From Staphylococcus carnosus (lineage in GTDB: Bacteria; Bacillota; Bacilli; Staphylococcales; Staphylococcaceae): a stretch of 64,000 nt of DNA. Where the stretch lies: assembly GCF_900458435.1 (NCBI RefSeq), contig NZ_UHCT01000001.1:2046001-2110000 (forward strand), given 5' to 3'. The position numbers were made by a program, and so were the translations under genes. Below the pieces are notes generated by a model that searched no databases, was not told the DNA's origin, and worked only from the letters and a program-made list of their open reading frames with translations. The stretch's first letter is position 1. The number at the start of each line of letters is the position of its first letter. Shown piece by piece: positions 1 to 64,000 of the stretch.

Positions 1-169
1 TAACTGCCGCTATAATAGAAGCTGTTAAAAAACGGTTGCCGTTGACTTCATCGTACTTTTTAAGTTTCACACTGCAAATAATACTGCCAATCGCAAACAA
101 AGGACTGACTAACGTTAAAATTATGAAAATAATGATAAATATTTTTAATGTTGTCGCTGTATTTTTCAT
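1..169 (-). CDS. Small membrane protein, 5' part only
   Basis: An open frame begins at an ATG (167-169) behind a good ribosome site (AAGGAGT) and runs off the left edge, giving 56 residues. The N-terminus holds a long hydrophobic stretch (about residues 9-33), so the product is probably a membrane protein. It is the chromosomal neighbour that lay downstream of sufB before the prophage inserted. The family cannot be named from this fragment. Confidence 0.6.
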   Translation of the reverse strand, partial: MKNTATTLKIFIIIFIILTLVSPLFAIGSIICSVKLKKYDEVNGNRFLTASIIAAV

Positions 170-261
170 ATTTGGACTCCTTATCCGTTACAGGTTGTCT
201 TTTTACAATTCTTTAACTTATACCCTTTATACCACAGGAAGTATTTTTTTTAAATATAAAC

Positions 262-301
262 AAAAAAAGCAGCGCGTAAATTCTAAATTTACACACTGCT
301 T
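262..301 (-). terminator. Original suf operon terminator, now orphaned
   Basis: A hairpin with outer arms AGCAG/CTGCT and inner arms GTAAATT/AATTTAC is followed on the minus strand by a run of seven T. It sits 37 bp beyond the displaced sufB stop codon, in the direction of suf transcription, so it was probably the suf terminator. The prophage now separates it from the operon by about 45 kb. Confidence 0.75.
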
Positions 302-337
302 ATAATCATTTATTAGATTATTAAAATCAACTTGGAG

Positions 338-361
338 TTAACCGATTGAGCCTTCCATTTC
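338..361 (-). pseudogene. sufB: Displaced 3' tail of sufB
   Basis: Read on the minus strand, this short piece encodes EMEGSIG and a TAA stop, the same C-terminus as the intact SufB at 45792. It is the original chromosomal end of sufB, cut off when the phage recombined inside the last codons. The intact copy now ends with phage-supplied synonymous codons. Confidence 0.85.
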
Positions 362-363
362 GA
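351..363. other. Attachment core 1 (chromosome/module junction)
   Basis: CCTTCCATTTCGA, the 13-bp sequence shared by all three junctions. To its left is chromosomal DNA (sufB tail and terminator); to its right is DNA matching the prophage left end. This is the outer attachment site of the whole insertion. Confidence 0.85.
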
Positions 364-463
364 TTGAAAACAGTGTTTTTTAGGAATTTTTGAAATTAAA
401 AACGTTGATTTCATGCGGTTTTTAAGCACTTAAATTATCTGAACTTTTCTATTTTCCAACAAA

Positions 464-487
464 ATGGTATCAAAAATGGTATCAAAA
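464..487. promoter_or_regulatory. Tandem integrase arm-type sites
   Basis: ATGGTATCAAAA occurs twice in tandem here. The same motif is present once at 3022-3033 and twice at the other prophage end (45725-45745). Short direct repeats at both ends of a tyrosine-integrase element are typical of arm-type integrase binding sites. The role is inferred. Confidence 0.6.
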
Positions 488-518
488 ACCCACCTATTCA
501 GTATATAGTATAGGTGGG
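484..518 (-). terminator. Leftward terminator near module end
   Basis: Stem CCCACCTAT/ATAGGTGGG with a 12-nt loop, followed on the minus strand by a run of T. It would stop leftward transcription before the chromosome. A shorter-stemmed version is present in copy 2 at 3030-3064. Confidence 0.65.
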
Positions 519-608
519 TAGAATTATGTATAAAAAGTACACAAAACTGTATTATTGGAGGGAGGTGTAATGTAAGTTTTAATGCTCCGTATAATTGGGG
601 GGGCATGA

Positions 609-794
609 ATGATACAGATTTATATGTGTACTAATGTTAATTATAGAGCTAATGATTTTTACAGTCAAATTTTACTTTTTATAAGTTCTATATCAATCTT
701 GACTTTAAAACTCATAAAAAAAGAGGACTGCTCAGCCAAGCAATCCTCCAATGGATGGACATTATCCATTACTCACACTTCAATTATAACTTAA
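609..794 (+). CDS. Candidate type I toxin-like hydrophobic peptide, copy 1
   Basis: A 61-residue frame with a G-rich ribosome site just upstream. Residues about 17-38 form a hydrophobic segment followed by the basic LIKKED, the layout of small holin-like type I toxins. The first 48 residues are nearly identical to those of the second copy at 3151, while the tails differ. A short antisense transcription unit (715-776) covers its 3' end. No known family is recognised; the toxin role is inferred from architecture. Confidence 0.4.
   Translation: MIQIYMCTNVNYRANDFYSQILLFISSISILTLKLIKKEDCSAKQSSNGWTLSITHTSIIT
715..776 (-). ncRNA. Candidate antisense RNA (antitoxin-like), copy 1
   Basis: On the minus strand a promoter (TTGTGG at 805-810, 16-bp spacer, TATAAT at 783-788) is followed about 35 nt beyond the predicted start by a strong terminator (stem GAGGACTGCT/AGCAATCCTC at 723-748, then a T run). 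The implied RNA is about 60 nt and antisense to the 3' half of the peptide ORF at 609-794, the txpA/RatA type of arrangement. Confidence 0.45.
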
Positions 795-922
795 CTTATG
801 CTCCCCACAACACCAGTGTTTATGCCATTTCGTTGGCATACCGTTGTCGTAGATAAAAATTGTCGTGGTTAGACTCTCTAGCTGACAGATTGCCCATTGT
901 TACGCAATCAAATGTCACTTAC
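795..922. other. Intergenic, no gene seen
   Basis: No convincing coding frame. It contains the -35 element of the antisense unit and a perfect hairpin at 821-840 (TATGCCA/TGGCATA) of unknown role. This part is unique to the first module and is not repeated beside copy 2. Confidence 0.5.
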
Positions 923-958
923 AAAACAGCCCATCTTTTCATTTAGGTGGGCTGTTTT
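923..958. terminator. Terminator after the phosphodiesterase gene
   Basis: Perfect stem AAAACAGCCCA/TGGGCTGTTTT, overlapping the stop codon of the leftward phosphodiesterase gene. The arms provide short A and T runs on both sides, so it could act in either direction. Confidence 0.7.
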
Positions 959-1757
959 ATGGATTGTTATTAAAACCTCCATCTACTTTGATTTCTTTCA
1001 TTTTTTCGACTTCTTTTTTATTATTTAATGTAAAAACGTGTACTTTTAGACCATTTTCATGTGCCCGTTCCACTAATTCTTTTTCAGTTTTTTTATAATT
1101 AATTCCTATGCCATAAGAAAACTTAGATAACCTTTTTAGCTCTGTATCAGTTAATTTGCTTATGTCATTATCCTCCACTAATAATATTAGAGGTATATTT
1201 TTGTTCATTTTATGTATATTAGATAGGCTTTTCTCTGAAAATGACTGAATTATAATCCTACCATTTTTTAAATTATGAGGCGTTAATAAAGTTTTTTTAT
1301 TTAATTCATCAATTAACTTTCTATCCATTCCTGGATAAGCTTCTGGTGTTTTGGTTTCGATGTAGAAATTTGTCTTATTATAATATTTTTTTAACACATC
1401 TGATAACAAAGGAACTTTTTCATTCGAATATTTCCCATCAAACCAAGAGCCCGCATCTAACTTTTTTATTTCGTTATTAGTTTTATTTTTTACCAGACCA
1501 CTACTATTAGTAGTTCTAGTAACATCATTATCATGCATAACAATTAATTCTTTATCTTTAGTCATCTGTAAATCTAATTCTAAATAATCAGCTTCTTGTT
1601 TAATAGCTTTATCATAAGCAGCATATGTATGTTCTGGTGCTTTTCCACTTGCTCCTCTATGTGCTATATTTAAATAATCCTTTTCTAATATATTATTATT
1701 ACTACACCCTGCTAATAAATAACTACTCAATAAACCAAATGCTAATAGTCTTTTCAT
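957..1757 (-). CDS. Glycerophosphodiester phosphodiesterase lipoprotein
   Basis: A 266-residue lipoprotein: a signal segment ends in lipobox LLAGC (about residues 11-15), followed by a GDPD domain with the family signatures NIAHRGASG, ELDLQMT and VMHDND (His-Arg, Glu-Asp and His of the metal/active site). Such enzymes hydrolyse glycerophosphodiesters to glycerol-3-phosphate and an alcohol; this one should sit on the outer face of the membrane. Start chosen at ATG 1757 just after GGATGGGG; an in-frame start at 1802 would add 15 residues that spoil the signal peptide. It is cargo of the 2.56-kb att-flanked module. Confidence 0.85.
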   Translation of the reverse strand: MKRLLAFGLLSSYLLAGCSNNNILEKDYLNIAHRGASGKAPEHTYAAYDKAIKQEADYLELDLQMTKDKELIVMHDNDVTRTTNSSGLVKNKTNNEIKKLDAGSWFDGKYSNEKVPLLSDVLKKYYNKTNFYIETKTPEAYPGMDRKLIDELNKKTLLTPHNLKNGRIIIQSFSEKSLSNIHKMNKNIPLILLVEDNDISKLTDTELKRLSKFSYGIGINYKKTEKELVERAHENGLKVHVFTLNNKKEVEKMKEIKVDGGFNNNP

Positions 1758-1836
1758 TTTCCCCATCCTACATATGTTATATTTCGTTGTACTATCTACC
1801 ATTTTTTATTTTATTAATTCATAACCGACCAACATT

Positions 1837-1977
1837 TTAATTCGGCCGGCTATAGTTTATACTTTTAAGTTTTTCTATATCTTTTTCTAAACGATCTACT
1901 TTTACTGATTGACCATAAAAAGCTAATCCGAAAAATGCCGCTGATAAAGTTGGTAGAATCCATACAAGGTTATCCAT
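1837..1977 (-). CDS. 46-aa single-pass membrane protein
   Basis: A 46-residue frame starting MDNLVWILPTLSAAFFGLAF: an N-terminal transmembrane segment (about 4-21), then a charged helical tail containing DRLEKDIEKLK. It has ribosome site CGGAGTG, and its start overlaps the end of the 226-aa gene by 8 nt, so the two are probably translationally coupled. Function unknown; it is the third gene of the module's small operon. Confidence 0.6.
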   Translation of the reverse strand: MDNLVWILPTLSAAFFGLAFYGQSVKVDRLEKDIEKLKSINYSRPN

Positions 1978-2650
1978 GTTTATCACTCCGATTCTCTATG
2001 TATTCTTTTATATCTAGCACAAAATTATTTACCATATGATAAACCTCATCTAAAAAACTAAAAACTTCCCTATTATTATATTCGAAATATAATTCTTCTT
2101 CATATGTATAACCTTCATTTTTAGTTATATCAATTTCTTTATCATCAATAACTATTCCTTTACTATCGCTATCTTCATCTCTAATTATAGTAACATTATT
2201 GATTAAAATATTGTTCCCATAGACACCCGTGCCACTATTTTCAATAATGTTCTTTCGATGAATGTTGATACTAGAGTGTTTTTCATTATTTTGCATTTTA
2301 TTAAATTCATTATATAAGTTTGTCGAAAATAAATTGCCAAAAATTGTTCTGCCCTTTTCGTCCCTAACGCCAAATCTCTGTTCTAAAACGTTGTAAAAGT
2401 TTTCGTCATTTTTAAAATCATTTTTATTAGGGATATAGCTATTTATTTTTTTATTAATTTTATTATAATTTCTTAAATACTTGATTGAATATTCCATTGA
2501 AGATTTAAGTACATTTAACAATAAATTAATCATAATTTGATCGTTCAAATTTATTGCTTGTTTCTGTTTTAACAATTCTATGTGATACAAGTAGAATTCT
2601 AATTTTTGTATACTCTGATCATATAAAGTTAACTCTTTTAGGCGTTTCAT
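1970..2650 (-). CDS. Uncharacterised 226-aa protein of the att-flanked module
   Basis: Start ATG 2650 with AGAGGTTG upstream; the ATGA overlaps the stop of the 73-aa gene. The product has no signal or membrane segment. Residues about 1-65 look helical; the central part (about 130-165) is Asn/Ile/Val-rich with short beta-like stretches; the C-terminal part is acidic and aromatic (YTYEEELYFEYNN). I recognise no family. The middle position in a tightly coupled three-gene operon that ends in a membrane peptide suggests one functional unit, for example a host-benefit or exclusion trait (inference). Confidence 0.6.
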   Translation of the reverse strand: MKRLKELTLYDQSIQKLEFYLYHIELLKQKQAINLNDQIMINLLLNVLKSSMEYSIKYLRNYNKINKKINSYIPNKNDFKNDENFYNVLEQRFGVRDEKGRTIFGNLFSTNLYNEFNKMQNNEKHSSINIHRKNIIENSGTGVYGNNILINNVTIIRDEDSDSKGIVIDDKEIDITKNEGYTYEEELYFEYNNREVFSFLDEVYHMVNNFVLDIKEYIENRSDKHG

Positions 2651-2868
2651 AAAACAACCTCTAGTTTTTGGCATTTATTCGTTTTGGAGTAAATTATAAT
2701 ATAGTCTTTATCTTCTTGCTCATAGATGCTACGATCTTCAAAATGTAAAATACGATTAAATTTTAATTTAGACAAGTATTCTTCTATCATAATTTTGTAC
2801 TCTGTTATACAAATTATATTTGTTTTTGGATTTTCATAATCTTCTATATGTTCAAAAAGTATATACAT
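2647..2868 (-). CDS. Uncharacterised 73-aa protein
   Basis: Start ATG 2868 with TAGGTGTG a few bases upstream; a GTG at 2877 is less likely. It is a small mixed-charge soluble protein with alternating beta-like and helical stretches. First gene of a coupled operon (2868 to 1837), with a 4-nt ATGA overlap to the next gene. No recognised family. Confidence 0.5.
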   Translation of the reverse strand: MYILFEHIEDYENPKTNIICITEYKIMIEEYLSKLKFNRILHFEDRSIYEQEDKDYIIIYSKTNKCQKLEVVL

Positions 2869-2907
2869 ATAACACACCTACTTTTTTGCTTTCATTATAC
2901 CATATAC

Positions 2908-2920
2908 CCTTCCATTTCGA
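2908..2920. other. Attachment core 2 (module/prophage junction)
   Basis: Second copy of CCTTCCATTTCGA. On its right the prophage left end begins. On its left is a different arm sequence that, if joined directly to sufB, would encode EGYMV and a stop instead of EGSIG. It bounds both the main prophage and the small module. Confidence 0.8.
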
Positions 2921-3303
2921 TTGAAAGCAGTGTTTTTTTAGGAATTTTTGAAATTAAAAACGTTGATTTCATGCAGTTTTTAAGCGCTTAAATTATCTGA
3001 ACTTTTCTATTTTCCAACAAAATGGTATCAAAAAACCCACCTATTCAGTATATAGTATAGGTGAGTAAATTATGTATAAAAAGTACACAAAACTGTATTA
3101 TTGGAGGGAATGTAACGTAAGTTTTAATGCTTCGTATAATTGGGGCATGAATGATACAGATTTATATGTGTACTAATGATAATTATAGAGTTAATGATTT
3201 TTACAGTCAAATTTTACTTTTTATAAGTTCTATATCAATCTTGACTTTAAAATACATAAAAAAAGAGGACTGCTCTGCCAAGCAATCCTCAAATATGGAT
3301 GCA
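2908..3303. repeat. Duplicated phage-end segment, copy 2
   Basis: Counterpart of 351-757, with the same order of att core, ATGGTATCAAAA arm site (3022-3033, single), leftward hairpin (3030-3064), peptide ORF and terminator. Similarity ends just after the terminator hairpin at about 3300, before the endolysin gene. Confidence 0.9.
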
Positions 3304-3384
3304 CATTGCAACCATGAACTCTATTTATATTATAGCAATTTATTTACTTCCAAACAATTTCGCCCCAGTATTTTTCATTTTTAA
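3151..3384 (+). CDS. Candidate type I toxin-like hydrophobic peptide, copy 2
   Basis: A 77-residue frame whose first 48 residues match the copy at 609 with three substitutions, including the hydrophobic core ILLFISSISILTLK. The tail is unrelated and overlaps the 3' end of the endolysin gene on the other strand. An antisense unit faces it. The functional peptide may be only the shared N-terminal part. Low-moderate certainty that it is translated. Confidence 0.35.
   Translation: MIQIYMCTNDNYRVNDFYSQILLFISSISILTLKYIKKEDCSAKQSSNMDAHCNHELYLYYSNLFTSKQFRPSIFHF
3258..3322 (-). ncRNA. Candidate antisense RNA (antitoxin-like), copy 2
   Basis: Minus-strand promoter TTGTTT (3352-3357), 17-bp spacer, TATAAT (3329-3334), followed by a terminator with stem 3265-3274/3281-3290 and a T run. 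The -35 box lies inside the endolysin 3' end. The expected RNA is about 65 nt and antisense to the peptide ORF. The hairpin also serves as terminator of the lysis module. Confidence 0.45.
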
Positions 3385-4747
3385 TCTTCTGTTCTTTATC
3401 AGTGATTTTACAAACTGCACAATAGAAATCTTTGTCGCTTGAACCGGGTTGCACATATTTGAAACGAACCCACCAATGACCATCTTTTTTGATGACTTGG
3501 TCAAATGGAACGTAATTACCATTTTTTAACCATGATCTAGGTTCGACTTCTGTACCGTTTAATCCTGGAGATTTTCTAACTTTAATTGTTCTGTCTGCAG
3601 TAAACTTGCCTTTCCAATTCCATACAGTTTGTTTTTCTTTAGGTTTACTAGCTTTAGCGCCGATTTGTCTACCATTAATTGCCTCTGCAATTCGTTTAGT
3701 GAAACTATCTAAATTATTTGTAATGTAATTCATATCATGTTTACTTGTAATGAAACCAAGTTCTATTAATCTATAGTTTAAATTTAATCGACCTGTTACA
3801 TTAGCGTTTAACAAATCGTTTCTAGGTGTAACACCTCTGATTTTACCAACCGTTTTACCTAATGCACTAGATAAGGCTTTGTCTATATCATCGGCTGGGT
3901 ATCTATCACTAATAATTACATGACCGCCACTTGCTTGTGGGCTTGCTGCGTCTAAATGGAACTCTACAATAATATCAGGTTTTACGTTCTTTTTAACCCA
4001 ATACAATCCATAATCTGAGTAGTTCCCAACTTGTTGTCCATAGCGTGTATCTTGATATAAATCTTGATTCATTGTTTTACCACCATATAAGACAACGGTA
4101 TGCCCTACACTTTCAAGATACTTTTTAACTCTAGGAATGATATTTTTACGATTAAAGTCACGTTCATTATATCCATTTGCAACGGCACCAGGATCATTTG
4201 AATATGCTCCTTTACCATGACCGGCGACAAGCATAATCTTTTTACCTTTGTTCGCTTTAGCTTTCCTAGCTGGTTTAGATTTACTTTTAACCGCGTTAAG
4301 TTTAGTTGATTTAGCGTAGAATGGACGGATAAACCACATTGGGAAATCATATCCATGTGTACGGCGTGTAGCTACTTCTGGAGGCGTCCAATAAGCACCA
4401 CCCAACCAGTTTTGCTCAAGTATCGTAATTGAATTTAAAGTAGCTTTTAATACGATACCTACATGTCCATAACCTTCTCCATAATTACGATTGAATATCA
4501 CAACATCGCCTGGTAACGCTTGGAACGATTGTGTATTTTCATATACAGTCGCCTCATTTGTGAAGTTATTCCATGTTGGTATGTCTGCAGCACCCACACC
4601 TTTTAAGCCGTGATTGAATAAATAAAGCCAATATTGGTTGGCTAGATCAAAACACTGAACACCATATGCGTTATCGGGATTATACGCATGTCCCTCCATT
4701 GATTTTAAATAACTAATCGCTTGTTTATATGTTCTAATTGATGTCAT
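3344..4747 (-). CDS. Endolysin: CHAP + amidase_3 + SH3b
   Basis: 467 residues. Domain 1 (about 10-135) is a CHAP peptidase with Cys32 in VQCFDLAN and His95 in GYGHVGIV. Domain 2 (about 165-360) is an N-acetylmuramoyl-L-alanine amidase_3 with AGHGKG, VEFHLDA and LIELGFI zinc/catalytic signatures. The C-terminus (about 375-460) is an SH3b wall-binding domain. This three-domain plan is standard for staphylococcal phage lysins, which cleave peptide and amide bonds of peptidoglycan at lysis. It overlaps the holin stop by one base (TAATG) and ends the late operon. Confidence 0.95.
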   Translation of the reverse strand: MTSIRTYKQAISYLKSMEGHAYNPDNAYGVQCFDLANQYWLYLFNHGLKGVGAADIPTWNNFTNEATVYENTQSFQALPGDVVIFNRNYGEGYGHVGIVLKATLNSITILEQNWLGGAYWTPPEVATRRTHGYDFPMWFIRPFYAKSTKLNAVKSKSKPARKAKANKGKKIMLVAGHGKGAYSNDPGAVANGYNERDFNRKNIIPRVKKYLESVGHTVVLYGGKTMNQDLYQDTRYGQQVGNYSDYGLYWVKKNVKPDIIVEFHLDAASPQASGGHVIISDRYPADDIDKALSSALGKTVGKIRGVTPRNDLLNANVTGRLNLNYRLIELGFITSKHDMNYITNNLDSFTKRIAEAINGRQIGAKASKPKEKQTVWNWKGKFTADRTIKVRKSPGLNGTEVEPRSWLKNGNYVPFDQVIKKDGHWWVRFKYVQPGSSDKDFYCAVCKITDKEQKIKNEKYWGEIVWK

Positions 4748-5010
4748 TAGAATTCATCTCCATTCATTTGAGGGGCGCCACCTGTTGAGTAAGTGCCTGC
4801 TTTAGATTGTTTGATTACTTTTTGGCCTTTTTGGGCATGATGAGTGAAATTGTTGTTTTTCCACCACGTCCAAAGAGATACAACACCAGTAATTAATGTA
4901 CTGATTGTCACTTCATCGACCGGTATTGGCGAAATGTGATTTAAAGCTAAAGCTTGGTTAACCCATGCTAGTATTAATAAAATTGTTCTTACAATTGTTC
5001 CTGTATCCAT
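4747..5010 (-). CDS. Holin, SPP1 family
   Basis: 87 residues with two hydrophobic segments (about 5-23 and 34-50) and a charged, Gly/Lys-rich tail, as in SPP1-type holins. It makes the membrane lesions that release the endolysin encoded next. Ribosome site AAAGGAG; strict coupling to the lysin by TAATG. Confidence 0.85.
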   Translation of the reverse strand: MDTGTIVRTILLILAWVNQALALNHISPIPVDEVTISTLITGVVSLWTWWKNNNFTHHAQKGQKVIKQSKAGTYSTGGAPQMNGDEF

Positions 5011-5035
5011 ATGTTTTGCTCCTTTCGAGTAAAAT

Positions 5036-5062
5036 AAAAAGCCGACACATATGTGCCGACTT
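5036..5062 (-). terminator. Hairpin terminator 1 of an identical pair
   Basis: The palindrome GCCGACACATATGTGCCGAC (5041-5060) is followed on the minus strand by a T run. The same 20 bases recur at 7201-7220. It lies between the baseplate gene and the holin. Confidence 0.7.
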
Positions 5063-5068
5063 TATAAT

Positions 5069-7174
5069 CTATACATTCCAACTAATATCGAAAGATAAAT
5101 AGTTTACGTTTGCATCTGTTCTCCAACCAGTTGCCGGCGCATTTACGACTAAATGATACGTTCCAAAATCTTTTGCTTCTGCAGCAGTCGAAATTCTTGC
5201 TTGTGCTACTTCTGTTGCCCCATTAGAATTACCAACAAATATTAAAAATGGTTTGGTTAAATTCGTAGTTAAAGCATTTGTATATAAAGTTTCAGGGGTT
5301 TCTGTAAATGGTAAGTTAATTTTAATTGGTTCTTTAACAAGTTGATTTGTGTTTTCATCAAATTTAGCGATAAATCTGGCATACACTGACCAATCAACTT
5401 TTCTTCCAACTCTATGAGCTTTACTTGATGACAAGGAAGTTAAACCAGTTATATTTGATGATAGTTGAGCCAATGATTTATTTTGTCTGTGATAATTAAT
5501 ATCAAATAGTCTATATGGTGCTTGTATACCTATACCATTTGAGCCTTCGTAAAAAATACCAGCTTGTGGTTGGTATACCAATCCTGCAATCATAGTTGAA
5601 TTTGCAATGTAATTTAGTGGTTGTCTTGAAGGATTAGGGAACATCACTTTACTTGTTGCTACACTATCATCTTTAGTCATACCATTAACAAATGAGTTTC
5701 TAAAGCCAACTGAATAGATATACCATTCCACTGCTTCTGCACCATAGTTATTGAATGTGTTGTATTGACCGTCTAAAGCTACAATGAAAGTCTTTTTGCC
5801 ATTTAATTCACTTGGTAAGAAACTAGGTGCATTTCCAATAGCCCCGTCGCCTTGCAATGTTTCAGCATAAATATTATTGAAGAAATTACCGTCAGTTTCT
5901 CTTAATAAAAAACCAATCCATGTACGTGCAACTCTGAAATTATTAAATGTATTTCTGTTATTATTGAATTTATTCATGAAATATCCTACGCCTAAGTCAA
6001 CACAGATTTGAGCGTGAATAATGTGGAAGTTATCAAAAATATTATAGTGGTTTCCTGCGCCATGTGTGAATTGTAAACCTGTGCCAACGTATTCCATCCA
6101 AATATTTTTAATTCTGTTCATTGACGCACTACTAGGCTCGGTAGTTGAAGGATCTTGACCTATATATATCCCGACCTGACAATCATTTATACTGATATCC
6201 TCTATAATATTATTTGAGCCATATAACGACAACGCTGCTTGATGTGGCAATTTCTCTTTCGACGTATAATCTGCTGGAATTTTACCGGATTTTCTTGTAA
6301 GAATACTGTCTTTACCATTTCCGTATATTTTAATACCAAATCTGTAATTGTATGATGTCATGTGTTTAGTTTCTAAATTTTTAGATATATAAAAAGTACC
6401 TGACGGAATAAAAATAGTGCTTCCGTCTATTTCTGCCTCTTTTATAGCGTCTTGAATTATTTGGTAATTGTCTGTTGTACCGTCGCCGATTGCACCTCGT
6501 GCTACGATATTAATAACTCGTTGTGTGTTGTTTAATTTAACATCTGAATTATTTAACCTTTCATTTAGACTATTAAAATTGTCTCTAGCATTAATAACCT
6601 CACTGTCAACTTGTTTAGCAGATGATAATTTTTCAAATTCTTCAGATACTCGATTTTCTGTATATGGAATTAATAAATCTTTAACATCATTAGGGTCTGC
6701 GTCTTGTCCTTTGAAATCATCTGGGTTTTCTTCAATTATTCTACGAACAGTATCTTCAACTAAGTTGACGCTTATTTCTTTTTCAACAGCACCTTCTATA
6801 CCAGAATCAAGGATATTGAAGTTAAAATTAGCAACGTGAACAGAACGCTCTTTAGATTCAAGGAATAACTTCGCATCAACTTTACCTATGTGCTTAATGA
6901 TTTTTGTAGGAATGATGTATTGGATTAGCCCGCTTTCAGGTAGAACAACATCCACTGGTTCATTCAGAAATATTGATTTATCTTGCAGGAATAAGTCTAA
7001 TCGTGGTTTCATATCTATTGTGTTTAGATTAACTGGTTGTCCATTCCAGTTAATGTAGATACGGATAGAACTTGTGTTGTCATCCTCTGTGTAAAAATTA
7101 GCGCCAATGTTTCCTAAATCTACACTTTTATTATTGATGTTCGCTTGTACATCTTTATTTTTAAATATAGTCAT
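5069..7174 (-). CDS. BppU-type baseplate protein with beta-helix receptor region
   Basis: About 701 residues from ATG 7174 (GGGAGTGA upstream). The N-terminal ~110 residues form a BppU baseplate-attachment domain; next comes a helical linker (about 140-215), then a right-handed beta-helix/pectate-lyase-like domain starting near ARGAIGDGTTDN. This modular plan fits a tail fibre or receptor-binding protein hung on the baseplate, possibly acting on wall teichoic acid or surface polysaccharide. Its N-terminal domain is paralogous to that of 8601-10025. It is bracketed by two identical hairpins. Confidence 0.8.
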   Translation of the reverse strand: MTIFKNKDVQANINNKSVDLGNIGANFYTEDDNTSSIRIYINWNGQPVNLNTIDMKPRLDLFLQDKSIFLNEPVDVVLPESGLIQYIIPTKIIKHIGKVDAKLFLESKERSVHVANFNFNILDSGIEGAVEKEISVNLVEDTVRRIIEENPDDFKGQDADPNDVKDLLIPYTENRVSEEFEKLSSAKQVDSEVINARDNFNSLNERLNNSDVKLNNTQRVINIVARGAIGDGTTDNYQIIQDAIKEAEIDGSTIFIPSGTFYISKNLETKHMTSYNYRFGIKIYGNGKDSILTRKSGKIPADYTSKEKLPHQAALSLYGSNNIIEDISINDCQVGIYIGQDPSTTEPSSASMNRIKNIWMEYVGTGLQFTHGAGNHYNIFDNFHIIHAQICVDLGVGYFMNKFNNNRNTFNNFRVARTWIGFLLRETDGNFFNNIYAETLQGDGAIGNAPSFLPSELNGKKTFIVALDGQYNTFNNYGAEAVEWYIYSVGFRNSFVNGMTKDDSVATSKVMFPNPSRQPLNYIANSTMIAGLVYQPQAGIFYEGSNGIGIQAPYRLFDINYHRQNKSLAQLSSNITGLTSLSSSKAHRVGRKVDWSVYARFIAKFDENTNQLVKEPIKINLPFTETPETLYTNALTTNLTKPFLIFVGNSNGATEVAQARISTAAEAKDFGTYHLVVNAPATGWRTDANVNYLSFDISWNV

Positions 7175-7195
7175 TAAATCACTCCCTTGTATATT

Positions 7196-7222
7196 AAAAA
7201 GCCGACACATATGTGCCGACTT
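7196..7222 (-). terminator. Hairpin terminator 2 of an identical pair
   Basis: GCCGACACATATGTGCCGAC at 7201-7220 with a T run on the minus strand, identical to 5041-5060. It overlaps the stop region of the 132-aa gene and precedes the ribosome site of the baseplate gene, so it may attenuate late transcription. Confidence 0.65.
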
Positions 7223-7619
7223 ATTTAAAGAAGATATTTGCTACCAAAGAGATAAGCGGGACTAATACAATCCCTGCAAATCCCAACCAGTAGCCGATTA
7301 CTTCTCTGTTTCCTTTCGCTTCTGCTTCTACGGTTCCTTGTAAATTTTTAATTTCTTTCTCATGACTTTTTGTTTCGTATTCTAAATCAGTAACTCTAGT
7401 GCCTACTGTTGCTAATGATTCACTCATTTTTTCTAAGTGTTTTTCTGACCTAGCTTGTGACTCGAACGATTTTTCTTGCAGCAATGTCTGTCTATCTAAT
7501 TTATTCAGCAAACTATTAAAGTTTTCTGTGTGTTTCTTATCTACTTCGTTTATGCGTTCGTGTATTTTACCCCTCGATTTTTCCCACTCGTGTTTTAGTA
7601 CATATTTATCTTCGTCCAT
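7221..7619 (-). CDS. DUF2951-like coiled-coil membrane protein
   Basis: 132 residues: a long charged coiled coil (about 10-100), then one C-terminal transmembrane helix. This matches the DUF2951-type protein that precedes lysis genes in many staphylococcal phages; the role is unknown, perhaps lysis-associated. It overlaps the previous gene's end by 14 nt. Confidence 0.7.
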   Translation of the reverse strand: MDEDKYVLKHEWEKSRGKIHERINEVDKKHTENFNSLLNKLDRQTLLQEKSFESQARSEKHLEKMSESLATVGTRVTDLEYETKSHEKEIKNLQGTVEAEAKGNREVIGYWLGFAGIVLVPLISLVANIFFK

Positions 7620-8028
7620 AGATACCTAAACCACCTAAGAAACCGACAAATCCGAGCCATGCCGTCATGATAATCATTTGCGCTGGGGTTAGCCAATTAA
7701 GCGCATTATATACAGCTGCCGATGACATTAAGAAGTGTATGATGGCACTTCCTAACCCACCTATTAACATAAAGTAATCCGAAGTATTATTCACAGATCG
7801 TTTGCCGAAAAATAAACTTGATAGAATCAGACAAGTACCGAATATAAGCAGTAACAAACCCCAAATCCAAATAGACATAACGTCATTTAACGCTTGGTAA
7901 AAAGCACTCTCTTTGATTACTCTTTCAGGGCTTATGAACCAGTAGAGGCCTCGTACATCTACAAACACGCCTAATCCAAATAAAGATAATGTGGCTAGTT
8001 TATCGCGTATTGTAAACTGTTCATTCAT
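7606..8028 (-). CDS. Four-helix phage membrane protein
   Basis: 140 residues from ATG 8028 (GTGGGTG upstream; a GTG at 8040 is possible). Four hydrophobic segments, about residues 10-28, 45-65, 78-98 and 112-135. It lies between tail genes and the DUF2951-like protein. No enzymatic motif; possibly an accessory holin or exclusion protein, but that is a guess from topology and position. Confidence 0.65.
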   Translation of the reverse strand: MNEQFTIRDKLATLSLFGLGVFVDVRGLYWFISPERVIKESAFYQALNDVMSIWIWGLLLLIFGTCLILSSLFFGKRSVNNTSDYFMLIGGLGSAIIHFLMSSAAVYNALNWLTPAQMIIMTAWLGFVGFLGGLGIYGRR

Positions 8029-8045
8029 GCGTTCACCCACTTTCT

Positions 8046-8076
8046 ATAAAATAAAAAGCCACTAAATTAATAGTGA
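8046..8076 (-). terminator. Weak hairpin after xkdX
   Basis: A CACTA/TAGTG stem overlapping the stop codon of the XkdX gene, with a T run on the minus strand. It is one of several short hairpins between late genes. Confidence 0.45.
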
Positions 8077-8240
8077 CCTTCTGGTATTCCATCTTCTTTA
8101 TCATCTTGATATTCTTCCTTAGTGATTCTTGCGTAATCTTCTTTAGTTAAACAACCTAATTCAACATAGGTTTTAATATCATCGTTTGTGTAGCATTTAA
8201 TATCGTAAAAATATTTAATACTTTCAAATGTTGGCCACAT
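8067..8240 (-). CDS. XkdX family tail protein
   Basis: 57 residues starting MWPTFESIKYFYDIKCYTND. The pattern W-x(3)-IK-x-FY...YT-x-DDIKTYVELG...ITKEEY is the XkdX signature of small tail/baseplate-linked proteins in Gram-positive phages. It overlaps the upstream stop by one base (TAATG). Function unresolved. Confidence 0.8.
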   Translation of the reverse strand: MWPTFESIKYFYDIKCYTNDDIKTYVELGCLTKEDYARITKEEYQDDKEDGIPEGHY

Positions 8241-8596
8241 TATTCAACACTTCCTTTAAGTTTTGAAATCTCAAGCATTGCTTTCGCTAACTCTTTTTGA
8301 GTTTCTCTTAATTGTACATTACCTTTAGCAATTTGCATTTGTGATTGTGCAACTATGAGTTCTAAAGGGTCAGGCTTTTGTGTGATACCATTGTTATTTT
8401 GTTCTGTATCGTTTGCTGTTGCACCATACCATTTTTCACCATCAAACTTGCGTGGTGGATAAAGATTGCTAGGTGGCATGATTTCTGTATACTGATACAC
8501 ACCTTGTTCTTTTAAATCTTTTTCTGATAAACTTCCATCTTCATTAGTTAATACTAAATATGGATTTCCGTTATAATCAAACACTTGTTTATACAT
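8240..8596 (-). CDS. Baseplate-associated protein, uncharacterised
   Basis: 118 residues: an N-terminal beta-rich region, a conserved-looking DGEKWYGA, an Asn-rich linker and a C-terminal helix. It sits between the BppU-type gene and xkdX, where siphoviruses encode small fibre or adaptor proteins. No family named. Confidence 0.6.
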   Translation of the reverse strand: MYKQVFDYNGNPYLVLTNEDGSLSEKDLKEQGVYQYTEIMPPSNLYPPRKFDGEKWYGATANDTEQNNNGITQKPDPLELIVAQSQMQIAKGNVQLRETQKELAKAMLEISKLKGSVE

Positions 8597-8600
8597 TCAA

Positions 8601-10025
8601 TCACCCCACGATATAAGTTAATTGTCCGTAGACAAAATCACCTGTATTAATTGTATTATCATTATTTTGCCATATTTTAAACACTTTGTTTGTTACATCA
8701 TAACTGCATTTAACTGGGTTTTTACCTGAATTACCGTCTGTTCTTGCTAAAAAACTAAATGCATATTTAGGTAGCACATTTGACGGCAAAGTTAAGAATG
8801 ATGTTTCGGCTTTAGCAGATGTCATTCTAACGTTGAATATGATATTGCAAACTCCGTTTTTTACTCTATAAACCGAAGGACCTAAATCTGTATCGGCTTC
8901 AACGCCACTCATTAACGGTAGTTCTTGCCAACCTGTATCAGAAATATTTTTATCTACATATACTTTTGCGTCTGACAAAGCCTTATCCGCTTTAGCTTGT
9001 GACCCTGATATGGATTCTTTATCGTTTAAAGGATCATGCCAATTCGACCAAACATTATTAAAGCGATTGATGTATAATTTATCTGAATTTTGAGGTTGAA
9101 AATATACAATTTTAATAACATTTCTTTTTTGAACATTTACAAAGCCATCAGTACCAGAAGGGGTACTAACTGATTCAGAAGCAAAGTAACTTCCAGGCTC
9201 TAATCCATTTAGATATTCATTATTTAACAAATCTGCTTTCGTTAATTCTTTCGATGAACCATCATTGTTTGTTAATTTATATTTTTGCCAATTATCCGTA
9301 ATTGAGGATTTAACATAGCCTCCAGCTTGAACATCAGAGTTAAATTTATTAATCTTCTCATCCATTGTGTTATAAACAGTGTTTAATTGGTTCGTATAGT
9401 CACTACCTGTATTTGTGATTTCTTTTAAGGTACTATCTTTAGACGTTTTAATCTCATTTAGACTTTTAGTTTTCGCCGAAGTAAGTTCGTCTAATCCTTT
9501 TGTTGATGCGTCTAATACAGCTTGTGCTAAATTCTCGCCGTTAGCAAAAGTTTCTTCCATTCGTTCGTATCTTTCAGTGATGTTCTTTTCTAAATCTGCA
9601 AAGTGTTTGATGTGTATTAATTTTGTTTCGGCATCTATACTATCAATTAAAGTTTTAGCTATATTAAAAGAGAACAACCGTTCAACAACAGTGTCCTCTT
9701 TCCCTTTAATTGCTATATCAACTTGTCCTGTTACCTTACCTGTATGGCGTAACATTTCATCTGACAATGTATACGATAAAATACCATTTATACCATCCTT
9801 TATCGTTAAATCATCTCTCACTATAGATCCATCTTCAAATTCTAAACTTATATTTGTAACCACATTACTTTCACCCAATAACAATGGTTTGTGATTTCTA
9901 GTTACAATAAAATTTAATATTGATGTTTGAATATCTCTCGTGTAAAAATTAACGTCTAAATTAGACAACGGTTGGTACTTAGCAGTAGTTTCTAAAGGTA
10001 TATTTGTCTGTTTATCCATAGTCAT
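8601..10025 (-). CDS. BppU family baseplate upper protein with receptor-binding tail
   Basis: 474 residues from ATG 10025 (AAAGGTGTG upstream). The N-terminal ~120 residues are a BppU domain similar in layout to that of 5069-7174. A coiled-coil region rich in ETKSLNE-like heptads (about 135-230) leads to a C-terminal part with a pyocin-knob-like stretch (PGSYFASES..., NVWSNWHDP) and a final beta-sandwich (about 375-474). It should connect the tail tip to the receptor-binding machinery. Confidence 0.8.
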   Translation of the reverse strand: MTMDKQTNIPLETTAKYQPLSNLDVNFYTRDIQTSILNFIVTRNHKPLLLGESNVVTNISLEFEDGSIVRDDLTIKDGINGILSYTLSDEMLRHTGKVTGQVDIAIKGKEDTVVERLFSFNIAKTLIDSIDAETKLIHIKHFADLEKNITERYERMEETFANGENLAQAVLDASTKGLDELTSAKTKSLNEIKTSKDSTLKEITNTGSDYTNQLNTVYNTMDEKINKFNSDVQAGGYVKSSITDNWQKYKLTNNDGSSKELTKADLLNNEYLNGLEPGSYFASESVSTPSGTDGFVNVQKRNVIKIVYFQPQNSDKLYINRFNNVWSNWHDPLNDKESISGSQAKADKALSDAKVYVDKNISDTGWQELPLMSGVEADTDLGPSVYRVKNGVCNIIFNVRMTSAKAETSFLTLPSNVLPKYAFSFLARTDGNSGKNPVKCSYDVTNKVFKIWQNNDNTINTGDFVYGQLTYIVG

Positions 10026-10027
10026 TA

Positions 10028-11983
10028 TCAATACACACCTTTCGTGCTCGTTTTTATAATATTGTTGTAGTCCGATACATTCCAATAACCAATTTTCGTA
10101 TTAGCGTCACCATCTATAAATATGCCGCCAGAGCCACCGTTATTGAATATAGTAGTGTTTTTCATATTAACACCACGTATAGCAAATGATTTATCTGAAC
10201 CGTAGGCGTGATTATGTGCTACTTCGCCAGTGTCAAAGTTATTTAAGTAAATACCACCACGTTCGTTACCGTCGATGTTATCAGTATTTGGATTTGAAAC
10301 AGTATTAGATCTAACAAAGGAATACGACGCATGTTGAACATATATGCCATTTTTACCTGTAGTATTAACTAAGTTGTTCAAAATGTTAATGTATTTATTT
10401 TGTGCGTAATACCCTGTATACGGTGAAACTTCATTATAAACAGCTTCTGTTTTGATATTATTCAAATAATTCTTCTCAATAAACACGTTGATACAGCCTT
10501 TATATCTTACACCTCGATAAGCATATGAGATTGTATTGTCCTTAATATGCATATCATCGCATAAATTCATAACAATCGCTTCACCGATATCGTTGTTATC
10601 AGATACGAAGAAGTTATTTGTGATTTTGATGTTTTGCACAGGTGCGCTTATGCCATTATATTGTTGACCAAATACTGAAACACCTGTTTTCTTATATTCT
10701 TCAAACGAATTATTGTTGATTGCATATAATCGACCAGCTTGAGGAGTACCTGACGGAATACCTTTAACATCATTCGCACTTTTATCTTCGCCACCCACTG
10801 ATGAAATACGAACACCTTCATAGCAACGTCTAAATGAATTTTCCGTTATTTTCGTATTCACCCATTTATAAGGTCGAACGGCTGCTTGTTTGATATCTTC
10901 AAATGTATTCCCTACAATTTTGATATCTTCTTGATAGATGTTATGCACACTGTAGTGGTTACCTATTGCTACATTAAATCCTTCAAGTATATCTGACTTT
11001 CTAAATGTACAGTTTTTAATCGATACTTCTTTACATGGCGTGCCATCATTATAGCCTGCACCACCAATACCTTCAGCTGTATACTCACCGATTTGTATTG
11101 CTTCTTTAAAGTTATCACCCGTTAAATTGATATACCCTTCAAATGTACAGTTATCAAACGTTAAACTTCTAACACCGTTTGCATCCACACAGTGATAACT
11201 AATTAGGTTTCTAAATCTCACATTGTTAAAAGTAATGTTCTCTGCATGTTTTAGTATCACCATGTCAATAGCAGTCGTTTTGAACTTATCAATTTGTTCA
11301 TAGTTAGAATCTAACGTACCACCTTCAAAATGAATGTTACCTCGACCTTCATAGCCATAGAACGCATCTTCACTCGGTCCATTCATGAAGAAACCACCAC
11401 CCCAGCCACGAAGGAGGATTGCATTGTTATCCATTTTTACTGTTGTGTTCTCATAAATAATAAGTCTTTTGCCTATTAAATATTTACCAGCAGGGATATA
11501 TAATGTTCCTGAACCGTTATTATGAATTCTGTTTAAGGCATCTTGAATATAATCCGATACGTCTGTCTTACCAGTTTTATCTGGGTGATACTCATCAATG
11601 TTTATAGAACTGATTTTTTCTTCTACACGATTGATGTCTGTATAAACATCGGAAAAATCTGTAAATAACCTTTGAGATAAGATGCCATGTTGTGTACCAT
11701 CTTGACCGACACGTGCATCTGTTACTTCTTTAACACCATCACCATCTACACCGACAACTAAATTCTTAACTTCATTTAACAAATAAACAATCATCTTATC
11801 TAGTGTTGTGTTGGCATGCGTGATTTGTTTACTGTCATGTGCTTTTAATTGCTCATATTGATGATAAATCATTTTATCTTCAATACCATTTGTGAAACTG
11901 AGTACGTTCTTAAAGTTACTTATTGTTTCGTTTCTCCAACGTTGATCTAATTGGTTACTCATATTTGTTTGCATTGTAAGCAT
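10028..11983 (-). CDS. Tail spike-like right-handed beta-helix protein
   Basis: 651 residues. The N-terminal ~125 residues are helical and probably dock on the tail tip. From about residue 135 (ISSINIDEYHPDKTGKTD) the sequence shows repeated N-x-(F/I)-x-N strands of a pectate-lyase-type beta helix. Such proteins are structural spikes or glycan-degrading depolymerases; no catalytic residues can be assigned here. Ribosome site GGAGGGATAG. Confidence 0.75.
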   Translation of the reverse strand: MLTMQTNMSNQLDQRWRNETISNFKNVLSFTNGIEDKMIYHQYEQLKAHDSKQITHANTTLDKMIVYLLNEVKNLVVGVDGDGVKEVTDARVGQDGTQHGILSQRLFTDFSDVYTDINRVEEKISSINIDEYHPDKTGKTDVSDYIQDALNRIHNNGSGTLYIPAGKYLIGKRLIIYENTTVKMDNNAILLRGWGGGFFMNGPSEDAFYGYEGRGNIHFEGGTLDSNYEQIDKFKTTAIDMVILKHAENITFNNVRFRNLISYHCVDANGVRSLTFDNCTFEGYINLTGDNFKEAIQIGEYTAEGIGGAGYNDGTPCKEVSIKNCTFRKSDILEGFNVAIGNHYSVHNIYQEDIKIVGNTFEDIKQAAVRPYKWVNTKITENSFRRCYEGVRISSVGGEDKSANDVKGIPSGTPQAGRLYAINNNSFEEYKKTGVSVFGQQYNGISAPVQNIKITNNFFVSDNNDIGEAIVMNLCDDMHIKDNTISYAYRGVRYKGCINVFIEKNYLNNIKTEAVYNEVSPYTGYYAQNKYINILNNLVNTTGKNGIYVQHASYSFVRSNTVSNPNTDNIDGNERGGIYLNNFDTGEVAHNHAYGSDKSFAIRGVNMKNTTIFNNGGSGGIFIDGDANTKIGYWNVSDYNNIIKTSTKGVY

Positions 11984-11987
11984 AATT

Positions 11988-12206
11988 CTATCCCTCCATT
12001 CTTTCAGTTGTTAATACACCTTTATCGTCTACAACGATTTTAAATTTCTGTCCTGTTGGTGCTTGAACGATTAAATCACTTCTAATATATTGTGTGACGA
12101 TTGATTCAATTAAATCTTCTAAGCCGATAACACCTTCTGTATGTGTTTGTGGAAAAGCATCTTCGCCCTCATAACTCATTCTTATAATTGGAATTTCTTT
12201 ACTCAT
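11988..12206 (-). CDS. Small tail-tip protein, uncharacterised
   Basis: 72 acidic residues with no membrane segment, overlapping the upstream tail gene by 8 nt and followed closely by the spike gene. Its position suggests a small adaptor of the tail tip. No family recognised. Confidence 0.55.
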   Translation of the reverse strand: MSKEIPIIRMSYEGEDAFPQTHTEGVIGLEDLIESIVTQYIRSDLIVQAPTGQKFKIVVDDKGVLTTERMEG

Positions 12207-13764
12207 CTACTAAAACACTCCCAACGATTGAGCCCCCAGTGTATCCGGTAGAAGGGCTATAAATATTATTTAACTTGCTTTTATTCAGTGCAGCGCTCAC
12301 GCTTTTCATTTTACGATTTAATACATTACTGATTTGAACAATATCTCTCTTGTTATTACTAAACCCAATTTCATCAGGTGCAGGATTAAGTGGATGCACT
12401 TGTATGAGAGAAACGACTTTTAATTCAGTGTTGTAACCCATGATTTCATGGATAAACCAAATCGCATCTCGTTCTTCAATCTTTTCATCGCCGATGTAAT
12501 TAATATCTAATTCAATATCAGGCTCGTCTTTTAACTCTTTTTCAAGTTTACTTTTTAATTCATCTTTATCTGTTATGGATTCATCGAAGTGATCAGGTGC
12601 CTCTCTGTGTCCGAACACATCATAGCTTTTAGATGATTTGTAGACATAAGTTGAACTGTATAAGTCATCACCTTTTAAAACAGCTGTTGTGTTGATAACC
12701 GTAGCTTTTTCTGTACCTACATACATACAAGGCGCCGACTTCTTATAATCTACACCTGATTTTTTACCTTTAAAAACGGCTTTAACAGTGTATTTACCTT
12801 TTTTCGTATTCTTTGATAAAGTTATGTTTTGGGTCGTTGCCGACTTACTGTAGCAACTATATTCGCCAACTTTCTCACCATTGAAATACAAATCGAGCAT
12901 GCCACCTTTACTCATTTTCTTTAATGAGAAAACAATAGTTTCATTACCATATTTACATTCCAATTCATATGAAAAAGACGCGCCGACTTCTTCGGTGCGC
13001 CATGTGCCATCTTTTATAAACTTGCCACTATAGGTTAGGTCTTTCGGTTTTACAGGTGAGTAGTTTTTAGTATCTTTACTTGTTAGTTTTTTACCATAGC
13101 CTTTAATCACAGTTTTTAATTCTTTGGTATCTATGCTCGCTTTTACTTCACTGTTATTATATTTATAGCGAATTGTTTTCTCAGTGGGTACATAGAATGA
13201 ATTGTTATCATGGATATAAATTTTCTTATTATCTGCATAATAGATAAATCCAAATAGCTCTGCACCTTCTACAAGATATTCCATACCATTTTTTTCACCT
13301 AAACCTTCAAAGGATACTTTGTTATTAAAGCTACCTTTAATCTCATAGGAATATCCTAGCTTATTACCTTTGAATCCATACTCTAAAAATTCATTGAGTG
13401 TTACCTTTTGAGCTTTGTTAGAATCTGAATCGTCATTTATTGTTTCTGAATCTGTATCTTTGCTTACATAATGGTTTTGAAACTCAAACATGATATGCGT
13501 AGCGATGATTTCTTTTGTATGAATAAAACCGTCAAATGATGGTGAGGCTGTTTTGATTACATACTTTTGACCCTTATATTCAATATAGGCTTCATTCTGC
13601 AATAGATTATAAACATCTTCATTGTACCTTGTTTTATAAGCGATAAAGGTGATTTGTCTTGTGTTGTTACGTTCATACTCATATTTAAACGTGTCATAAG
13701 CAAAGTCTAATAACAATTCAGACATGGTTTCATTAATATCAGTAACAATAATATCTGTACTCAA
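12199..13764 (-). CDS. Prophage tail endopeptidase / tail-associated lysin (Tal-type)
   Basis: 521 residues starting at TTG 13764 behind AGGTGATAAAG. The N-terminal ~350 residues resemble the prophage endopeptidase tail family (gp27/gp44-like hub fold), with motifs such as FEGLGEKNGMEYLVEGAELF. It should form the tail-tip hub beneath Dit. No clear catalytic domain is visible, so it may be purely structural. Confidence 0.8.
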   Translation of the reverse strand: MSTDIIVTDINETMSELLLDFAYDTFKYEYERNNTRQITFIAYKTRYNEDVYNLLQNEAYIEYKGQKYVIKTASPSFDGFIHTKEIIATHIMFEFQNHYVSKDTDSETINDDSDSNKAQKVTLNEFLEYGFKGNKLGYSYEIKGSFNNKVSFEGLGEKNGMEYLVEGAELFGFIYYADNKKIYIHDNNSFYVPTEKTIRYKYNNSEVKASIDTKELKTVIKGYGKKLTSKDTKNYSPVKPKDLTYSGKFIKDGTWRTEEVGASFSYELECKYGNETIVFSLKKMSKGGMLDLYFNGEKVGEYSCYSKSATTQNITLSKNTKKGKYTVKAVFKGKKSGVDYKKSAPCMYVGTEKATVINTTAVLKGDDLYSSTYVYKSSKSYDVFGHREAPDHFDESITDKDELKSKLEKELKDEPDIELDINYIGDEKIEERDAIWFIHEIMGYNTELKVVSLIQVHPLNPAPDEIGFSNNKRDIVQISNVLNRKMKSVSAALNKSKLNNIYSPSTGYTGGSIVGSVLVDE

Positions 13765-13774
13765 ACTTTATCAC

Positions 13775-14608
13775 CTACCTATAAATAAAAGGGAAGATAA
13801 ACTGGATATTAACACCACTTACACTTCCCCAAATTTCAAAATCATTATAACCAGGTGCTAACGTGATAATGCCATGATTGGTTAATCTGCCACATCGTTT
13901 TGTTTCAATATAAGGATAAGCACCATCTAGTAAAAAACTTTGATTGGTTTCTAACTTACCTTTATATTCGAAAATATCACCTGTTGTTTTATTAACTAGC
14001 CTAAATCCTGTTGTAGTGTTTAACCTAATCCATATCTGTAATTCGTGTCGTAATCTAGGGTCTATGGTATCGTCACTGCCATTGAATATTGAAAATTTCT
14101 GTCTGTTGTGCGTATAAGCAATCTCATTATCAGGCATAACGCCACTTTCAAATTGCCATTTATCTGACATTAAAGAAAACTGATCTGTTTTATATAGCGA
14201 TTCTGAATAGCCCTTATAGACTTGAAAAGTGACTTCAAATTCCATAGATGCAAAATCTTTCACATTAGTTGCTATATTTGGTGTAGCGACTGCAAACTTT
14301 TTATTAGGTATATCAGACGTTACTACTGAATAGTGTTTTCTTCTGAAAAACAAACGTCTTAGTTTCTGTTCTGCTAAATACACATCTTCTACATCTTGTG
14401 AATCTAAACCAAATCGTAAAACTAAATTAAAAGGTGCGAAACTAATCGCACCTGGTATCTCTCCATCTAAGCCATTTATTACTAATTTATTATCATTGTA
14501 GTTAGGGTAGTCTTGTTTTGTATCTAAAAATATAAAACCAGGCAGCGCTTCATTTACATCAATCGTACCTGTATCGGTTAATAACTTTAACCATTTATCA
14601 TTTATCAA
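13775..14608 (-). CDS. Distal tail protein (Dit)
   Basis: 277 residues with the Sipho_tail/Dit pattern: an N-terminal ring-forming half with LVINGLDGEIPGA and the RRLFFRRKHYSVV region, and a galectin-like C-terminal half. It starts at TTG 14608, overlapping the tape-measure stop. Dit forms the hexameric hub on which the baseplate assembles. Confidence 0.85.
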   Translation of the reverse strand: MINDKWLKLLTDTGTIDVNEALPGFIFLDTKQDYPNYNDNKLVINGLDGEIPGAISFAPFNLVLRFGLDSQDVEDVYLAEQKLRRLFFRRKHYSVVTSDIPNKKFAVATPNIATNVKDFASMEFEVTFQVYKGYSESLYKTDQFSLMSDKWQFESGVMPDNEIAYTHNRQKFSIFNGSDDTIDPRLRHELQIWIRLNTTTGFRLVNKTTGDIFEYKGKLETNQSFLLDGAYPYIETKRCGRLTNHGIITLAPGYNDFEIWGSVSGVNIQFIFPFIYR

Positions 14609-17600
14609 ACTATGCTGCCCCCTTTACTATAAGCTTCTAGCGATATGCTATTACCGTTTTTCTTGTTGAAATGTTTATTTAAACTATCACCATCAATACC
14701 AACAGGTAGATTCTGAACAACATTAATCAATGTTTGAGTTAAGTTATTATTCTGTGCATTAAGTGAAATGTTTTGTTGTAATAAACGTTCAATTGTTGAA
14801 TTGTCATTGTTTACAGTTACTTCTGTTTTACCTTTATTCATACCAACATAGCTCATAGCTTGTTCAATTAATTGAATCGCACGGTTACGACGAGTCAAAG
14901 GTACAACCATTTCTGGTTTGTTTCCTTCGCCGATTTCAGCAATCTGATGTTTCGTAACCATACCACCGTTAGCATAAGGACCTCCTACACCGATAGTACT
15001 TAACATTCTTCCGCCATAACGAGCCTTTGCATAACGCATACCGGCAATCAAGTTATCTAAACCATTCAATACATTACCATGCCCTGGAAGTTTATATGCG
15101 TTGAACGTACCAGGTTTAACTTGTACTAAACCACGCGGTGTACCCTCTGAACTTCCTGGTCCTGTTGCACTTGGATTACCAGATGATTCAGTATTGATTT
15201 GTCTTAACCAAGCATTCGCATAAGCAGAATTGGCAGGTAGTCCAGCAAGTCTCAATGCTTGCATTACTTCTGGTCTCCATGCACTTACTTCTCTAGGCGC
15301 AGAACTTTTACCGCCTTTTTTACCTGGATGTGCTTTCAACCATTTTATAGGGTTAATAGGTCTGCCGTTTTGATGCATTTCATAGTGTAAATACGGACCA
15401 GTAGATGCACCAGTGTTACCTGAAATACCAAGTTTTGTGCCTGGATGTACTCTTTGTCCTTCATGTACTAACCATTTGCTTAAATGTCCGTAAATAACAT
15501 CCAAATCTCCGCCATGTACTTGAATATAGTGTCCAAATCCGCCCGGCATTTCTTTTGTATGAGCTGTACCGCTGATTGTTGAATAAACTGGTTCGTAAAT
15601 ATAAGGCAAGTCGATACCCGGATGTGGCCAGTTAAAAGCATATCCTGGTGGCGGTCCGTTAGGACTGTACGGCGTATTGATTCCTCTTGATAAATCAATC
15701 CATCCTCCAGCACCGTCTCCGCCTGATTCGTCAAACCATGATTGCACTTTATCAACTAATTTTTTCTTCAGAATTGAATAAGCACCTTTAGCCATTTTTA
15801 CTGTTGCGTTGTCTCCGCCACCGAAGTTGATACCCATTTTATCCATAACTTTCTCAACAAGTTTACCTGGATTCTCTAAGAATTCACCAACATCTTTAGT
15901 AACACCTTTGATTCCGCCCCATATTCCGGAAGCCATATCTTCGGCACTTTCAACAGCATCATTTCCTACCTCTTTAGCTTTTTCAATAACATTTTTAGAC
16001 TTGTCTTTGACTACTTTTTTAGCAACTTGAGAACCTTTTGTTGCATCTTTAACTAAAGATTGAAGTGGATGCTCTAAATAATCATCCAGTTTCTTTTTGA
16101 ATGATCCTTTGGCAAATCGAGGAATAGAACCTTTTGAGAGTTTAGGTATCATACCCATATTCTGCATACGTTGTGTAGCCGTACCGTTAATTACACCGTC
16201 ACCTTTGTTGAGTTTAACAATGACATCACGACCTTGCGGTGCATGCAATGAGCCGTCTGCACGTTGAATTAACTCTTGATGTCCGTTTGAACCACTTCCG
16301 TTTCCTGGACCTCTATCATTTACCAGTGCCATTGTCGGTGCCATAACACCGCCATTACTGTCCGTTGCTAATGATGAGCCGTCGAATGTACCTGTGGATA
16401 AAGTGGGGATAGGCTTAATAAGTGTTTTATCAGTAATCGCTTTGGCAATGTTGTTAATACCGCCAATCATACTGTTCAAACCGCCGATTGCTTTGTTAGC
16501 AACTTCTTTACCTAAACTTGAAGCAGCAGAACCGAAATCTTTCTTGATGTTTTTAATCCAACCTAAAGTTTTATCAAGCCAACTTTTCCAACTACCAAAA
16601 GTCTTTTTAGCTTTTTCTTCGGCTTGTGCAGCAATTTCTTTAAAGCGGTCAGTCGCTTTATTTTTCATGTTTTGGAAATTCTCTTTAGAATTACTGTAAG
16701 TTTTGCCGAACCACTTCTTGCCTGAATTGAATACACTCTTAGATTTTTCTTCTGCTTTATTAGCTATATCACCGTATCTTGACTTGGTATTATTCCACAT
16801 GTTCTTAAAGTTTTCTTTAGCATTACCATATGTTTTACCAAACCATTTTTTACCAGAGTTAAACACACTATGTGTTTTTTTTTCAACTTTATTAGCAATA
16901 TCGCCGAATCTATCTTTAGTCGTATTCCATGTATTTTTGAAATTGGATTTAGCATTTGCAGTAGTATTCCCAAACCACTTCTTAGCAGAGTTATAAGCAT
17001 TTCTAGTAGATGAGCCTATCTTGCTACTGATTTTATTCCAGTTATCGTCAGTATTCTTCTTAGCAGACTTGAACCAACTGGAAGTCTTGCCTGGAAGTTG
17101 TCCGAGCCACTTCCTACTGTTATTGAAAGCACTCTTAGTCGAACTTGAAATTTTATTACTGATTTTGTTCCAGTTATCATCTGTATGTTTCTTAGTTGAT
17201 TTGAACCAGCTTGAAGTTTTTCCAGGTAATTGACCGAACCATTTCTTAGTGTTGTTTAATGCGTTTCTAGAAGATGAACTAATCTTACTGCTTATCTTAT
17301 TCCACTTGTCATCTGTATGCTTTTTAGTAGATTCGAACCATCCAGATACTCTACCAGGCAATTGGCCGAACCATTTCTTAGCGTTGTTCAAACCATTTTT
17401 AGTAGCAGAACCGATTTTATTAGAAATATTATCCCAGGTCTTTTTGGTAGTAATCCAAATTTTCGCACCTTTAACAACTGTTGTATCAATCATCTTCTGC
17501 CAACCAGTTTTTACTTTACCAGTTTGAGAATCAATATTTGCGCCTACACCTTTATTTTGCTTTTTAGCTTCATTCACTACATCTTTATGTTGTTTCTTGG

Positions 17601-18813
17601 CTTTGTCTTTTGACTCATCATATTGTTTCTTAGCATTTTTTATTACTTTGTCGGCTTGTTCTTTTGAAAGTGTTCCATTCTGATCACGTTGTTTGATTGC
17701 TTCGGCCACAGTATCTTTATACTTTTTCTTGGCATCAGAAATAGTCTTATCTCTTTCTTTCGCACTTTCTTTAATAACATTAGAAGCTGCTTGAATAGAT
17801 AACTTACTCTTGTTTTGTTTCATTCTTTCTAAAATTGCTTTTTGTTCAACCTCGCCTTTAGACATAGATTTAACAACTTTAGAATCGAGTTGTGTTTGAA
17901 GTTCTTCAATCTGTTTGATTTCAGACTTTTTCAATGCTCTATGTTCATCATGAGCTTTTTTGTATATAGCTTGAATTTTTTCTTGTGTCTTTTGAATACT
18001 TGCCGATTCTTTTTCATTTTGTTGTTGTGCTTGCGCTATAATTTTAGCTTCTTGCTTTTTAGTTAAACCGTTAGTGTCTCTAAAGATTTTATTCAGTCCG
18101 GATATTTCTTTATCATGGCGACTATCAAGTTGCTTGCTTATCTCATCACCCATTTTTTTATAAATGTTAGTAATTTGTTGATACTGTTCATTACTGATTT
18201 TTCCATGATGGAGTTTGATTTCTTCAAGTTTCAAAGTGGATTGTTTAGAAAGTTTATTATAAGATTTCAAAGCTTTTTCAGTGCCTTTAGATACTCCTTT
18301 AGCAAACACATCAGTTGTGTCTGAAGCTTTTGAAACCATTTTATCTAAACCATCAAAACTTTTCTTAATACCTTTGAATAATAAGCCTTCTTGTAAACCT
18401 TTGGCCATATCGTTTTTGAAGTCGTCCCAGAACTTGCCCATTTTGTCTTTAGCTTTATCAATCCAAGAAAAGTCCATACTATCTCCGACTTGTTTTACAA
18501 GTTTCCCCATATTGTCGAAGCCTTTTCTGAACCAATCCATTTTTTCATAGGCTACACCGAAAATAGTCGTAAGTATTGTAAGGGGAACGCCGACTTTACC
18601 TATAATTTTAGTACCGGTTTTCAATGTATTACCTAAACCACCGAATTTACCGGTTGTTTTCATAATTGTGTTAGTAAATGAGCCGAACAAACCAGTAGAT
18701 CCTTTGACAGATTTTCCGGTTGTCACAAAAGATGCTGCCGCACCTTTGTTAGCAGTAGCGTTAACGGCTGCTTCTGCAGTATTGATTGCCATTTGTCTGT
18801 TTAATGAAGCCAT
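14605..18813 (-). CDS. Tape measure protein, C-terminal part (frameshifted)
   Basis: 1,402 residues forming the distal part of a tape measure. Order: hydrophobic segments (about 40-90), coiled coil (190-430), about seven degenerate ~40-44-residue repeats with W-x-K-I-S and KKWFGQLPG or KKWFGKTYG (about 450-760), a hydrophobic/Gly region, an M23 peptidase domain (about 1010-1130: GIDLP, GHLSKW, LHYEMH) and a C-terminal lytic transglycosylase/SLT domain (about 1145-1260: NTESSGNP). The frame is off by one base from the upstream 701-aa frame. Deleting one A from the A4 run at 18818-18821 joins them into 2,086 residues. The ATG at 18813 has no good ribosome site. Confidence 0.85.
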   Translation of the reverse strand: MASLNRQMAINTAEAAVNATANKGAAASFVTTGKSVKGSTGLFGSFTNTIMKTTGKFGGLGNTLKTGTKIIGKVGVPLTILTTIFGVAYEKMDWFRKGFDNMGKLVKQVGDSMDFSWIDKAKDKMGKFWDDFKNDMAKGLQEGLLFKGIKKSFDGLDKMVSKASDTTDVFAKGVSKGTEKALKSYNKLSKQSTLKLEEIKLHHGKISNEQYQQITNIYKKMGDEISKQLDSRHDKEISGLNKIFRDTNGLTKKQEAKIIAQAQQQNEKESASIQKTQEKIQAIYKKAHDEHRALKKSEIKQIEELQTQLDSKVVKSMSKGEVEQKAILERMKQNKSKLSIQAASNVIKESAKERDKTISDAKKKYKDTVAEAIKQRDQNGTLSKEQADKVIKNAKKQYDESKDKAKKQHKDVVNEAKKQNKGVGANIDSQTGKVKTGWQKMIDTTVVKGAKIWITTKKTWDNISNKIGSATKNGLNNAKKWFGQLPGRVSGWFESTKKHTDDKWNKISSKISSSSRNALNNTKKWFGQLPGKTSSWFKSTKKHTDDNWNKISNKISSSTKSAFNNSRKWLGQLPGKTSSWFKSAKKNTDDNWNKISSKIGSSTRNAYNSAKKWFGNTTANAKSNFKNTWNTTKDRFGDIANKVEKKTHSVFNSGKKWFGKTYGNAKENFKNMWNNTKSRYGDIANKAEEKSKSVFNSGKKWFGKTYSNSKENFQNMKNKATDRFKEIAAQAEEKAKKTFGSWKSWLDKTLGWIKNIKKDFGSAASSLGKEVANKAIGGLNSMIGGINNIAKAITDKTLIKPIPTLSTGTFDGSSLATDSNGGVMAPTMALVNDRGPGNGSGSNGHQELIQRADGSLHAPQGRDVIVKLNKGDGVINGTATQRMQNMGMIPKLSKGSIPRFAKGSFKKKLDDYLEHPLQSLVKDATKGSQVAKKVVKDKSKNVIEKAKEVGNDAVESAEDMASGIWGGIKGVTKDVGEFLENPGKLVEKVMDKMGINFGGGDNATVKMAKGAYSILKKKLVDKVQSWFDESGGDGAGGWIDLSRGINTPYSPNGPPPGYAFNWPHPGIDLPYIYEPVYSTISGTAHTKEMPGGFGHYIQVHGGDLDVIYGHLSKWLVHEGQRVHPGTKLGISGNTGASTGPYLHYEMHQNGRPINPIKWLKAHPGKKGGKSSAPREVSAWRPEVMQALRLAGLPANSAYANAWLRQINTESSGNPSATGPGSSEGTPRGLVQVKPGTFNAYKLPGHGNVLNGLDNLIAGMRYAKARYGGRMLSTIGVGGPYANGGMVTKHQIAEIGEGNKPEMVVPLTRRNRAIQLIEQAMSYVGMNKGKTEVTVNNDNSTIERLLQQNISLNAQNNNLTQTLINVVQNLPVGIDGDSLNKHFNKKNGNSISLEAYSKGGSIV

Positions 18814-20866
18814 AACCTTTTGCAGCGCTTCCGACCGCTCTAAGTACCAATCCTAGTCCTAAAACAACAGGTCCTAATGCAGCTGCAAAAAGCCCCATTC
18901 CGATTGCACCCTTACGAACCCAACCCGGCAAACTACTGAAACCTTCCACAAAGCCTTGAATACCTTTAGCAGCGCCTTGAATTGCCGGTGTTAAGTCTTT
19001 ACCGACTTGAATACCTAAAGTTTCAAACGCACCTTTCAATTGTTCTAGTGCACCTTTGAGGTTATTCTTCATCTGGTCTGCTGCTTTCTTACTTGCACCG
19101 TCTGAATTTTTAAGGGAATCACTGTATTGATTAACTTTGTCTGGTCCCGCTTCAATCAATGCTAAGAAACCACTTGCAGCTTCTGTACCTACCACAGTAG
19201 AGACGTTGGCAAGTTTCTGTTCTTTCGTCATTCCTTTCATTTCTTCACGGAATTGACCAACCAAATTACCCATGCCGACAAATTTTCCTTCATTATCAGT
19301 TAAGTGAATGCCCATTTTCTCAATTTCTTTCGCAGCCTTACCCGTAGGATTAGCTAATCTAATGAATGAGGCACGAAGTACAGTACCGGCAGTAGAACCA
19401 TCTAACCCAGCATTCGACATGATTTCAATTGCTGCAGAAGTATCTTCAATAGACACACCTAACGCTTTGGCAGGTGTACCCGCATATTTTAATGCTTCAC
19501 CCATGTAACTAATATCAGCAGCACTGTCATTTGCAGCAGTCGCTAATAAATCAGCCACATGTGATGAGTCGCTTGCTTTGAGGTTGAATGAGTTGATAGA
19601 TGAAGCCATAACAGTTGCAGTAGTTGCCATATCTGCACCACTGGCTTCGGCTGCACTGATGACTCCAGGCATTGCTGACATCACTTGGTTAGCGTTAAAC
19701 CCTAAAGCAGCTAACTCTTCCATGCCTTTAGCTACTTCAGATGCCGATTGACTAGTTTTTGCGCCTAACTCCATAGCTTGATTGGACATAGCTTTCATTT
19801 CTCCGCCACTCGCTTGTGCAATTGCACCTACACGTGACATCTGCGCTTCGAAGTCTGCACTTATTTTAACTGCTGCACCTAATCCGGCTACAATAGGAGT
19901 TGTAACGCCCATAGTCATGTTACGACCAACATCAGTCATCTTACTTCCGATTGTTCCGAATTTCCCCGCCATATTATCCATATGATCCGCTGTCTTTGTG
20001 TACTGACTGTTGGCAATCGTCTGCTCTTTGTTAAACTCTTTCATTTCGCTTGTTGTTTTGTCGATTGCTCTTTGAAGATTATTTAAAGAAGCTTTCTCAT
20101 TATTAACTTGATTTTCTGCCGCAGCTAAGTTTTTATTGTGGTCTTTGATTGTTTTATTAACGTCATTGTATTCTTTTTCAGTCTGTTTCAACTCTTTGTT
20201 TGTTTTATCATAAGTTGATTTAACTTTTTCATTGGAATCTGATAACTTTTTGTTTTCACCACGTAATTTTTCTACTTGCGTTTCTTCTTTTTTATATCTC
20301 TCATCAAGTTCTTTATGTTTTTGAGATTGTTTTTCTACCGCTTCGCTTGCTCTCTTAAGTTGCGTTGTTGTAGCCTTGTTGCTATTCTTTAATTCTTTTT
20401 CTGCTTTCTTTAGCTTTTCTAACCTTTGAGCAGCTTTTTCTCTTTGATTATTCGTACGGTTGGATTGAGTTTCTGCCTTTTTTAATTCTCGATTGCTTTC
20501 TTTCAAACTTGCATTAGATTTTTCTAACGCTTGTTTGTTTTTCTGGTTAGCAGCAGTCAGTGACTTGTAAGCTTGTTCAACACCTTTGACTCGGCTTGTT
20601 GCTTTAGCGTAGTTAGCATTCAGTTCTTTCAGTTCACTTTCGGCTTGATTGAACATTTGTTTTTGTACTTTCATCTTATTGTTCAATCCGTCTATTTTGG
20701 CTTTGTACTGATCCATTGAGCGCTCAGCTTTATCAAATGCAGATAAATTAGCTTTCATCTCACTGTTAACCACACCTAACTGACGTTTCAAACCTTTCAT
20801 ACCTTCTTGTACGCCTAAGGAATCAAGCTTCATCTCTAACGTTAAACCTTGCAGTTTTTCGTTCAT
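18761..20866 (-). CDS. Tape measure protein, N-terminal part (TP901 core)
   Basis: 701 residues from ATG 20866 with AAAGGAGGG upstream. A long coiled coil (about 20-300) is followed by the TP901/PhageMin_Tail core (about 310-600, with AQMSRVGAIAQASGG and MEELAALGFNANQVMS) and a hydrophobic stretch near the end. The last ~17 residues are out-of-frame sequence before a stop; the true continuation is the 1,402-aa frame. Either the gene is broken, it is recoded, or the base call is wrong. Confidence 0.85.
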   Translation of the reverse strand: MNEKLQGLTLEMKLDSLGVQEGMKGLKRQLGVVNSEMKANLSAFDKAERSMDQYKAKIDGLNNKMKVQKQMFNQAESELKELNANYAKATSRVKGVEQAYKSLTAANQKNKQALEKSNASLKESNRELKKAETQSNRTNNQREKAAQRLEKLKKAEKELKNSNKATTTQLKRASEAVEKQSQKHKELDERYKKEETQVEKLRGENKKLSDSNEKVKSTYDKTNKELKQTEKEYNDVNKTIKDHNKNLAAAENQVNNEKASLNNLQRAIDKTTSEMKEFNKEQTIANSQYTKTADHMDNMAGKFGTIGSKMTDVGRNMTMGVTTPIVAGLGAAVKISADFEAQMSRVGAIAQASGGEMKAMSNQAMELGAKTSQSASEVAKGMEELAALGFNANQVMSAMPGVISAAEASGADMATTATVMASSINSFNLKASDSSHVADLLATAANDSAADISYMGEALKYAGTPAKALGVSIEDTSAAIEIMSNAGLDGSTAGTVLRASFIRLANPTGKAAKEIEKMGIHLTDNEGKFVGMGNLVGQFREEMKGMTKEQKLANVSTVVGTEAASGFLALIEAGPDKVNQYSDSLKNSDGASKKAADQMKNNLKGALEQLKGAFETLGIQVGKDLTPAIQGAAKGIQGFVEGFSSLPGWVRKGAIGMGLFAAALGPVVLGLGLVLRAVGSAAKGYGFIKQTNGNQYCRSSR

Positions 20867-20879
20867 ATTACCCTCCTTT

Positions 20880-21098
20880 CTAGCTACCGAATAACATTCT
20901 TAAATCGGTACCTGTATATACTTTTTCTTCTTCTTGCTGTGGTTGCTCTTCTTCATTGTCGTCGTTAAGTAGATCGAGCAATTCAAAGTAAGGTTGTTCT
21001 TTTGCTTGTGTAATGGTCCAACCATACTTTTCCATGCAAAAACGCTGTAAAGCTTTAAGATTGGATAAAACTTCTTTTATTGATATTAGTTTTCTGTC
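20880..21098 (-). CDS. gpT-like extension made by -1 frameshift (gpGT)
   Basis: A frame of 72 codons with no start of its own in the right place, entered from gpG by a -1 shift at the GGGAAAG heptamer (21098-21104). The fusion would be 183 residues (111 from gpG plus 72) ending in KVYTGTDLRMLFGS. In lambda, gpGT chaperones tape-measure/tail-tube assembly. The stop lies 14 nt before the tape-measure start, the standard position. Confidence 0.85.
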   Translation of the reverse strand, partial: DRKLISIKEVLSNLKALQRFCMEKYGWTITQAKEQPYFELLDLLNDDNEEEQPQQEEEKVYTGTDLRMLFGS

Positions 21099-21430
21099 TT
21101 TCCCACTTCATCTGTTTCATTTTTTGTATCTTCGTCATCGTCTCCTTGGATTTCTCGAAACACATCACCTAATGCTTTTGTATATTGACGTGTTCCCATG
21201 TTGTTTAATACTTCTTCTTCTGTCAATCCTTGGTCTGCAAAGAGACTCACTAAGTATTGACGTTCCAACTCTCTGACTTTTTTCGCATCAGGCTCATCTT
21301 TAGCAGATTCTTTTTGTGTTTTATCTAAAAACTCATAGAATTTTTCTGCTTCGCCCATTGTGATAATGTCTTTAGAGTAAGTTGAAGTTTTGCCTGTTTT
21401 ATTATCTTTAATATCGAATTTTATTGTCAT
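21086..21430 (-). CDS. Tail assembly chaperone gpG
   Basis: 114 residues, highly acidic toward the C-terminus, between the tail genes and the tape measure, with ribosome site AAAGGAG. It matches the gpG-type tail assembly chaperones of staphylococcal siphoviruses. It ends two codons-worth beyond a slippery heptamer that gives the longer gpGT. Confidence 0.85.
   Translation of the reverse strand: MTIKFDIKDNKTGKTSTYSKDIITMGEAEKFYEFLDKTQKESAKDEPDAKKVRELERQYLVSLFADQGLTEEEVLNNMGTRQYTKALGDVFREIQGDDDEDTKNETDEVGKTEN
21098..21104 (-). promoter_or_regulatory. Programmed -1 frameshift heptamer GGGAAAG
   Basis: On the coding strand the zero-frame reading is G GGA AAG, a canonical X-XXY-YYZ slippery site and the same heptamer used by lambda G-T. 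It lies 9 nt before the gpG stop, and the -1 frame is open for 72 codons. Confidence 0.85.
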
Positions 21431-21462
21431 TTTTGTAGTCTCCTTTAAATTAAATAAATAAA

Positions 21463-21492
21463 AAAAGACGCAGTGTATTAAACTGCGTCCGT
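21463..21492 (-). terminator. Hairpin terminator after the Ig-like gene
   Basis: Stem GACGCAGT/ACTGCGTC, overlapping the stop codon at 21478, with a run of seven T on the minus strand. It would lower transcription entering the chaperone and tape-measure genes. Confidence 0.65.
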
Positions 21493-21939
21493 AGTAACTG
21501 TGATGTTGATTGTTCCAGTTTTACCACTTCCGTCATCAGCTTTAGCAGTGATTACTGCTTTGCCTTCAGCTGCACCATGAATAGCGCCTGTTTTAGCGTC
21601 CACAGTGACAATATCAGTGCTATCTGATGTGTAAGTCACTGATTTATTAGTTGCTGTAGTCGGTGCTACAACAGCTTTAACAGAATCGTCTGCACCTGTC
21701 TTGATTTCTTTAGTATTCGGGCTAAAAGAAATACCGGTAACTAAAATAGGATTAGTTTTGAAAGTCGGTACATCCACTTTATCGGATTCGGCACCATCTT
21801 CTTCAAAGGCTACTTGGTAAGTACCTTTCGGATATTCAGTGTCAGCATTCAAACCAGAAACGGAGACAGTCAAACGACCCTCTCCGTCTTGTGTGCCTAC
21901 AACCTCATCATCTTTATATACTTTTAATGTTTTGACCAT
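21478..21939 (-). CDS. Ig-like (BIG2) tail decoration protein
   Basis: 153 residues. Residues about 65-150 form a bacterial Ig-like group 2 domain (VTGISFSPNTKEIKTG..., SDSTDIVTVDAKTGAIHG); the first 60 residues look like a second beta-sandwich. It lies directly downstream of the major tail gene with its own ribosome site AAGGAG, 18 bp after the end of that gene's +1 extension. Such domains decorate tail tubes and may bind cell-surface glycans. Confidence 0.8.
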   Translation of the reverse strand: MVKTLKVYKDDEVVGTQDGEGRLTVSVSGLNADTEYPKGTYQVAFEEDGAESDKVDVPTFKTNPILVTGISFSPNTKEIKTGADDSVKAVVAPTTATNKSVTYTSDSTDIVTVDAKTGAIHGAAEGKAVITAKADDGSGKTGTINITVTTDAV

Positions 21940-21957
21940 AATATCAACTCCTTGCCC

Positions 21958-22024
21958 CTATTCAGCAGATATATTAACGGATTTTGCATTAGGTTCCGCT
22001 TCTACATTTTGGGGATTAGCTGGG
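21958..22024 (-). CDS. +1 frameshift extension of the major tail protein
   Basis: The zero frame ends ACA CCC AGC TAA. A +1 slip on the proline codon (CCC to CCA, 22021-22024) opens a frame of 20 codons, ANPQNVEAEPNAKSVNISAE, ending at TAG 21958. The tail is related to that made by the same trick at the capsid gene (PQNV, AKS and ISAE shared). Listeria phage PSA is the known precedent. Confidence 0.75.
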
Positions 22025-22657
22025 TGTACCAGTACCTTCTTCATCTGAATTTTTTAAAGAATCTGTGTAACCGACAAACACTTTCTTGAAGAATTCATCT
22101 TCTCCATCTTTGCCTTCATGGTAACCATAAACGATACCTTGGTTTTCACCGTCAACTTCGATAGTGCGGTTCATCCAGTCTCCAGTTAATTTCGTTGGTT
22201 CTGGCGCTTCTGCTTTTTCACCTTTCGTTTTGAATTCAATTGAATCTAAACTGAAAGTACCTTTCAATAACGCTACATATACAGGTTCGCCAGTTAAACC
22301 GTCCTCAGATACTCCAATCATAGCAACGTAAGGTGCGCGAGTGTTTTCGCCTACCCAAGCAGTGCCGTTTTGGTCTTTCTCACGTCCTAATACTGCGTTT
22401 AAATCATCACTCGGAATGTTGAAAATATCCATATCCGATTTAACTTCATTTGTACCTTGTTTTTTCATCCAAACACGTTTGTTTGAAGCGAACATGTCAA
22501 CCAATTCTGGTGCTAAACCAGTAATGTTAAGGTTGACTGTACCACCGTTTTCGTCTTTCCATTCAAATTGCTTTTCTACTGTTTGACCGTCTTTGCCGTA
22601 TACGCCGACTAAAACTTTTTTGAAACCTACTTTATATGAGCCTTGTCCATTTGCCAT
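22016..22657 (-). CDS. Major tail (tube) protein
   Basis: 213 residues in the zero frame from ATG 22657 (GGAGG upstream). The N-terminal MANGQGSYKVGFKKVLVGVY and beta-rich body fit phage major tail tube proteins of the phi13/TP901 type, and the gene lies between the tail terminator and the Ig-like gene. A longer form by +1 frameshift is predicted. Confidence 0.85.
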   Translation of the reverse strand: MANGQGSYKVGFKKVLVGVYGKDGQTVEKQFEWKDENGGTVNLNITGLAPELVDMFASNKRVWMKKQGTNEVKSDMDIFNIPSDDLNAVLGREKDQNGTAWVGENTRAPYVAMIGVSEDGLTGEPVYVALLKGTFSLDSIEFKTKGEKAEAPEPTKLTGDWMNRTIEVDGENQGIVYGYHEGKDGEDEFFKKVFVGYTDSLKNSDEEGTGTPS

Positions 22658-22684
22658 ATGTTTGTTCCTCCTTGATTTTAGGCA

Positions 22685-22712
22685 TAAAAAATACACATCT
22701 ATTCGATGTGTA
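22685..22712 (-). terminator. Hairpin terminator between tail terminator and tail tube genes
   Basis: Stem TACACATC/GATGTGTA followed on the minus strand by six T. It overlaps the 3' end of the 131-aa gene. Confidence 0.65.
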
Positions 22713-23094
22713 AGCCTTTGTAATATTGATTTTTCGGAATGCCTTGATAGCGTCTTGATTTGACGTATCTTTTAGTTTCTTTGAAATATTCATCCAACTG
22801 TGTGGAAGCTTGATACAAGTCATGCTGCATAAGCAGATACCTAATTCGTTTGGTTAAATCGATTGTTAATTGGTCTTTATACGTTTCAACGTCTACTTGG
22901 ATCAGATAAGTTTCTGAAAGATATTTGTCAGAATTGTATGTGCTAGGTACATCATTGATAGGCGATAGGACAACAAAAGGTTTTGACGTATCAGCGTTTT
23001 CTGATGTCGTGTAAAAATAAATCCTATTACCTATGTTCTGTTTGATTAATTCATCGTTTTTAATGACATCATACACATAATTAAGAATGTTCAT
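22699..23094 (-). CDS. Tail terminator-like protein (DUF806-like)
   Basis: 131 residues with an N-terminal helical segment and a central beta region, located between the HK97 gp10-like gene and the major tail gene, where tail terminators are encoded. Family assignment rests mainly on position and general appearance. It overlaps the upstream gene by 4 nt. Confidence 0.65.
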   Translation of the reverse strand: MNILNYVYDVIKNDELIKQNIGNRIYFYTTSENADTSKPFVVLSPINDVPSTYNSDKYLSETYLIQVDVETYKDQLTIDLTKRIRYLLMQHDLYQASTQLDEYFKETKRYVKSRRYQGIPKNQYYKGLHIE

Positions 23095-23498
23095 AATGAC
23101 CGCCTCAATTCTTCTTTGATGATTTGTCTGTATCTTGATTCGGAAGATTCCAAAGTTTTAGCGATAACTCCCATTCCTCGAGGTGTGTATTTGATGCCGT
23201 TGCGTGTGTAACCATGTTCGTTCAAATGAATTAATCGGAATCTGTCCATAGGTCCTACCCAATCAATCACAACTGTTCTCAATTTATCGCTTGCAGCAGT
23301 GAAAGGTTTGGTTTTATGCATTTCATCAATACTTGCACCTGTATCTTTAAACACTTCAAAATTCTTTTTCAATTCTTTTAGTAAATACTCTGAAGCTTTT
23401 TCCAATGCGTCATCTGCTTTTCTTCTCATTGCAGTTTCTCCAAATCTTCTTTCCAACTGCCTTTCCAACTCTTTTACACCTTTTAATTCCACACTCAT
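23091..23498 (-). CDS. HK97 gp10-like neck/tail protein
   Basis: 135 residues with the gp10-like pattern: an N-terminal helix (VKELERQLERRF), a DDALEKASEYLLKELKK helix, then a beta core with LIHLNEHGYTRNG. It takes part in the head-tail joining zone. Coupled to both neighbours by 4-nt overlaps. Confidence 0.8.
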   Translation of the reverse strand: MSVELKGVKELERQLERRFGETAMRRKADDALEKASEYLLKELKKNFEVFKDTGASIDEMHKTKPFTAASDKLRTVVIDWVGPMDRFRLIHLNEHGYTRNGIKYTPRGMGVIAKTLESSESRYRQIIKEELRRSL

Positions 23499-23851
23499 TT
23501 TTTATCGCCTAACACAATAGTGATGAAGCCTGTTTCCGGTGCGTCTAATCGCACTTCATATACATTGAAAGTTTGCTGTTCCAACCTAAAATCTTCCACA
23601 CGAACAATGTGATTTGTTTTTGGTGTATAGTCTTGCCATGGATCACGTATCACAATCGTTAATCCTAGCGAAGCCTCGTAAACACCCAATATTTCTTGGT
23701 CCTTCATGGAAGGTGCATAGGTATGAGCAAAGCATTGATATAATGTCTTTTCTTCGAAGTCATCCGGATAAGGTCCTTCATTCACATATTGATAAAAAAT
23801 GACGGGCGTACGCATGTCGCCAGATTGTACTTTTCTATTCTTGAATCTCAT
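23495..23851 (-). CDS. Head-tail adaptor (head closure)
   Basis: 118 residues if started at ATG 23851 (MRFKNRKVQ), the usual N-terminus of this family; an ATG at 23875 would add 8. It resembles the phage head-tail joining family (SPP1 gp16-like), a small beta barrel with TPVIFY, KTNHIVRV and TGFITIVL. It overlaps the connector gene's end. Confidence 0.75.
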   Translation of the reverse strand: MRFKNRKVQSGDMRTPVIFYQYVNEGPYPDDFEEKTLYQCFAHTYAPSMKDQEILGVYEASLGLTIVIRDPWQDYTPKTNHIVRVEDFRLEQQTFNVYEVRLDAPETGFITIVLGDKK

Positions 23852-24131
23852 CTGTGCCAAATGCATCACCCTCATATACTTGATTTTGCAAACCGAAGTC
23901 TGTAATTAGAGTTGAAAAGTTTTCATGGAAAAATTGGAGTTGCTCATTGTAGACATAACGCGAACGTTCTAAAACCAATTCACGACCAATCATGTTTTCA
24001 TCTAAATCAAAAACCCCACAAGTCGATTTGATAGCTACAAAAGATTTGTTCAAAATCTCTTTTAATGACTCATCTTCTGAACTGTGAAAAATATGCATAC
24101 GACTTTTGAATTCGTTTAATAATTCATCCAT
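23835..24131 (-). CDS. Head-tail connector (gp6-like)
   Basis: 98 helical residues, consistent with the gp6/gp15-like adaptor that binds below the portal. It lies directly after the capsid gene and its frameshift extension, with 12 bp between the extension's stop (24143) and this start. Confidence 0.8.
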   Translation of the reverse strand: MDELLNEFKSRMHIFHSSEDESLKEILNKSFVAIKSTCGVFDLDENMIGRELVLERSRYVYNEQLQFFHENFSTLITDFGLQNQVYEGDAFGTDEIQE

Positions 24132-24142
24132 ATAATCGCCCC

Positions 24143-24209
24143 CTATTCCGCAGAAATAGAAGCAGATTTACTCTTTGCGTCTACTCCTACATTTTGGGGA
24201 GTATTAGGG
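24143..24209 (-). CDS. +1 frameshift extension of the major capsid protein
   Basis: The zero frame ends ACT CCC TAA. A +1 slip of the proline tRNA (CCC to CCT) at this stop opens 20 codons, NTPQNVGVDAKSKSASISAE, to TAG 24143. An RNA hairpin (TACTCC/GGAGTA, 24182-24203) begins immediately after the shift site and could stimulate it. A proline CCC next to a stop plus a downstream structure is the arrangement described for the capsid gene of Listeria phage PSA. Confidence 0.75.
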
Positions 24210-25322
24210 AGTAGTAGAGTCGATTGCTAAGTCATATACTGCAGCAACTTTGTTATCTTTCGCTTTACCGTAAGCAAATTGTTTAGCAGTGAATAAATTC
24301 ATATCTTCGATTGCTAAAGTCTGTTCGAATTTTTGAATGTTGATGCCTCCGCCTAAATAACCATCGTAGCGACCTTTAACGTAAGTTAAAACTTTGCCAG
24401 GAGTTTGTGCGATTGATTCGATTACATTCAAGTTGTAAGGCAATGCAGTTACATATACACCGTTAGCATTTAAATGCGTGTATTGTGCTTGGATATCGAA
24501 GGCGTCTGATGGATTCACAACCATTGTTACGTTCCCTTTAACGACCACTGAATGACCTTTTTCATTAGTTGAATGGAATTTGAATACTTTAGTCAATTCT
24601 TTAACCGTTGTTTCAGAATCTTTGAAAGTTAAAGTGCCTTCTGATTCTTTTTCTGGATAAACGCCACCAGTAACGGACACACCTTCTTGTACTTGACGGT
24701 TCAATCCGATTGGTTGGTCTTTACCAGTACCGTTCAAGAATGCAGCTTCTAAAGCTACTGCGAATGCTTCTTCAATTTGTAAGCGAACAAATTGTTCAAT
24801 CCATGCTGGACCGAAGTCTTGCAAGTCTTTAGGTAATACTACAAATGCTGTTAATTTGTTTTGGATTGCAGTTTCTTCACTGAATGCAGCATCTAATTGA
24901 CCTTTGATGTCGCCAAAGATTTTACCCCAAACCGCAACGCCTGATGTTTCTGATTTCAAGAATTTCAAACGTAATCCAGCGTTTTTGATTCCTAAGTCTG
25001 CAAGTAATGGATGTTCTGTTGTTAAATCTTCAAAGATGCGATCAATCGTTTCTTCAGGTAATAATTTCTCTTCTTTGTAACCTACTTCTGTATTGATTTC
25101 GTTGAAGAATTTGCGTTGTTGTGCAGTTAATTGTTTATCTGCATTCGGCAGACTCGCAATTGCTTCCGCTTCTTGTTTCGCATGTTTCTTTGATTCTTCG
25201 AATAATTCGTTAATCATTTGGCCATACAATTCGGCTTGTTTTTCTTCTGTTTCACCTTGTGACAATGCGTTCAAAAATTCTTCGCGCGCTGTCTTGAATT
25301 CATCTGATAATTTGATAGTCAT
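24204..25322 (-). CDS. Major capsid protein (HK97 fold)
   Basis: 372 residues in the zero frame. The N-terminal ~75 residues are a charged helical scaffold-like delta domain; the rest follows the HK97 capsid pattern (LPEETIDRIFEDL, LKSETSG, FAVALEAAFLNGTG). The upstream ClpP-type protease probably removes the N-terminal part during maturation. A 392-residue form is predicted from the +1 frameshift site at the stop codon. Confidence 0.92.
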   Translation of the reverse strand: MTIKLSDEFKTAREEFLNALSQGETEEKQAELYGQMINELFEESKKHAKQEAEAIASLPNADKQLTAQQRKFFNEINTEVGYKEEKLLPEETIDRIFEDLTTEHPLLADLGIKNAGLRLKFLKSETSGVAVWGKIFGDIKGQLDAAFSEETAIQNKLTAFVVLPKDLQDFGPAWIEQFVRLQIEEAFAVALEAAFLNGTGKDQPIGLNRQVQEGVSVTGGVYPEKESEGTLTFKDSETTVKELTKVFKFHSTNEKGHSVVVKGNVTMVVNPSDAFDIQAQYTHLNANGVYVTALPYNLNVIESIAQTPGKVLTYVKGRYDGYLGGGINIQKFEQTLAIEDMNLFTAKQFAYGKAKDNKVAAVYDLAIDSTTP

Positions 25323-25345
25323 CTTGTGACCTCCTCATTTTTTGT

Positions 25346-25395
25346 ATTAAAAAAAGAACTTATGCTTAACCTTGTTTTGAGGTTTGCTAAGTTCT
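25346..25395 (-). terminator. Hairpin terminator after the protease gene
   Basis: Stem AGAACTTA/TAAGTTCT with an inner AACC/GGTT, overlapping the protease stop codon, and a T run on the minus strand. It sits just before the capsid gene's ribosome site. Confidence 0.6.
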
Positions 25396-26063
25396 TCTTT
25401 TTCTTCTAATTTCTCAATAACTTTATTTGCAATTTGTTCCACGTCAATTTTGATTTCAGGAGTTTTGTTCATCATTGCTGATACTTTGTCGATTGCATTT
25501 TTAGGAATCATATGACCTGTGTTAGCGACTAAACGTGTTGCGGACTCATCAAACATCTTACTGTCTGCAAACCCTAAATCAACTGCATCTTGTGCGCTCA
25601 TCCAGCTTTCTTCATTCATCAAATCAAGAATTTCCTGTTCGGATTTACCTGTTTTGTTCATGTAAGCATTAGCGATACCTCTATTCACACTGTTCAACAT
25701 TTTAGAAGCAGAAGCCATTGCTCTGTCATCTCCATAAGCAAGTGTGCTCGCATTATGAATCATCATTTGCGCCGTAGGACTCATTTCAATTGTGTCGCCC
25801 GCCATTGCAATAACAGAAGCAGCGCTTGCAGCAACGCCTACAACTTTGACATTGACATTACCGGCATAAGATTTTAATGCAGTATAGATTTCACTTCCAG
25901 ACATGACTTCTCCGCCCCCTGAATTGATGATGACTTCCACATCTTCATTAGTAGAAGGCAGCGCATTAATAATGTCGTTTGGTGAAGTTGCATCCATATC
26001 TAGCAAATCGTAAATCCATTTTTCATTATTTGGTACAATCGCACCTTTTACGTTAATCTTCAT
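25347..26063 (-). CDS. ClpP-like prohead protease
   Basis: 238 residues from ATG 26063, six bases after GGAGGTG (an ATG at 26072 precedes the ribosome site). It is an S14/ClpP-fold serine protease: Ser80 in GVAAS, His103 in MMIHNAS, and an acidic residue before WMSAQDAVDLGFAD. It matures the procapsid. The C-terminal ~50 residues are charged and Lys-rich. The start overlaps the portal gene by 11 nt. Confidence 0.92.
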   Translation of the reverse strand: MKINVKGAIVPNNEKWIYDLLDMDATSPNDIINALPSTNEDVEVIINSGGGEVMSGSEIYTALKSYAGNVNVKVVGVAASAASVIAMAGDTIEMSPTAQMMIHNASTLAYGDDRAMASASKMLNSVNRGIANAYMNKTGKSEQEILDLMNEESWMSAQDAVDLGFADSKMFDESATRLVANTGHMIPKNAIDKVSAMMNKTPEIKIDVEQIANKVIEKLEEKEELSKPQNKVKHKFFF

Positions 26064-27225
26064 CAGTTTCACCTCCTTCTGGTGTGCTATCCGCAGTTTC
26101 TTCTCTTGTTGTTGTATAGTTCTTAGTTACAAAGTATTGATCCATTTGAGGGTCGTCTGACGGTTCCTCACCTAACATCACTAATACTTGGTTCGGTGTG
26201 AACGTGCTTGAAGATACAAGTTTGTCGATTGATTCAGCCATTTCTAACGGGTCTTTCTTATCGATGCCGATAACTTTAATCCGTTTGCCTTTGATAACTT
26301 CATTTTGTTTCAACAATTTAGCGTTCAATTCATCTTCAATCTTCTTAATCAAAGGCTTGATACAGAATTTAATGTACGATTTCATCGCATTATCCAAATC
26401 CGCCATCTCTCCATGAATAAGAGAGGGAGGGATACCGATTGCTTTAGCCACAATATCAATTAATGACCTGAAAAGCTTGCCCAATTCATCAAAAGGTGCA
26501 TTGTTTGATTTAGATGCAGAAGATACATCTTGATAGTCAAACCCTTTTGTTAATGGCGCAACTGCTACTCCATTGTTACTGAATGAATTAACGACTTTAT
26601 CGACATAGTTTTGCATTTTTTCTGTATTCTTTTCGCCGTTGACTGCACTGGAATCAACATTCATGATGCCTCGTATCTGATAATTACGCATTTGAGCGCT
26701 TATCATACGTCCGAATATCTCTCCATAGTCTGCAAATAAGCCTTCAGTAAATTTATTCAGTTTGTCATTGTTGTAAGTTAAGTAAATAACCTCGTCCATA
26801 TTAAATGAACGTTCAAATTCATAATCGCTTACTGTTACATCTTCGAAAATATCGGGATACAGCGCATATTTTTTACGATTATAATTGTCTGCCACTACTA
26901 AATCTTTGGTATCTGTCACGACAATCAACACTTCATTGTCATAAATCAATTTGTAGATAACTTTCTGCCAAAAATCTGTTGAAGATAAATCTGTATTCGG
27001 TCTAACATTCAATTTGTACCAGGATTGGTCTTTTAAAGACTTATTATCAGCGTCTAAAAATCGAAACTCTGATTGTGAAAGAGTTCTTGCTAAAAATTCA
27101 ATACAAGTATTCAATGCTGCTTGTTTCAAATAAGCTTTTTCAGATGTATCTTGAAACAATTCCAAATCATACATCCAGCTTGCTTCTTCATGTCTGCCGA
27201 AAATCTTATCAAATAATCCAGCCAT
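26053..27225 (-). CDS. Portal protein
   Basis: 390 residues, HK97-type portal: AALNTCIEFLARTLSQSEFRF near the N-terminus, the central crown/stem region, and a Glu/Thr-rich acidic end. It forms the dodecameric DNA entry ring and terminase dock. Ribosome site GAAAGGAGG. Confidence 0.92.
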   Translation of the reverse strand: MAGLFDKIFGRHEEASWMYDLELFQDTSEKAYLKQAALNTCIEFLARTLSQSEFRFLDADNKSLKDQSWYKLNVRPNTDLSSTDFWQKVIYKLIYDNEVLIVVTDTKDLVVADNYNRKKYALYPDIFEDVTVSDYEFERSFNMDEVIYLTYNNDKLNKFTEGLFADYGEIFGRMISAQMRNYQIRGIMNVDSSAVNGEKNTEKMQNYVDKVVNSFSNNGVAVAPLTKGFDYQDVSSASKSNNAPFDELGKLFRSLIDIVAKAIGIPPSLIHGEMADLDNAMKSYIKFCIKPLIKKIEDELNAKLLKQNEVIKGKRIKVIGIDKKDPLEMAESIDKLVSSSTFTPNQVLVMLGEEPSDDPQMDQYFVTKNYTTTREETADSTPEGGETDED

Positions 27226-27239
27226 TACTTTCCTCCTTT

Positions 27240-28880
27240 CTAAAAGTCAATTGCGTTCAAGAAGTCAAGACTCGAACTGACGTCCGCTTCCAATAAATCG
27301 TCTGCTCTGTATAAAGCGTGAATAAATGCTTGGAACCCGTCTGTTTTACGTCTAATCTCATCTTTCTTGATATATTCTTTGTTGCCATCCGGTTTGATTT
27401 TGACAGCAACGTTATTTGTGTACCAACGCATCATAGGATTGTCATCGAATATGACATTATGGTTAGCAAACATGGTTTCAATTCGAGGTGCTAACAATGA
27501 TTGTATGGCTCTAGGATTTCTAATCACTTCAATTTCTATTCCGTATTCTTCAAATAGTGGTCTTAATAGATCCATTCTGAAATTATCAGCAATCACTTTT
27601 TCTAATCCGTATGTTTCTCGCATTTTATCGAACCATAAGACAATATGAAGTGGATTGATAGAAGGTTCATCTACAATTGTGAGTAATCCCTCTTTCTCCC
27701 ACTCATGAATAGGTGCTTTCAATTTCACTTTGTCTAAAAAGCCTTTACGTACAAATGAATGTGACTTCCAAATGTAGTCATCGCCCTCTCTGAAAAGCAA
27801 TCCGACTGCTGCAAAGTCTTTGATACTTGCATAATCCAAACCGCCTAAGCATTGTCTTTGTTCCAACTCAGGAAATGGTCTGTTTGTCGCTAAAATTTCT
27901 TCCCATGGTGCTACAACTTTTTCTAAATCTACTTCAGGAAGATTCATACGCTTAGTCATAAATTCTTCACGTTTAGATGGCGCAAAAGTCATTTCATTGT
28001 ATTGGTTTTTAACTTTTCTGAATAAACCTTGTGCATATTCGCACATCGGCTCACTGAACATCGGATTAGCTTTCTCCCACATCGTTGGATCATCAACTTC
28101 CTTAGGGTCATCCAACTTGCAAATGAACGGGAAAATTCTATCGTCTGGTGTTTCGCCTTTAAGCAAAGAAAGTGAACGTTCTTTCAATTTGTCTAAGAAG
28201 CCCTCACGCACATAACCGTCTGTACCGATAAAAAATTCACGTGGATTTCTGACTTTACCTAATCCAGAACTGAACACATCTACTGTTTCGCTATCTTCGT
28301 ATCTATGTACTTCGTCATAAATGACACAACCTTCACGACCACCATCTTTTGTACCAGCATTCGAAGTTCTGAATCTGAAACGTGATTTAGTTTCTGTGTC
28401 AGTGATTACCAACTTAGTCAGATAGAACATATCTTCCAATTCGTTACGTTCAATCATGTTATAAGCTTCTTCAAATGACGTTTTAGCTTGGTCCTCTGAA
28501 TTGGCTACTACAGAAATATCGTAATTAGGAATACCATGCAGATAGCTGATAAAGTAATTCGACAGCGCTGTAATAAATCCGTTTTTACCTCCGCCACGAC
28601 CTAACGTAATAAAAAACTGCTCGAAATATAGGAAGTTCCCTTCTTTTTCGAACAGAAATATAAATGGTACTATAAACTTTTGGAATGGTTGCAGTGGGAA
28701 GTACCACTTCTCAGTAAATTTGATAAAGTTTTCAATTTGTTCTTCATCAAAATATAAGTCACCACGACTAAGTACATCTCTTTCAAGATATGCAATAAGC
28801 ATAATCCGTTCTTTGTTAAGCAATATTTTGCCTGTTTTCCATAAACGGATATAGTCATCAATATACTTATTCTTAATCAT
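27240..28880 (-). CDS. terL: Terminase large subunit
   Basis: 546 residues. ATPase half: Walker A-like TLGRGGGKN (about 92-100) and Walker B VIYDE (about 186-190). Nuclease half: GGLDYASIKDFAAVG near 345 and later acidic residues. It packages DNA and cuts at the ends. It overlaps terS by 4 nt. Confidence 0.93.
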   Translation of the reverse strand: MIKNKYIDDYIRLWKTGKILLNKERIMLIAYLERDVLSRGDLYFDEEQIENFIKFTEKWYFPLQPFQKFIVPFIFLFEKEGNFLYFEQFFITLGRGGGKNGFITALSNYFISYLHGIPNYDISVVANSEDQAKTSFEEAYNMIERNELEDMFYLTKLVITDTETKSRFRFRTSNAGTKDGGREGCVIYDEVHRYEDSETVDVFSSGLGKVRNPREFFIGTDGYVREGFLDKLKERSLSLLKGETPDDRIFPFICKLDDPKEVDDPTMWEKANPMFSEPMCEYAQGLFRKVKNQYNEMTFAPSKREEFMTKRMNLPEVDLEKVVAPWEEILATNRPFPELEQRQCLGGLDYASIKDFAAVGLLFREGDDYIWKSHSFVRKGFLDKVKLKAPIHEWEKEGLLTIVDEPSINPLHIVLWFDKMRETYGLEKVIADNFRMDLLRPLFEEYGIEIEVIRNPRAIQSLLAPRIETMFANHNVIFDDNPMMRWYTNNVAVKIKPDGNKEYIKKDEIRRKTDGFQAFIHALYRADDLLEADVSSSLDFLNAIDF

Positions 28881-29224
28881 ACTAAGTCACGACGTACTGG
28901 CTTCTCTGGTTCGTCATCCTTTTTTGGTAATAAATCAGAGAGTTGCTTGATGATACGTTGATAAGATTGATCGCGTGTGTTGTAAAGTCGTGCAACAGGT
29001 CGTTCCCTTTCATACGGTTCAGTTTTTTCGGATTGCGTGAACAGCATATACTCTCCATTTTCTTGAATATCTTCCCACATATAGTCCAACATGACTCTCA
29101 AACGTGCTGCTTGAATAATTAATCCCTGAACTACGTTCAATTTGTCTTGTGGAACGTCCTTGTATATGTCTAATAAGCGTTCTCGTTCTTGCACAACTTT
29201 TTCATCGTCATCTCTTACTCTCAT
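28877..29224 (-). CDS. terS: Terminase small subunit (P27 family)
   Basis: 115 residues of the P27 type, with the pattern LNVVQGLIIQAARLRVMLDYM followed by a QSYQRIIKQLSDLLPK helix. It recognises the packaging site. Ribosome site AAAGAGGTGA. Confidence 0.85.
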   Translation of the reverse strand: MRVRDDDEKVVQERERLLDIYKDVPQDKLNVVQGLIIQAARLRVMLDYMWEDIQENGEYMLFTQSEKTEPYERERPVARLYNTRDQSYQRIIKQLSDLLPKKDDEPEKPVRRDLV

Positions 29225-29244
29225 CTATATCACCTCTTTCTTTA

Positions 29245-29400
29245 GTCAATTTTCAGGGAGGGGTTACGCAATTTTTTTCATTTTAAATCTGCGGAATCGA
29301 TTCCCCATCACCGGTTCCCCCTCCAAAGTTTTTTCAAAAAAATTTTGACCCGGGGGGATTTAAATATTTTTTTATTTAATTTTTAATCCCGAAAATATTT
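29245..29400. other. Probable cos packaging region
   Basis: The noncoding gap between the HNH gene and terS contains unusually G/C-tract-rich islands in an A/T-rich background (GAGGGGTTACGC, CACCGGTTCCCCCTCC, CCCGGGGGGATT) and poly-T/A runs. In cos-type Gram-positive phages with an HNH nuclease next to a P27 terminase, the cos site lies here. The exact nick positions cannot be read from sequence alone. Confidence 0.5.
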
Positions 29401-29733
29401 TTACCACTTTTCATCTTGCCATTTATTTTCTTTTCGTTTCCAAGTCGTGTAATGTCTGTCGTGAATTTTGTTATGACAATCAACACATAATGTTTCTAAG
29501 TTATCATCTTCCAATGCCAATTCTGGATGATGTTCTAACTCTTTTATATGATGGACCACTAACTTAATCTTTTTACGACCATTCTTATTAGGCTCATATA
29601 CATCAAGAGATACCTTACCTTGTCGCTTACAAGATTGACATTCGAACTGGTCGCGCTCTTGGATTGCCTTTCGCTTGTGTCTCCACTCGCTGCTATTGTA
29701 GAACGCACGTCGTTGTGCTTTGCTTAGTGCCAC
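29401..29733 (-). CDS. HNH endonuclease (packaging-associated)
   Basis: 110 residues, starting at GTG 29733 after AGGAGGTGG. Two CxxC pairs (CQSCK and CVDCH) surround the HNH core HHIKELEHHPELALEDDNLETL-type sequence. Phage HNH proteins adjacent to terS/terL are required for cos cleavage in several cos phages. First gene of the structural operon. Confidence 0.88.
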   Translation of the reverse strand: MALSKAQRRAFYNSSEWRHKRKAIQERDQFECQSCKRQGKVSLDVYEPNKNGRKKIKLVVHHIKELEHHPELALEDDNLETLCVDCHNKIHDRHYTTWKRKENKWQDEKW

Positions 29734-29802
29734 ATGCCACCTCCTACTTACTGCTTACTCATATCAACACTGACATGCTTGATAGTATTCATATCAATAA
29801 AC

Positions 29803-29834
29803 AAAAGAGACACACCATGTTAGTGATGTGCCTC
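29803..29834 (-). terminator. Terminator downstream of rinA (second)
   Basis: Imperfect stem GAGACACA/TGTGCCTC at 29807-29834, followed on the minus strand by TTTTG. A similar imperfect hairpin at 29907-29939 precedes it. Together they would end early transcription before the late promoter region. The stretch 29734-30027 has no convincing gene. Confidence 0.55.
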
Positions 29835-29906
29835 AGTTATAATATAGTATTCTCATTCACATAGATACATAGTGACCACCGTACCTCTCTATCTGTATCA
29901 GATATA

Positions 29907-29939
29907 AAGAAAGACACAACACTCAATGTGCCATGCCTT
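29907..29939 (-). terminator. Terminator downstream of rinA (first)
   Basis: Imperfect stem AAGACACAAC.../GTGCCATGCCTT. The minus-strand 3' side ends in TCTTTCTTT. It is weaker than usual; listed because it pairs with the hairpin at 29803. Confidence 0.4.
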
Positions 29940-30027
29940 ATGTACTACTATCGCTATAACTCGATTATAACTTAATAGATATGTGATACCTAATAGTGTT
30001 CGATGTGTCCAAAGTGTTCGATGTGTT

Positions 30028-30441
30028 CTAACTGTAGTTGCCTTGCTGTACATCCATGTACACATTGACTATCTCATTCACACGACCATAGAAGTTAGAT
30101 CTGCTATTGATACATGCAATGTCCATGATAGTCTTATGCTTCATACCACGCTTCATCATCTGAAGTATATGATAGTTGACCTCATCAGTAACGTACTCCT
30201 CATGTTCATCAATGAACTGCATCTTCTCTATCATCTTTATCTTACGTCTCCATTGCTTGTTCCTATTGATGACCTTCACTAATACTTTATCTCCAGTAGT
30301 ACCTTTAGCTTTAGGTAATGTAGCTTCTATACCATACTGTGCAACAGATGTACTATCACTATCATATATATCTGCTTCTACCATATTCTGATAGAACTTA
30401 TAGTTATCCAACATCTCTCTTACTTCTTTCTCTGTGTACAA
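30028..30441 (-). CDS. rinA: RinA-like late-gene transcriptional activator
   Basis: 137 residues starting at TTG 30441 behind GGAGG. It resembles the RinA/ArpU family that closes the early operon in staphylococcal phages: an N-terminal helical half and a C-terminal region with MMKRGMKHKTIMDIACINSR that looks like a sigma-factor-type HTH. It should switch on the terminase-to-lysis operon. Confidence 0.8.
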   Translation of the reverse strand: MYTEKEVREMLDNYKFYQNMVEADIYDSDSTSVAQYGIEATLPKAKGTTGDKVLVKVINRNKQWRRKIKMIEKMQFIDEHEEYVTDEVNYHILQMMKRGMKHKTIMDIACINSRSNFYGRVNEIVNVYMDVQQGNYS

Positions 30442-30453
30442 TGTGCAGGCCTC

Positions 30454-30633
30454 CTACATTAGTTTGTTTTCAATATCTGATTTGAATTGTTTTAATTGTT
30501 TGATGTATGCTTCTTTATGTTTGATATCTTCTTGCCATTCTTTTATTTGACGTTGATATTTATCAATAGTGTTCTTCGCAATATCTATATCCACTTCAAT
30601 GTTATGAATCTGCGACTGGTAAAATTTATCCAT
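30454..30633 (-). CDS. Small coiled-coil protein, uncharacterised
   Basis: 59 residues from ATG 30633 (AAAGGA upstream), almost entirely one charged helix with heptads (IDIAKNTIDKYQRQIKEWQE). The start overlaps the end of the 45-aa membrane gene by 8 nt. Unknown role beside the Rin regulators. Confidence 0.55.
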   Translation of the reverse strand: MDKFYQSQIHNIEVDIDIAKNTIDKYQRQIKEWQEDIKHKEAYIKQLKQFKSDIENKLM

Positions 30634-30763
30634 TATCATCATTCCTTTCAATAAGTGTTTGTATAATAATATCCTTTAACTTTAACTCTTCATTCAACTC
30701 TCGATTCGCTATATAAAGCACAAGCGAGAGGAGAGCAAAGAGAATGGTTAGTGCTATCCACAT
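30626..30763 (-). CDS. 45-aa single-pass membrane protein
   Basis: Starts MWIALTILFALLSLVLYIAN: one transmembrane helix, then a basic/acidic tail. Strong ribosome site GGGAGGTAAG. It overlaps the coiled-coil gene by 8 nt and follows the RinB-like gene. Small membrane peptides like this are common beside rin genes; function unknown. Confidence 0.6.
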   Translation of the reverse strand: MWIALTILFALLSLVLYIANRELNEELKLKDIIIQTLIERNDDNG

Positions 30764-30766
30764 TAT

Positions 30767-31153
30767 TTACTTACCTCCCGCATTATAGTTATGAACCCCA
30801 TTCAAATCCGCCTGACTGTTGATGTCGTAATCACATGGTGCATCTATCTCATTGTTAGCTGTTAAGCGTATGATAATCTCATTCGTAACGTACTTGCTTA
30901 GTTCGTATACAGTGAGGAGTGAGACAATATAGAGTAGGCGTTTAGGATATTCAGACTTATACGTGCCTTTGGTAAAATGCTGTTTGATTGAACGTTTACT
31001 GCTAAATAAAGCCCCAGTATTTACTTCTCTATATCTATACCTCTTACCACTTAATACTATAGGATGTTTCAGTTTCTTAATCTCAAACATCTCACCTGAC
31101 ATGTTCATTGTGTTTCCAACATAATATGGTGTCTTTAGCATATACATAGTCAT
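30767..31153 (-). CDS. rinB: RinB-like activator with an extra N-terminal half
   Basis: 128 residues. The C-terminal half (about 70-118: LLYIVSLLTVYELSKYVTNE and TANNEIDAPCDYD) matches the pattern I know for the ~57-aa RinB of S. aureus phages. The N-terminal ~70 residues (with KRYRYREVNTGALFSSKRSIKQH) are not part of usual RinB. Clean ribosome site GGAGG before ATG 31153 supports a true fusion. Confidence 0.6.
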   Translation of the reverse strand: MTMYMLKTPYYVGNTMNMSGEMFEIKKLKHPIVLSGKRYRYREVNTGALFSSKRSIKQHFTKGTYKSEYPKRLLYIVSLLTVYELSKYVTNEIIIRLTANNEIDAPCDYDINSQADLNGVHNYNAGGK

Positions 31154-31156
31154 AGG

Positions 31157-31441
31157 TTAATCCTCCATGTAACGTTTGAAGAAAGCGCCTTTGTTCATAA
31201 CTCCCCAAGGCTTACAATCTTGCTCAAAGTCATACCATCTATAGAATATTGTTCCTGGATATATTGGAGCATCTTCTTTGTCAGAGACATAGTGGTTTAA
31301 TAGCAAATACTCCTTACCGTCTGTTCTTGTTAGTAATGGTTCTGAACGTCCTATAAATTCACATACCTCTTTAAAATTCTCTTTTCCTTTAAACTCAATA
31401 TACTCAACTACGTCTGGTCTTTTAATCGCTTTTTTAATCAT
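31157..31441 (-). CDS. Phage early protein, uncharacterised
   Basis: 94 residues, soluble, beginning MIKKAIKRPDVVEYIEFKG. Strong ribosome site AAGGAGG. It overlaps the upstream gene by 8 nt and ends 4 bp before rinB. No family recognised. Confidence 0.6.
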   Translation of the reverse strand: MIKKAIKRPDVVEYIEFKGKENFKEVCEFIGRSEPLLTRTDGKEYLLLNHYVSDKEDAPIYPGTIFYRWYDFEQDCKPWGVMNKGAFFKRYMED

Positions 31442-31706
31442 TTATTTTTCCTCCTTTAGTTAAATCCGTAGTATGTTGGTATCCACAATCATCACAGCTT
31501 CTAACAATAACTACTGGCCCATTACTTCCATACGCACGTTCGGCATCTACATTTAAACTCTTACATCTCGGACACTGGAAGAATGTCTTGTGCTCAAAAT
31601 AATCGTTGTGTTGAATGAATTTTTCATCGTCTCTATCAATCGTATATATACCATTTGTTTTTAGTGTTTGACTTTTGAGTGCTGTAACTATTTCGTAGTC
31701 CCACAT
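31434..31706 (-). CDS. Zinc-ribbon phage protein
   Basis: 90 residues with two CxxC pairs, QCPRCKS and SCDDCGY (about residues 44-76), forming a zinc ribbon. The N-terminal ~35 residues include GIYTIDRDDEKFI. Possible nucleic-acid-binding accessory protein of the early operon; role unknown. Confidence 0.65.
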   Translation of the reverse strand: MWDYEIVTALKSQTLKTNGIYTIDRDDEKFIQHNDYFEHKTFFQCPRCKSLNVDAERAYGSNGPVVIVRSCDDCGYQHTTDLTKGGKIND

Positions 31707-31712
31707 ATTTAC

Positions 31713-31955
31713 TCACTGTCCTTTCTTATAATCTTTACCGAATAATGTTTCTTTTTCTTCTTCAGTAAAACGCTCATGTTTAATAGTTGTACCTAACCCT
31801 CTATTCGCTAACATTCTAGGTTCTTTCACCATCCTCTCAGCCTCTTCCTTACTCTCTGCCTCAATCACAGTGTAGGTTTCATTCTCACGTGCTTTAGTTA
31901 CATGAGTGAAAGGGTGACCGGTTGAGTCTGTTATGTGTCGGATTAGAAATTGCAT
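31713..31955 (-). CDS. DUF1381-like phage protein
   Basis: 80 residues with the DUF1381-type pattern seen in staphylococcal phages (QFLIRHITDSTGHPFTHV, EAESKEEAERMV). Small soluble protein of unknown function; ribosome site GAGGTG. Confidence 0.65.
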   Translation of the reverse strand: MQFLIRHITDSTGHPFTHVTKARENETYTVIEAESKEEAERMVKEPRMLANRGLGTTIKHERFTEEEKETLFGKDYKKGQ

Positions 31956-32162
31956 TCACAACACCTCATGCGTAATTACATATTTCGTAAGTTTACCACC
32001 ACATTTTATGGCTACATTATTCGCTTCATCATAATTGTTATATTCAAATAAAGTTGCTCGCTTGATATCATCTGTAAATCCAAATCCTCCTATACGATAT
32101 TTGAATAAGTAAATACCTTTATTAACTTCAACTACATAATGTGTATCTTTATCTACTACCAT
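31956..32162 (-). CDS. Phage early protein, uncharacterised
   Basis: 68 residues from ATG 32162, eight bases after AAGGAGTGAG. Beta-rich start (HYVVEVNKGIYLFKYRIGG). The stop is adjacent to the DUF1381-like start. No family recognised. Confidence 0.5.
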   Translation of the reverse strand: MVVDKDTHYVVEVNKGIYLFKYRIGGFGFTDDIKRATLFEYNNYDEANNVAIKCGGKLTKYVITHEVL

Positions 32163-32168
32163 CCACAC

Positions 32169-32261
32169 TCACTCCTTATTAAGCAATGCCTTAACTTTAT
32201 CTAGTATGTCTTTATCTTGTTCCACTTGAACCAAACCCTTTTTCTCCTCTTGCTGTTTCAT
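32169..32261 (-). CDS. 30-aa peptide overlapping the dut 3' end
   Basis: A 30-residue highly charged frame (MKQQEEKKGLVQVEQDKDIL...) with an excellent ribosome site (AAGGAG, 7-nt spacing) lying inside the end of dut in another frame. It may be a real micro-gene or a translational bridge between dut and the next gene. Confidence 0.4.
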   Translation of the reverse strand: MKQQEEKKGLVQVEQDKDILDKVKALLNKE

Positions 32262-32721
32262 TACTAAACTCCTTAACTGGTTCTAACTCTGGTTTCCATA
32301 TTGGTACGATAACCAACTGTGCTAGTCGGTCGCCTTTGTGAATTGTATAATTAGTATTTACGAATTTGCTGACGTATCCATGTTCAAATTTATTTTGAAT
32401 ATTAAAATAAGCATCTTCTTCTGTATCGAACTCTTGACTATCATTCTTAATATTAATCTTCATATGTCCTTGATAACCTGCGTCAATCTTTCCTGTTTCA
32501 ACTACAAGGTGCGTTTTACTACTAACACCACTTCTACTTGTAAGCAATCCAACATAACCTTTAGGAATATTTACTGCTATATCAGTAGCGATTAATGCTT
32601 TTTCTTGTGGCTCAAGTATCACTGTTTCTGCTGCGTATATGTCATAACCAGCGTCCGTCGCATTTGCACGTGTCGGCATTGTTGCGTTGTCTGATAGTAG
32701 TTTGATTTGTAGGTTAGTCAT
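32212..32721 (-). CDS. dut: dUTP diphosphatase
   Basis: 169 residues with all five trimeric dUTPase motifs: ATDAGYDIYA, TSRSGVSSK, GKIDAGYQG, KGDRLAQLVI and RGEKGFGSSG. It hydrolyses dUTP to dUMP and PPi, protecting phage DNA from uracil. Phage dUTPases of staphylococci also derepress SaPI islands, which is possible here. Confidence 0.95.
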   Translation of the reverse strand: MTNLQIKLLSDNATMPTRANATDAGYDIYAAETVILEPQEKALIATDIAVNIPKGYVGLLTSRSGVSSKTHLVVETGKIDAGYQGHMKINIKNDSQEFDTEEDAYFNIQNKFEHGYVSKFVNTNYTIHKGDRLAQLVIVPIWKPELEPVKEFSNETARGEKGFGSSGTR

Positions 32722-32925
32722 TTATAAAAGACCTCCATTTTTATACAACCATACCTTTGCCTTTTTAGTGATTATTTCTTCCTTTGATTTTAATAAGTCT
32801 CTTGGACCTAACTCTATATTGATGTTTACGTCTAATGGTTTATCACAAGTATGCTCGTCATACATTTTTGCTTTAGCATATAATTCGTTATAAGTTTTTA
32901 AATCTATTGTTACTGTGTTAGTCAT
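32722..32925 (-). CDS. Phage early protein, uncharacterised
   Basis: 67 residues (MTNTVTIDLKTYNELYAKAK), predicted helical then beta, ribosome site GGGAGG. It abuts dut directly. No family recognised. Confidence 0.55.
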   Translation of the reverse strand: MTNTVTIDLKTYNELYAKAKMYDEHTCDKPLDVNINIELGPRDLLKSKEEIITKKAKVWLYKNGGLL

Positions 32926-33115
32926 TTACTTGTCCTCCCTTAATTCGATCCATTTCATGTTTAACTGACTTATATTGATAATTACTTGGGTTCCATTCCA
33001 TCTTTTCATTGATGTATTCTTCTAACTCCAGCCACTCATTTCGTAATTTATTAACATCATCTATTAATTCATCTCTGTTCGCTTTGTACTTGTAAGCTAA
33101 TTCTTTATCAGTCAT
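32918..33115 (-). CDS. Phage early protein, uncharacterised
   Basis: 65 residues, mostly charged helix (LAYKYKANRDELIDDVNKLR), overlapping the next gene by 8 nt. Typical filler gene of staphylococcal phage early operons; function unknown. Confidence 0.55.
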   Translation of the reverse strand: MTDKELAYKYKANRDELIDDVNKLRNEWLELEEYINEKMEWNPSNYQYKSVKHEMDRIKGGQVND

Positions 33116-33161
33116 TTGATAGCAACTCCTTATCTTCGAAAATGTTGCCTTTTGCTGTTTG

Positions 33162-33647
33162 TTAACTCACGCATGGTTTTTTTATTAGTTCCTCCGTAAT
33201 CTCGTTCCACGTCTGCACGCCACGTCCGTCTGTGATGTCCAGTATCACACCGTAGACGTACTGGTTAATGCTAAACTCTGCTCTATCTTGTTCTCGATTA
33301 ACATGCCCTGTTCCCTGTCTGATGTCTGTACACTGTACATACACCTTACATTCGTGACCGCTGTGCATTAATCCCTGAATATAGCCCATTTCGGCGATTG
33401 TGCCCTGATTGTGAGTGAGATAATCGAAAATCAGAATGTCGCTTTCAGAAATTCCATTCGTATCATTTCTCACAATACGCTCAGCTAATCCTTCTTGTAC
33501 TGCGTTGTTTTTATCGTTCACACTCTTATCATCTTGCGGTACATAAACATCAAAGCCTAAACGTTTCAGATCATCACGTTCCCACGCTCTTCGCATTTGG
33601 TCTCCGAGATCTAGCATTCCGCCACCGAGATATATTTGTTTATTCAT
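33162..33647 (-). CDS. Nucleoside 2-deoxyribosyltransferase-like protein
   Basis: 161 residues with a Rossmann-like pattern: YLGGGM at the N-terminus, VYVPQDD with nearby ND, GISESDILIFD and the signature NQGTIAEMGYIQG carrying the catalytic Glu. It probably acts on nucleosides or nucleotides, fitting a phage nucleotide-salvage or DNA-modification role beside dut. Confidence 0.8.
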   Translation of the reverse strand: MNKQIYLGGGMLDLGDQMRRAWERDDLKRLGFDVYVPQDDKSVNDKNNAVQEGLAERIVRNDTNGISESDILIFDYLTHNQGTIAEMGYIQGLMHSGHECKVYVQCTDIRQGTGHVNREQDRAEFSINQYVYGVILDITDGRGVQTWNEITEELIKKPCVS

Positions 33648-34116
33648 TTGTCAGCACCTCTTTCAGTCGCTTTGCATAGACTTCTATTTTTTCCAACTCT
33701 TTCACTTTTTCATCTTTACGACCTAATCGTGTAGCATATTTGATAATGTTGCCTGTCATGAAACCTTTGAACTCTTGAGATGTCATCTGCTGTCTAAGAA
33801 ATTCGATTACATCTATCCCGTCTTTGCCTTGGTAATGAGAAGGAATACCTTTATCCGCATCATTGACGAAAAACGGTTCCTCGTTTTCGTAATCTTCTGA
33901 CTTCTGATTACTTAAAGGTAATGTATCAAAGTAATCTTTATCAGTGATTGTTGCTTCGTTTGACACACCGTCCAATTGCACAACAACTGCTTGTGGTTCT
34001 GCATGTCGTACAACTCTGCGGATTACAGTAGCGTTGTGTCCTTCATCAATATTCATATCGTTGTATCGCCAAATAATGATTCTGTCGTTCACATTCAAGT
34101 CTTTAATCTCTTTCAT
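33640..34116 (-). CDS. DUF3310 protein
   Basis: 158 residues. The C-terminal ~65 carry the DUF3310 signature (PSHYQG...DVIEFLRQQM, FMTGNIIKYATRLGRKD). The N-terminal ~60 residues form a small beta barrel-like region. Often called a nucleotide kinase-like protein in phages; the biochemical role is unproven. Confidence 0.75.
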   Translation of the reverse strand: MKEIKDLNVNDRIIIWRYNDMNIDEGHNATVIRRVVRHAEPQAVVVQLDGVSNEATITDKDYFDTLPLSNQKSEDYENEEPFFVNDADKGIPSHYQGKDGIDVIEFLRQQMTSQEFKGFMTGNIIKYATRLGRKDEKVKELEKIEVYAKRLKEVLTNE

Positions 34117-34647
34117 CTAACGCACCGCCTTTTTCATTAAGTCGTTCTCGCATAAGTATTTAAACCATTCACTAGGTTTGACTGCTTGCGGTGTTCCATC
34201 GTAGAGCCACGGTTTTAAACGCTTTTTTCTTTCTTCTTCCAATTTCTCAGCTTCCAACTTACGTTCAATATCATCTGTCGCTAGGTCATAATGTGTTCTG
34301 CCGTTATATTCTACGTAATAATCAATATCTCCTAAAATCTCATCAATCCATTCACCTTTTTTGACTCTTTCAGTAATCCGTGCACCTACAACATTGATAC
34401 GTTCTTTTTCTCTTACTGGAATATAAAATGACATTTCTATCATTGGGATCATCCAACATATTTCGTTATTCTTTGTTACATAAGTCGAGTTGTATTTCAG
34501 TGCTTGCTTTAAAGTCCATCCTTCATTAATTCTTTGTTGAACCAGTGCTAAACTTAATTGTTTTACTCGCATTTCTGCTCTCTGTTTATTTGTTAATACT
34601 ATTTCTCTACCATCAATAACTATTGGTGTTTTCGATTTTGCATACAT
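34117..34647 (-). CDS. Phage early protein, uncharacterised (PVL-associated type)
   Basis: 176 residues from ATG 34647 (GGAGTGAG, 5 nt spacing); an ATG at 34668 is less well placed. It contains LTNKQRAEMRVKQLSLALVQ, GWTLKQAL and a Glu/Lys-rich helix (about 130-150). It resembles hypothetical proteins of S. aureus phage early regions; function unknown. Confidence 0.6.
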   Translation of the reverse strand: MYAKSKTPIVIDGREIVLTNKQRAEMRVKQLSLALVQQRINEGWTLKQALKYNSTYVTKNNEICWMIPMIEMSFYIPVREKERINVVGARITERVKKGEWIDEILGDIDYYVEYNGRTHYDLATDDIERKLEAEKLEEERKKRLKPWLYDGTPQAVKPSEWFKYLCENDLMKKAVR

Positions 34648-34652
34648 TTCTC

Positions 34653-34829
34653 TCACTCCATTATCCATTTCATCTCGAAGTCATCTGCTTCAATCACTTC
34701 GCCGTCAATATGGTCCTCTTTATTTTTGTGAATCTCATCTATTGCTTGTTCCTCTGCTAGATATATGTCTTGAGTGTCTACTTCAATATCTTTCTCGAAA
34801 GTTAATGTGTACTGCATCCTTACTATCAT
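34653..34829 (-). CDS. 58-aa acidic phage protein
   Basis: Starts MIVRMQYTLTFEKDIEVDTQ and ends EADDFEMKWIME; acidic and soluble. The start overlaps the rusA stop (AATGA) and the stop overlaps the next ribosome site, so it is tightly coupled on both sides. No family recognised. Confidence 0.6.
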   Translation of the reverse strand: MIVRMQYTLTFEKDIEVDTQDIYLAEEQAIDEIHKNKEDHIDGEVIEADDFEMKWIME

Positions 34830-35233
34830 TCGACCATCTCAACTTTCATAATGATTTTTGGCGTTTCCCCATATTTTTTAAAACTTTTAACTTCTACAAT
34901 TTGATTATCGTCTTGCCACAAGTGATTATTTGCAGCATCCAATACTGTTTTAATCAAATTATCTATATCTGGTTTCGTACGTTTATACTGACCTACCATT
35001 GCTAACCGCTTCTTGTTACTCCAACTCAAAGGCGGAATGAATAAGAATTGCAATGTTACGATTAAATTGCCTTCCATCATCAATTTCGGCATTTGTTTTT
35101 GTATGAACTGTTTATGATCCGTATAAGTTTTAGGCATATATGTTTGAACATATTTACCTCTCATAGAAAAACGTGGTCGAGGTGAGCCGATAGGCGCTTT
35201 ATGTGTTTCGTTGAAATTAATTTCTAATTCCAT
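34826..35233 (-). CDS. rusA: RusA-type Holliday junction resolvase
   Basis: 135 residues with the RusA pattern: PRPRFSMRGKYV at the N-terminus, KPDIDNLIKTVLDA carrying the conserved Asp pair, and WQDDNQIVEV. It cuts branched phage DNA before packaging, acting downstream of ERF recombination. Confidence 0.9.
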   Translation of the reverse strand: MELEINFNETHKAPIGSPRPRFSMRGKYVQTYMPKTYTDHKQFIQKQMPKLMMEGNLIVTLQFLFIPPLSWSNKKRLAMVGQYKRTKPDIDNLIKTVLDAANNHLWQDDNQIVEVKSFKKYGETPKIIMKVEMVE

Positions 35234-35399
35234 GTTTCACCTCAAATTCCATCACACCCGGCGTGTACACTCTCTTATTTACTTCTACATCTATTTGCTT
35301 CTGTAACTTATCAGCGTTGCCATTTGCAGTGTCTATGTGCAACTGAGCGTATACTGGACTGCAACCTAATATTTCAATGATATTTTCTTTAGTTAACAT
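35217..35399 (-). CDS. 60-aa phage replication-region protein
   Basis: MLTKENIIEILGCSPVYAQL: a short predicted helix-turn-helix-like N-terminus, then a mixed tail. It overlaps rusA by 17 nt and shares one base with the DnaC-like gene. Function unknown; similar small ORFs sit here in many staphylococcal phages. Confidence 0.55.
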   Translation of the reverse strand: MLTKENIIEILGCSPVYAQLHIDTANGNADKLQKQIDVEVNKRVYTPGVMEFEVKHGIRN

Positions 35400-36184
35400 T
35401 AAAAGTTTAATCCTCTCATGCGGAAATCTTCGCCATTCATATTTATTGTGGTAGTATTCTTCATCATTCTGCTGAATATCTTGGCTAGATCCTTATTTTG
35501 TATTAATTCTTTACTACTGTTGTTAGTTGTGATGATGTTGTGCTTGCCTGTACGTGATTCCATTACTTCAAACATCTTTTGTACACCGAAGTTGCTTAGT
35601 GACGTTCCGTAGTCATCCAGTACAAGTAAATCTACATCTGCTATCGCTTTATCTAAGTCTCTTTCAGTTAGCTGCGATTGTTTGTTGTACGTATCTTTGT
35701 AAGTGGTAATCAATTGAGGTACATTCATGTATAAGACTGAATAACCTTTCTCTCTCACTCTTTTGATAGTTGCCATAGATAAATGACTCTTGCCTGTACC
35801 ATACGTTCCGAACAACAAGATTGATTGTTTATTATTTAATGTGAAGTTGTTAGCGTAACGTTCCAGTAATGCTTTAGCTTTTGCTAGTTGTTGGCTTGTT
35901 GGATCATAGTTGTTAAAGTCTGCATCCGCTAAATCATCATTGATAATCGATTTCTTGAATATTGCATTAGTCTTGATACGTTGCTGCTTCTTCTTAAAGT
36001 TTTCGGTAGACTCTTTGGCCAGTGCTATCATCTTGCAATCACAACCATCTTTAATGACTTGACCATTATCAAACTCATAGTAATCATAGTCACGACCGCA
36101 CTTTTCACAATGCAATCCCATTTCTTGTTTGACTACTTTGTTTCTGAATTTAGCTTGCTTAGCTATTTTTGAAAAAGCATCCAT
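35399..36184 (-). CDS. DnaC/DnaI-like helicase loader ATPase
   Basis: 261 residues: an N-terminal Cys cluster (CEKC, CDC; about 26-50) as in DnaI-type loaders, and an AAA+ domain with Walker A GTYGTGKS (126-133) and Walker B DLLVLDDYG (about 180). It should load the host replicative helicase together with the replisome organizer encoded upstream. Confidence 0.88.
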   Translation of the reverse strand: MDAFSKIAKQAKFRNKVVKQEMGLHCEKCGRDYDYYEFDNGQVIKDGCDCKMIALAKESTENFKKKQQRIKTNAIFKKSIINDDLADADFNNYDPTSQQLAKAKALLERYANNFTLNNKQSILLFGTYGTGKSHLSMATIKRVREKGYSVLYMNVPQLITTYKDTYNKQSQLTERDLDKAIADVDLLVLDDYGTSLSNFGVQKMFEVMESRTGKHNIITTNNSSKELIQNKDLAKIFSRMMKNTTTINMNGEDFRMRGLNF

Positions 36185-36946
36185 CTAAAACACATCCTCG
36201 TATTGCTTTTTCCAGTCCTCATCTACTGCATTAGATTGTTGTTGGTTAAGGTAACCCTCAAATTTAGTACCGAATAATGTCTCGGGTCTCAAATACTTTT
36301 CCATGTCTGTATCTTTCCACTCCGATACTTTGTTATCGATTACTTTTATGAAGTCATCTAATGTAAAACCTTCATCAGTTCTTGCGCGTATGACCGTTTG
36401 ATTTTTCTTAGTCGTAGATTTGTAGTGCTTATCTGTCTGTTGGTTAAGATAATTAATTACATCACGGTAAGGGTACGCAGTCGACGAAGGAGACAATATA
36501 TTATTGTTAGTAGTCTCTGTAGTAATCTCTGTGTAGTCTCTGGTATTGGTCGTGACATTTTGTCCTCTTGCATCGTGACAATTTGTCATGCTCGTCGTGC
36601 CATTTTGTCCCGATGGTCGTGCCACTAGATTATTCAAGTTTTCATAGTTGATTGAATACCATTTAGTACGGTCAAAACCGGCTCTATTGTAGTTACCTAC
36701 ATATAAAAGGTCTTGCTTTTCTAAACTACCGAATGCTCTTTTGATAGTTCTTTCGCTCCAAAAAGGAAATTGCTTTGCCCAATTAGGATAGGAATTATAT
36801 ATCCAACGCTTACCGTCATAGTTATGCTTACTACTATTTAACCAGTAGTGTATTTGCTGCAAGATTATCGCTTCATTTAATCCTACCTTTTCAGCTAATT
36901 TAGGTAAGACTTGTATTGGATAATCGTCAATTAATAATTTGCTCAT
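36185..36946 (-). CDS. Replisome organizer (DnaD-like, Phg_2220_C)
   Basis: 253 residues. The N-terminal ~105 form a winged helix (LNEAIILQQIHYWL, ERTIKRAFGSLEKQDLL); a variable linker follows; the C-terminal ~70 match the conserved phage C-terminal domain (VINYLNQQTDKHYK, LRPETLFGTKFEGYL). It binds the phage origin, which is often inside this gene's linker. Confidence 0.85.
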   Translation of the reverse strand: MSKLLIDDYPIQVLPKLAEKVGLNEAIILQQIHYWLNSSKHNYDGKRWIYNSYPNWAKQFPFWSERTIKRAFGSLEKQDLLYVGNYNRAGFDRTKWYSINYENLNNLVARPSGQNGTTSMTNCHDARGQNVTTNTRDYTEITTETTNNNILSPSSTAYPYRDVINYLNQQTDKHYKSTTKKNQTVIRARTDEGFTLDDFIKVIDNKVSEWKDTDMEKYLRPETLFGTKFEGYLNQQQSNAVDEDWKKQYEDVF

Positions 36947-37617
36947 TCATTTTTTCCTCCTCTCAACATTTTGTTAAGCCGATCATCTACTGAAACCCAA
37001 CTGTTCTCTAAGTGGTATTTCTCATTGAAACTATCCATACCGATAGCATGCTGTTCCTTATGATGTTCTGAACATAATGCAAGTACCTTGTTGTTTAAGT
37101 GGCTTATCTTGCGTCTGTTGCGTCCTCGACCTACCGCATGATAATGAGCTAACTGTGCATGAGTTTTACCACAGATAACACAGTTACGATTGACCGTTGA
37201 CCAATATAGAAATACTTTATCGTTTTTGAGTAAGTCACTTGTTTTATAAGCTAATGGAATATTGTTATGAAATATCCAATCAAGTGTAACTTCTATGATT
37301 TGGTTTGCTTGGGTACGCGTGCAGTCGCTCAATGAGAGGCGTTTTTCATACCCATAAAGGACTTCTACGTAATCCATGAACAAATACCTCATATAGTCAC
37401 GGGGCTGCCCTGTGTGGCTCTCTATGTCGTTACATAAGGCGAATATCTTTTTGCGCTGTTTATCTGTAATTTTGTATGGATCAATAGGCTTACATTCGAC
37501 TTCGACATCAAGCCCGTTATCTAGTAATAACGATGTTTTGTTATCTATATCTACACCCTCAATGACAACGGTAGTTGTACCGTCATCTTGAGTAATGTAA
37601 TTTTTGATTTTAGCCAT
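36943..37617 (-). CDS. Putative HNHc nuclease
   Basis: 224 residues: an N-terminal NYITQDDGTTTVVIEG region and a C-terminal HNH domain (NCVICGKTHAQLAHYHAVGRG, LALCSEHHKEQH). This HNHc_6-type protein is common in staphylococcal phage replication modules, probably for recombination or DNA processing. It overlaps the next gene by 4 nt. Confidence 0.8.
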   Translation of the reverse strand: MAKIKNYITQDDGTTTVVIEGVDIDNKTSLLLDNGLDVEVECKPIDPYKITDKQRKKIFALCNDIESHTGQPRDYMRYLFMDYVEVLYGYEKRLSLSDCTRTQANQIIEVTLDWIFHNNIPLAYKTSDLLKNDKVFLYWSTVNRNCVICGKTHAQLAHYHAVGRGRNRRKISHLNNKVLALCSEHHKEQHAIGMDSFNEKYHLENSWVSVDDRLNKMLRGGKNE

Positions 37618-38169
37618 TTATATCAACTTCTCGACTTTGTATTTATTGCCATCTGTATCCGTTAACTTCGAACAGTTGTTTTTCAATCGACCACTTACAT
37701 ATCCGTGATTGCGACCTAAAAACTTACTAGCTCTACTCATACTTATAAATTCATATTCAATGCCAAGATGATTCGTTAATCTTACGGCCATATTGGTAGT
37801 GCTTAATCCGTTTTCGAAAGCATGATTAATATTCTCTTTATAATTACACCATTCAAGATTGCTCACATTATTATTTTTAGGATTACCATCAATATGATTT
37901 ATACAATCCTTACCTTCAATTCTTGGTATGAAAGCAAACGCTACTAATCGATGAACTAAAAAGTATTTTGGTTTTCCATCTTTCCAAAGTGCTACTCTTG
38001 CATCTCTACCATTAGGCGTTTTGTCTTTTAAGTAACGTTGCTTCCAATGTTTCCATTTTTTAAAGCGTTTTGACCAACTAACTTTATCTTTATGAGTTCT
38101 TACTCGACCTTTATTGCTTACTTCGTAGATACCTTCATAACCAACCACATCTTTCCAAATTTCAGCCAT
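37618..38169 (-). CDS. NUMOD4/HNH homing endonuclease
   Basis: 183 residues. The N-terminal NUMOD4 motif (EIWKDVVGYEGIYEVSNKGR) is followed by HNH_3 (INHIDGNPKNNNVSNLEWC) and a C-terminal NUMOD1-like region. It is a free-standing homing endonuclease inserted between ssb and the HNHc gene, likely selfish DNA in the replication module. Confidence 0.85.
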   Translation of the reverse strand: MAEIWKDVVGYEGIYEVSNKGRVRTHKDKVSWSKRFKKWKHWKQRYLKDKTPNGRDARVALWKDGKPKYFLVHRLVAFAFIPRIEGKDCINHIDGNPKNNNVSNLEWCNYKENINHAFENGLSTTNMAVRLTNHLGIEYEFISMSRASKFLGRNHGYVSGRLKNNCSKLTDTDGNKYKVEKLI

Positions 38170-38180
38170 TTAATCACATC

Positions 38181-38612
38181 CTAGAAAGGGAGTTCCGATT
38201 CTGAAATATCGTCGCTAGCATTTCCAAACGGGTTATTGCCTGCTGGTGCTTGCCCTTGTTGTTGTTGAGGTTGATTGTTTTGTTGATTGTTATTCTTTGG
38301 CTCTAAGAATTGAACACTATCTGCTACTACTTCGGTTACAAACACACGTTGTCCTTCCTTATTTTCATAGCTGCGTGATTGTAAGCGACCATCGACACCT
38401 GCTAAACTGCCTTTATTCAAATAATTATTGACGTTTTCTGCTTGTTTACGGAATACAACACAGTTGATAAAGTCCGCCTGTTGCTCTCCATTTTTACTCT
38501 TAAAATTACGGTTGACTGCTAGTGTGAATGTTGCTACATCTACACCGCTCGGGGTTGTTCTGAATTCTGGATCTTTTGTTAAACGACCTACTAATACGAC
38601 TCTGTTAATCAT
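38181..38612 (-). CDS. ssb: Single-stranded DNA-binding protein
   Basis: 143 residues: an OB-fold domain ([18 protein letters not shown], about 1-105), a Gln/Asn-rich linker (about 108-130) and the acidic tip [10 protein letters not shown] that recruits partner proteins. It works with ERF in recombination and with the replisome. Confidence 0.95.
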
Positions 38613-39283
38613 TATTCATTCTCCTTCGCTTGTTTTGACCAGTTATCTAATTTTTTGATGCACACAGTGATTTGACTATTACTTAAATTTTGAACATCGT
38701 TGATACCTAGTTTTTGCTGGACATCATCAACGCTTACTTGTTTTCCTACAGACTGCATAAGTTCGCTGAATTTCAACATTTCTTCTTTTAATGTCCCAAT
38801 CGCTTTAGCATCTGGTTTGGTATATTGCTCGCGCTTTTCTTTTGCATCTGCATCATCTTCATCAGTTGGAATATTGAAGAATTTCATTAAGAAGTATCTT
38901 TCTGCGTAAGTTAGTGCAGTACCATGTGCTTTAGAAACGTCATCTTGTTGTCCTACTGCATAAAATGTTACTTCGAACTGTTCTTCTGGTTTGTCTGCAT
39001 TGATCCACACATAAGTCAATTTCATTTCAACGATAAATTCTGATGTTGTAATCTCACGACCAGCTTTTTTATTAAATCTTGTCACATCAATTTGTTTGTA
39101 ATTTTCTTCTGATGTTTTTGGTACAAGTAATAAATTGTTTTCAATCATCTTATTTCTAATTCTGTGTAATACTTGCGAACCACTAACATATGAGTAGTTG
39201 TAGCCTTTAGTATCTTTAGTGAATCCATCTATATTAGCTTTAACATCTGCTATTTTCTGGAATAGGTTCATTTCCTGTGTCAT
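38612..39283 (-). CDS. erf: ERF family single-strand annealing recombinase
   Basis: 223 residues from ATG 39283 (AGGAGG upstream; 39298 is possible but badly placed). ERF features: [29 protein letters not shown], and the [26 protein letters not shown] signature. It anneals complementary strands in phage recombination. Followed directly by ssb. Confidence 0.9.
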
Positions 39284-39500
39284 ATGCGACCTCCTCATAT
39301 TCAGTTGTTTCTGTAACTGTCTTTTTTATTGCAGTATGGAATGTCATATCTACTGCTGCATCTTCCATTCCGTTGAACTCTCTAGCGTCACTAAGGCTGG
39401 TTGAATATTTGATTGTAGTGTTTTGTTCAGTGGGTCTGTTTGTAACATATAGGTTGGTATCAGTAATCTTAATAAGATAGGTAACTGTTTGTTTAGGCAT
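39240..39500 (-). CDS. DUF2483-like phage protein
   Basis: 86 residues (MPKQTVTYLIKITDTNLYV, AREFNGMEDAAVDM). It resembles the DUF2483 proteins placed before ERF in staphylococcal phages and overlaps erf by 44 nt. Function unknown. Confidence 0.6.
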   Translation of the reverse strand: MPKQTVTYLIKITDTNLYVTNRPTEQNTTIKYSTSLSDAREFNGMEDAAVDMTFHTAIKKTVTETTEYEEVAYDTGNEPIPENSRC

Positions 39501-39738
39501 TGGAACTCACCTTTTTTCTGTCACTCAATAGTTTTTCAATAAGCTTGAGTGTACGTAGTTGTTCATCATCAGTATCTTGACTACTTACAATAAAAAAACG
39601 AATACCTGAATTATATTTGACGTCATAGTGAGCAAATATTAAAGTTTGTCGTGGATCTTTTGAATACTCTATATATCCTTCGATTTCCGACTCATCTAAC
39701 ATGTCGATAAATTTATGTGCATATTTTTTAAGGCCCAT
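39493..39738 (-). CDS. Phage early protein, uncharacterised
   Basis: 81 residues from ATG 39738 behind CAGGAGG (7-nt spacing). Mixed alpha/beta with IEGYIEYSKDPRQTLIFAHY. No family recognised. Confidence 0.55.
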   Translation of the reverse strand: MGLKKYAHKFIDMLDESEIEGYIEYSKDPRQTLIFAHYDVKYNSGIRFFIVSSQDTDDEQLRTLKLIEKLLSDRKKVSSNA

Positions 39739-39774
39739 GTAGTACCTCCTGTAAAAATTTGTTATGATGAAAGT

Positions 39775-39825
39775 GTCTAATTTCATCTTTGACTGTTAGC
39801 AATTGCCGTTGCTAGCAGTCTTTTT
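39775..39825 (+). ncRNA. Candidate short rightward RNA against the early operon
   Basis: A strong plus-strand terminator (GACTGTTAGCAA/TTGCTAGCAGTC followed by seven T, 39789-39825) stands in the middle of a leftward operon. An extended -10 (TGTTATGAT, 39761-39768) lies about 20 bp upstream. The implied RNA is ~50 nt. No -35 box or useful coding frame is visible. Confidence 0.35.
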
Positions 39826-40047
39826 TTAATACTTAATCGTAAATAAAGTAATATACTCTTCGTCGTCATCTTCAACCTCTTCAGTATCGAATACGTCTGT
39901 TTCGTAGTACCAAACTAAAAAGAATACATATACCGCTAACGAAGCTATAAATCCCCACGCCATCGATATAATTGCATCGCTTGTTATTGCACTTAGAATG
40001 AATGAAGTTACAAACCAAAACGCGTATGCTATCCAAAATGACTTCAT
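39826..40047 (-). CDS. Two-helix phage membrane protein
   Basis: 73 residues with hydrophobic segments at about 4-22 and 27-46, then an acidic tail (TEEVEDDDEEY). Overlaps the upstream regulator by 4 nt. Possibly superinfection-related, but nothing in sequence proves it. Confidence 0.6.
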   Translation of the reverse strand: MKSFWIAYAFWFVTSFILSAITSDAIISMAWGFIASLAVYVFFLVWYYETDVFDTEEVEDDDEEYITLFTIKY

Positions 40048-40280
40048 TGTTTCACCTCTTTTTTAACGTTAAATTCTTTTAATTCTCGAATTGCTTCATC
40101 CGACAAATCACAATATGGGAATTTTTCTCTCACTAATTGGATAGGAACCTTCCCTCTAATTGCAATAAATCCTTCTTCTTCAAGTTCACTGTTCAACTCC
40201 CTTACAATTGAAGATGCTTTACTTTTACTAACACCTGCCAACATCTGTATATCTTTTATAGTTAAATAATTGATGATCAT
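40044..40280 (-). CDS. HTH protein (DUF3173-like)
   Basis: 78 residues: LTIKDIQMLAGVSKSKASSI reads as a helix-turn-helix, followed by a wing-like GFIAIRGKVPIQLV. Similar small proteins act as excisionase-like or regulatory DNA-binding factors. First gene after the accessory cassettes in the leftward operon; ribosome site AAAGGAG. Confidence 0.6.
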   Translation of the reverse strand: MIINYLTIKDIQMLAGVSKSKASSIVRELNSELEEEGFIAIRGKVPIQLVREKFPYCDLSDEAIRELKEFNVKKEVKQ

Positions 40281-40299
40281 AATAGCGACTCCTTTCGTG

Positions 40300-40326
40300 T
40301 ATAATTTGGTTATCGCTACTGCGATA
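40300..40326 (+). promoter_or_regulatory. Promoter and palindrome of the Cas2-like gene
   Basis: TATAAT (40300-40305) is followed by the perfect palindrome TATCGCTACTGCGATA (40311-40326), which should overlap the transcription start. It could be an operator or a 5' hairpin. No good -35 box is seen. Confidence 0.5.
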
Positions 40327-40343
40327 GTGGGTGGTGTGAAAAT

Positions 40344-40616
40344 ATGAATAAGTACTTAGTTAGTTATGATTTGCATACACCAAGAAAAGAATATAATTCA
40401 CTTTGGTATTTGCTTAAATCATTTAAAGATTCGTTGCATATCCAAGATTCTGTTTGGCTAGTTAAATCTACGAAAACACAACAAGATATAAGTGAATTAT
40501 TGCAAGAAGTTCTTGATAGCGACGATTCATGGATAGTTTTAAAATTCGATTCTAATATTTCAGGTGCATTAGATGACGAAGTAGCTAAAAAAGTTATTGA
40601 ACTTTATCAAGCTTAA
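40344..40616 (+). CDS. Stand-alone Cas2-fold protein (SinR-family type)
   Basis: 90 residues: MNKYLVSYDLHTPRKEYNSL is the ferredoxin-like beta-1 start of the Cas2/VapD-like fold, with the YDL motif and Asp9; QDSVWLVKSTKTQQDIS and SWIVLKFDSNISG complete the fold. Same length as small stand-alone Cas2-like proteins annotated SinR family. No cas genes or repeats are near. It is transcribed against the early operon. It could be a nuclease or RNA interferase; nuclease activity is not proven by sequence. Confidence 0.65.
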   Translation: MNKYLVSYDLHTPRKEYNSLWYLLKSFKDSLHIQDSVWLVKSTKTQQDISELLQEVLDSDDSWIVLKFDSNISGALDDEVAKKVIELYQA

Positions 40617-40743
40617 TTACTCTTCTTTTTTTTGGTTTATAAGTTATAAATTCGTTATAATGAATTTTTTTCACAGCACTCTTAATCTCTTCCGCCAAGA
40701 TGACGATTAGGAGTGCTATTTTGATTGCTTTGAGTTTGCTCAT
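40594..40743 (-). CDS. 49-aa membrane peptide
   Basis: Starts MSKLKAIKIALLIVILAEEI: one membrane helix and a basic tail (KPKKRRVIK). Strong ribosome site AAAGGAGG, which is part of repeat R1. Similar ~40-aa peptides are common in staphylococcal phages. Its last 23 nt overlap the Cas2-like gene on the other strand. Confidence 0.6.
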   Translation of the reverse strand: MSKLKAIKIALLIVILAEEIKSAVKKIHYNEFITYKPKKRRVIKLDKVQ

Positions 40744-40750
40744 TTTATTT

Positions 40751-40777
40751 CCTCCTTTAATTCCGCTCGATTGTAGG
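40751..40777. repeat. Cassette-boundary repeat R1
   Basis: 27 bp matching R2 (41229-41255) and, more loosely, R3 (41659-41685). Read leftward it encodes PTIERN and a stop followed by AAAGGAGG: a copy of the antirepressor gene end plus the ribosome site of the next gene. Confidence 0.75.
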
Positions 40778-40876
40778 ATTTGTTCATAAATTTTCTGCTA
40801 TACTCCTATTGAGGAGGTGATTTAAATAACTCCTGGTATATTTTGGAAACTTTTAGTTGCTTACATTAAAGGTTCG

Positions 40877-41119
40877 GTGAATATTGAGTTTGAAGATAAA
40901 AATTTAAGTGAAATGTTAGATAAAAACTACATATACTCCGAACATGGAAAAACTTTTTACGTTAACGGTTTTCCTATACAAGGTTCAACAACTAAAAGAT
41001 TTATAACTACTGAAGGTAGAAAAGCTTTTTGGAAAGTCATTTTTAAAGTATTTCTACCTTCACTCATAGGAATAACTGGAATACTTGTAACAGTATTAAA
41101 ATTATTAATAGGAAATTGA
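40877..41119 (+). CDS. 80-aa membrane-anchored protein of cassette A
   Basis: A GTG start with AAAGG upstream gives 80 residues, soluble at the N-terminus (NIYSEHGKTF-like region) and ending in a transmembrane helix (about 56-78). An ideal ribosome site GAGGAGGTGA lies upstream of an in-frame ATA at 40826, which would give 97 residues starting TPGIFWKLLVAYIKG; this looks like a lost ATG or a non-standard start. Extended -10 promoter at 40796-40804 and its own terminator make it an autonomous rightward unit. Confidence 0.6.
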   Translation: MNIEFEDKNLSEMLDKNYIYSEHGKTFYVNGFPIQGSTTKRFITTEGRKAFWKVIFKVFLPSLIGITGILVTVLKLLIGN

Positions 41120-41161
41120 AAATATTTAACTTTCTATTAATATCAACTATCTCCCATCCAG

Positions 41162-41205
41162 TAATCTTGATGTGGTCATCGCTACATCGAGATTTTTTAT
41201 TTTGC
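41162..41205 (+). terminator. Terminator of cassette A
   Basis: Stem AATCTTGATGT/ACATCGAGATT with one G-T wobble, then a T run, ending the rightward 80-aa gene. Confidence 0.75.
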
Positions 41206-41228
41206 TCTTGAATGTTCACTTTGACTCA

Positions 41229-41255
41229 CCTCCTTTAATTCCGCTCGATTGTGGG
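41229..41255. repeat. Cassette-boundary repeat R2
   Basis: 27 bp differing from R1 at one position. It separates the two rightward cassettes. On its right side an extended -10 (TGATATAAT, 41259-41267) starts the next rightward gene. Confidence 0.75.
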
Positions 41256-41286
41256 TTTTGATATAATCACCTAAGGAGGTGATATT

Positions 41287-41511
41287 ATGAACATTGATAA
41301 CATCCGAACATTTCTGAATCGATACGAGGATATGTTTTTAAGACTCCACTTAGATAATGGCGATAATGTTGAAGTTGAAGTTTTAGAAAACACACCTTCA
41401 ATCGCAGGTATTCTTCAAGTCAAAAAACCTGAAAAGATCATCGTTAATTTAGACAGAGTGGTTTGGATAGAATATTTAAATACTAGTTCTGAACCACCAA
41501 AATTTATCTAG
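41287..41511 (+). CDS. 74-aa beta-rich protein of cassette B
   Basis: Ribosome site AAGGAGGTGAT and an extended -10 promoter precede it. The sequence has strand-like FLRLHLDNGDNVEVEVLE and KIIVNLDRVVWIEYL, suggesting a small beta barrel (Sm/SH3-like). No family recognised. Own terminator at 41533-41577. Confidence 0.6.
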   Translation: MNIDNIRTFLNRYEDMFLRLHLDNGDNVEVEVLENTPSIAGILQVKKPEKIIVNLDRVVWIEYLNTSSEPPKFI

Positions 41512-41650
41512 TGACTTCTTTGTAAGCTAAGACCAAATTCGCAGTTGCCTCAATCAACTGTGGGTTTGGGTTTTTTTGTATTTCTTTTAATAAAATATTG
41601 ATCGTTTCATACATTGTGTTCGGGTTCGTTTTCAAAGAGTTTTCTTGCAT
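41504..41650 (-). CDS. 48-aa leftward protein after the antirepressor
   Basis: MQENSLKTNPNTMYETINIL... with a strong ribosome site (AAAGGAGGTGA) immediately after the antirepressor stop. It is a helical, soluble peptide. It overlaps the rightward terminator region and the end of the 74-aa gene, so one of the two readings may be secondary. Confidence 0.5.
   Translation of the reverse strand: MQENSLKTNPNTMYETINILLKEIQKNPNPQLIEATANLVLAYKEVTR
41533..41577 (+). terminator. Terminator of cassette B
   Basis: Stem formed by CCAAA...CAGTTG and CAACTG...TTTGG with bulges, followed by seven T, just past the rightward 74-aa gene. Confidence 0.7.
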
Positions 41651-41658
41651 TCCATTCA

Positions 41659-41685
41659 CCTCCTTTAACCTCTCTCGATTGTGGG
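41659..41685. repeat. Cassette-boundary repeat R3 (antirepressor 3' end)
   Basis: The genuine antirepressor C-terminus LPTIERG, its stop and the following ribosome site. R1 and R2 are near-copies of this stretch. It is the likely source or recombination partner of the cassette repeats. Confidence 0.75.
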
Positions 41686-42432
41686 CAGGATATTGTTGTC
41701 TTTGAGCAAGTCATAAATGAACAGTCTGCCCTTTTGCGTCCATTTAGTAGTGACTTTTGAGTGTTCTTCATCTAATGCATATGTGCTTGTATGTGTGTAA
41801 CCTTTATCTTGATGTTTCGCGTATAACAACCAAATATCGCCATGTTTATATTGAACGCCTAATTCATGCAACAACTTGTTCAGCGCTCTAGCACTCATTC
41901 CGTAATCTTTAGCAATCTTGCTTACTGATAATAAAGATTTGTTTTGTAGAACCAGATCGTAATAAGTAGCTTTGGGTTTCAGTTCATGCACCTGTTGTTC
42001 TGCAACCAAACGACCTTCACGTTCTTTTTTAAATTCAGTTAAGATATTAATGATGTAATCCGGATTCTGGATCGTTTGTTCAATCACGCTATCCGTTGCG
42101 TAGATTCCATGTTTGCGAATTGCTGGTAAAACTTTTGATGTTACCCATCTTTTGAAACGTTTTGCTGATTCTAATTTTGATGAGAAGATTAAACTGTATA
42201 ATCCTGATTCATTAACTGCCGTAAGTCCTCGATTTGGCAAATTTTCTAAAGTCGTGTTTCGCGACGTTAGAATTTTCTTATCATCTTCATCAACATGTTT
42301 ATTTAACGCATCACGTGTATTTGAGTATCCTAAAACTTCCGCCACATCTTTTCCTACAAAATAAGGTTCATCATCCATTATTAATGTCCTTACTGGTAAT
42401 TCTTCGAAATTAAATACTTGTAATTCGCTCAT
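41665..42432 (-). CDS. ant: Phage antirepressor (BRO-N + KilAC)
   Basis: 255 residues. BRO-N domain (about 1-110: FNFEELPVRTLIMDDEPYFVG, DVAEVLGYSNTRDALNKHV, ESGLYSLIFSSKLESAKRFKRWVTSEVLPAIRKHG-type core) and a C-terminal KilAC/ANT domain (about 140-250: LLSVSKIAKDYGMSARALN). It should counter the CI-like repressor on induction. An operator-like palindrome lies just upstream. Confidence 0.9.
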   Translation of the reverse strand: MSELQVFNFEELPVRTLIMDDEPYFVGKDVAEVLGYSNTRDALNKHVDEDDKKILTSRNTTLENLPNRGLTAVNESGLYSLIFSSKLESAKRFKRWVTSKVLPAIRKHGIYATDSVIEQTIQNPDYIINILTEFKKEREGRLVAEQQVHELKPKATYYDLVLQNKSLLSVSKIAKDYGMSARALNKLLHELGVQYKHGDIWLLYAKHQDKGYTHTSTYALDEEHSKVTTKWTQKGRLFIYDLLKDNNILPTIERG

Positions 42433-42449
42433 TTATAACCCTCCTCTCA

Positions 42450-42466
42450 TTTCGGAAAAACCGAAA
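42450..42466. promoter_or_regulatory. Operator-like palindrome O1
   Basis: TTTCGGAAAAACCGAAA, a perfect inverted repeat with a 5-bp centre, between the Cro-like gene and the antirepressor. The same half-sites and spacing recur at 42737-42752. Confidence 0.6.
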
Positions 42467-42468
42467 CG

Positions 42469-42696
42469 TTAATCAAAAAAAATATTGTCCGTACCTATAC
42501 CTAATGCTTCAGCGATTCTCTTAATTGTAGAATATCTTGCGTTTCTGATATTCTTAGTATCATCTTCGTAATTCTGAATAGTCCGTTCTGTCACTTCTGC
42601 CTGTTTGGCAAGGCTCTTTTGAGTTAAACCCTTCATTTTACGCCAATTCGCTAAAGGTAAGACGATAGGTTTACCATGCTCGTCCTTAATGAACAT
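42469..42696 (-). CDS. cro: Cro-like XRE regulator
   Basis: 75 residues with one HTH_XRE domain (WRKMKGLTQKSLAKQAEVTERT). Divergent from the CI-like gene, first gene of the leftward early operon. Expected to repress the lysogeny promoter. Confidence 0.85.
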   Translation of the reverse strand: MFIKDEHGKPIVLPLANWRKMKGLTQKSLAKQAEVTERTIQNYEDDTKNIRNARYSTIKRIAEALGIGTDNIFFD

Positions 42697-42736
42697 TTAC
42701 TCACCTCTTTCGATTTGGTATGTACATAGTGTATCA

Positions 42737-42792
42737 TTTCGGTTATTCCGAAGTCAAGAAAAATAATTCATTTTATCCGAAATTTTTTTCGG
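42737..42792. promoter_or_regulatory. Lysis-lysogeny operator region
   Basis: Between the divergent cro and cI genes lie TTTCGGTTATTCCGAA (42737-42752) and CCGAAATTTTTTTCGG (42777-42792), both built from TTTCGG/CCGAAA half-sites as in O1. A -10 TATAAT for cI is at 42823-42828. These are likely CI/Cro binding sites. Confidence 0.65.
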
Positions 42793-42870
42793 TTTTTCTG
42801 TTTTCTTTTTCAGGTTTTTGTGTATAATATAGGTAGATATTTAAAAAACATAGATTTAGGGGGCATTAAA

Positions 42871-43194
42871 ATGTTTAGCCGAAATTTAAAATACTTACGT
42901 CAGAAAAATGGATTAGAACAGATTGATTTAGCACATAAATTAGGCAGAAAAAGTGCCTCTAGTATTAGTGAATGGGAAAAAGGTAAATACACACCTAAAA
43001 TGTCAACTTTAAACAAACTTGCAGAAATTTTTAATGTAAGTATAGATGAATTGATGAACGAAGATTTAGAGAATGGCACAAGTTCCGAACCAAAAACTTT
43101 AGCTGCACATTTAGAAGGACAAGACTATACGCAAGAAGAATTAGATAAAATTTTAGAATTTGCAGAAATGGTAAGAAAAAGTAGAGATAAATAA
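42871..43194 (+). CDS. cI: CI-like XRE repressor
   Basis: 107 residues from ATG 42871 (GGGGG upstream). N-terminal HTH (LKYLRQKNGLEQIDLAHKLG...SASSISEWEKGKYTP), then a short C-terminal region ending in a helix (TQEELDKILEFAEMVRKS). It lacks a LexA-like self-cleavage domain, so induction probably uses the metallopeptidase-like neighbour and/or the antirepressor. Confidence 0.85.
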   Translation: MFSRNLKYLRQKNGLEQIDLAHKLGRKSASSISEWEKGKYTPKMSTLNKLAEIFNVSIDELMNEDLENGTSSEPKTLAAHLEGQDYTQEELDKILEFAEMVRKSRDK

Positions 43195-43209
43195 AGGAGT
43201 TGCTGCTAT

Positions 43210-43674
43210 ATGAGTAAATACGAAAAAATGTTAATCACACATGAAAATATAGCGATAAAAGATACGTTTGAATTACCTGGCAAATTCAAAGGTTTTTACA
43301 CAGATGGCGTAATATTGATAGACAAATATTTAAGTCCTAAAGAAAAAGTTGAAGTGTTGGCCGAAGAAATAGCACATTGCAAATTTACATATGGAAACAT
43401 TATAGATGAAAGCGAAATGTTTAATCGAAAATTAGAGTTGAAAGCGAAACGTATGGGCGCGGAAATGATTATAACTCTGAGTGGAATTATCAATGCATTC
43501 GAACATGGCATCTATAATCTATATGAACTTGCCGAATACTTTGAGGTATCGCAACATTATGTTTTAAATGCAATAAAACACTACAAAATGAAACTTGGTT
43601 TATCAACCTGCCATGATGGTTATCTCATTCGATTTGAGCCGTTGCAGGTTTTTAAATATATAGATAAAGAATAA
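43210..43674 (+). CDS. ImmA/IrrE-like metallopeptidase family protein
   Basis: 154 residues with the ImmA/IrrE layout, directly downstream of the repressor. The zinc helix reads LAEEIAHCKFTYG: the final His is kept, but the first His of HExxH is Glu, as I recall for many staphylococcal phage members. It may cleave or bind the repressor during the SOS response. Ribosome site AAAGGAG. Confidence 0.8.
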   Translation: MSKYEKMLITHENIAIKDTFELPGKFKGFYTDGVILIDKYLSPKEKVEVLAEEIAHCKFTYGNIIDESEMFNRKLELKAKRMGAEMIITLSGIINAFEHGIYNLYELAEYFEVSQHYVLNAIKHYKMKLGLSTCHDGYLIRFEPLQVFKYIDKE

Positions 43675-43688
43675 GGAGATGTTATTTT

Positions 43689-43844
43689 GAAAGAAAATAT
43701 ATAACTGAAACAAAAAATCATAAATTACAAACTTTAAAAGATTACTTTAATTTAGATGACGGATGTTCACATGATGCTTTAAATGATGCGAAAGCAACTG
43801 GTGAATTAGCTTTACTTTTAATCGAAAGACAAAATAATCTTTAG
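43689..43844 (+). pseudogene. Remnant of a DnaQ-like exonuclease
   Basis: A 51-codon frame without a usable start reads NHKLQTLKDYFNLDDG then CSHDALNDAKATGELALLL, the ExoIII motif (HDAxxDAxAT) of DEDDh 3'-5' exonucleases. The ExoI and ExoII motifs are missing. It is the truncated 3' end of an exonuclease gene left in the lysogeny module. Confidence 0.6.
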
Positions 43845-44015
43845 GAATGTTCCTATCCCGGTCCTATATGCCAATATCAAATAAGCACCTAATTCTGTAA
43901 ATAAGCGTTTAACTTGACAGGGCATTCACTTGCCCTATTTTTTATCCCCTCCAGTATGGGGCGAATAGGTATAAAAATAACGCCTACGTTAGTAGACGCT
44001 GAAAGGTGAAATGAT

Positions 44016-44198
44016 ATGAAAATTAAAAATTATACATTAACTTATGATAATTATAGAAATTTAATTACCATTTATGCTGAGACAGAGTCAGGTAAACCTT
44101 TCAGCTATGTATTTAGTGAAGACCAAACAGTTAGAGAAATAAGAGAGAAGTTAATAGAAATAGCTAATAAATTGGAGCAAAATGAACAAGTAGAGTAG
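44016..44198 (+). CDS. 60-aa phage protein, uncharacterised
   Basis: MKIKNYTLTYDNYRNLITIY then a helical C-terminus; ribosome site AAAGGTG. It lies between the exonuclease remnant and the integrase with its own terminator. No family recognised. Confidence 0.55.
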   Translation: MKIKNYTLTYDNYRNLITIYAETESGKPFSYVFSEDQTVREIREKLIEIANKLEQNEQVE

Positions 44199-44211
44199 TG
44201 TATGTAATACA

Positions 44212-44250
44212 AAAACCTCAACTACTAATGATATTAATAGCCGAGGTTTT
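44212..44250 (+). terminator. Terminator after the 60-aa gene
   Basis: Stem AAAACCTC/GAGGTTTT with a 23-nt loop, followed by TTTT. Ends the rightward lysogeny transcript before the integrase unit. Confidence 0.6.
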
Positions 44251-44335
44251 GCAGTTTACTTTCAAAAAATTGGGAGATGTTTATAAATCTACCTATTTTA
44301 GGAGAGTATTAATTATACCAAAATCAATTTGAAAA

Positions 44336-44584
44336 TACCAGCTTCTATATAGCGTGGGAGCTAAAGAAGCTGGTATCAACTTTTGTAAATATAGGGGTTT
44401 TCGCTGCGGTTTCACCCGCATATTTATTTTAACACATTATAGATATTTTAAAAATAAATATGTAAGAGATAATGGCGGAGTATTAAAAGTAAACAAAATA
44501 AATTACAATAGCGACTTTTATATCGACGCCGACAATAAAGTTTTGAAACTTGAAATTCACAATACTTTTTATGATGAAATGTAA
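44336..44584 (+). pseudogene. Degenerate ORF behind a hairpin
   Basis: A hairpin (ATACCAGCTTC/GAAGCTGGTAT, 44336-44379) is followed by a frame whose last ~35 codons look coding (KINYNSDFYIDADNKVLKLE), with GGCGGAG upstream but no ATG, GTG or TTG in place. A GTG at 44354 lies inside the hairpin. Probably a decayed gene end. Confidence 0.3.
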
Positions 44585-44615
44585 AATTATGTTCACTTAA
44601 CAAATCAATAGCTCT

Positions 44616-44648
44616 AGGGTACACCACCGTACCCTTATTATTTTTTAC
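44616..44648 (+). terminator. Terminator upstream of the integrase
   Basis: Stem AGGGTAC/GTACCCT with a 6-nt loop and a T-rich tail. It isolates int from upstream rightward transcription. Confidence 0.7.
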
Positions 44649-44674
44649 CTTTTTTTGAGGAGGAATGAGTAAAA

Positions 44675-45724
44675 ATGCCAGTATATAAAGATAGTAGTAC
44701 AAACAAATGGTATTTTTCCGTCAGATATAAAGATGTTTATGGCAACAATAAACGCAAAATGAAACGAGGATATAACACTAAAAGAGAAGCTAAGTATGCA
44801 GAAGCTGCTTTTTTAAACGATATCAATGAAGGTTATAGCGATTCAAATACATTTGATTATGTATTTAATCATTACTTAGAACACAGTGATCTAAGACCTA
44901 AAACTAAAAAGCGCAAAATAAATGAATATAACCGGCACTTTAAAGATAAATTCGGACATATTAATATGAATAAAATTACGCAGAACCAATGCCAAGAGTT
45001 CCGCAAATATTTAATGGATAATATTCCTTCCACTAACACAGCACGCACAATATGGTCTGGTTTCAAAGTAGTCATCAATTACGCTAAAAAATACTTTGGT
45101 TTACGTACTGACCCTACTATTTCTATCAAGCCAATTCCGCGCATAAAAACTAAACCGAAATACATGTTGAGAGAAGAATTTGATGAGCGTGTGAAAGAAG
45201 TAGAAGAACAAGATTATCAAGAATTGTTTAAGCTCATGTTCTATACTGGATTGAGAATTGGAGAAGCTATGGCTTTAGTATGGACCGATTATAATAAATA
45301 TAAAAAAGAGATATCCATAGACAAAACTATGGACATCTCCAACAGAACAATATATCCACGTCCTAAAACTGACAGTTCAGAAGATATTGTTCCACTACCT
45401 AATTTTATTAATGAAATGTTAGCTGAACGTTACCAACGCGAAAAAGCAGCTAACAAGTATTTTGATGAACGCAGCTATTTCATTTTCGGTGGAATAGCAC
45501 CTAAACATTATAGCCATGTTCATAAAAAATTTCAAAAGGCTTTTCCACAATATAACATACACACGCTGAGACATTCTTACGCATCTTATCTTGCAAATAA
45601 CGGTGTAGATATTTTCGTTTTACAGTCACTTATGAGACACGCTCAAATCACTGAAACGATGGGCACTTACAGCCATTTATACACCCAGAAAAAGCATGAT
45701 GCGATAGCCATATTTGATGAGTAA
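44675..45724 (+). CDS. int: Tyrosine integrase
   Basis: 349 residues: an N-terminal AP2-like arm-binding region (about 1-55: YKDSSTNKWYFSVRYKD), a SAM-like core-binding domain (about 60-150) and a catalytic domain with Arg in TGLRIGEAM, HTLRHSYAS, LMRHAQITETMGTYSHL (catalytic Tyr near the end). It recombines the phage attP with the sufB 3' end. Ribosome site GAGGAGG. It ends 80 bp from the att core, facing sufB. Confidence 0.95.
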   Translation: MPVYKDSSTNKWYFSVRYKDVYGNNKRKMKRGYNTKREAKYAEAAFLNDINEGYSDSNTFDYVFNHYLEHSDLRPKTKKRKINEYNRHFKDKFGHINMNKITQNQCQEFRKYLMDNIPSTNTARTIWSGFKVVINYAKKYFGLRTDPTISIKPIPRIKTKPKYMLREEFDERVKEVEEQDYQELFKLMFYTGLRIGEAMALVWTDYNKYKKEISIDKTMDISNRTIYPRPKTDSSEDIVPLPNFINEMLAERYQREKAANKYFDERSYFIFGGIAPKHYSHVHKKFQKAFPQYNIHTLRHSYASYLANNGVDIFVLQSLMRHAQITETMGTYSHLYTQKKHDAIAIFDE

Positions 45725-45745
45725 ATGGTATCAAAATGGTATCAA
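45725..45745. promoter_or_regulatory. Integrase arm-type sites, right end
   Basis: ATGGTATCAAA repeated twice in tandem directly after the int stop, matching the sites at 464-487 and 3022-3033. Likely arm-type binding sites for the integrase. Confidence 0.6.
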
Positions 45746-45791
45746 TAGCCTTTTTTCAACTTCGAGAATGGCTCAACCACGCCTCTGAAGG

Positions 45792-47189
45792 CTATCCGAT
45801 ACTACCTTCCATTTCGAATTTAATCAAACGGTTCATTTCTACTGCATATTCCATTGGTAGTTCTTTAGTAAATGGTTCGATGAAGCCCATTACGATCATT
45901 TCAGTAGCTTCTTCTTCTGAAATACCGCGACTCATCAAGTAGAAGAGTTGTTCTTCTGATACTTTAGATACTTTCGCTTCATGTTCTAATGAAATGTCAT
46001 CATTCATGATTTCATTGTAAGGAATTGTATCTGAAGTTGATTTGTTGTCTAAGATTAACGTATCACATTCAATGTTCGCACGTGCACCTTTGGCTTTACG
46101 ACCGAATTTAACGATACCACGGTAAACAACTTTACCGCCATCTTTAGAAATTGATTTAGAAACAATAGTAGAAGATGTGTTTGGCGCTAAGTGAATCATT
46201 TTAGCTCCTGCATCTTGTACTTGACCTTTACCTGCTAATGCAATTGAAAGCGTGCTGCCTTTAGCACCTTCGCCTGCTAATACACAGTTAGGATATTTCA
46301 TAGTCAATTTAGAACCTAAGTTACCATCAACCCATTCCATATTACCATTCTCATGAACCATTGTACGTTTTGTAACTAAGTTATAAACGTTGTTAGCCCA
46401 GTTTTGAATTGTAGTATAACGAACATGCGCATCTTTGTGTACAAAGATTTCTACTACTGCTGAGTGTAGAGAGTTTGTTGTATAAACAGGTGCTGTACAA
46501 CCTTCAACATAGTTAACTGATGCACCTTCATCAGCAATAATCAATGTTCGTTCGAATTGACCCATGTTTTCTGAGTTGATACGGAAGTATGCTTGTAATG
46601 GTGTATCTAATTTAATATTTTTTGGTACATAGATGAATGAACCACCTGACCAAACTGCTGAGTTTAATGCAGCGAATTTATTATCGCCAGCTGGAACAAC
46701 TGATGCGAAATATTCTTTGAATAATTCTTCATGTTCTCTCAATGCAGAGTCAGTATCTTTAAAGATAACACCTTTTTCTTCTAATTCTTCTTCCATATTT
46801 TGGTAAACAACTTCAGATTCATACTGTGCAGAAACACCAGCAAGGTATTTTTGTTCTGCTTCAGGGATACCTAAACGGTCGAAAGTACGTTTGATTTCTT
46901 CAGGTACTTCGTCCCAAGAACGTTCAGCATGTTCTGATGGTTTAACGTAATAAGTGATATCATCAAAATTTAATTCTGATAAGTCGCCACCCCATTGAGG
47001 CATTGGCATTTTATAGAATAACTTCAATGCTTTTAGACGGAAGTCTAACATCCATTGAGGTTCTTCTTTCATTTTAGAAATTTCAGTTACGATATTTTCT
47101 GTTAATCCTCGTTCTGATCTGAAAATGGAAACATCTTCGTCGTGGAAACCATATTTGTAATCCCCAACATCAGGTGCTTGTTTAGCCAT
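45792..47189 (-). CDS. sufB: SufB, Fe-S cluster scaffold subunit
   Basis: 465 residues from ATG 47189 (AAAGGAG upstream), the length I know for staphylococcal SufB. With SufC and SufD it forms the SufBCD scaffold complex that builds iron-sulfur clusters. It ends FEMEGSIG; the last four codons and stop come from the phage attP, with synonymous changes, so integration leaves the protein unchanged. Last gene of sufCDSUB. Confidence 0.97.
45805..45817. other. Attachment core 3 (prophage/sufB junction)
   Basis: Third copy of CCTTCCATTTCGA, inside the last codons of sufB. DNA to the left is phage and supplies the final GSIG and stop; DNA to the right is the chromosomal sufB body. Confidence 0.88.
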
Positions 47190-47198
47190 TTCAATCAC

Positions 47199-47419
47199 TC
47201 CTTTTATATAATCAACACGATATAATTTACACGTGACAATATTTCAATTTAATAGAGCATCTTGTTGATTGTCCGAATAAGTCGAGTTTGAAAACTGAAC
47301 TTATTATAAATTGTATTATCTGCTCTAAGATAACACTTTATGTTACTAGCTTATCATTTAACTGGTTTATTCGAAACCTTATAAACCAGCTGCTTATATT
47401 TTACCCGTTATATACTGAC
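47199..47419. other. Intergenic sufU-sufB
   Basis: A 220-bp A/T-rich gap inside the operon with no convincing gene. It contains a hairpin CTGGTTTAT/ATAAACCAG near 47358-47386 that could act in mRNA processing or attenuation. Confidence 0.4.
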
Positions 47420-49286
<1,867 letters not shown>

Positions 49287-49314
49287 TTATTCTCTCCTGC
49301 CTAGCTTATCTCTA

Positions 49315-50622
49315 TTATTTTGCTACTTTTAATTCAATAACTTCACGTAATTGACGTTTAACGTCTTCAATTGGTAATTCTCTAACTACTGGGTCTAAGA
49401 ATCCGTGAATAACTAAGCGTTCTGCTTCTTGTTGAGAAATTCCTCGACTCATTAAGTAGTAAAGTTGTTCATCATCTACACGACCAACAGAAGCTGCGTG
49501 TCCTGCCTCAACATCATCTTCATCAATTAAAAGAATTGGGTTCGCATCTCCGCGTGCTTTTTCAGAAAGCATTAAGACACGAGATTCTTGGTTCGCTACT
49601 GATTTAGAACCGCCATGTTTGATATAACCAATACCATTAAAGATAATTGTTGCACTATCTTCTACAACACCGTGTTTTAAGATGTAGCCATCTGTTTCGA
49701 CACCATATTGTACAATTTTAGATGTGACATTTGATTTTTGAGAACCTGTACCTACAGCTACTGATTTCAATTCGCTTGTAGAACGATCACCAATCAAGTT
49801 TGTTGTATTATCAATGATTTGGTTGCCTTCGTTCATTAAACCAAGTGCCCAGTTGATTGAAGCATCTGCTTCAGTCACACCGCGACGGATGATGTGTCCA
49901 GTAAATCCTTTATCTAAATAATCTACTGCACCATAAGTGATTTTTGAATTTGCCCCTGCAATTACTTCTGAGACAATATTCACTTGACTGCCTTCTCCGC
50001 TCACATCAGAAAGATAGTTTTCTACGTAAGTCACTTCAGCACTTTGTTCAGTCGCAATAATAACGTGATTGAAGAAACTTGCATTTTCATCATCATGCAA
50101 TACAACATATTGAATTGGGTTTTCTACTACAACATTTTTAGGTACATAAACAAATATGCCGCCATTAATTAATGCTGTGTGTAAAGCAGTTAATCGATGT
50201 TCATCTACAGTTACTGCATCTTGCATCAAGTATTTTTGTACTAAATCACCATGATTAACTAGAGCTTCTGCTAAACCTTCAATAATTACGCCGTCTTTTT
50301 GTGCTGATTCAGAAACACGAGAGAAAGCTAATGTGTTGTTGTGTTGGATTATCAAGTTTTCTGATTTTTCCACATCGATAACTTTTTCAATTGAATCAGG
50401 TACATCATTAATATCTTTATATTTATCAGAAGTAGTTTCTAATTGTTTAAATGAGTCAAAATCCCATTTGTCGATTTTTGTTTTATCTGGTTTTGGCATT
50501 TCCAAAGTTTCAGTAAGTTTCAATGCTTCTTTACGTAAATCTGTCATCCAAGAAGGTTCATTGTGGGCTTGTGAATATTCAACAAGTTCTGCTTCAGAAA
50601 TGTTCAAAGTTTCAGTCGTCAT
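49315..50622 (-). CDS. sufD: SufD, Fe-S assembly subunit
   Basis: 435 residues, with the beta-helix core common to SufB/SufD ([45 protein letters not shown]). It dimerises with SufB on the SufC2 ATPase. Third gene region of sufCDSUB; 170 bp separate it from sufS. Confidence 0.96.
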   Translation of the reverse strand: MTTETLNISEAELVEYSQAHNEPSWMTDLRKEALKLTETLEMPKPDKTKIDKWDFDSFKQLETTSDKYKDINDVPDSIEKVIDVEKSENLIIQHNNTLAFSRVSESAQKDGVIIEGLAEALVNHGDLVQKYLMQDAVTVDEHRLTALHTALINGGIFVYVPKNVVVENPIQYVVLHDDENASFFNHVIIATEQSAEVTYVENYLSDVSGEGSQVNIVSEVIAGANSKITYGAVDYLDKGFTGHIIRRGVTEADASINWALGLMNEGNQIIDNTTNLIGDRSTSELKSVAVGTGSQKSNVTSKIVQYGVETDGYILKHGVVEDSATIIFNGIGYIKHGGSKSVANQESRVLMLSEKARGDANPILLIDEDDVEAGHAASVGRVDDEQLYYLMSRGISQQEAERLVIHGFLDPVVRELPIEDVKRQLREVIELKVAK

Positions 50623-50687
50623 AACTTCATTTCCTCCTAACGATACTTATAACATTTAATCAGTTGTCTTATCAGTTTGCATTAAAA

Positions 50688-51446
50688 TTATGCTTCACTG
50701 AATTCTTCTTTAACCCATTCGTAACCTTCGTTTTCAAGACGTTGTGCTAATTCTTCTCCGCCTGTTTTAACGATTTTGCCGTTATACATAACGTGTACGA
50801 AATCTGGAGTGATGTAGTTTAATAAACGTTGGTAGTGAGTAATAATTAATGAACCGAAGTCATCTCCGCGCATTTCATTAATACCTTTAGATACAACTTT
50901 CAATGCGTCGATATCTAAACCTGAGTCAATTTCGTCAAGGATTGCAAATTTAGGTTGCAACATCATTAATTGTAAAATTTCGTTACGTTTTTTCTCACCG
51001 CCAGAGAATCCTTCGTTAAGGTAACGTTGCGCCATATTTGGATCCATATCCAAGAATTCCATCTCTTTATCTAATTTCTTAATGAATTGCATTAAGTTGA
51101 TTTCTTTACCTTCTTCACGTTTAGCATTGATTGCTGAACGCATGAAGTCAGCATTTGTTACACCAGTAATTTCTGATGGATATTGCATAGCTAAGAATAA
51201 ACCTGCTTTTGCACGTTCATCTACTTCTAATTCTAAAACATTTACACCGTCAAGTAGTACTTCACCTTGTGTAACTGTATATGCAGGGTGACCCATGATA
51301 GCAGCTGATAGTGTAGATTTACCAGTACCGTTTGGTCCCATAACTGCATGAATTTCTCCAGTATTAATTGTTAAATTAACACCTTTTAAGATTTCTTTAT
51401 CCTCAATAGACACGTGTAAGTCTTTAATCTCCAATGTTGATGGCAT
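50688..51446 (-). CDS. sufC: SufC, ABC-type ATPase
   Basis: 253 residues from ATG 51446 (GGAGGG upstream). Walker [10 protein letters not shown], signature FSGGEKKR, Walker [14 protein letters not shown]. It powers SufBCD. First gene of the operon. Confidence 0.97.
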
Positions 51447-51488
51447 TAAAAGTCCCTCCGTAAACATAAATAGTATTTCATATACTAG

Positions 51489-51515
51489 TTTATAATAATT
51501 TTAATCTGTAGTCAA
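51489..51515 (-). promoter_or_regulatory. Probable suf operon promoter
   Basis: Minus-strand -35 TTGACT (51510-51515) with a -10-like TATAAA or TAAACT near 51487-51494. It lies 40-70 bp upstream of sufC. Confidence 0.45.
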
Positions 51516-51768
51516 AACCGCACTACATTGGTACATTTATAAATTATAACGCAATTGAACCCTATAATAAACCTTTTAAGCACCTAAATTAAAAGAATTC
51601 TAATATAGTAATCACTATTAAATCTATAATTTTTCGTGATTTAATTCACTAAAATAATTCTTTCTCATTCTCATTTTCTTACGGCTAATTATCATTTCCA
51701 ATATTTTTGTCACAATAATAATATTGACAAATTTCAACAAGTTAAGCATTCTACTTCCGATTGCAAAA
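51516..51768. other. Intergenic upstream of suf, no gene seen
   Basis: A/T-rich spacer between the suf promoter and the metQ terminator. I see no coding frame or clear RNA element. Confidence 0.5.
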
Positions 51769-51805
51769 GAAAAAACTCCTCCAACCTAACAGGTCAGAGG
51801 AGTAA
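51769..51805 (-). terminator. Terminator after metQ
   Basis: Stem ACTCCTC..ACCT/AGGT..GAGGAGT followed on the minus strand by six T, 14 bp past the metQ stop. Confidence 0.85.
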
Positions 51806-51818
51806 GAAAATCATTATA

Positions 51819-52643
51819 TTATTTGGCAGGGATTACTGCACCGTCATATTTTTTATTAATATAATCTTTGATTTCTTTAGATTGTAAAACTTTGATTAAA
51901 GCTTTGATTTTTTTCTTATTTTGATCGCCATCTTTAACAGCTACTAAGTTTGCGTAAGGATTGTCTTTTGGTTTTTCAAGCGCAATTGAATCTTTTTTAG
52001 GACTTAAATGTTGTTCGATAGCAAAGTTAGAGTTGATGATAGCTGCATCAACATCTTGGTTTTGATAAATTTTCGGTAAGTATTCTGCAGATTGTTTGTT
52101 GTTGAATTTAATATCTTTTTTGTTTTCTACAATATCGCTGAATTTAGCATCTTGAATTTTAACGCCTTTTTTCAATTTGATTAAACCGTCATCTACGAAG
52201 AATTTCAAGAAACGTCCTTCTTCAGCAGGGTTGTTTGATACATATACTGTAGCGCCTTTTGGAAGGTCTTTTAAGCTTTTATATTTTTTAGAGTATACAC
52301 CCATTGGTTCTAATTCTACATTACCTACAGATACAAGTTTATAACCTTTACTTTTCTTTTCAGTGTTTAAGTATGGTGTATGTTGGAAGAAGTTGGCATC
52401 CAATTCGCCATTATCCACTAATTTATTTGGTGTAGTGTAATCATTGATTGTTTTAATTTTTAAGTCATAACCTTCTTTTTTCAAGATTGGTTTTGCTTTT
52501 TCTAAAATTTCAGCATGTGGTGCTGGTGATGCACCTACTGTAATTGTTTTCGAATTTTCACTGCTCGTTTTGTCTTTGTTGCCACAAGCTGCTAATGCTG
52601 CTGTTAATACTAAAACTGCTAAAATACTAATAATTTTTTTCAT
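51819..52643 (-). CDS. metQ: MetQ, methionine-binding lipoprotein
   Basis: 274 residues with lipobox LAACGN (about Cys20) and the NlpA/MetQ fold (ASPAPHAEILEKAKPILKKEG, TNDYTTPN-type ligand loop, FFQHTPYL). It captures L- and D-methionine for MetNI. Third gene of metNIQ. Confidence 0.94.
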   Translation of the reverse strand: MKKIISILAVLVLTAALAACGNKDKTSSENSKTITVGASPAPHAEILEKAKPILKKEGYDLKIKTINDYTTPNKLVDNGELDANFFQHTPYLNTEKKSKGYKLVSVGNVELEPMGVYSKKYKSLKDLPKGATVYVSNNPAEEGRFLKFFVDDGLIKLKKGVKIQDAKFSDIVENKKDIKFNNKQSAEYLPKIYQNQDVDAAIINSNFAIEQHLSPKKDSIALEKPKDNPYANLVAVKDGDQNKKKIKALIKVLQSKEIKDYINKKYDGAVIPAK

Positions 52644-52676
52644 TTGCTTTACCCCTTTTGAAATTTAAAATAATTA

Positions 52677-53372
52677 TTAACGCTTGTCTATTTTATTTGT
52701 AGCCCAGTCACCCACAAATTGGATGATGAACACGAATACTAAAATTAAGATAGTAGAAACTAAAATAACGTCATTTTGGTTTCTTGTGAATCCTGTTAAA
52801 TATGCTAAGTTTCCTAAACCGCCTGCACCGATAACACCAGCTACTGCAGTTGAACCAACTAAAGCAATCGCAGTTACAGTTATACCTGAAATCAATGCTG
52901 GACGAGCTTCTGGAATTAATACTTTTCTGATAATTGTCCAAGTATTAGCCCCCATTGAACGTGCAGCTTCGATAACACCTTTGTTAATCTCTTTAAAAGC
53001 AATTTCCACTAAACGCGCATAGAACGGAGCGGCTCCAATGACTAACGCTGGCAATGCACCAGTCGGTCCACTAATAGTTCCTAAAATCAAACTTGTAAAC
53101 GGAATTAACAATAAGATTAAAATAATGAATGGAATCGCTCTGAATAAGTTAACTATAAATGACACAATTTGATAGAAAACTTTTGCTGCTGGTGAAGTAC
53201 TCTTAGCCGTCAAGAATAACAATACGCCTAAAATTAAACCTATAACAAAAGCAAACACTGTCGAAATAGCCGTCATATATAATGTTTCAAGAGAAGCTTG
53301 CCATACTTGATCCCACTGCACATTAGGCATCGTTATCATTTCTTGCAAAATATCACTGAATGACTTATCCAT
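52677..53372 (-). CDS. metI: MetI, methionine ABC permease
   Basis: 231 residues, five membrane segments, with the coupling motif [22 protein letters not shown]. It overlaps metN by 8 nt and is followed by metQ. Confidence 0.94.
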
Positions 53373-54390
53373 GACGTACCACCTCCACGTTCACATTATG
53401 ACTTTCCAGTTCATTTTTGAACTCCTCGAAATATTCAGTTTTCAATCCTGCAATATGTACAATCAAGAAACCGATAGGTCCATTTTTAGAATGACGAATA
53501 TTTGCTTCTAAAATATTTACATCTAAATTATATTTTTGAGTAATAAAGGACACAATAGGTTCAGTTGTTTCTTCCCCTGCAAAATTAAATCTAAGAATAT
53601 AACCATCTTGCGATTCTGGAATCAATTCTTCGATTGACTCATCAAATTCATCATTTAAGCCTTCTTTAACGAAACGCTTAGTAACCTGATGTTGAGGATT
53701 TTCAAATACTTCTTTGACATTTCCGCGCTCAATCACACGTCCATTTTCCATAACGGCAACTTCATCACAGATTTGTCTAATAACGTTCATTTCATGAGTA
53801 ATAATCACAATTGTTAAATCTTGTTCTTTTCTTATTTTCAAAAGCAGTTCTAAAATTTCATCAGTTGTTTGCGGGTCTAACGCACTTGTTGCTTCATCAC
53901 ATAACAAGACTTTAGGATCATTTGCTAATGCTCTTGCAATACCGACCCTTTGTTTTTGACCTCCAGACAATTCAGAAGGATATGCTTTTTCCCGTCCGCT
54001 TAAACCTACTAATTGAACAAGTTCTTTTGCTCTTTTCACAGCGTCACGACGGTTATACCCAGCAATTTCCAATGGAAATGTAATATTGTCCAACACAGTT
54101 CTTGACCATAATAAATTGAAATGTTGGAAAATCATGCTGACTTTTTGACGTTTCTTTCTTAATTGTGCTTTAGAAAGCTTACCTAATTCTTCTCCGTCTA
54201 TAATCACTTCGCCTGAAGTTGGTTCTTCTAAATAATTTAAGATTCTGACAAGAGTACTTTTACCAGCGCCTGAAAACCCGATAACGCCATAAATAGTACC
54301 TTCAGCTACATCTAAATCGACATGATCAACAGCTAGTACATCTTGATGTTTCGTCTTATACCGTTTGACGATTTGTTTTAGTTGAATCAC
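53365..54390 (-). CDS. metN: MetN, methionine ABC ATPase
   Basis: 341 residues: ATPase domain with [24 protein letters not shown] and [11 protein letters not shown], plus the C-terminal NIL/ACT-like domain (about 265-341) that senses methionine. Controlled by the upstream SAM-I riboswitch. Confidence 0.95.
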
Positions 54391-54423
54391 CCTATACTCC
54401 CCTTTCCTTGCTTACACTACCAA

Positions 54424-54471
54424 ATTAAAAATGCTTTCTCTTATCGCTGCTTATAGCAATAAAGAGAAAGC
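54424..54471 (-). terminator. SAM riboswitch expression-platform terminator
   Basis: Stem GCTTTCTCTT/AAGAGAAAGC followed by a T-rich tail on the minus strand, between the aptamer and metN. It should form when SAM is bound. Confidence 0.88.
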
Positions 54472-54487
54472 AATTTAAAATTTCTTT

Positions 54488-54596
54488 CTCTCATCTTCAA
54501 AAGCAGTTCAACTTTTTGTGAATTGGCACCATTTCTATATAAAGACGGTTGCCGGGTTTCGCAGGGCACATCCCTCCACCTCTCTTGATAAGAGAT
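54488..54596 (-). ncRNA. SAM-I (S-box) riboswitch aptamer
   Basis: On the minus strand the P1 arms TCTCTTATCAAGAGAGG.../GATGAGA enclose the hallmark S-box core: GTGGAGGGATGTGCCCTG, AAACCCGGCAACC and TGGTGCCAATTC. It controls metNIQ by SAM-dependent termination. Confidence 0.93.
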
Positions 54597-54617
54597 AACA
54601 CTATTTAATTGATTTTT

Positions 54618-54646
54618 ATCCTACCACTTCACTCAGTGATAGTCAA
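54618..54646 (-). promoter_or_regulatory. metNIQ promoter
   Basis: TTGACT (54641-54646), 17-bp spacer and TAGGAT (54618-54623) on the minus strand, about 25 bp before the riboswitch aptamer. Confidence 0.65.
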
Positions 54647-54649
54647 TAA

Positions 54650-54949
54650 CTATTTTAAATTTTCTAATAAATATGGAACAGATTGAAATGCGTAAATACG
54701 CTTCATTTCTTCATCTTTGGACATTATCAATAATACGGGAACAGATTGAATTTGATATTGTTCACTGAAGTCTGCATGAAAATTCAAATCAACCTTTGTA
54801 ACAGGCAACTGTAAAATCTCATTCGCAATGTCTAGCATGCGTTCTGAAATCTTACAAGTTCCGCACATCGGAGTATATCCGAAGATAAGATGTTTATCTT
54901 TATCAAAGTTTTGCGTAATATCTGTCCGCTCTTCTTTACTCGTACTCAT
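54650..54949 (-). CDS. Thioredoxin-like protein (YusE type)
   Basis: 99 residues with a thioredoxin fold and redox motif MCGTCK (about residues 28-33), cis-Pro in IQSVPVLL. It follows the Toprim gene with a 4-nt overlap. Gene order met-transporter, thioredoxin, Toprim, gcvH, ArsC-like resembles the Bacillus yus cluster. Confidence 0.82.
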   Translation of the reverse strand: MSTSKEERTDITQNFDKDKHLIFGYTPMCGTCKISERMLDIANEILQLPVTKVDLNFHADFSEQYQIQSVPVLLIMSKDEEMKRIYAFQSVPYLLENLK

Positions 54950-55308
54950 CTATAAACTAATCCTTTCACAGGAGCTTCTTCTTTTACTTCAAATCCGTAT
55001 TTTCTAAGCACTCTGGCAAGATAAGGTCTAGGACAGCGTGCCACTTCGCAGTATGTTTTATCTACAAAGATATGCCCGCTTTCTGAAAGATATTGTTTAA
55101 ACCATTGTCGGATACGATTACCTTCTTTATCTGCATCCACAAGGATAAAGACTGGGCGTTCATATAGGGATTCAATCATACCATCCAACTTATCAATTCC
55201 CATTGTCCCGTGTGTACACATGATTTGAACAGGCTCGTTTATCACCTCTTGAACACGCTTTTTATCTGTCTTACCTTCAACAACGATTACTTTATCTAAC
55301 AATGCCAT
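54946..55308 (-). CDS. Toprim-domain protein (YusF type)
   Basis: 120 residues from ATG 55308 (GGAGTG upstream). Toprim signatures: VIVVEGKTDKKRV (Glu) and FILVDADKEGNRIR (DxD). It resembles small stand-alone Toprim proteins such as RNase M5-like or YusF; the substrate is unknown. Confidence 0.85.
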   Translation of the reverse strand: MALLDKVIVVEGKTDKKRVQEVINEPVQIMCTHGTMGIDKLDGMIESLYERPVFILVDADKEGNRIRQWFKQYLSESGHIFVDKTYCEVARCPRPYLARVLRKYGFEVKEEAPVKGLVYR

Positions 55309-55587
55309 ATTCACTACACTCCAATACTCTCGTGATATCATTGCATAATACTTGCAAACGTGGTGCTTAAGTTAAGAAATACGTATCGATATTTAGTTTT
55401 AATCATAAACTTATAACTATATTTTAACGCAGACACTTATTGCTTTGCATGAAACTTGTTTATGTTTCACACACTATGTAGATGTTGTTAAGTATCTGCA
55501 CTTTACCGATATAATTAGTTATATCCAAAATAGCGAAAAAAATAACCCCAAAATACAAAGTATCCTGGAGTTGCATATCAATATAAA

Positions 55588-55968
55588 TTATTCACCAATC
55601 ATTTCTTTATATTGATCAGCTGACAATAAGTCATCTAATTGACTTTCATCATTTAATTTCACTTTCACCATCCAAGCTTTTTCGTATGGTGATTCATTAA
55701 CGAATTCAGGGCTGTCTTCTAATTCTTCATTGATTTCTACAACAGAACCTGATACAGGTGCATATAATTCAGATACAGTTTTAACTGATTCCACGCTACC
55801 GAAAGATTCGCTTTCTTCAATATCATCTTCAGTTTCTGGTAATTCTACGAATACAATATCGCCAAGTTCTCCTTGCGCATATTCAGTGATACCGATTGTT
55901 ACTGTATCGCCCTCAACTTTTACCCATTCATGTTCTTTTGAATATTTTAATTCCTCTGGCACTGCCAC
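55588..55968 (-). CDS. gcvH: Glycine cleavage H protein
   Basis: 126 residues; the lipoyl-lysine lies in [12 protein letters not shown] (Lys about 63). It shuttles the aminomethyl group in glycine cleavage and, in Gram-positives, also relays lipoate for protein lipoylation. No other gcv genes are nearby, so the lipoate-relay role may dominate. Confidence 0.95.
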
Positions 55969-56124
55969 ACGAATCCCCTCCTATAAAATAAATGAATACA
56001 TTTCAATGATGCCATATGAAGCCTTTTCATTCAACTATTTATAGACATCTTTTAATTTTTTATATTTTTTGGTTAATTTAATTATGCAAATTTCCATTGC
56101 AATGATTTCTTAGAGAATCAAGCC

Positions 56125-56481
56125 TTAATTCACCCATGTTTCTTTGTACTCTTTTTCATTGAAACCAAGAGTGATTTTATCACCTGAAACCGCTAATGGA
56201 CGTTTAACTAACATACCGTCCGAAGCCAATAAATCCAGTTTTTCATCGTCTGATAAATCATCTAAGCGATCTTTAAGACCTAATTCACGGTATTTACCTC
56301 CGCGCTTATTGAATAATTTATCAATCTCGACGCCGGTCTTATCAATAATATCTTGTAATTCTCTTTTATTGGGGTTTAACTCCACAATGTCAATTGGTTC
56401 ATAACTTACGCCATATTCATCTAAAAATTTGGCAGCCTTCTTACATGTTGTACAATTTTGATACTGATAAAATCTAATCAC
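56125..56481 (-). CDS. ArsC/Spx-family protein (YusI type)
   Basis: 118 residues, thioredoxin-like fold with NCTTCKKAAKFL (CxxC at about 10-13), the ArsC/Spx signature RxxxPL (VKRPLAVSG) and GFNEKEYKETW. Distinct from true Spx in the C-terminal half. Likely a redox-linked protein. Confidence 0.82.
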   Translation of the reverse strand: MIRFYQYQNCTTCKKAAKFLDEYGVSYEPIDIVELNPNKRELQDIIDKTGVEIDKLFNKRGGKYRELGLKDRLDDLSDDEKLDLLASDGMLVKRPLAVSGDKITLGFNEKEYKETWVN

Positions 56482-56625
56482 AAATATTGACCTCCTTTAA
56501 CTTTGTTTATAATATACCAAATTATCATTTAAAACGCTTTAATTTATAGGTTAAAATTTTTTTAGATTTGCTAAACATTAGTTATAATAAAGGTACGATA
56601 ATTTAATTGAAGGAGAGAACGAATA

Positions 56626-56949
56626 ATGGAAGCTATTAAAACACGTGAAGATTTTGATAAAATTATTCAAAGTGCTGAGCCTGTAATTATTAAATTCGAA
56701 GCAGGTTGGTGTCCCGATTGTCGCGCTATGGATATGTGGATTGATCCTATTATCAAAAAATATGATGAATACAAATGGTATTCAGTTAATCGTGATGAAC
56801 TTGAAGAAGTAACACAAGAAAATGAAGTGATGGGTATCCCTAGCTTATTAGTTTTCCAATATGGAGACAAACTAGCACATTTACATTCTGCAAATGCTAA
56901 ATCTCCTGAACAAGTAGAATCTTTCTTAAGTGAAACATTCAACAAATAA
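56626..56949 (+). CDS. Thioredoxin-like protein (CPDC)
   Basis: 107 residues with active site GWCPDCRAM (about residues 28-33) and cis-Pro in VMGIPSLLV. CPDC rather than CGPC marks a thioredoxin-like oxidoreductase of bacillithiol/ytpP type. Ribosome site AAGGAGAG. Confidence 0.85.
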   Translation: MEAIKTREDFDKIIQSAEPVIIKFEAGWCPDCRAMDMWIDPIIKKYDEYKWYSVNRDELEEVTQENEVMGIPSLLVFQYGDKLAHLHSANAKSPEQVESFLSETFNK

Positions 56950-56958
56950 ATACAGACA

Positions 56959-57003
56959 ACAAAAACGGGCTGTGATTTCTATGTGAATCACAGCCCGTTT
57001 TAA
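56959..57003. terminator. Bidirectional terminator
   Basis: Stem AAAACGGGCTGTGATT/AATCACAGCCCGTTTT between two convergent genes, with A and T runs on the two sides. Confidence 0.9.
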
Positions 57004-57005
57004 AA

Positions 57006-57548
57006 TTAATATTCCGAAATAAAACTTTCAGTGTGACGTGGTTTTTTCGGAGGGATTTTTCCTTCTAAATCTGTTAAATATAAAAATCCAACCAAATCTT
57101 CGTCAGCTTGTACGCCTAATACTTTTCTTACTTTAGGAGAAAAGATGTACTCAGGCGACTTCCAACATGTTCCAATTCCTGCTTCATAAAGTAAAAGCAT
57201 GAGATTTTGTGCATATGTTCCAAACGCTAAATGATTTTCAAGATTTTCTTTTTGTCTTGGATCTCTTTTAACAATCATAACTAATAATCCGCCAAGTTTT
57301 GTCACAGCATCAAAGTGACTTTGTTGTTTCTCAGGCTCGTTTCTAAAAGCAAAGCGAGAAACTGAACGGCTCATATCTCCTAATCGATCTTTAGAAACAT
57401 GCACAATTCTCCAAGGTTCCCTCATACCATGATTCGGTGCATCTGTAGAAAGTTTAAGTGCTTCATACAATGCTTCATCATCTATATGCATATCATGGTC
57501 AAATATTTTCACACTGCGTCTTGAAGTAATTGCATCTTTTAATTCCAC
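57006..57548 (-). CDS. Nitroreductase family oxidoreductase
   Basis: 180 residues, FMN nitroreductase fold: ITSRRSVKIF at the N-terminus, DAPNHGMREPWRIVHV, and GIGTCWKSPEYIFSP. A Fur box sits 20 bp upstream of the start codon, so iron limitation should raise its expression. Confidence 0.88.
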   Translation of the reverse strand: MELKDAITSRRSVKIFDHDMHIDDEALYEALKLSTDAPNHGMREPWRIVHVSKDRLGDMSRSVSRFAFRNEPEKQQSHFDAVTKLGGLLVMIVKRDPRQKENLENHLAFGTYAQNLMLLLYEAGIGTCWKSPEYIFSPKVRKVLGVQADEDLVGFLYLTDLEGKIPPKKPRHTESFISEY

Positions 57549-57567
57549 AGTCTAACTCCCTTTCATT

Positions 57568-57588
57568 TAATGATAATCATTATCATTT
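57568..57588. promoter_or_regulatory. Fur box
   Basis: TAATGATAATCATTATCATT is a near-perfect match to the 19-bp Fur consensus (inverted TGATAAT). It lies in the upstream region of the nitroreductase gene. Confidence 0.85.
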
Positions 57589-57620
57589 ATAGTATAGAAT
57601 GTCGAATGATCTAATTCAAA

Positions 57621-58346
57621 TTATTTGTTTATTTCGTATATATTCAAAAGTTCTTTTAATTGACCGACATGAATTTGACCAGGTGCTTGCGGTGTTCCTA
57701 AACAACCGTATGAAATTATTCCGCCAAACACTCCTTGTGCAGTTCTTGAAATTAAGCCAAGATGAGACATTGAGATACCTACTGGTTTAGCCTCTATACT
57801 TTCTGATGCAGTAGCAAGTGCCTCTAATAAATTTAAAACATCTTGCTTTTCATTCGGCATAACCGCTAATTTTACAATGTCTGCGCCTAGTTTATTCATT
57901 TTAAAATATAAAAATTTTAATACTTCCAAATTTGGCGTTTTGTCAAAATCATGTTGTGACAACACTACTTTAAGTCCCGCAGATTGTGCTTGTACAATCA
58001 ATTGTAATAATATTTCGGTCTGTGCTTCATCCCACTCAATATCCACCATATCGTATCCTTGAATTTGAATAAGATCTTGTAAGAATTCGTAATAAGTGTT
58101 TCCATTTTTTTGTCCTTTACCGCCTTGCACTGATGTACGATAAGTTACCAATACTTGAACATCCAATTGCAAATCTTTTAACGTCTTGAATAAACGTTCT
58201 AAATCAGCTATTTCAAAAGATTCTCGTTGATCGATACGTAATTCGATAATATCGATACTTTTTTGTTCTCTTATTAAATCTTTTTTCAGTTGATCAGTAA
58301 TCTCCTCTTTAGGAGCTATTGTCACAGCAACATCTACTTTACTCAT
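57621..58346 (-). CDS. aroD: 3-dehydroquinate dehydratase, type I
   Basis: 241 residues; Schiff-base Lys in DIVKLAVMP and catalytic His in LSQHDFDKTP. It converts 3-dehydroquinate to 3-dehydroshikimate in aromatic amino acid synthesis. Confidence 0.95.
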   Translation of the reverse strand: MSKVDVAVTIAPKEEITDQLKKDLIREQKSIDIIELRIDQRESFEIADLERLFKTLKDLQLDVQVLVTYRTSVQGGKGQKNGNTYYEFLQDLIQIQGYDMVDIEWDEAQTEILLQLIVQAQSAGLKVVLSQHDFDKTPNLEVLKFLYFKMNKLGADIVKLAVMPNEKQDVLNLLEALATASESIEAKPVGISMSHLGLISRTAQGVFGGIISYGCLGTPQAPGQIHVGQLKELLNIYEINK

Positions 58347-58418
58347 AATGCTCCCCTCACATTCCTTTTAAGTTTGTAATTATTACTTTTACCTTATTTG
58401 TTTTAAATATAACCATTG

Positions 58419-58508
58419 TTAATGTCTATCCAAGAAAATAATCAGAATAAAGAAAAATACCGCAATCAAAAGTACTAATGTTGGTATAAGAAATCCTAGC
58501 CATTCCAT
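58419..58508 (-). CDS. 29-aa membrane peptide
   Basis: MEWLGFLIPTLVLLIAVFFF and a further hydrophobic run ending in LDRH; a single transmembrane helix. Ribosome site GAGGT with 7-8-nt spacing. It lies upstream of aroD in the same direction. Resembles small membrane or toxin-like peptides; function unknown. Confidence 0.5.
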   Translation of the reverse strand: MEWLGFLIPTLVLLIAVFFFILIIFLDRH

Positions 58509-58777
58509 AGTTGTAACCTCTTCCAAATACATATTCTATTTATTATATCAAAATTATTAATTAGATTGTATATTAAGCAACTCTTTAACCCACAGTTCTT
58601 TTGTTATTTTTCTAAAAAGGTTGTGCTATATTTCCTTAATTTCTTTAAATTTTCAATAAATACATGAATTTGTCATTGCTTTGTTTATATCCCTATTATA
58701 ATATTAAAATTAACTATTACTGATGATAGAATTTTACAAATAATAGAGAACGATTTTGATAAACGGGGTGTGAATAA

Positions 58778-59296
58778 ATGAAAGAGATACGCTTATTAAC
58801 ACAAGATGATTTAGAAGATGTTTACAGACTCTTCAAAGAGGCGTCACAAGATAGAAAAAACATTTACACTTGGGCTATTTACGATGAAAGTAATATTTCC
58901 GAAGAGTATTTTACACACTTGCTTGATGAAAATAATACAATTCAATACTTATTCGGGGTCTTTCACAATGGTGTTTTAGTAGGTGCTCTAACTTTATTCC
59001 ATCCTATTATTGTAGGAACAAAGCATAAGAGCATTATTGAAAATATGTATGTTAAAGATATCGATCACTTAGACGAGCAATTACTTAACTCAGTCGTTGA
59101 ATTTTGTCAGGAAATGAATATAGAAAAGATATTAGCCCCGGTAGCTTCAAATAACATTGGCGCAATGGTTTTTTATAGCGAATACGGCTTTTCAAAAGCA
59201 GGTTTTGAAACAAACTCACGTAAATATGGAGACCATTATATAGATGAACATTGGTTGATTTATCCAATAGAAAGCGTTACAAGTTCACATACTTAA
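58778..59296 (+). CDS. GNAT family N-acetyltransferase
   Basis: 172 residues with the GNAT pattern: IRLLTQDDLEDVYRLFKEAS at the N-terminus, the beta4/motif A region IENMYVKDI and an atypical acetyl-CoA loop, then NNIGAMVFYSEYGFSKAGFET. Substrate unknown. Ribosome site GGGGTG. Confidence 0.82.
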   Translation: MKEIRLLTQDDLEDVYRLFKEASQDRKNIYTWAIYDESNISEEYFTHLLDENNTIQYLFGVFHNGVLVGALTLFHPIIVGTKHKSIIENMYVKDIDHLDEQLLNSVVEFCQEMNIEKILAPVASNNIGAMVFYSEYGFSKAGFETNSRKYGDHYIDEHWLIYPIESVTSSHT

Positions 59297-59318
59297 TGGA
59301 AAACTAGGAGGCCAAAGC

Positions 59319-59714
59319 TTGAAATTCACAAAATTCAATTTAAAACAGGCATTAAACAGTGAAGTATCTACCGCTGACTTTCCAGAGACTTTAAAGAAAA
59401 TTCGAGAATGTAGCGTCGCTAAATACGTTTACGATGTAAAAAAAGGCATCTATACTTTTACAAATCAAGATGGAGACGAAATTCACATTGAGGGTAATAG
59501 TACTTCAATTATAATTCCGCGTCATGTTGATAAGACTGCTTTCAATGAGGTTTTACAAGCTTCGCGCGCAGGAGAATTTACATTCGATGAATTTTGTAAC
59601 CGAGCAGCATCTTTCGGTATAGCTTCTTGGTTAGTTGATTTGATTCATTTTAACACTACCTATTTTAGTAAATCAGGCGATGTTGTTAAAATTGTTGAAA
59701 TACCTAAAAATTAA
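59319..59714 (+). CDS. DUF1398 protein
   Basis: 131 residues from TTG 59319 behind a strong AGGAGG. The layout (VAKYVYDVKKGIYTFTNQDG, FDEFCNRAASFGIASWLVDL) matches the DUF1398 family of cytoplasmic proteins of unknown function. Probably cotranscribed with the GNAT gene 22 bp upstream. Confidence 0.75.
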   Translation: MKFTKFNLKQALNSEVSTADFPETLKKIRECSVAKYVYDVKKGIYTFTNQDGDEIHIEGNSTSIIIPRHVDKTAFNEVLQASRAGEFTFDEFCNRAASFGIASWLVDLIHFNTTYFSKSGDVVKIVEIPKN

Positions 59715-59716
59715 TC

Positions 59717-59750
59717 TACCTATTGGCGCTCTGCCGATAGGTTTTTTAGG
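59717..59750 (+). terminator. Terminator after the DUF1398 gene
   Basis: Stem CCTATTGGC/GCCGATAGG with a 5-nt loop followed by six T. Confidence 0.88.
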
Positions 59751-59755
59751 CATAA

Positions 59756-59790
59756 AAAAATTCGGTACATTCCCGTGTACCGAATTGACT
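59756..59790. terminator. Second hairpin, bidirectional type
   Basis: Stem AATTCGGTACA/TGTACCGAATT, preceded by an A run so that the minus strand ends in T. It backs up the terminator of leftward transcription from yozE. Confidence 0.6.
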
Positions 59791-59906
59791 AAGTAAAGTA
59801 AGTTGTAATTAAGTGACCGCAAATCGTAACGGTTACGTTTTATATTACAGTATTAAACTTTATTTGTAAACCTTAAATCGTAAATTTTTCGATTTAATTT
59901 TATTTA

Positions 59907-59949
59907 AAAAACAAGTGCAACGGTATTAACCAATTTGCACTTGTTTATT
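59907..59949 (-). terminator. Terminator after yozE
   Basis: Stem AAACAAGTGCAA/TTGCACTTGTTT with a T run on the minus strand, directly beyond the yozE stop. Confidence 0.8.
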
Positions 59950-59950
59950 T

Positions 59951-60154
59951 TTAATTATTTTCATATATACTCATTGCCCTATTGGCTGATTCTAAAAGAT
60001 GATGCTCCATATAATGCTCGTGTACATAGTCATAAATGTTTTGAACGTTTGTCTCTTCTTTTGGAAAATTGTGATCTTTCGTAATGTAATCAGCTAATTG
60101 ACCAAACGGCGTATCATCTTCCATAAATGTGAGAATAAATTTATAAAATGACAT
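59951..60154 (-). CDS. YozE family SAM-like-fold protein (UPF0346)
   Basis: 67 residues: MSFYKFILTFMEDDTPFGQL and FPKEETNVQNIYDYVHEHY, the signature of the YozE/UPF0346 family, a small helical protein of unknown function. Confidence 0.88.
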   Translation of the reverse strand: MSFYKFILTFMEDDTPFGQLADYITKDHNFPKEETNVQNIYDYVHEHYMEHHLLESANRAMSIYENN

Positions 60155-60339
60155 TCAACAACCTCACTTAAAGGTATTTCCTTATCTGAAATTCAATAAA
60201 TTTTATTTTCGATACTCCGAAAAACATTTCTTATCAGTTTGATAGGATTTGTTCAAGTATAACATATTAGTTAAATTAAAAATACAGTTTTTACAAAATA
60301 TTTTTAAACTTAAAAATTGATTTCTTTTATTTTTCTTAT

Positions 60340-60621
60340 TTATGCTAATTCAGATTTTATAACCATTAATTCTGCATCTGTTAATGCCTCTAGACTATGT
60401 TTTTCATCGGGCTCTATTCTTACCAATGAACCTGGCGCAATTCTTTCATCAAAATCTTCACCTTTAAACTGAATTGTTCCTCTGACAGGAACAACCACCA
60501 CACAATTTGGTGACGAATGTATCGGCAATGATTCTCCTGCTTTAAATACGATATTTACAATCGTTTGATTATCTGATTGATAAATCGGACCTGTTTTCCC
60601 TGTTCCTGTTATCTTTTTCAT
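60340..60621 (-). CDS. Cupin-domain protein
   Basis: 93 residues from ATG 60621 (AGAGGTGG upstream). Cupin motif 1 around GESLPIHSSPNCVVVVPVRG and motif 2 around PGSLVRIEPDEKHSLEA (His-rich metal site reduced). A small single-domain cupin of unknown substrate. Confidence 0.75.
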   Translation of the reverse strand: MKKITGTGKTGPIYQSDNQTIVNIVFKAGESLPIHSSPNCVVVVPVRGTIQFKGEDFDERIAPGSLVRIEPDEKHSLEALTDAELMVIKSELA

Positions 60622-60796
60622 AGTAACCACCTCTATTAATGTTGTGAATTTCATAATGTTTCTAGTGACTCAATTTCAAATTAACTAAAACCTTTGTCAA
60701 TTACAAGTTCCGCTTCCAAAATAATTGATGTTTAGTGCCAATATTTGTCATATAAAATGTTGGTTAATCACATTTTTCAATTATATTTTAACACCA

Positions 60797-60828
60797 AAAA
60801 AGAGAGCTCGCATTCCTGCGAACTCCCT
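60797..60828 (-). terminator. Terminator after the TPM-domain gene
   Basis: Stem AAGAGAGCTCGCA/TGCGAACTCCCTT with one mismatch region, followed on the minus strand by six T. Confidence 0.8.
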
Positions 60829-60840
60829 TATTTAAAACTT

Positions 60841-61695
60841 TTAAAAGCCTCTGCCGGCACCGCCGCCAGAGAAGCCGCCGCCACCGCCGAAGCTTCCTCC
60901 GCTGTAGCCGCCTCCTGACGAACCATTTCCAAATCCACCAGAACCTGGACCAATCCACCACATGCCAGAATCATCTCGTCTTCTGCCGCCTCCTCTAGGA
61001 GGTCCGCCGCCATTTTTAGTTATTATAATTAAAATAATGATAACAATAACAAAAATAGCTCCAAATGATTCTAAAAAGCCGCCGCTTCCAGAATGATCTG
61101 TTTCTTTAGGTGCTTTTTCTTTAAAGTGTTTACCGTCATATCCATAGGCTTTTGCGATTTCATCCCAAATCGCATTATAAAGATTTGTAATACCTTGGCT
61201 GTAGTACTGCTTACTTTCTGCTTTACTATCAGCTTCTATTGCTTTTTTAGCATAAGGAGAAAATTTTTCGTCGATTAATCGTCCGACTTTAGCATCATTA
61301 AGTACGCCTTCTAAACCATCTCCTACAGCAACTTGAACGCCTCTATTATTATTTTCATTGCCATTATCCAAGTTAACAAGTATTACAATCCCACGATTGT
61401 GCTTTTGATCTCCGACTTTGTAATGTCGGCCTGCTTCATACGCATAGTCTTCTCTTGGTGTATTTCCAATTGACTTCATGGTCATTACTAAGATATCTGC
61501 ATCAGTACCATCTTGAAGTTTTTGTCCTTTTTTAACAATATCATCTTTATCTTTTTGTGAAACTATGTCTGCATGATCTTGTACAAAAACCGGTTTTTCG
61601 AGTGGTGGAAATTTCTCTGATGCAAAAACACTCTGTCCTGCCAACAATACCCCAACAAACATAACAGCTAACCAGCCGATTATGTGTTTAATCAT
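60841..61695 (-). CDS. TPM-domain membrane protein (YgcG family)
   Basis: 284 residues: signal peptide (about 1-25, VFASEKF), TPM phosphatase-like domain (about 30-170: FVQDHADIVSQKDKDDI, DADILVMTMKSIGN, NRGIVILVNLDN, VAVGDGLEGVL), a transmembrane helix (about 212-228), then a Gly/Ser-rich low-complexity tail ending GRGF. Four-base overlap with lemA indicates one functional unit at the membrane. Confidence 0.88.
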   Translation of the reverse strand: MIKHIIGWLAVMFVGVLLAGQSVFASEKFPPLEKPVFVQDHADIVSQKDKDDIVKKGQKLQDGTDADILVMTMKSIGNTPREDYAYEAGRHYKVGDQKHNRGIVILVNLDNGNENNNRGVQVAVGDGLEGVLNDAKVGRLIDEKFSPYAKKAIEADSKAESKQYYSQGITNLYNAIWDEIAKAYGYDGKHFKEKAPKETDHSGSGGFLESFGAIFVIVIIILIIITKNGGGPPRGGGRRRDDSGMWWIGPGSGGFGNGSSGGGYSGGSFGGGGGFSGGGAGRGF

Positions 61696-62273
61696 TGAGA
61701 CGAATCAGTACCGAAATCTACTTTTGGAGCTTTTTCGGCACCTTTATCAGCTTTGAAGTATTCTTTCTTATCGAATCCGAAAATTTTAGCAACGATTGTT
61801 GTTGGGAAGTGTCGGATGGCTTGGTTATATTCATTTACAGAATCATTATAATCTTTTCTTGAAACAGCTATTCTATTTTCTGTACCAGCTAATTCGTCAC
61901 GTAAACCAGTGAATTGTTTATCTGCTTTTAAATCAGGATATTTTTCACTGATTGCGAGCAATCTGCTTAATGAAGAATTCACTTCATCATTTGCCTCTGC
62001 TTTTTCTTTTGGCGAATTTGCACCAGCTAATTTGCTGCGTGCATCTGATACTTGTTTGAAAACATCTTCTTCATGTTTTGTATAACCTTTTACTGTATTG
62101 ACTAAGTTAGGGATTAAATCCACACGTCTTTGAAGTTGATTGTCGATATTAGATAATGCTTTATCTGTATCTTCATCTAAACCAATCAATTTATTATATG
62201 GACCTATCATCATCGCACCAATAATCACGATTACAATACCAATAATAATAATCGGGGTAAGTGTTTTCTTCAA
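61692..62273 (-). CDS. LemA family protein
   Basis: 193 residues from TTG 62273 (AAAAGGAG upstream). N-terminal membrane anchor (about 5-25) then the LemA helical domain (NIDNQLQRRVDLIPNLVNTV, ISEKYPDLKADKQF, NRIAVSRKDYNDSVNEYN). It is coupled to the TPM gene by ATGA. Cell-envelope role not established. Confidence 0.9.
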   Translation of the reverse strand: MKKTLTPIIIIGIVIVIIGAMMIGPYNKLIGLDEDTDKALSNIDNQLQRRVDLIPNLVNTVKGYTKHEEDVFKQVSDARSKLAGANSPKEKAEANDEVNSSLSRLLAISEKYPDLKADKQFTGLRDELAGTENRIAVSRKDYNDSVNEYNQAIRHFPTTIVAKIFGFDKKEYFKADKGAEKAPKVDFGTDSSQ

Positions 62274-62487
62274 TTTCTTGACTCCTTTTTCTAATAGATT
62301 CTTAACTATATTATACATGAAATCTACTAATATCACGATTATTGATACCATACAGAGTTTAATTACTGAAAAATTGTTGCAAAAATATTTTTCATTAAAA
62401 TAGTGCATATAGGCAAAAAATATGTATAATAACAAATGTATTAGAACTACCAATAAAAGTTGAATAATTTATTAAGAAGGTGTTTAC

Positions 62488-63792
62488 GTGGATTTCTTAA
62501 AGAAACCTTTATCGGTTTATCTGTTATTATTTTTAACCACAACACTCATCGGAGCATTTTTATTGTACTTGCCTATTACAGGAAAGCAGCCTACACCATT
62601 TATAGATGCTTTCTTCGTTGCATCCAGCGCATTTACTGTAACAGGTCTATCTACAGTAGATATCACAACACAATTTAACTGGTTAGGTGATTTAATTATA
62701 ATGTTACTTATCCAAATCGGCGGCCTTGGGATAGTAACAATCACAACTCTAACTTTAATCATAGCAAATAGAAGAATATCGCTACACGACCGTCGTCTTA
62801 TCATGGTGACTTGGAATGTAGAAGAACCTGGCGGTATGGTTCGGTTTATACGTCAACTTGTAATTTACAGTTTTACATCTGAATTGATTGGCATGCTGTT
62901 GCTTTCCTTATCATTTATTCCTAGATATGGATTCGGAAAAGGGGTATATATTAGCTTATTTACATCTGTATCAGCATTCAATAATGCAGGATTCGCCCTT
63001 TTCTCTAAAAATATGATTGGTTTCAATAACGATCCCGTAGTTAATATTGTCATACCGTTATTAATCATATTAGGAGGATTAGGCCCTTTAATTATGCTTG
63101 ACTTGCTCAAAACAAGACGATTATCTAAATTAAAATTGCATACTAAAGTCGTCATGTCTACAACGCTTGTATTAATTATTGGCGGTGCTATTTTGTATTA
63201 CATCTTAGAATTCAATAACACGTTGAAACACTTTAATATCTGGGGTCAGGTCGGAACTGCATTTTTCCAATCTGTTACTACAAGAACAGCAGGCTTTCAA
63301 TCAGTTGATTTAGGGCTAATTCATACACCTACTGCTATATTAATGATGATTCTCATGTTTATCGGAGGGGCGCCTTTCAGCGCTGCAGGCGGAATCAAAG
63401 TCACAACTTTCATGGTATTAATCATGTTTGTATATAGCACATTAAAAAATGAGAATTCAACAGTTATTTTCCATAGAACCATCCAACCTAAAACAATTAG
63501 CAAAGCAGTCGCAATTACAGCTGTTAGCGGTATATTTGTATTATTCATCACCTTCATAGTCAGTCTATTAAATGAAACAACTCCTTTCATCAAAGTCATT
63601 TTTGAAGTTGTTTCTGCATTTGGCACTGTAGGTTTGAGTATGGATTTCACAACAGAATATCACGCTGCAACAAAGGCGATTATTATCCTCGTTATGATTT
63701 GCGGTAAAATAGGTGTCGCTACAGTATTAGCACTCTTTATCCCTAACAAAAAACGACTTTACCAATATGCAAAAGGAAATATTTACCTTTAA
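62488..63792 (+). CDS. ktrB: KtrB/TrkH-type potassium transporter subunit
   Basis: 434 residues from GTG 62488 (GAAGGTG upstream). Four pore repeats with filter-like TVTGLS, FNNAGF, TRTAGFQS and TVGLS motifs, plus about eight helices. It is the K+-conducting channel partner of a KtrA-type regulatory ring, which is not in this window. Confidence 0.92.
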   Translation: MDFLKKPLSVYLLLFLTTTLIGAFLLYLPITGKQPTPFIDAFFVASSAFTVTGLSTVDITTQFNWLGDLIIMLLIQIGGLGIVTITTLTLIIANRRISLHDRRLIMVTWNVEEPGGMVRFIRQLVIYSFTSELIGMLLLSLSFIPRYGFGKGVYISLFTSVSAFNNAGFALFSKNMIGFNNDPVVNIVIPLLIILGGLGPLIMLDLLKTRRLSKLKLHTKVVMSTTLVLIIGGAILYYILEFNNTLKHFNIWGQVGTAFFQSVTTRTAGFQSVDLGLIHTPTAILMMILMFIGGAPFSAAGGIKVTTFMVLIMFVYSTLKNENSTVIFHRTIQPKTISKAVAITAVSGIFVLFITFIVSLLNETTPFIKVIFEVVSAFGTVGLSMDFTTEYHAATKAIIILVMICGKIGVATVLALFIPNKKRLYQYAKGNIYL

Positions 63793-63798
63793 TTTTCA

Positions 63799-63838
63799 TC
63801 AACAAGGTTGAACTTCAAAATTCAACCTTGTTTTTTTA
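63799..63838 (+). terminator. Terminator after ktrB
   Basis: Stem AACAAGGTTGAA/TTCAACCTTGTT followed by a run of T. Confidence 0.9.
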
Positions 63839-63901
63839 TGTTACTAGATATACATTCTTAGTATATCGTTTGCAAATTATTCAATTTAAGGGGATGGATA
63901 T

Positions 63902-64000
63902 ATGAAAAAAGTCTTATTTTTAATTTTAGCCAGTTTTTTAGCACTTGCTGCATGCAGTGATGATGACAAAACATCTCATAAGAAAGACAAACAAACTTCA
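63902..64000 (+). CDS. Lipoprotein, 5' part only
   Basis: Starts MKKVLFLILASFLALAACSD: a signal peptide with lipobox ALAAC, then a charged Asp/Lys-rich stretch running off the right edge. Ribosome site AAGGGGATG. The family cannot be named. Confidence 0.75.
   Translation, partial: MKKVLFLILASFLALAACSDDDKTSHKKDKQTS

Follow-up and report, generated by a model that had tools for sequence, protein, structure and literature searches.

A shared 20-residue extension of phage capsid and tail proteins as a probable split-FN3 docking tag for an Ig-like protein

Introduction

The major capsid and major tail genes in the window, the whole 64,000-nucleotide stretch of Staphylococcus carnosus DNA analyzed here, both have a CCC codon close to the stop, and at both a slip into the +1 frame would add a short extension of like sequence. 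The question raised by this locus is why two structural genes of one phage should carry matching out-of-frame tails. Recoding at the ends of structural genes has been described before. In Bacillus phage SPP1, the tail-tube gene ends in CCC.UAA, where a +1 shift adds a C-terminal FN3 domain, giving gp17.1 and gp17.1* at a short-to-long ratio of 3:1 (PMC6316719, PMC8718954), and that domain has been proposed to touch cell-wall carbohydrate (PMC8718954). The cps and tsh genes of Listeria phage PSA undergo +1 shifts at CCC near both gene ends, and T3, A2, and other phages display Ig-like domains on their virions via +1 or -1 recoding (PMC5009743).

We propose that the 20-residue extension is a docking tag from a split FN3 domain, added by programmed +1 frameshifting, that binds one Ig-like decoration protein to both head and tail. 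We give this reading a probability of about 0.8.

Results

Two structural genes carry related +1 extensions

The tail gene, which also matches PHROG 88 (major tail protein), ends ACA CCC AGC TAA, and the capsid gene ends ACT CCC TAA (Table 1). A sequence-only reading of the locus had held that slipping +1 at the tail CCC opens 20 codons, and this was borne out by the peptide read from the sequence, ANPQNVEAEPNAKSVNISAE. Both extensions are exactly 20 residues from slip to stop, as claimed, and they are related, being identical at 10 of 20 positions with PQNV, AKS, and ISAE common to both. The sense codon said to separate the tail CCC from its stop is present and is a common arrangement, found in 202 of 265 detected +1 tags, near-duplicate loci included.

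Table 1. Features of the capsid-tail-receptor region, in window coordinates
Feature	Position	Strand	Basis
Major capsid protein gene, zero frame, 372 aa	25322-24204	minus	Pfam Phage_capsid, E 2e-12
Capsid-gene CCC slip codon, context CCC TAA	24209-24207	minus	sequence
Capsid tag NTPQNVGVDAKSKSASISAE, +1 frame, 20 codons	24205-24146, with stop TAG to 24143	minus	
Putative RNA hairpin in capsid tag	24199-24140	minus	fold z, covariation
Major tail (tube) protein gene, zero frame, 213 aa	22657-22016	minus	Pfam Phage_TTP_1, E 2e-16
Tail-gene CCC slip codon, context CCC AGC TAA	22024-22022	minus	sequence
Tail tag ANPQNVEAEPNAKSVNISAE, +1 frame, 20 codons	22020-21961, stop TAG 21960-21958	minus	
Putative RNA hairpin in tail tag, outer helix CCCC:GGGG plus inner stem	22014-21955	minus	family covariation
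Receptor gene, 153 aa, N-terminal half-FN3 (strands C-G), then Big_2	21939-21478	minus	PHROG 341, E 3e-53
Half-FN3 of receptor, predicted without strands A and B	21939-21751	minus	AlphaFold
Big_2 domain of receptor	21741-21517	minus	Big_2, E 3e-13

Several lines of evidence separate these extensions from chance open frames. To reduce circularity, a leave-group-out HMM was trained on 18 tags from other groups of phages, with the 13 triavirus-type and SpT152 tags omitted. It ranked the window's two tags first and second of 2,397 stop-ended peptides, with 13.1 and 11.5 bits compared to 4.6 bits for the next window peptide; among 59,642 peptides taken from 20 shuffled windows, the highest score was 11.2 bits, near the 11.5 of the lower window tag. 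Substitution patterns were taken from pairs 60 to 97% identical, at loci with exactly two tags. The pN/pS ratio in the tag frame was 0.44 at the first, mostly capsid, position (35 distinct +1 tags, 304 pairs) and 0.44 at the second, mostly tail, position (32 distinct +1 tags, 257 pairs), and the two remaining frames gave 1.13 to 1.83. For -1 tags, which come from other phages, the ratio was 0.54 (41 pairs, 22 tags) and 0.39 (53 pairs, 24 tags), and 1.2 to 1.87 in their other frames. Since the ratio is low in the tag frame only, selection acts on the peptide. The earlier proposal that both extensions are under selection is thus strongly supported by conservation, by pN/pS values of 0.39 to 0.54 versus >1.1, and by the RNA covariation described below, and chance open frames were rejected on the basis of the HMM ranking, pN/pS, and covariation.

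The capsid and tail tags of one phage tend to match. Own capsid-tail pairs scored 55 versus 29 for other pairs, a difference reached in 0 of 20,000 permutations, in a test on 29 chosen cluster representatives that left the two-tag clusters L084, L194, L166, L153, and L072 unused. Concerted evolution of the two tags was considered and rejected, the own pair being best in only 4 of 11 broad families. Ancestry may therefore suffice, and we regard it as at least part of the explanation for the matching.

The extension is predicted to complete a half-FN3 domain encoded downstream

Directly downstream of the tail gene lies a gene for an Ig-like protein, here called the receptor, with an FN3 half followed by a Big_2 domain. 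When the tail tag was linked to the receptor, AlphaFold returned a complete FN3 beta-sandwich in which the tag had a pLDDT of 92 to 97 (mean of 92 for residues 1 to 10 and 97 for residues 11 to 20). Residues 4 to 10 and 14 to 20 of the tag form strands in this model, and the tag is predicted to be FN3 strands A and B. The TAG between tag and receptor was read as Gln in the modeled chain, giving one contiguous polypeptide, which favors intramolecular pairing. The model of the receptor alone aligns with residues 33 to 207 of cadherin 3lnd_C, and the linked model with residues 4 to 207. Completion of the FN3 domain by the tag is in this sense a prediction of the modeling, and these strands went unnoticed in the sequence-only reading.

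Sequence comparison connects the two parts to an unsplit domain through intermediate phages. In the SPP1-like Bacillus phage 268TH003, the tail gene ends CCC.TAA, and a full FN3 domain can be read in its +1 frame (Pfam fn3, E 3e-14, covering positions 2 to 83 of the 84 in the profile). Enterococcus phage BC611 has -1-frame tags on capsid and tail, ending SVTLTW, and a separate receptor; against the Bacillus FN3, its capsid tag aligns at residues 2 to 21, its tail tag at 2 to 20, and its receptor at 26 to 82. The corresponding segments for Carnobacterium phage cd2 are 3 to 21 for both tags and 26 to 82 for the receptor. Judged from these alignments, the tags and receptors of the intermediate phages are homologous to two parts of an intact SPP1-type FN3. 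Pfam fn3 covers the BC611 and cd2 receptors at positions 48 to 82 and 51 to 83 of 84 only, below cut-off, and reported no match for the window's tag plus receptor. The window receptor half does align with the intact Bacillus FN3 (1 of 500 shuffles as good). The window tags do not align significantly with it (68 of 500 shuffles as good for the tail tag and 44 of 500 for the capsid tag), and the same is true of the phi12 tail tag (89 of 500) and the Sazerac capsid tag (171 of 500). The window tags are too diverged for this alignment, and so their link to FN3 rests on the model and the intermediate families.

Two observations concern annotation in this region. The receptor gene is often annotated as "major tail protein" (among 60 listed of 695 phage records), and despite this label the tail tube is encoded by another gene. 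The tape measure region of the window holds two overlapping open reading frames in different frames, 20866-18761 (701 aa) and 18813-14605 (1402 aa), both on the minus strand; phi12 has one 6.2-kb gene at this place, annotated as a tail fiber protein. The window's tape measure gene appears to be interrupted near 18761-18813, or recoded.

Tags and receptors occur together

Relatives of the tail gene were collected from public genomes and viral contigs. A search for the 20-residue motif at other phage structural genes, suggested by the sequence-only reading, was carried out over the collected loci, near-duplicate contigs included, using an HMM made from 31 of these phages' tags and a 12-bit threshold. 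It found 424 tags among 42,923 forward peptides and 1 among 68,587 reverse-strand peptides, the latter being the window's own tail stored reversed (L001) and omitted from the counts. Tail-gene relatives mostly keep both extensions in the +1 frame; the tail tag is in the normal frame in L055-L057, L058, and L079, and neither extension is present in L063/L064.

A receptor open reading frame was found in 228 of 238 loci, of which 194 had two tags, 32 had one, and 2 had none, and among the 198 full-context loci the numbers were 183, 14, and 1; the loci were fetched by tail or receptor homology, and so these counts are not a random sample. When the best-tagged locus was taken for each of 39 receptor clusters, 34 had two tags, 3 had one, and 2 had none, the 37 tagged representatives reaching the tag via the +1, -1, or normal frame. 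One of the two tagless clusters is represented by the Bacillus phage that has the domain intact, and the other by Staphylococcus phage S-CoN_Ph12. A scan of a further 31 kb of the 93 kb of S-CoN_Ph12 located a tag (14.8 bits) where its major tail gene ends in CCC.TAA, read in the +1 frame; this site is 16.5 kb away from the receptor gene, and the capsid gene of S-CoN_Ph12 has no tag. Three of the 14 full-context one-tag loci were inspected by eye, and a second tag was visible in L120 and L154, with none beyond the detected one in L150. The receptor gene comes after the tail gene in the window and in phi12, Sazerac, phiEf11, and Brochothrix BtpYZU02, and after the capsid gene in SpT152, BC611, TV51, iLp84, TMW 1.706 P2, and cd2.

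Eight of the 10 loci without a receptor open reading frame have no tag. The two that are tagged, L068 and L201, contain receptor sequence by tblastn, broken by the contig end. The receptor-less controls are few: L181, L182, and L238 were fetched by weak or partial receptor matches only, and L064 repeats L063. PSA, PhiSepi-HH1, and L063 have no tag at the capsid or tail gene, and LP-HM00113468 has none at the tail gene, the only gene read. The PhiSepi-HH1 tail, used as a query, returned one contig, 100% identical. A common function of the two extensions, proposed earlier as a surface tag or an assembly contact, is strongly supported, including by this co-occurrence with one receptor gene.

The partner of a common peptide could in principle be something else, perhaps a chaperone or a packaging factor, or else the host surface, and both tags are indeed short C-terminal ends, with the receptor as their putative partner. 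We consider this alternative improbable. Across the loci examined, tags are present or absent along with the receptor, the receptor lacks the strands that the tag supplies in the model, and the tags and receptors of BC611 and cd2 are collinear with intact FN3.

Slightly less probable still is that tag and receptor form one polypeptide, with UAG read-through or in-phase reinitiation fusing FN3-Big_2 to the tail in the manner of SPP1. The window is compatible with such a product, since its tail tag and receptor are in one frame with only the TAG and 6 codons between them; the two are in the same frame in many window relatives as well, the fused form is encoded by an SPP1-like phage and reportedly produced by SPP1 itself. 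However, three stops lie between tag and receptor in Phi12 and two in L006, and the receptor is out of frame with the tag in L002, L049, L052, and L072. The triavirus-type loci that were read have the receptor behind the tail and not behind the capsid, while in the capsid-side families it is the tail tag that is remote from the receptor, as it is in Ph12 at 16.5 kb. Finally, none of 79 protein matches to the linked query covered the tag.

The tag is reached by different frames, and in the staphylococcal group its mRNA forms a conserved hairpin

Sorted by the frame of the long open reading frame, the 424 tags comprise 265 in +1, 122 in -1, 34 in the normal frame, and 3 unassigned. A CCC lies within the last two codons before the stop for 264 of the 265 +1 tags (238 loci, near-duplicates included), the sole exception being the cd2 tail, with GCA AAA TAG (L097, 9799-9866). 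Many -1 sites have GGGAAAG, GGGGGAG, TCAAAA, or similar runs ahead of the stop. With an in-frame tag every subunit should carry the extension, and so the frameshift would set the dose of the tag rather than be its function.

The sequence-only reading saw no clear hairpin at the tail site. This is true of the single sequence, which has a z of -0.75 and forms 12 of 18 family pairs, a weak hairpin, but the relatives have a covarying one. The window capsid hairpin is strong, with a z of -4.62 and 0 of 200 shuffles as stable. The family structure was examined in an alignment of 37 distinct +1 sites (20 capsid and 17 tail) from 21 chosen staphylococcal-group loci, the shifted L196 capsid site having been omitted from 38. 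It starts 7 bases past the slip codon and consists of a CCCC:GGGG outer helix and an inner stem of 14 pairs. Pairing is possible in 89.0% of 666 cells, against 78.0% in shuffled alignments (0 of 500 as high) and 37 to 50% in slid versions, over which the structure is favored because it was derived from the same alignment, and 12 of the 18 pairs show changes on both sides. The 17 tail sites alone gave 89.5% paired against 79.5% shuffled (0 of 500 as high) and 35 to 48% slid, and two of five measures were weaker for them (21 of 500 and 79 of 500 shuffles as high). The outer helix varies little, with one compensated sequence, CCUC:GAGG in Sazerac (19 of 500 shuffles as high).

The mean share of hairpin pairs formed was 77% for 71 distinct +1 tags, 53% for 21 in-frame tags, and 46% for 57 -1 tags, and CCC encodes the tag's Pro in 53 of 70 distinct +1 tags versus 2 of 21 distinct in-frame tags, comparisons that are uncorrected for phage family. 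The hairpin is absent at the TV51-type and cd2 +1 sites. The L199 and L200 tail tags are in the normal frame and yet keep nearly all hairpin pairs, perhaps because tagging, once recoded, became constitutive not long ago, or because of a sequence error. In the L196 capsid tag, near 5170, CAG replaces the stop TAG, which makes the tag two codons longer, and the GGGG of the hairpin is kept.

It is very improbable that the extensions are functionless remnants of a once-fused FN3 cut by a stop, or chance frames: the unsplit form does exist in an SPP1-like phage and many staphylococcal tail tags are still in phase with the receptor gene, but purifying selection is confined to the tag frame, the RNA hairpin has compensatory changes, and 34 of 39 receptor-cluster representatives have two tags, some of them in the normal frame.

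Discussion

The comparisons above establish, at the level of sequence, both tags, purifying selection on them, the family RNA hairpin, homology to FN3 via intermediates, and co-occurrence with the receptor. The sequence-only reading was right in part: selection and a common function stood, and the FN3 A-B strands, the conserved hairpin, and the PSA precedent had been missed. On the split-FN3 reading, a fraction of ribosomes would slip, so that part of the capsid and tail-tube subunits gains the A and B strands of FN3. Either while the virion assembles or afterward, each tag would complete the half-domain (C-G) of one receptor molecule, as in strand complementation. Head and tail would then display the same Ig-like protein, with its Big_2 domain, in an amount governed by the frameshift. 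What we infer in this scheme is that the shift takes place in vivo, that the two pieces bind in trans, and that the receptor is present on the head as well as the tail; its stoichiometry and what Big_2 does, perhaps contact with the cell surface, are inferred likewise.

Peptides that supply the missing strands of an incomplete Ig-like domain are familiar from donor-strand complementation in the chaperone-usher pathway and from the engineered SpyTag/SpyCatcher pair. Those pili and SpyTag/SpyCatcher are other folds and systems; the phage tag would be a two-strand FN3 hairpin.

Part of what is described here is already in print, namely, the CCC +1 shift in both PSA genes and the frameshift-appended FN3 of SPP1. 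SPP1, a relative of 268TH003, adds 87 residues with a whole FN3 held covalently on the tail. In contrast, the window phage would add only strands A and B, to its capsid as well as its tail, with strands C-G encoded separately as another protein. PSA resembles the window phage in having CCC +1 shifts in its major capsid and major tail genes; its extensions, however, resemble neither each other nor the tag, and no half-FN3 gene was found in the 14 kb of PSA record AJ312240 that were examined. Homology of the tags to the PSA extensions was rejected, with no tag-HMM match at 12 bits in L080 and no visible similarity. In systems of the T3 and A2 type, the domains are described as fused to one carrier, and the available text of the review does not mention a split domain or a two-carrier tag (PMC5009743). 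The available text on Enterococcus phage VEsP-1 (PMC9865981) likewise contains no split FN3 tag. In a limited check of the open-access literature, we found no report of a split FN3 tag common to head and tail. What appears to be new is the identity of the tag, which would provide, on head and tail alike, the strands that another protein lacks.

A related arrangement is seen in large staphylococcal phages. Kayvirus ISP has an in-frame tag at the end of ORF70, a receptor half plus a second tag in ORF71, and a second receptor half in ORF72, and record FR852584 marks all three as structural proteins confirmed by mass spectrometry. This suggests a chain of half-domains on Kayvirus and Silviavirus virions. 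Unlike the window phage, the Kayviruses with ORF70-71-72 (ISP and 812) are myoviruses, use no frameshift here, and have carriers other than the major capsid or tail-tube proteins. The row of tag, receptor plus tag, and receptor was observed in L084 (phage ISP, 19337-20746), L087, and L093. PDB entries 9rox/9roz ("Putative Ig-like protein," 174 residues) match ORF70 residues 2 to 175, without the tag. The neck decoration proteins gp164 and gp56 of phage 812 were considered as equivalents and set aside, being different from gp151-153 here if the numbering follows the record; the portion of that neck paper available does not mention a split Ig (PMC12886913).

Extended beyond the window, the proposal is one that we hold a little less firmly, as probable. 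Phages of several Gram-positive genera would have made a natural tag-and-catcher pair from one FN3 domain, with the recoded tag on head and tail capturing an Ig-like protein in trans. The staphylococcal tag mRNA would itself be the frameshift-stimulating hairpin, such that 60 nucleotides encode both the strands and their dose control. If this is true, it would account for the matching out-of-frame tails on the capsid and tail genes of many phages and for the half-domain look of the downstream "major tail protein." It would represent a testable way for a single protein to decorate two surfaces unrelated to each other, with recoding fixing the ratio, and phage display and labeling could draw on these phages as a natural supply of peptide-domain pairs.
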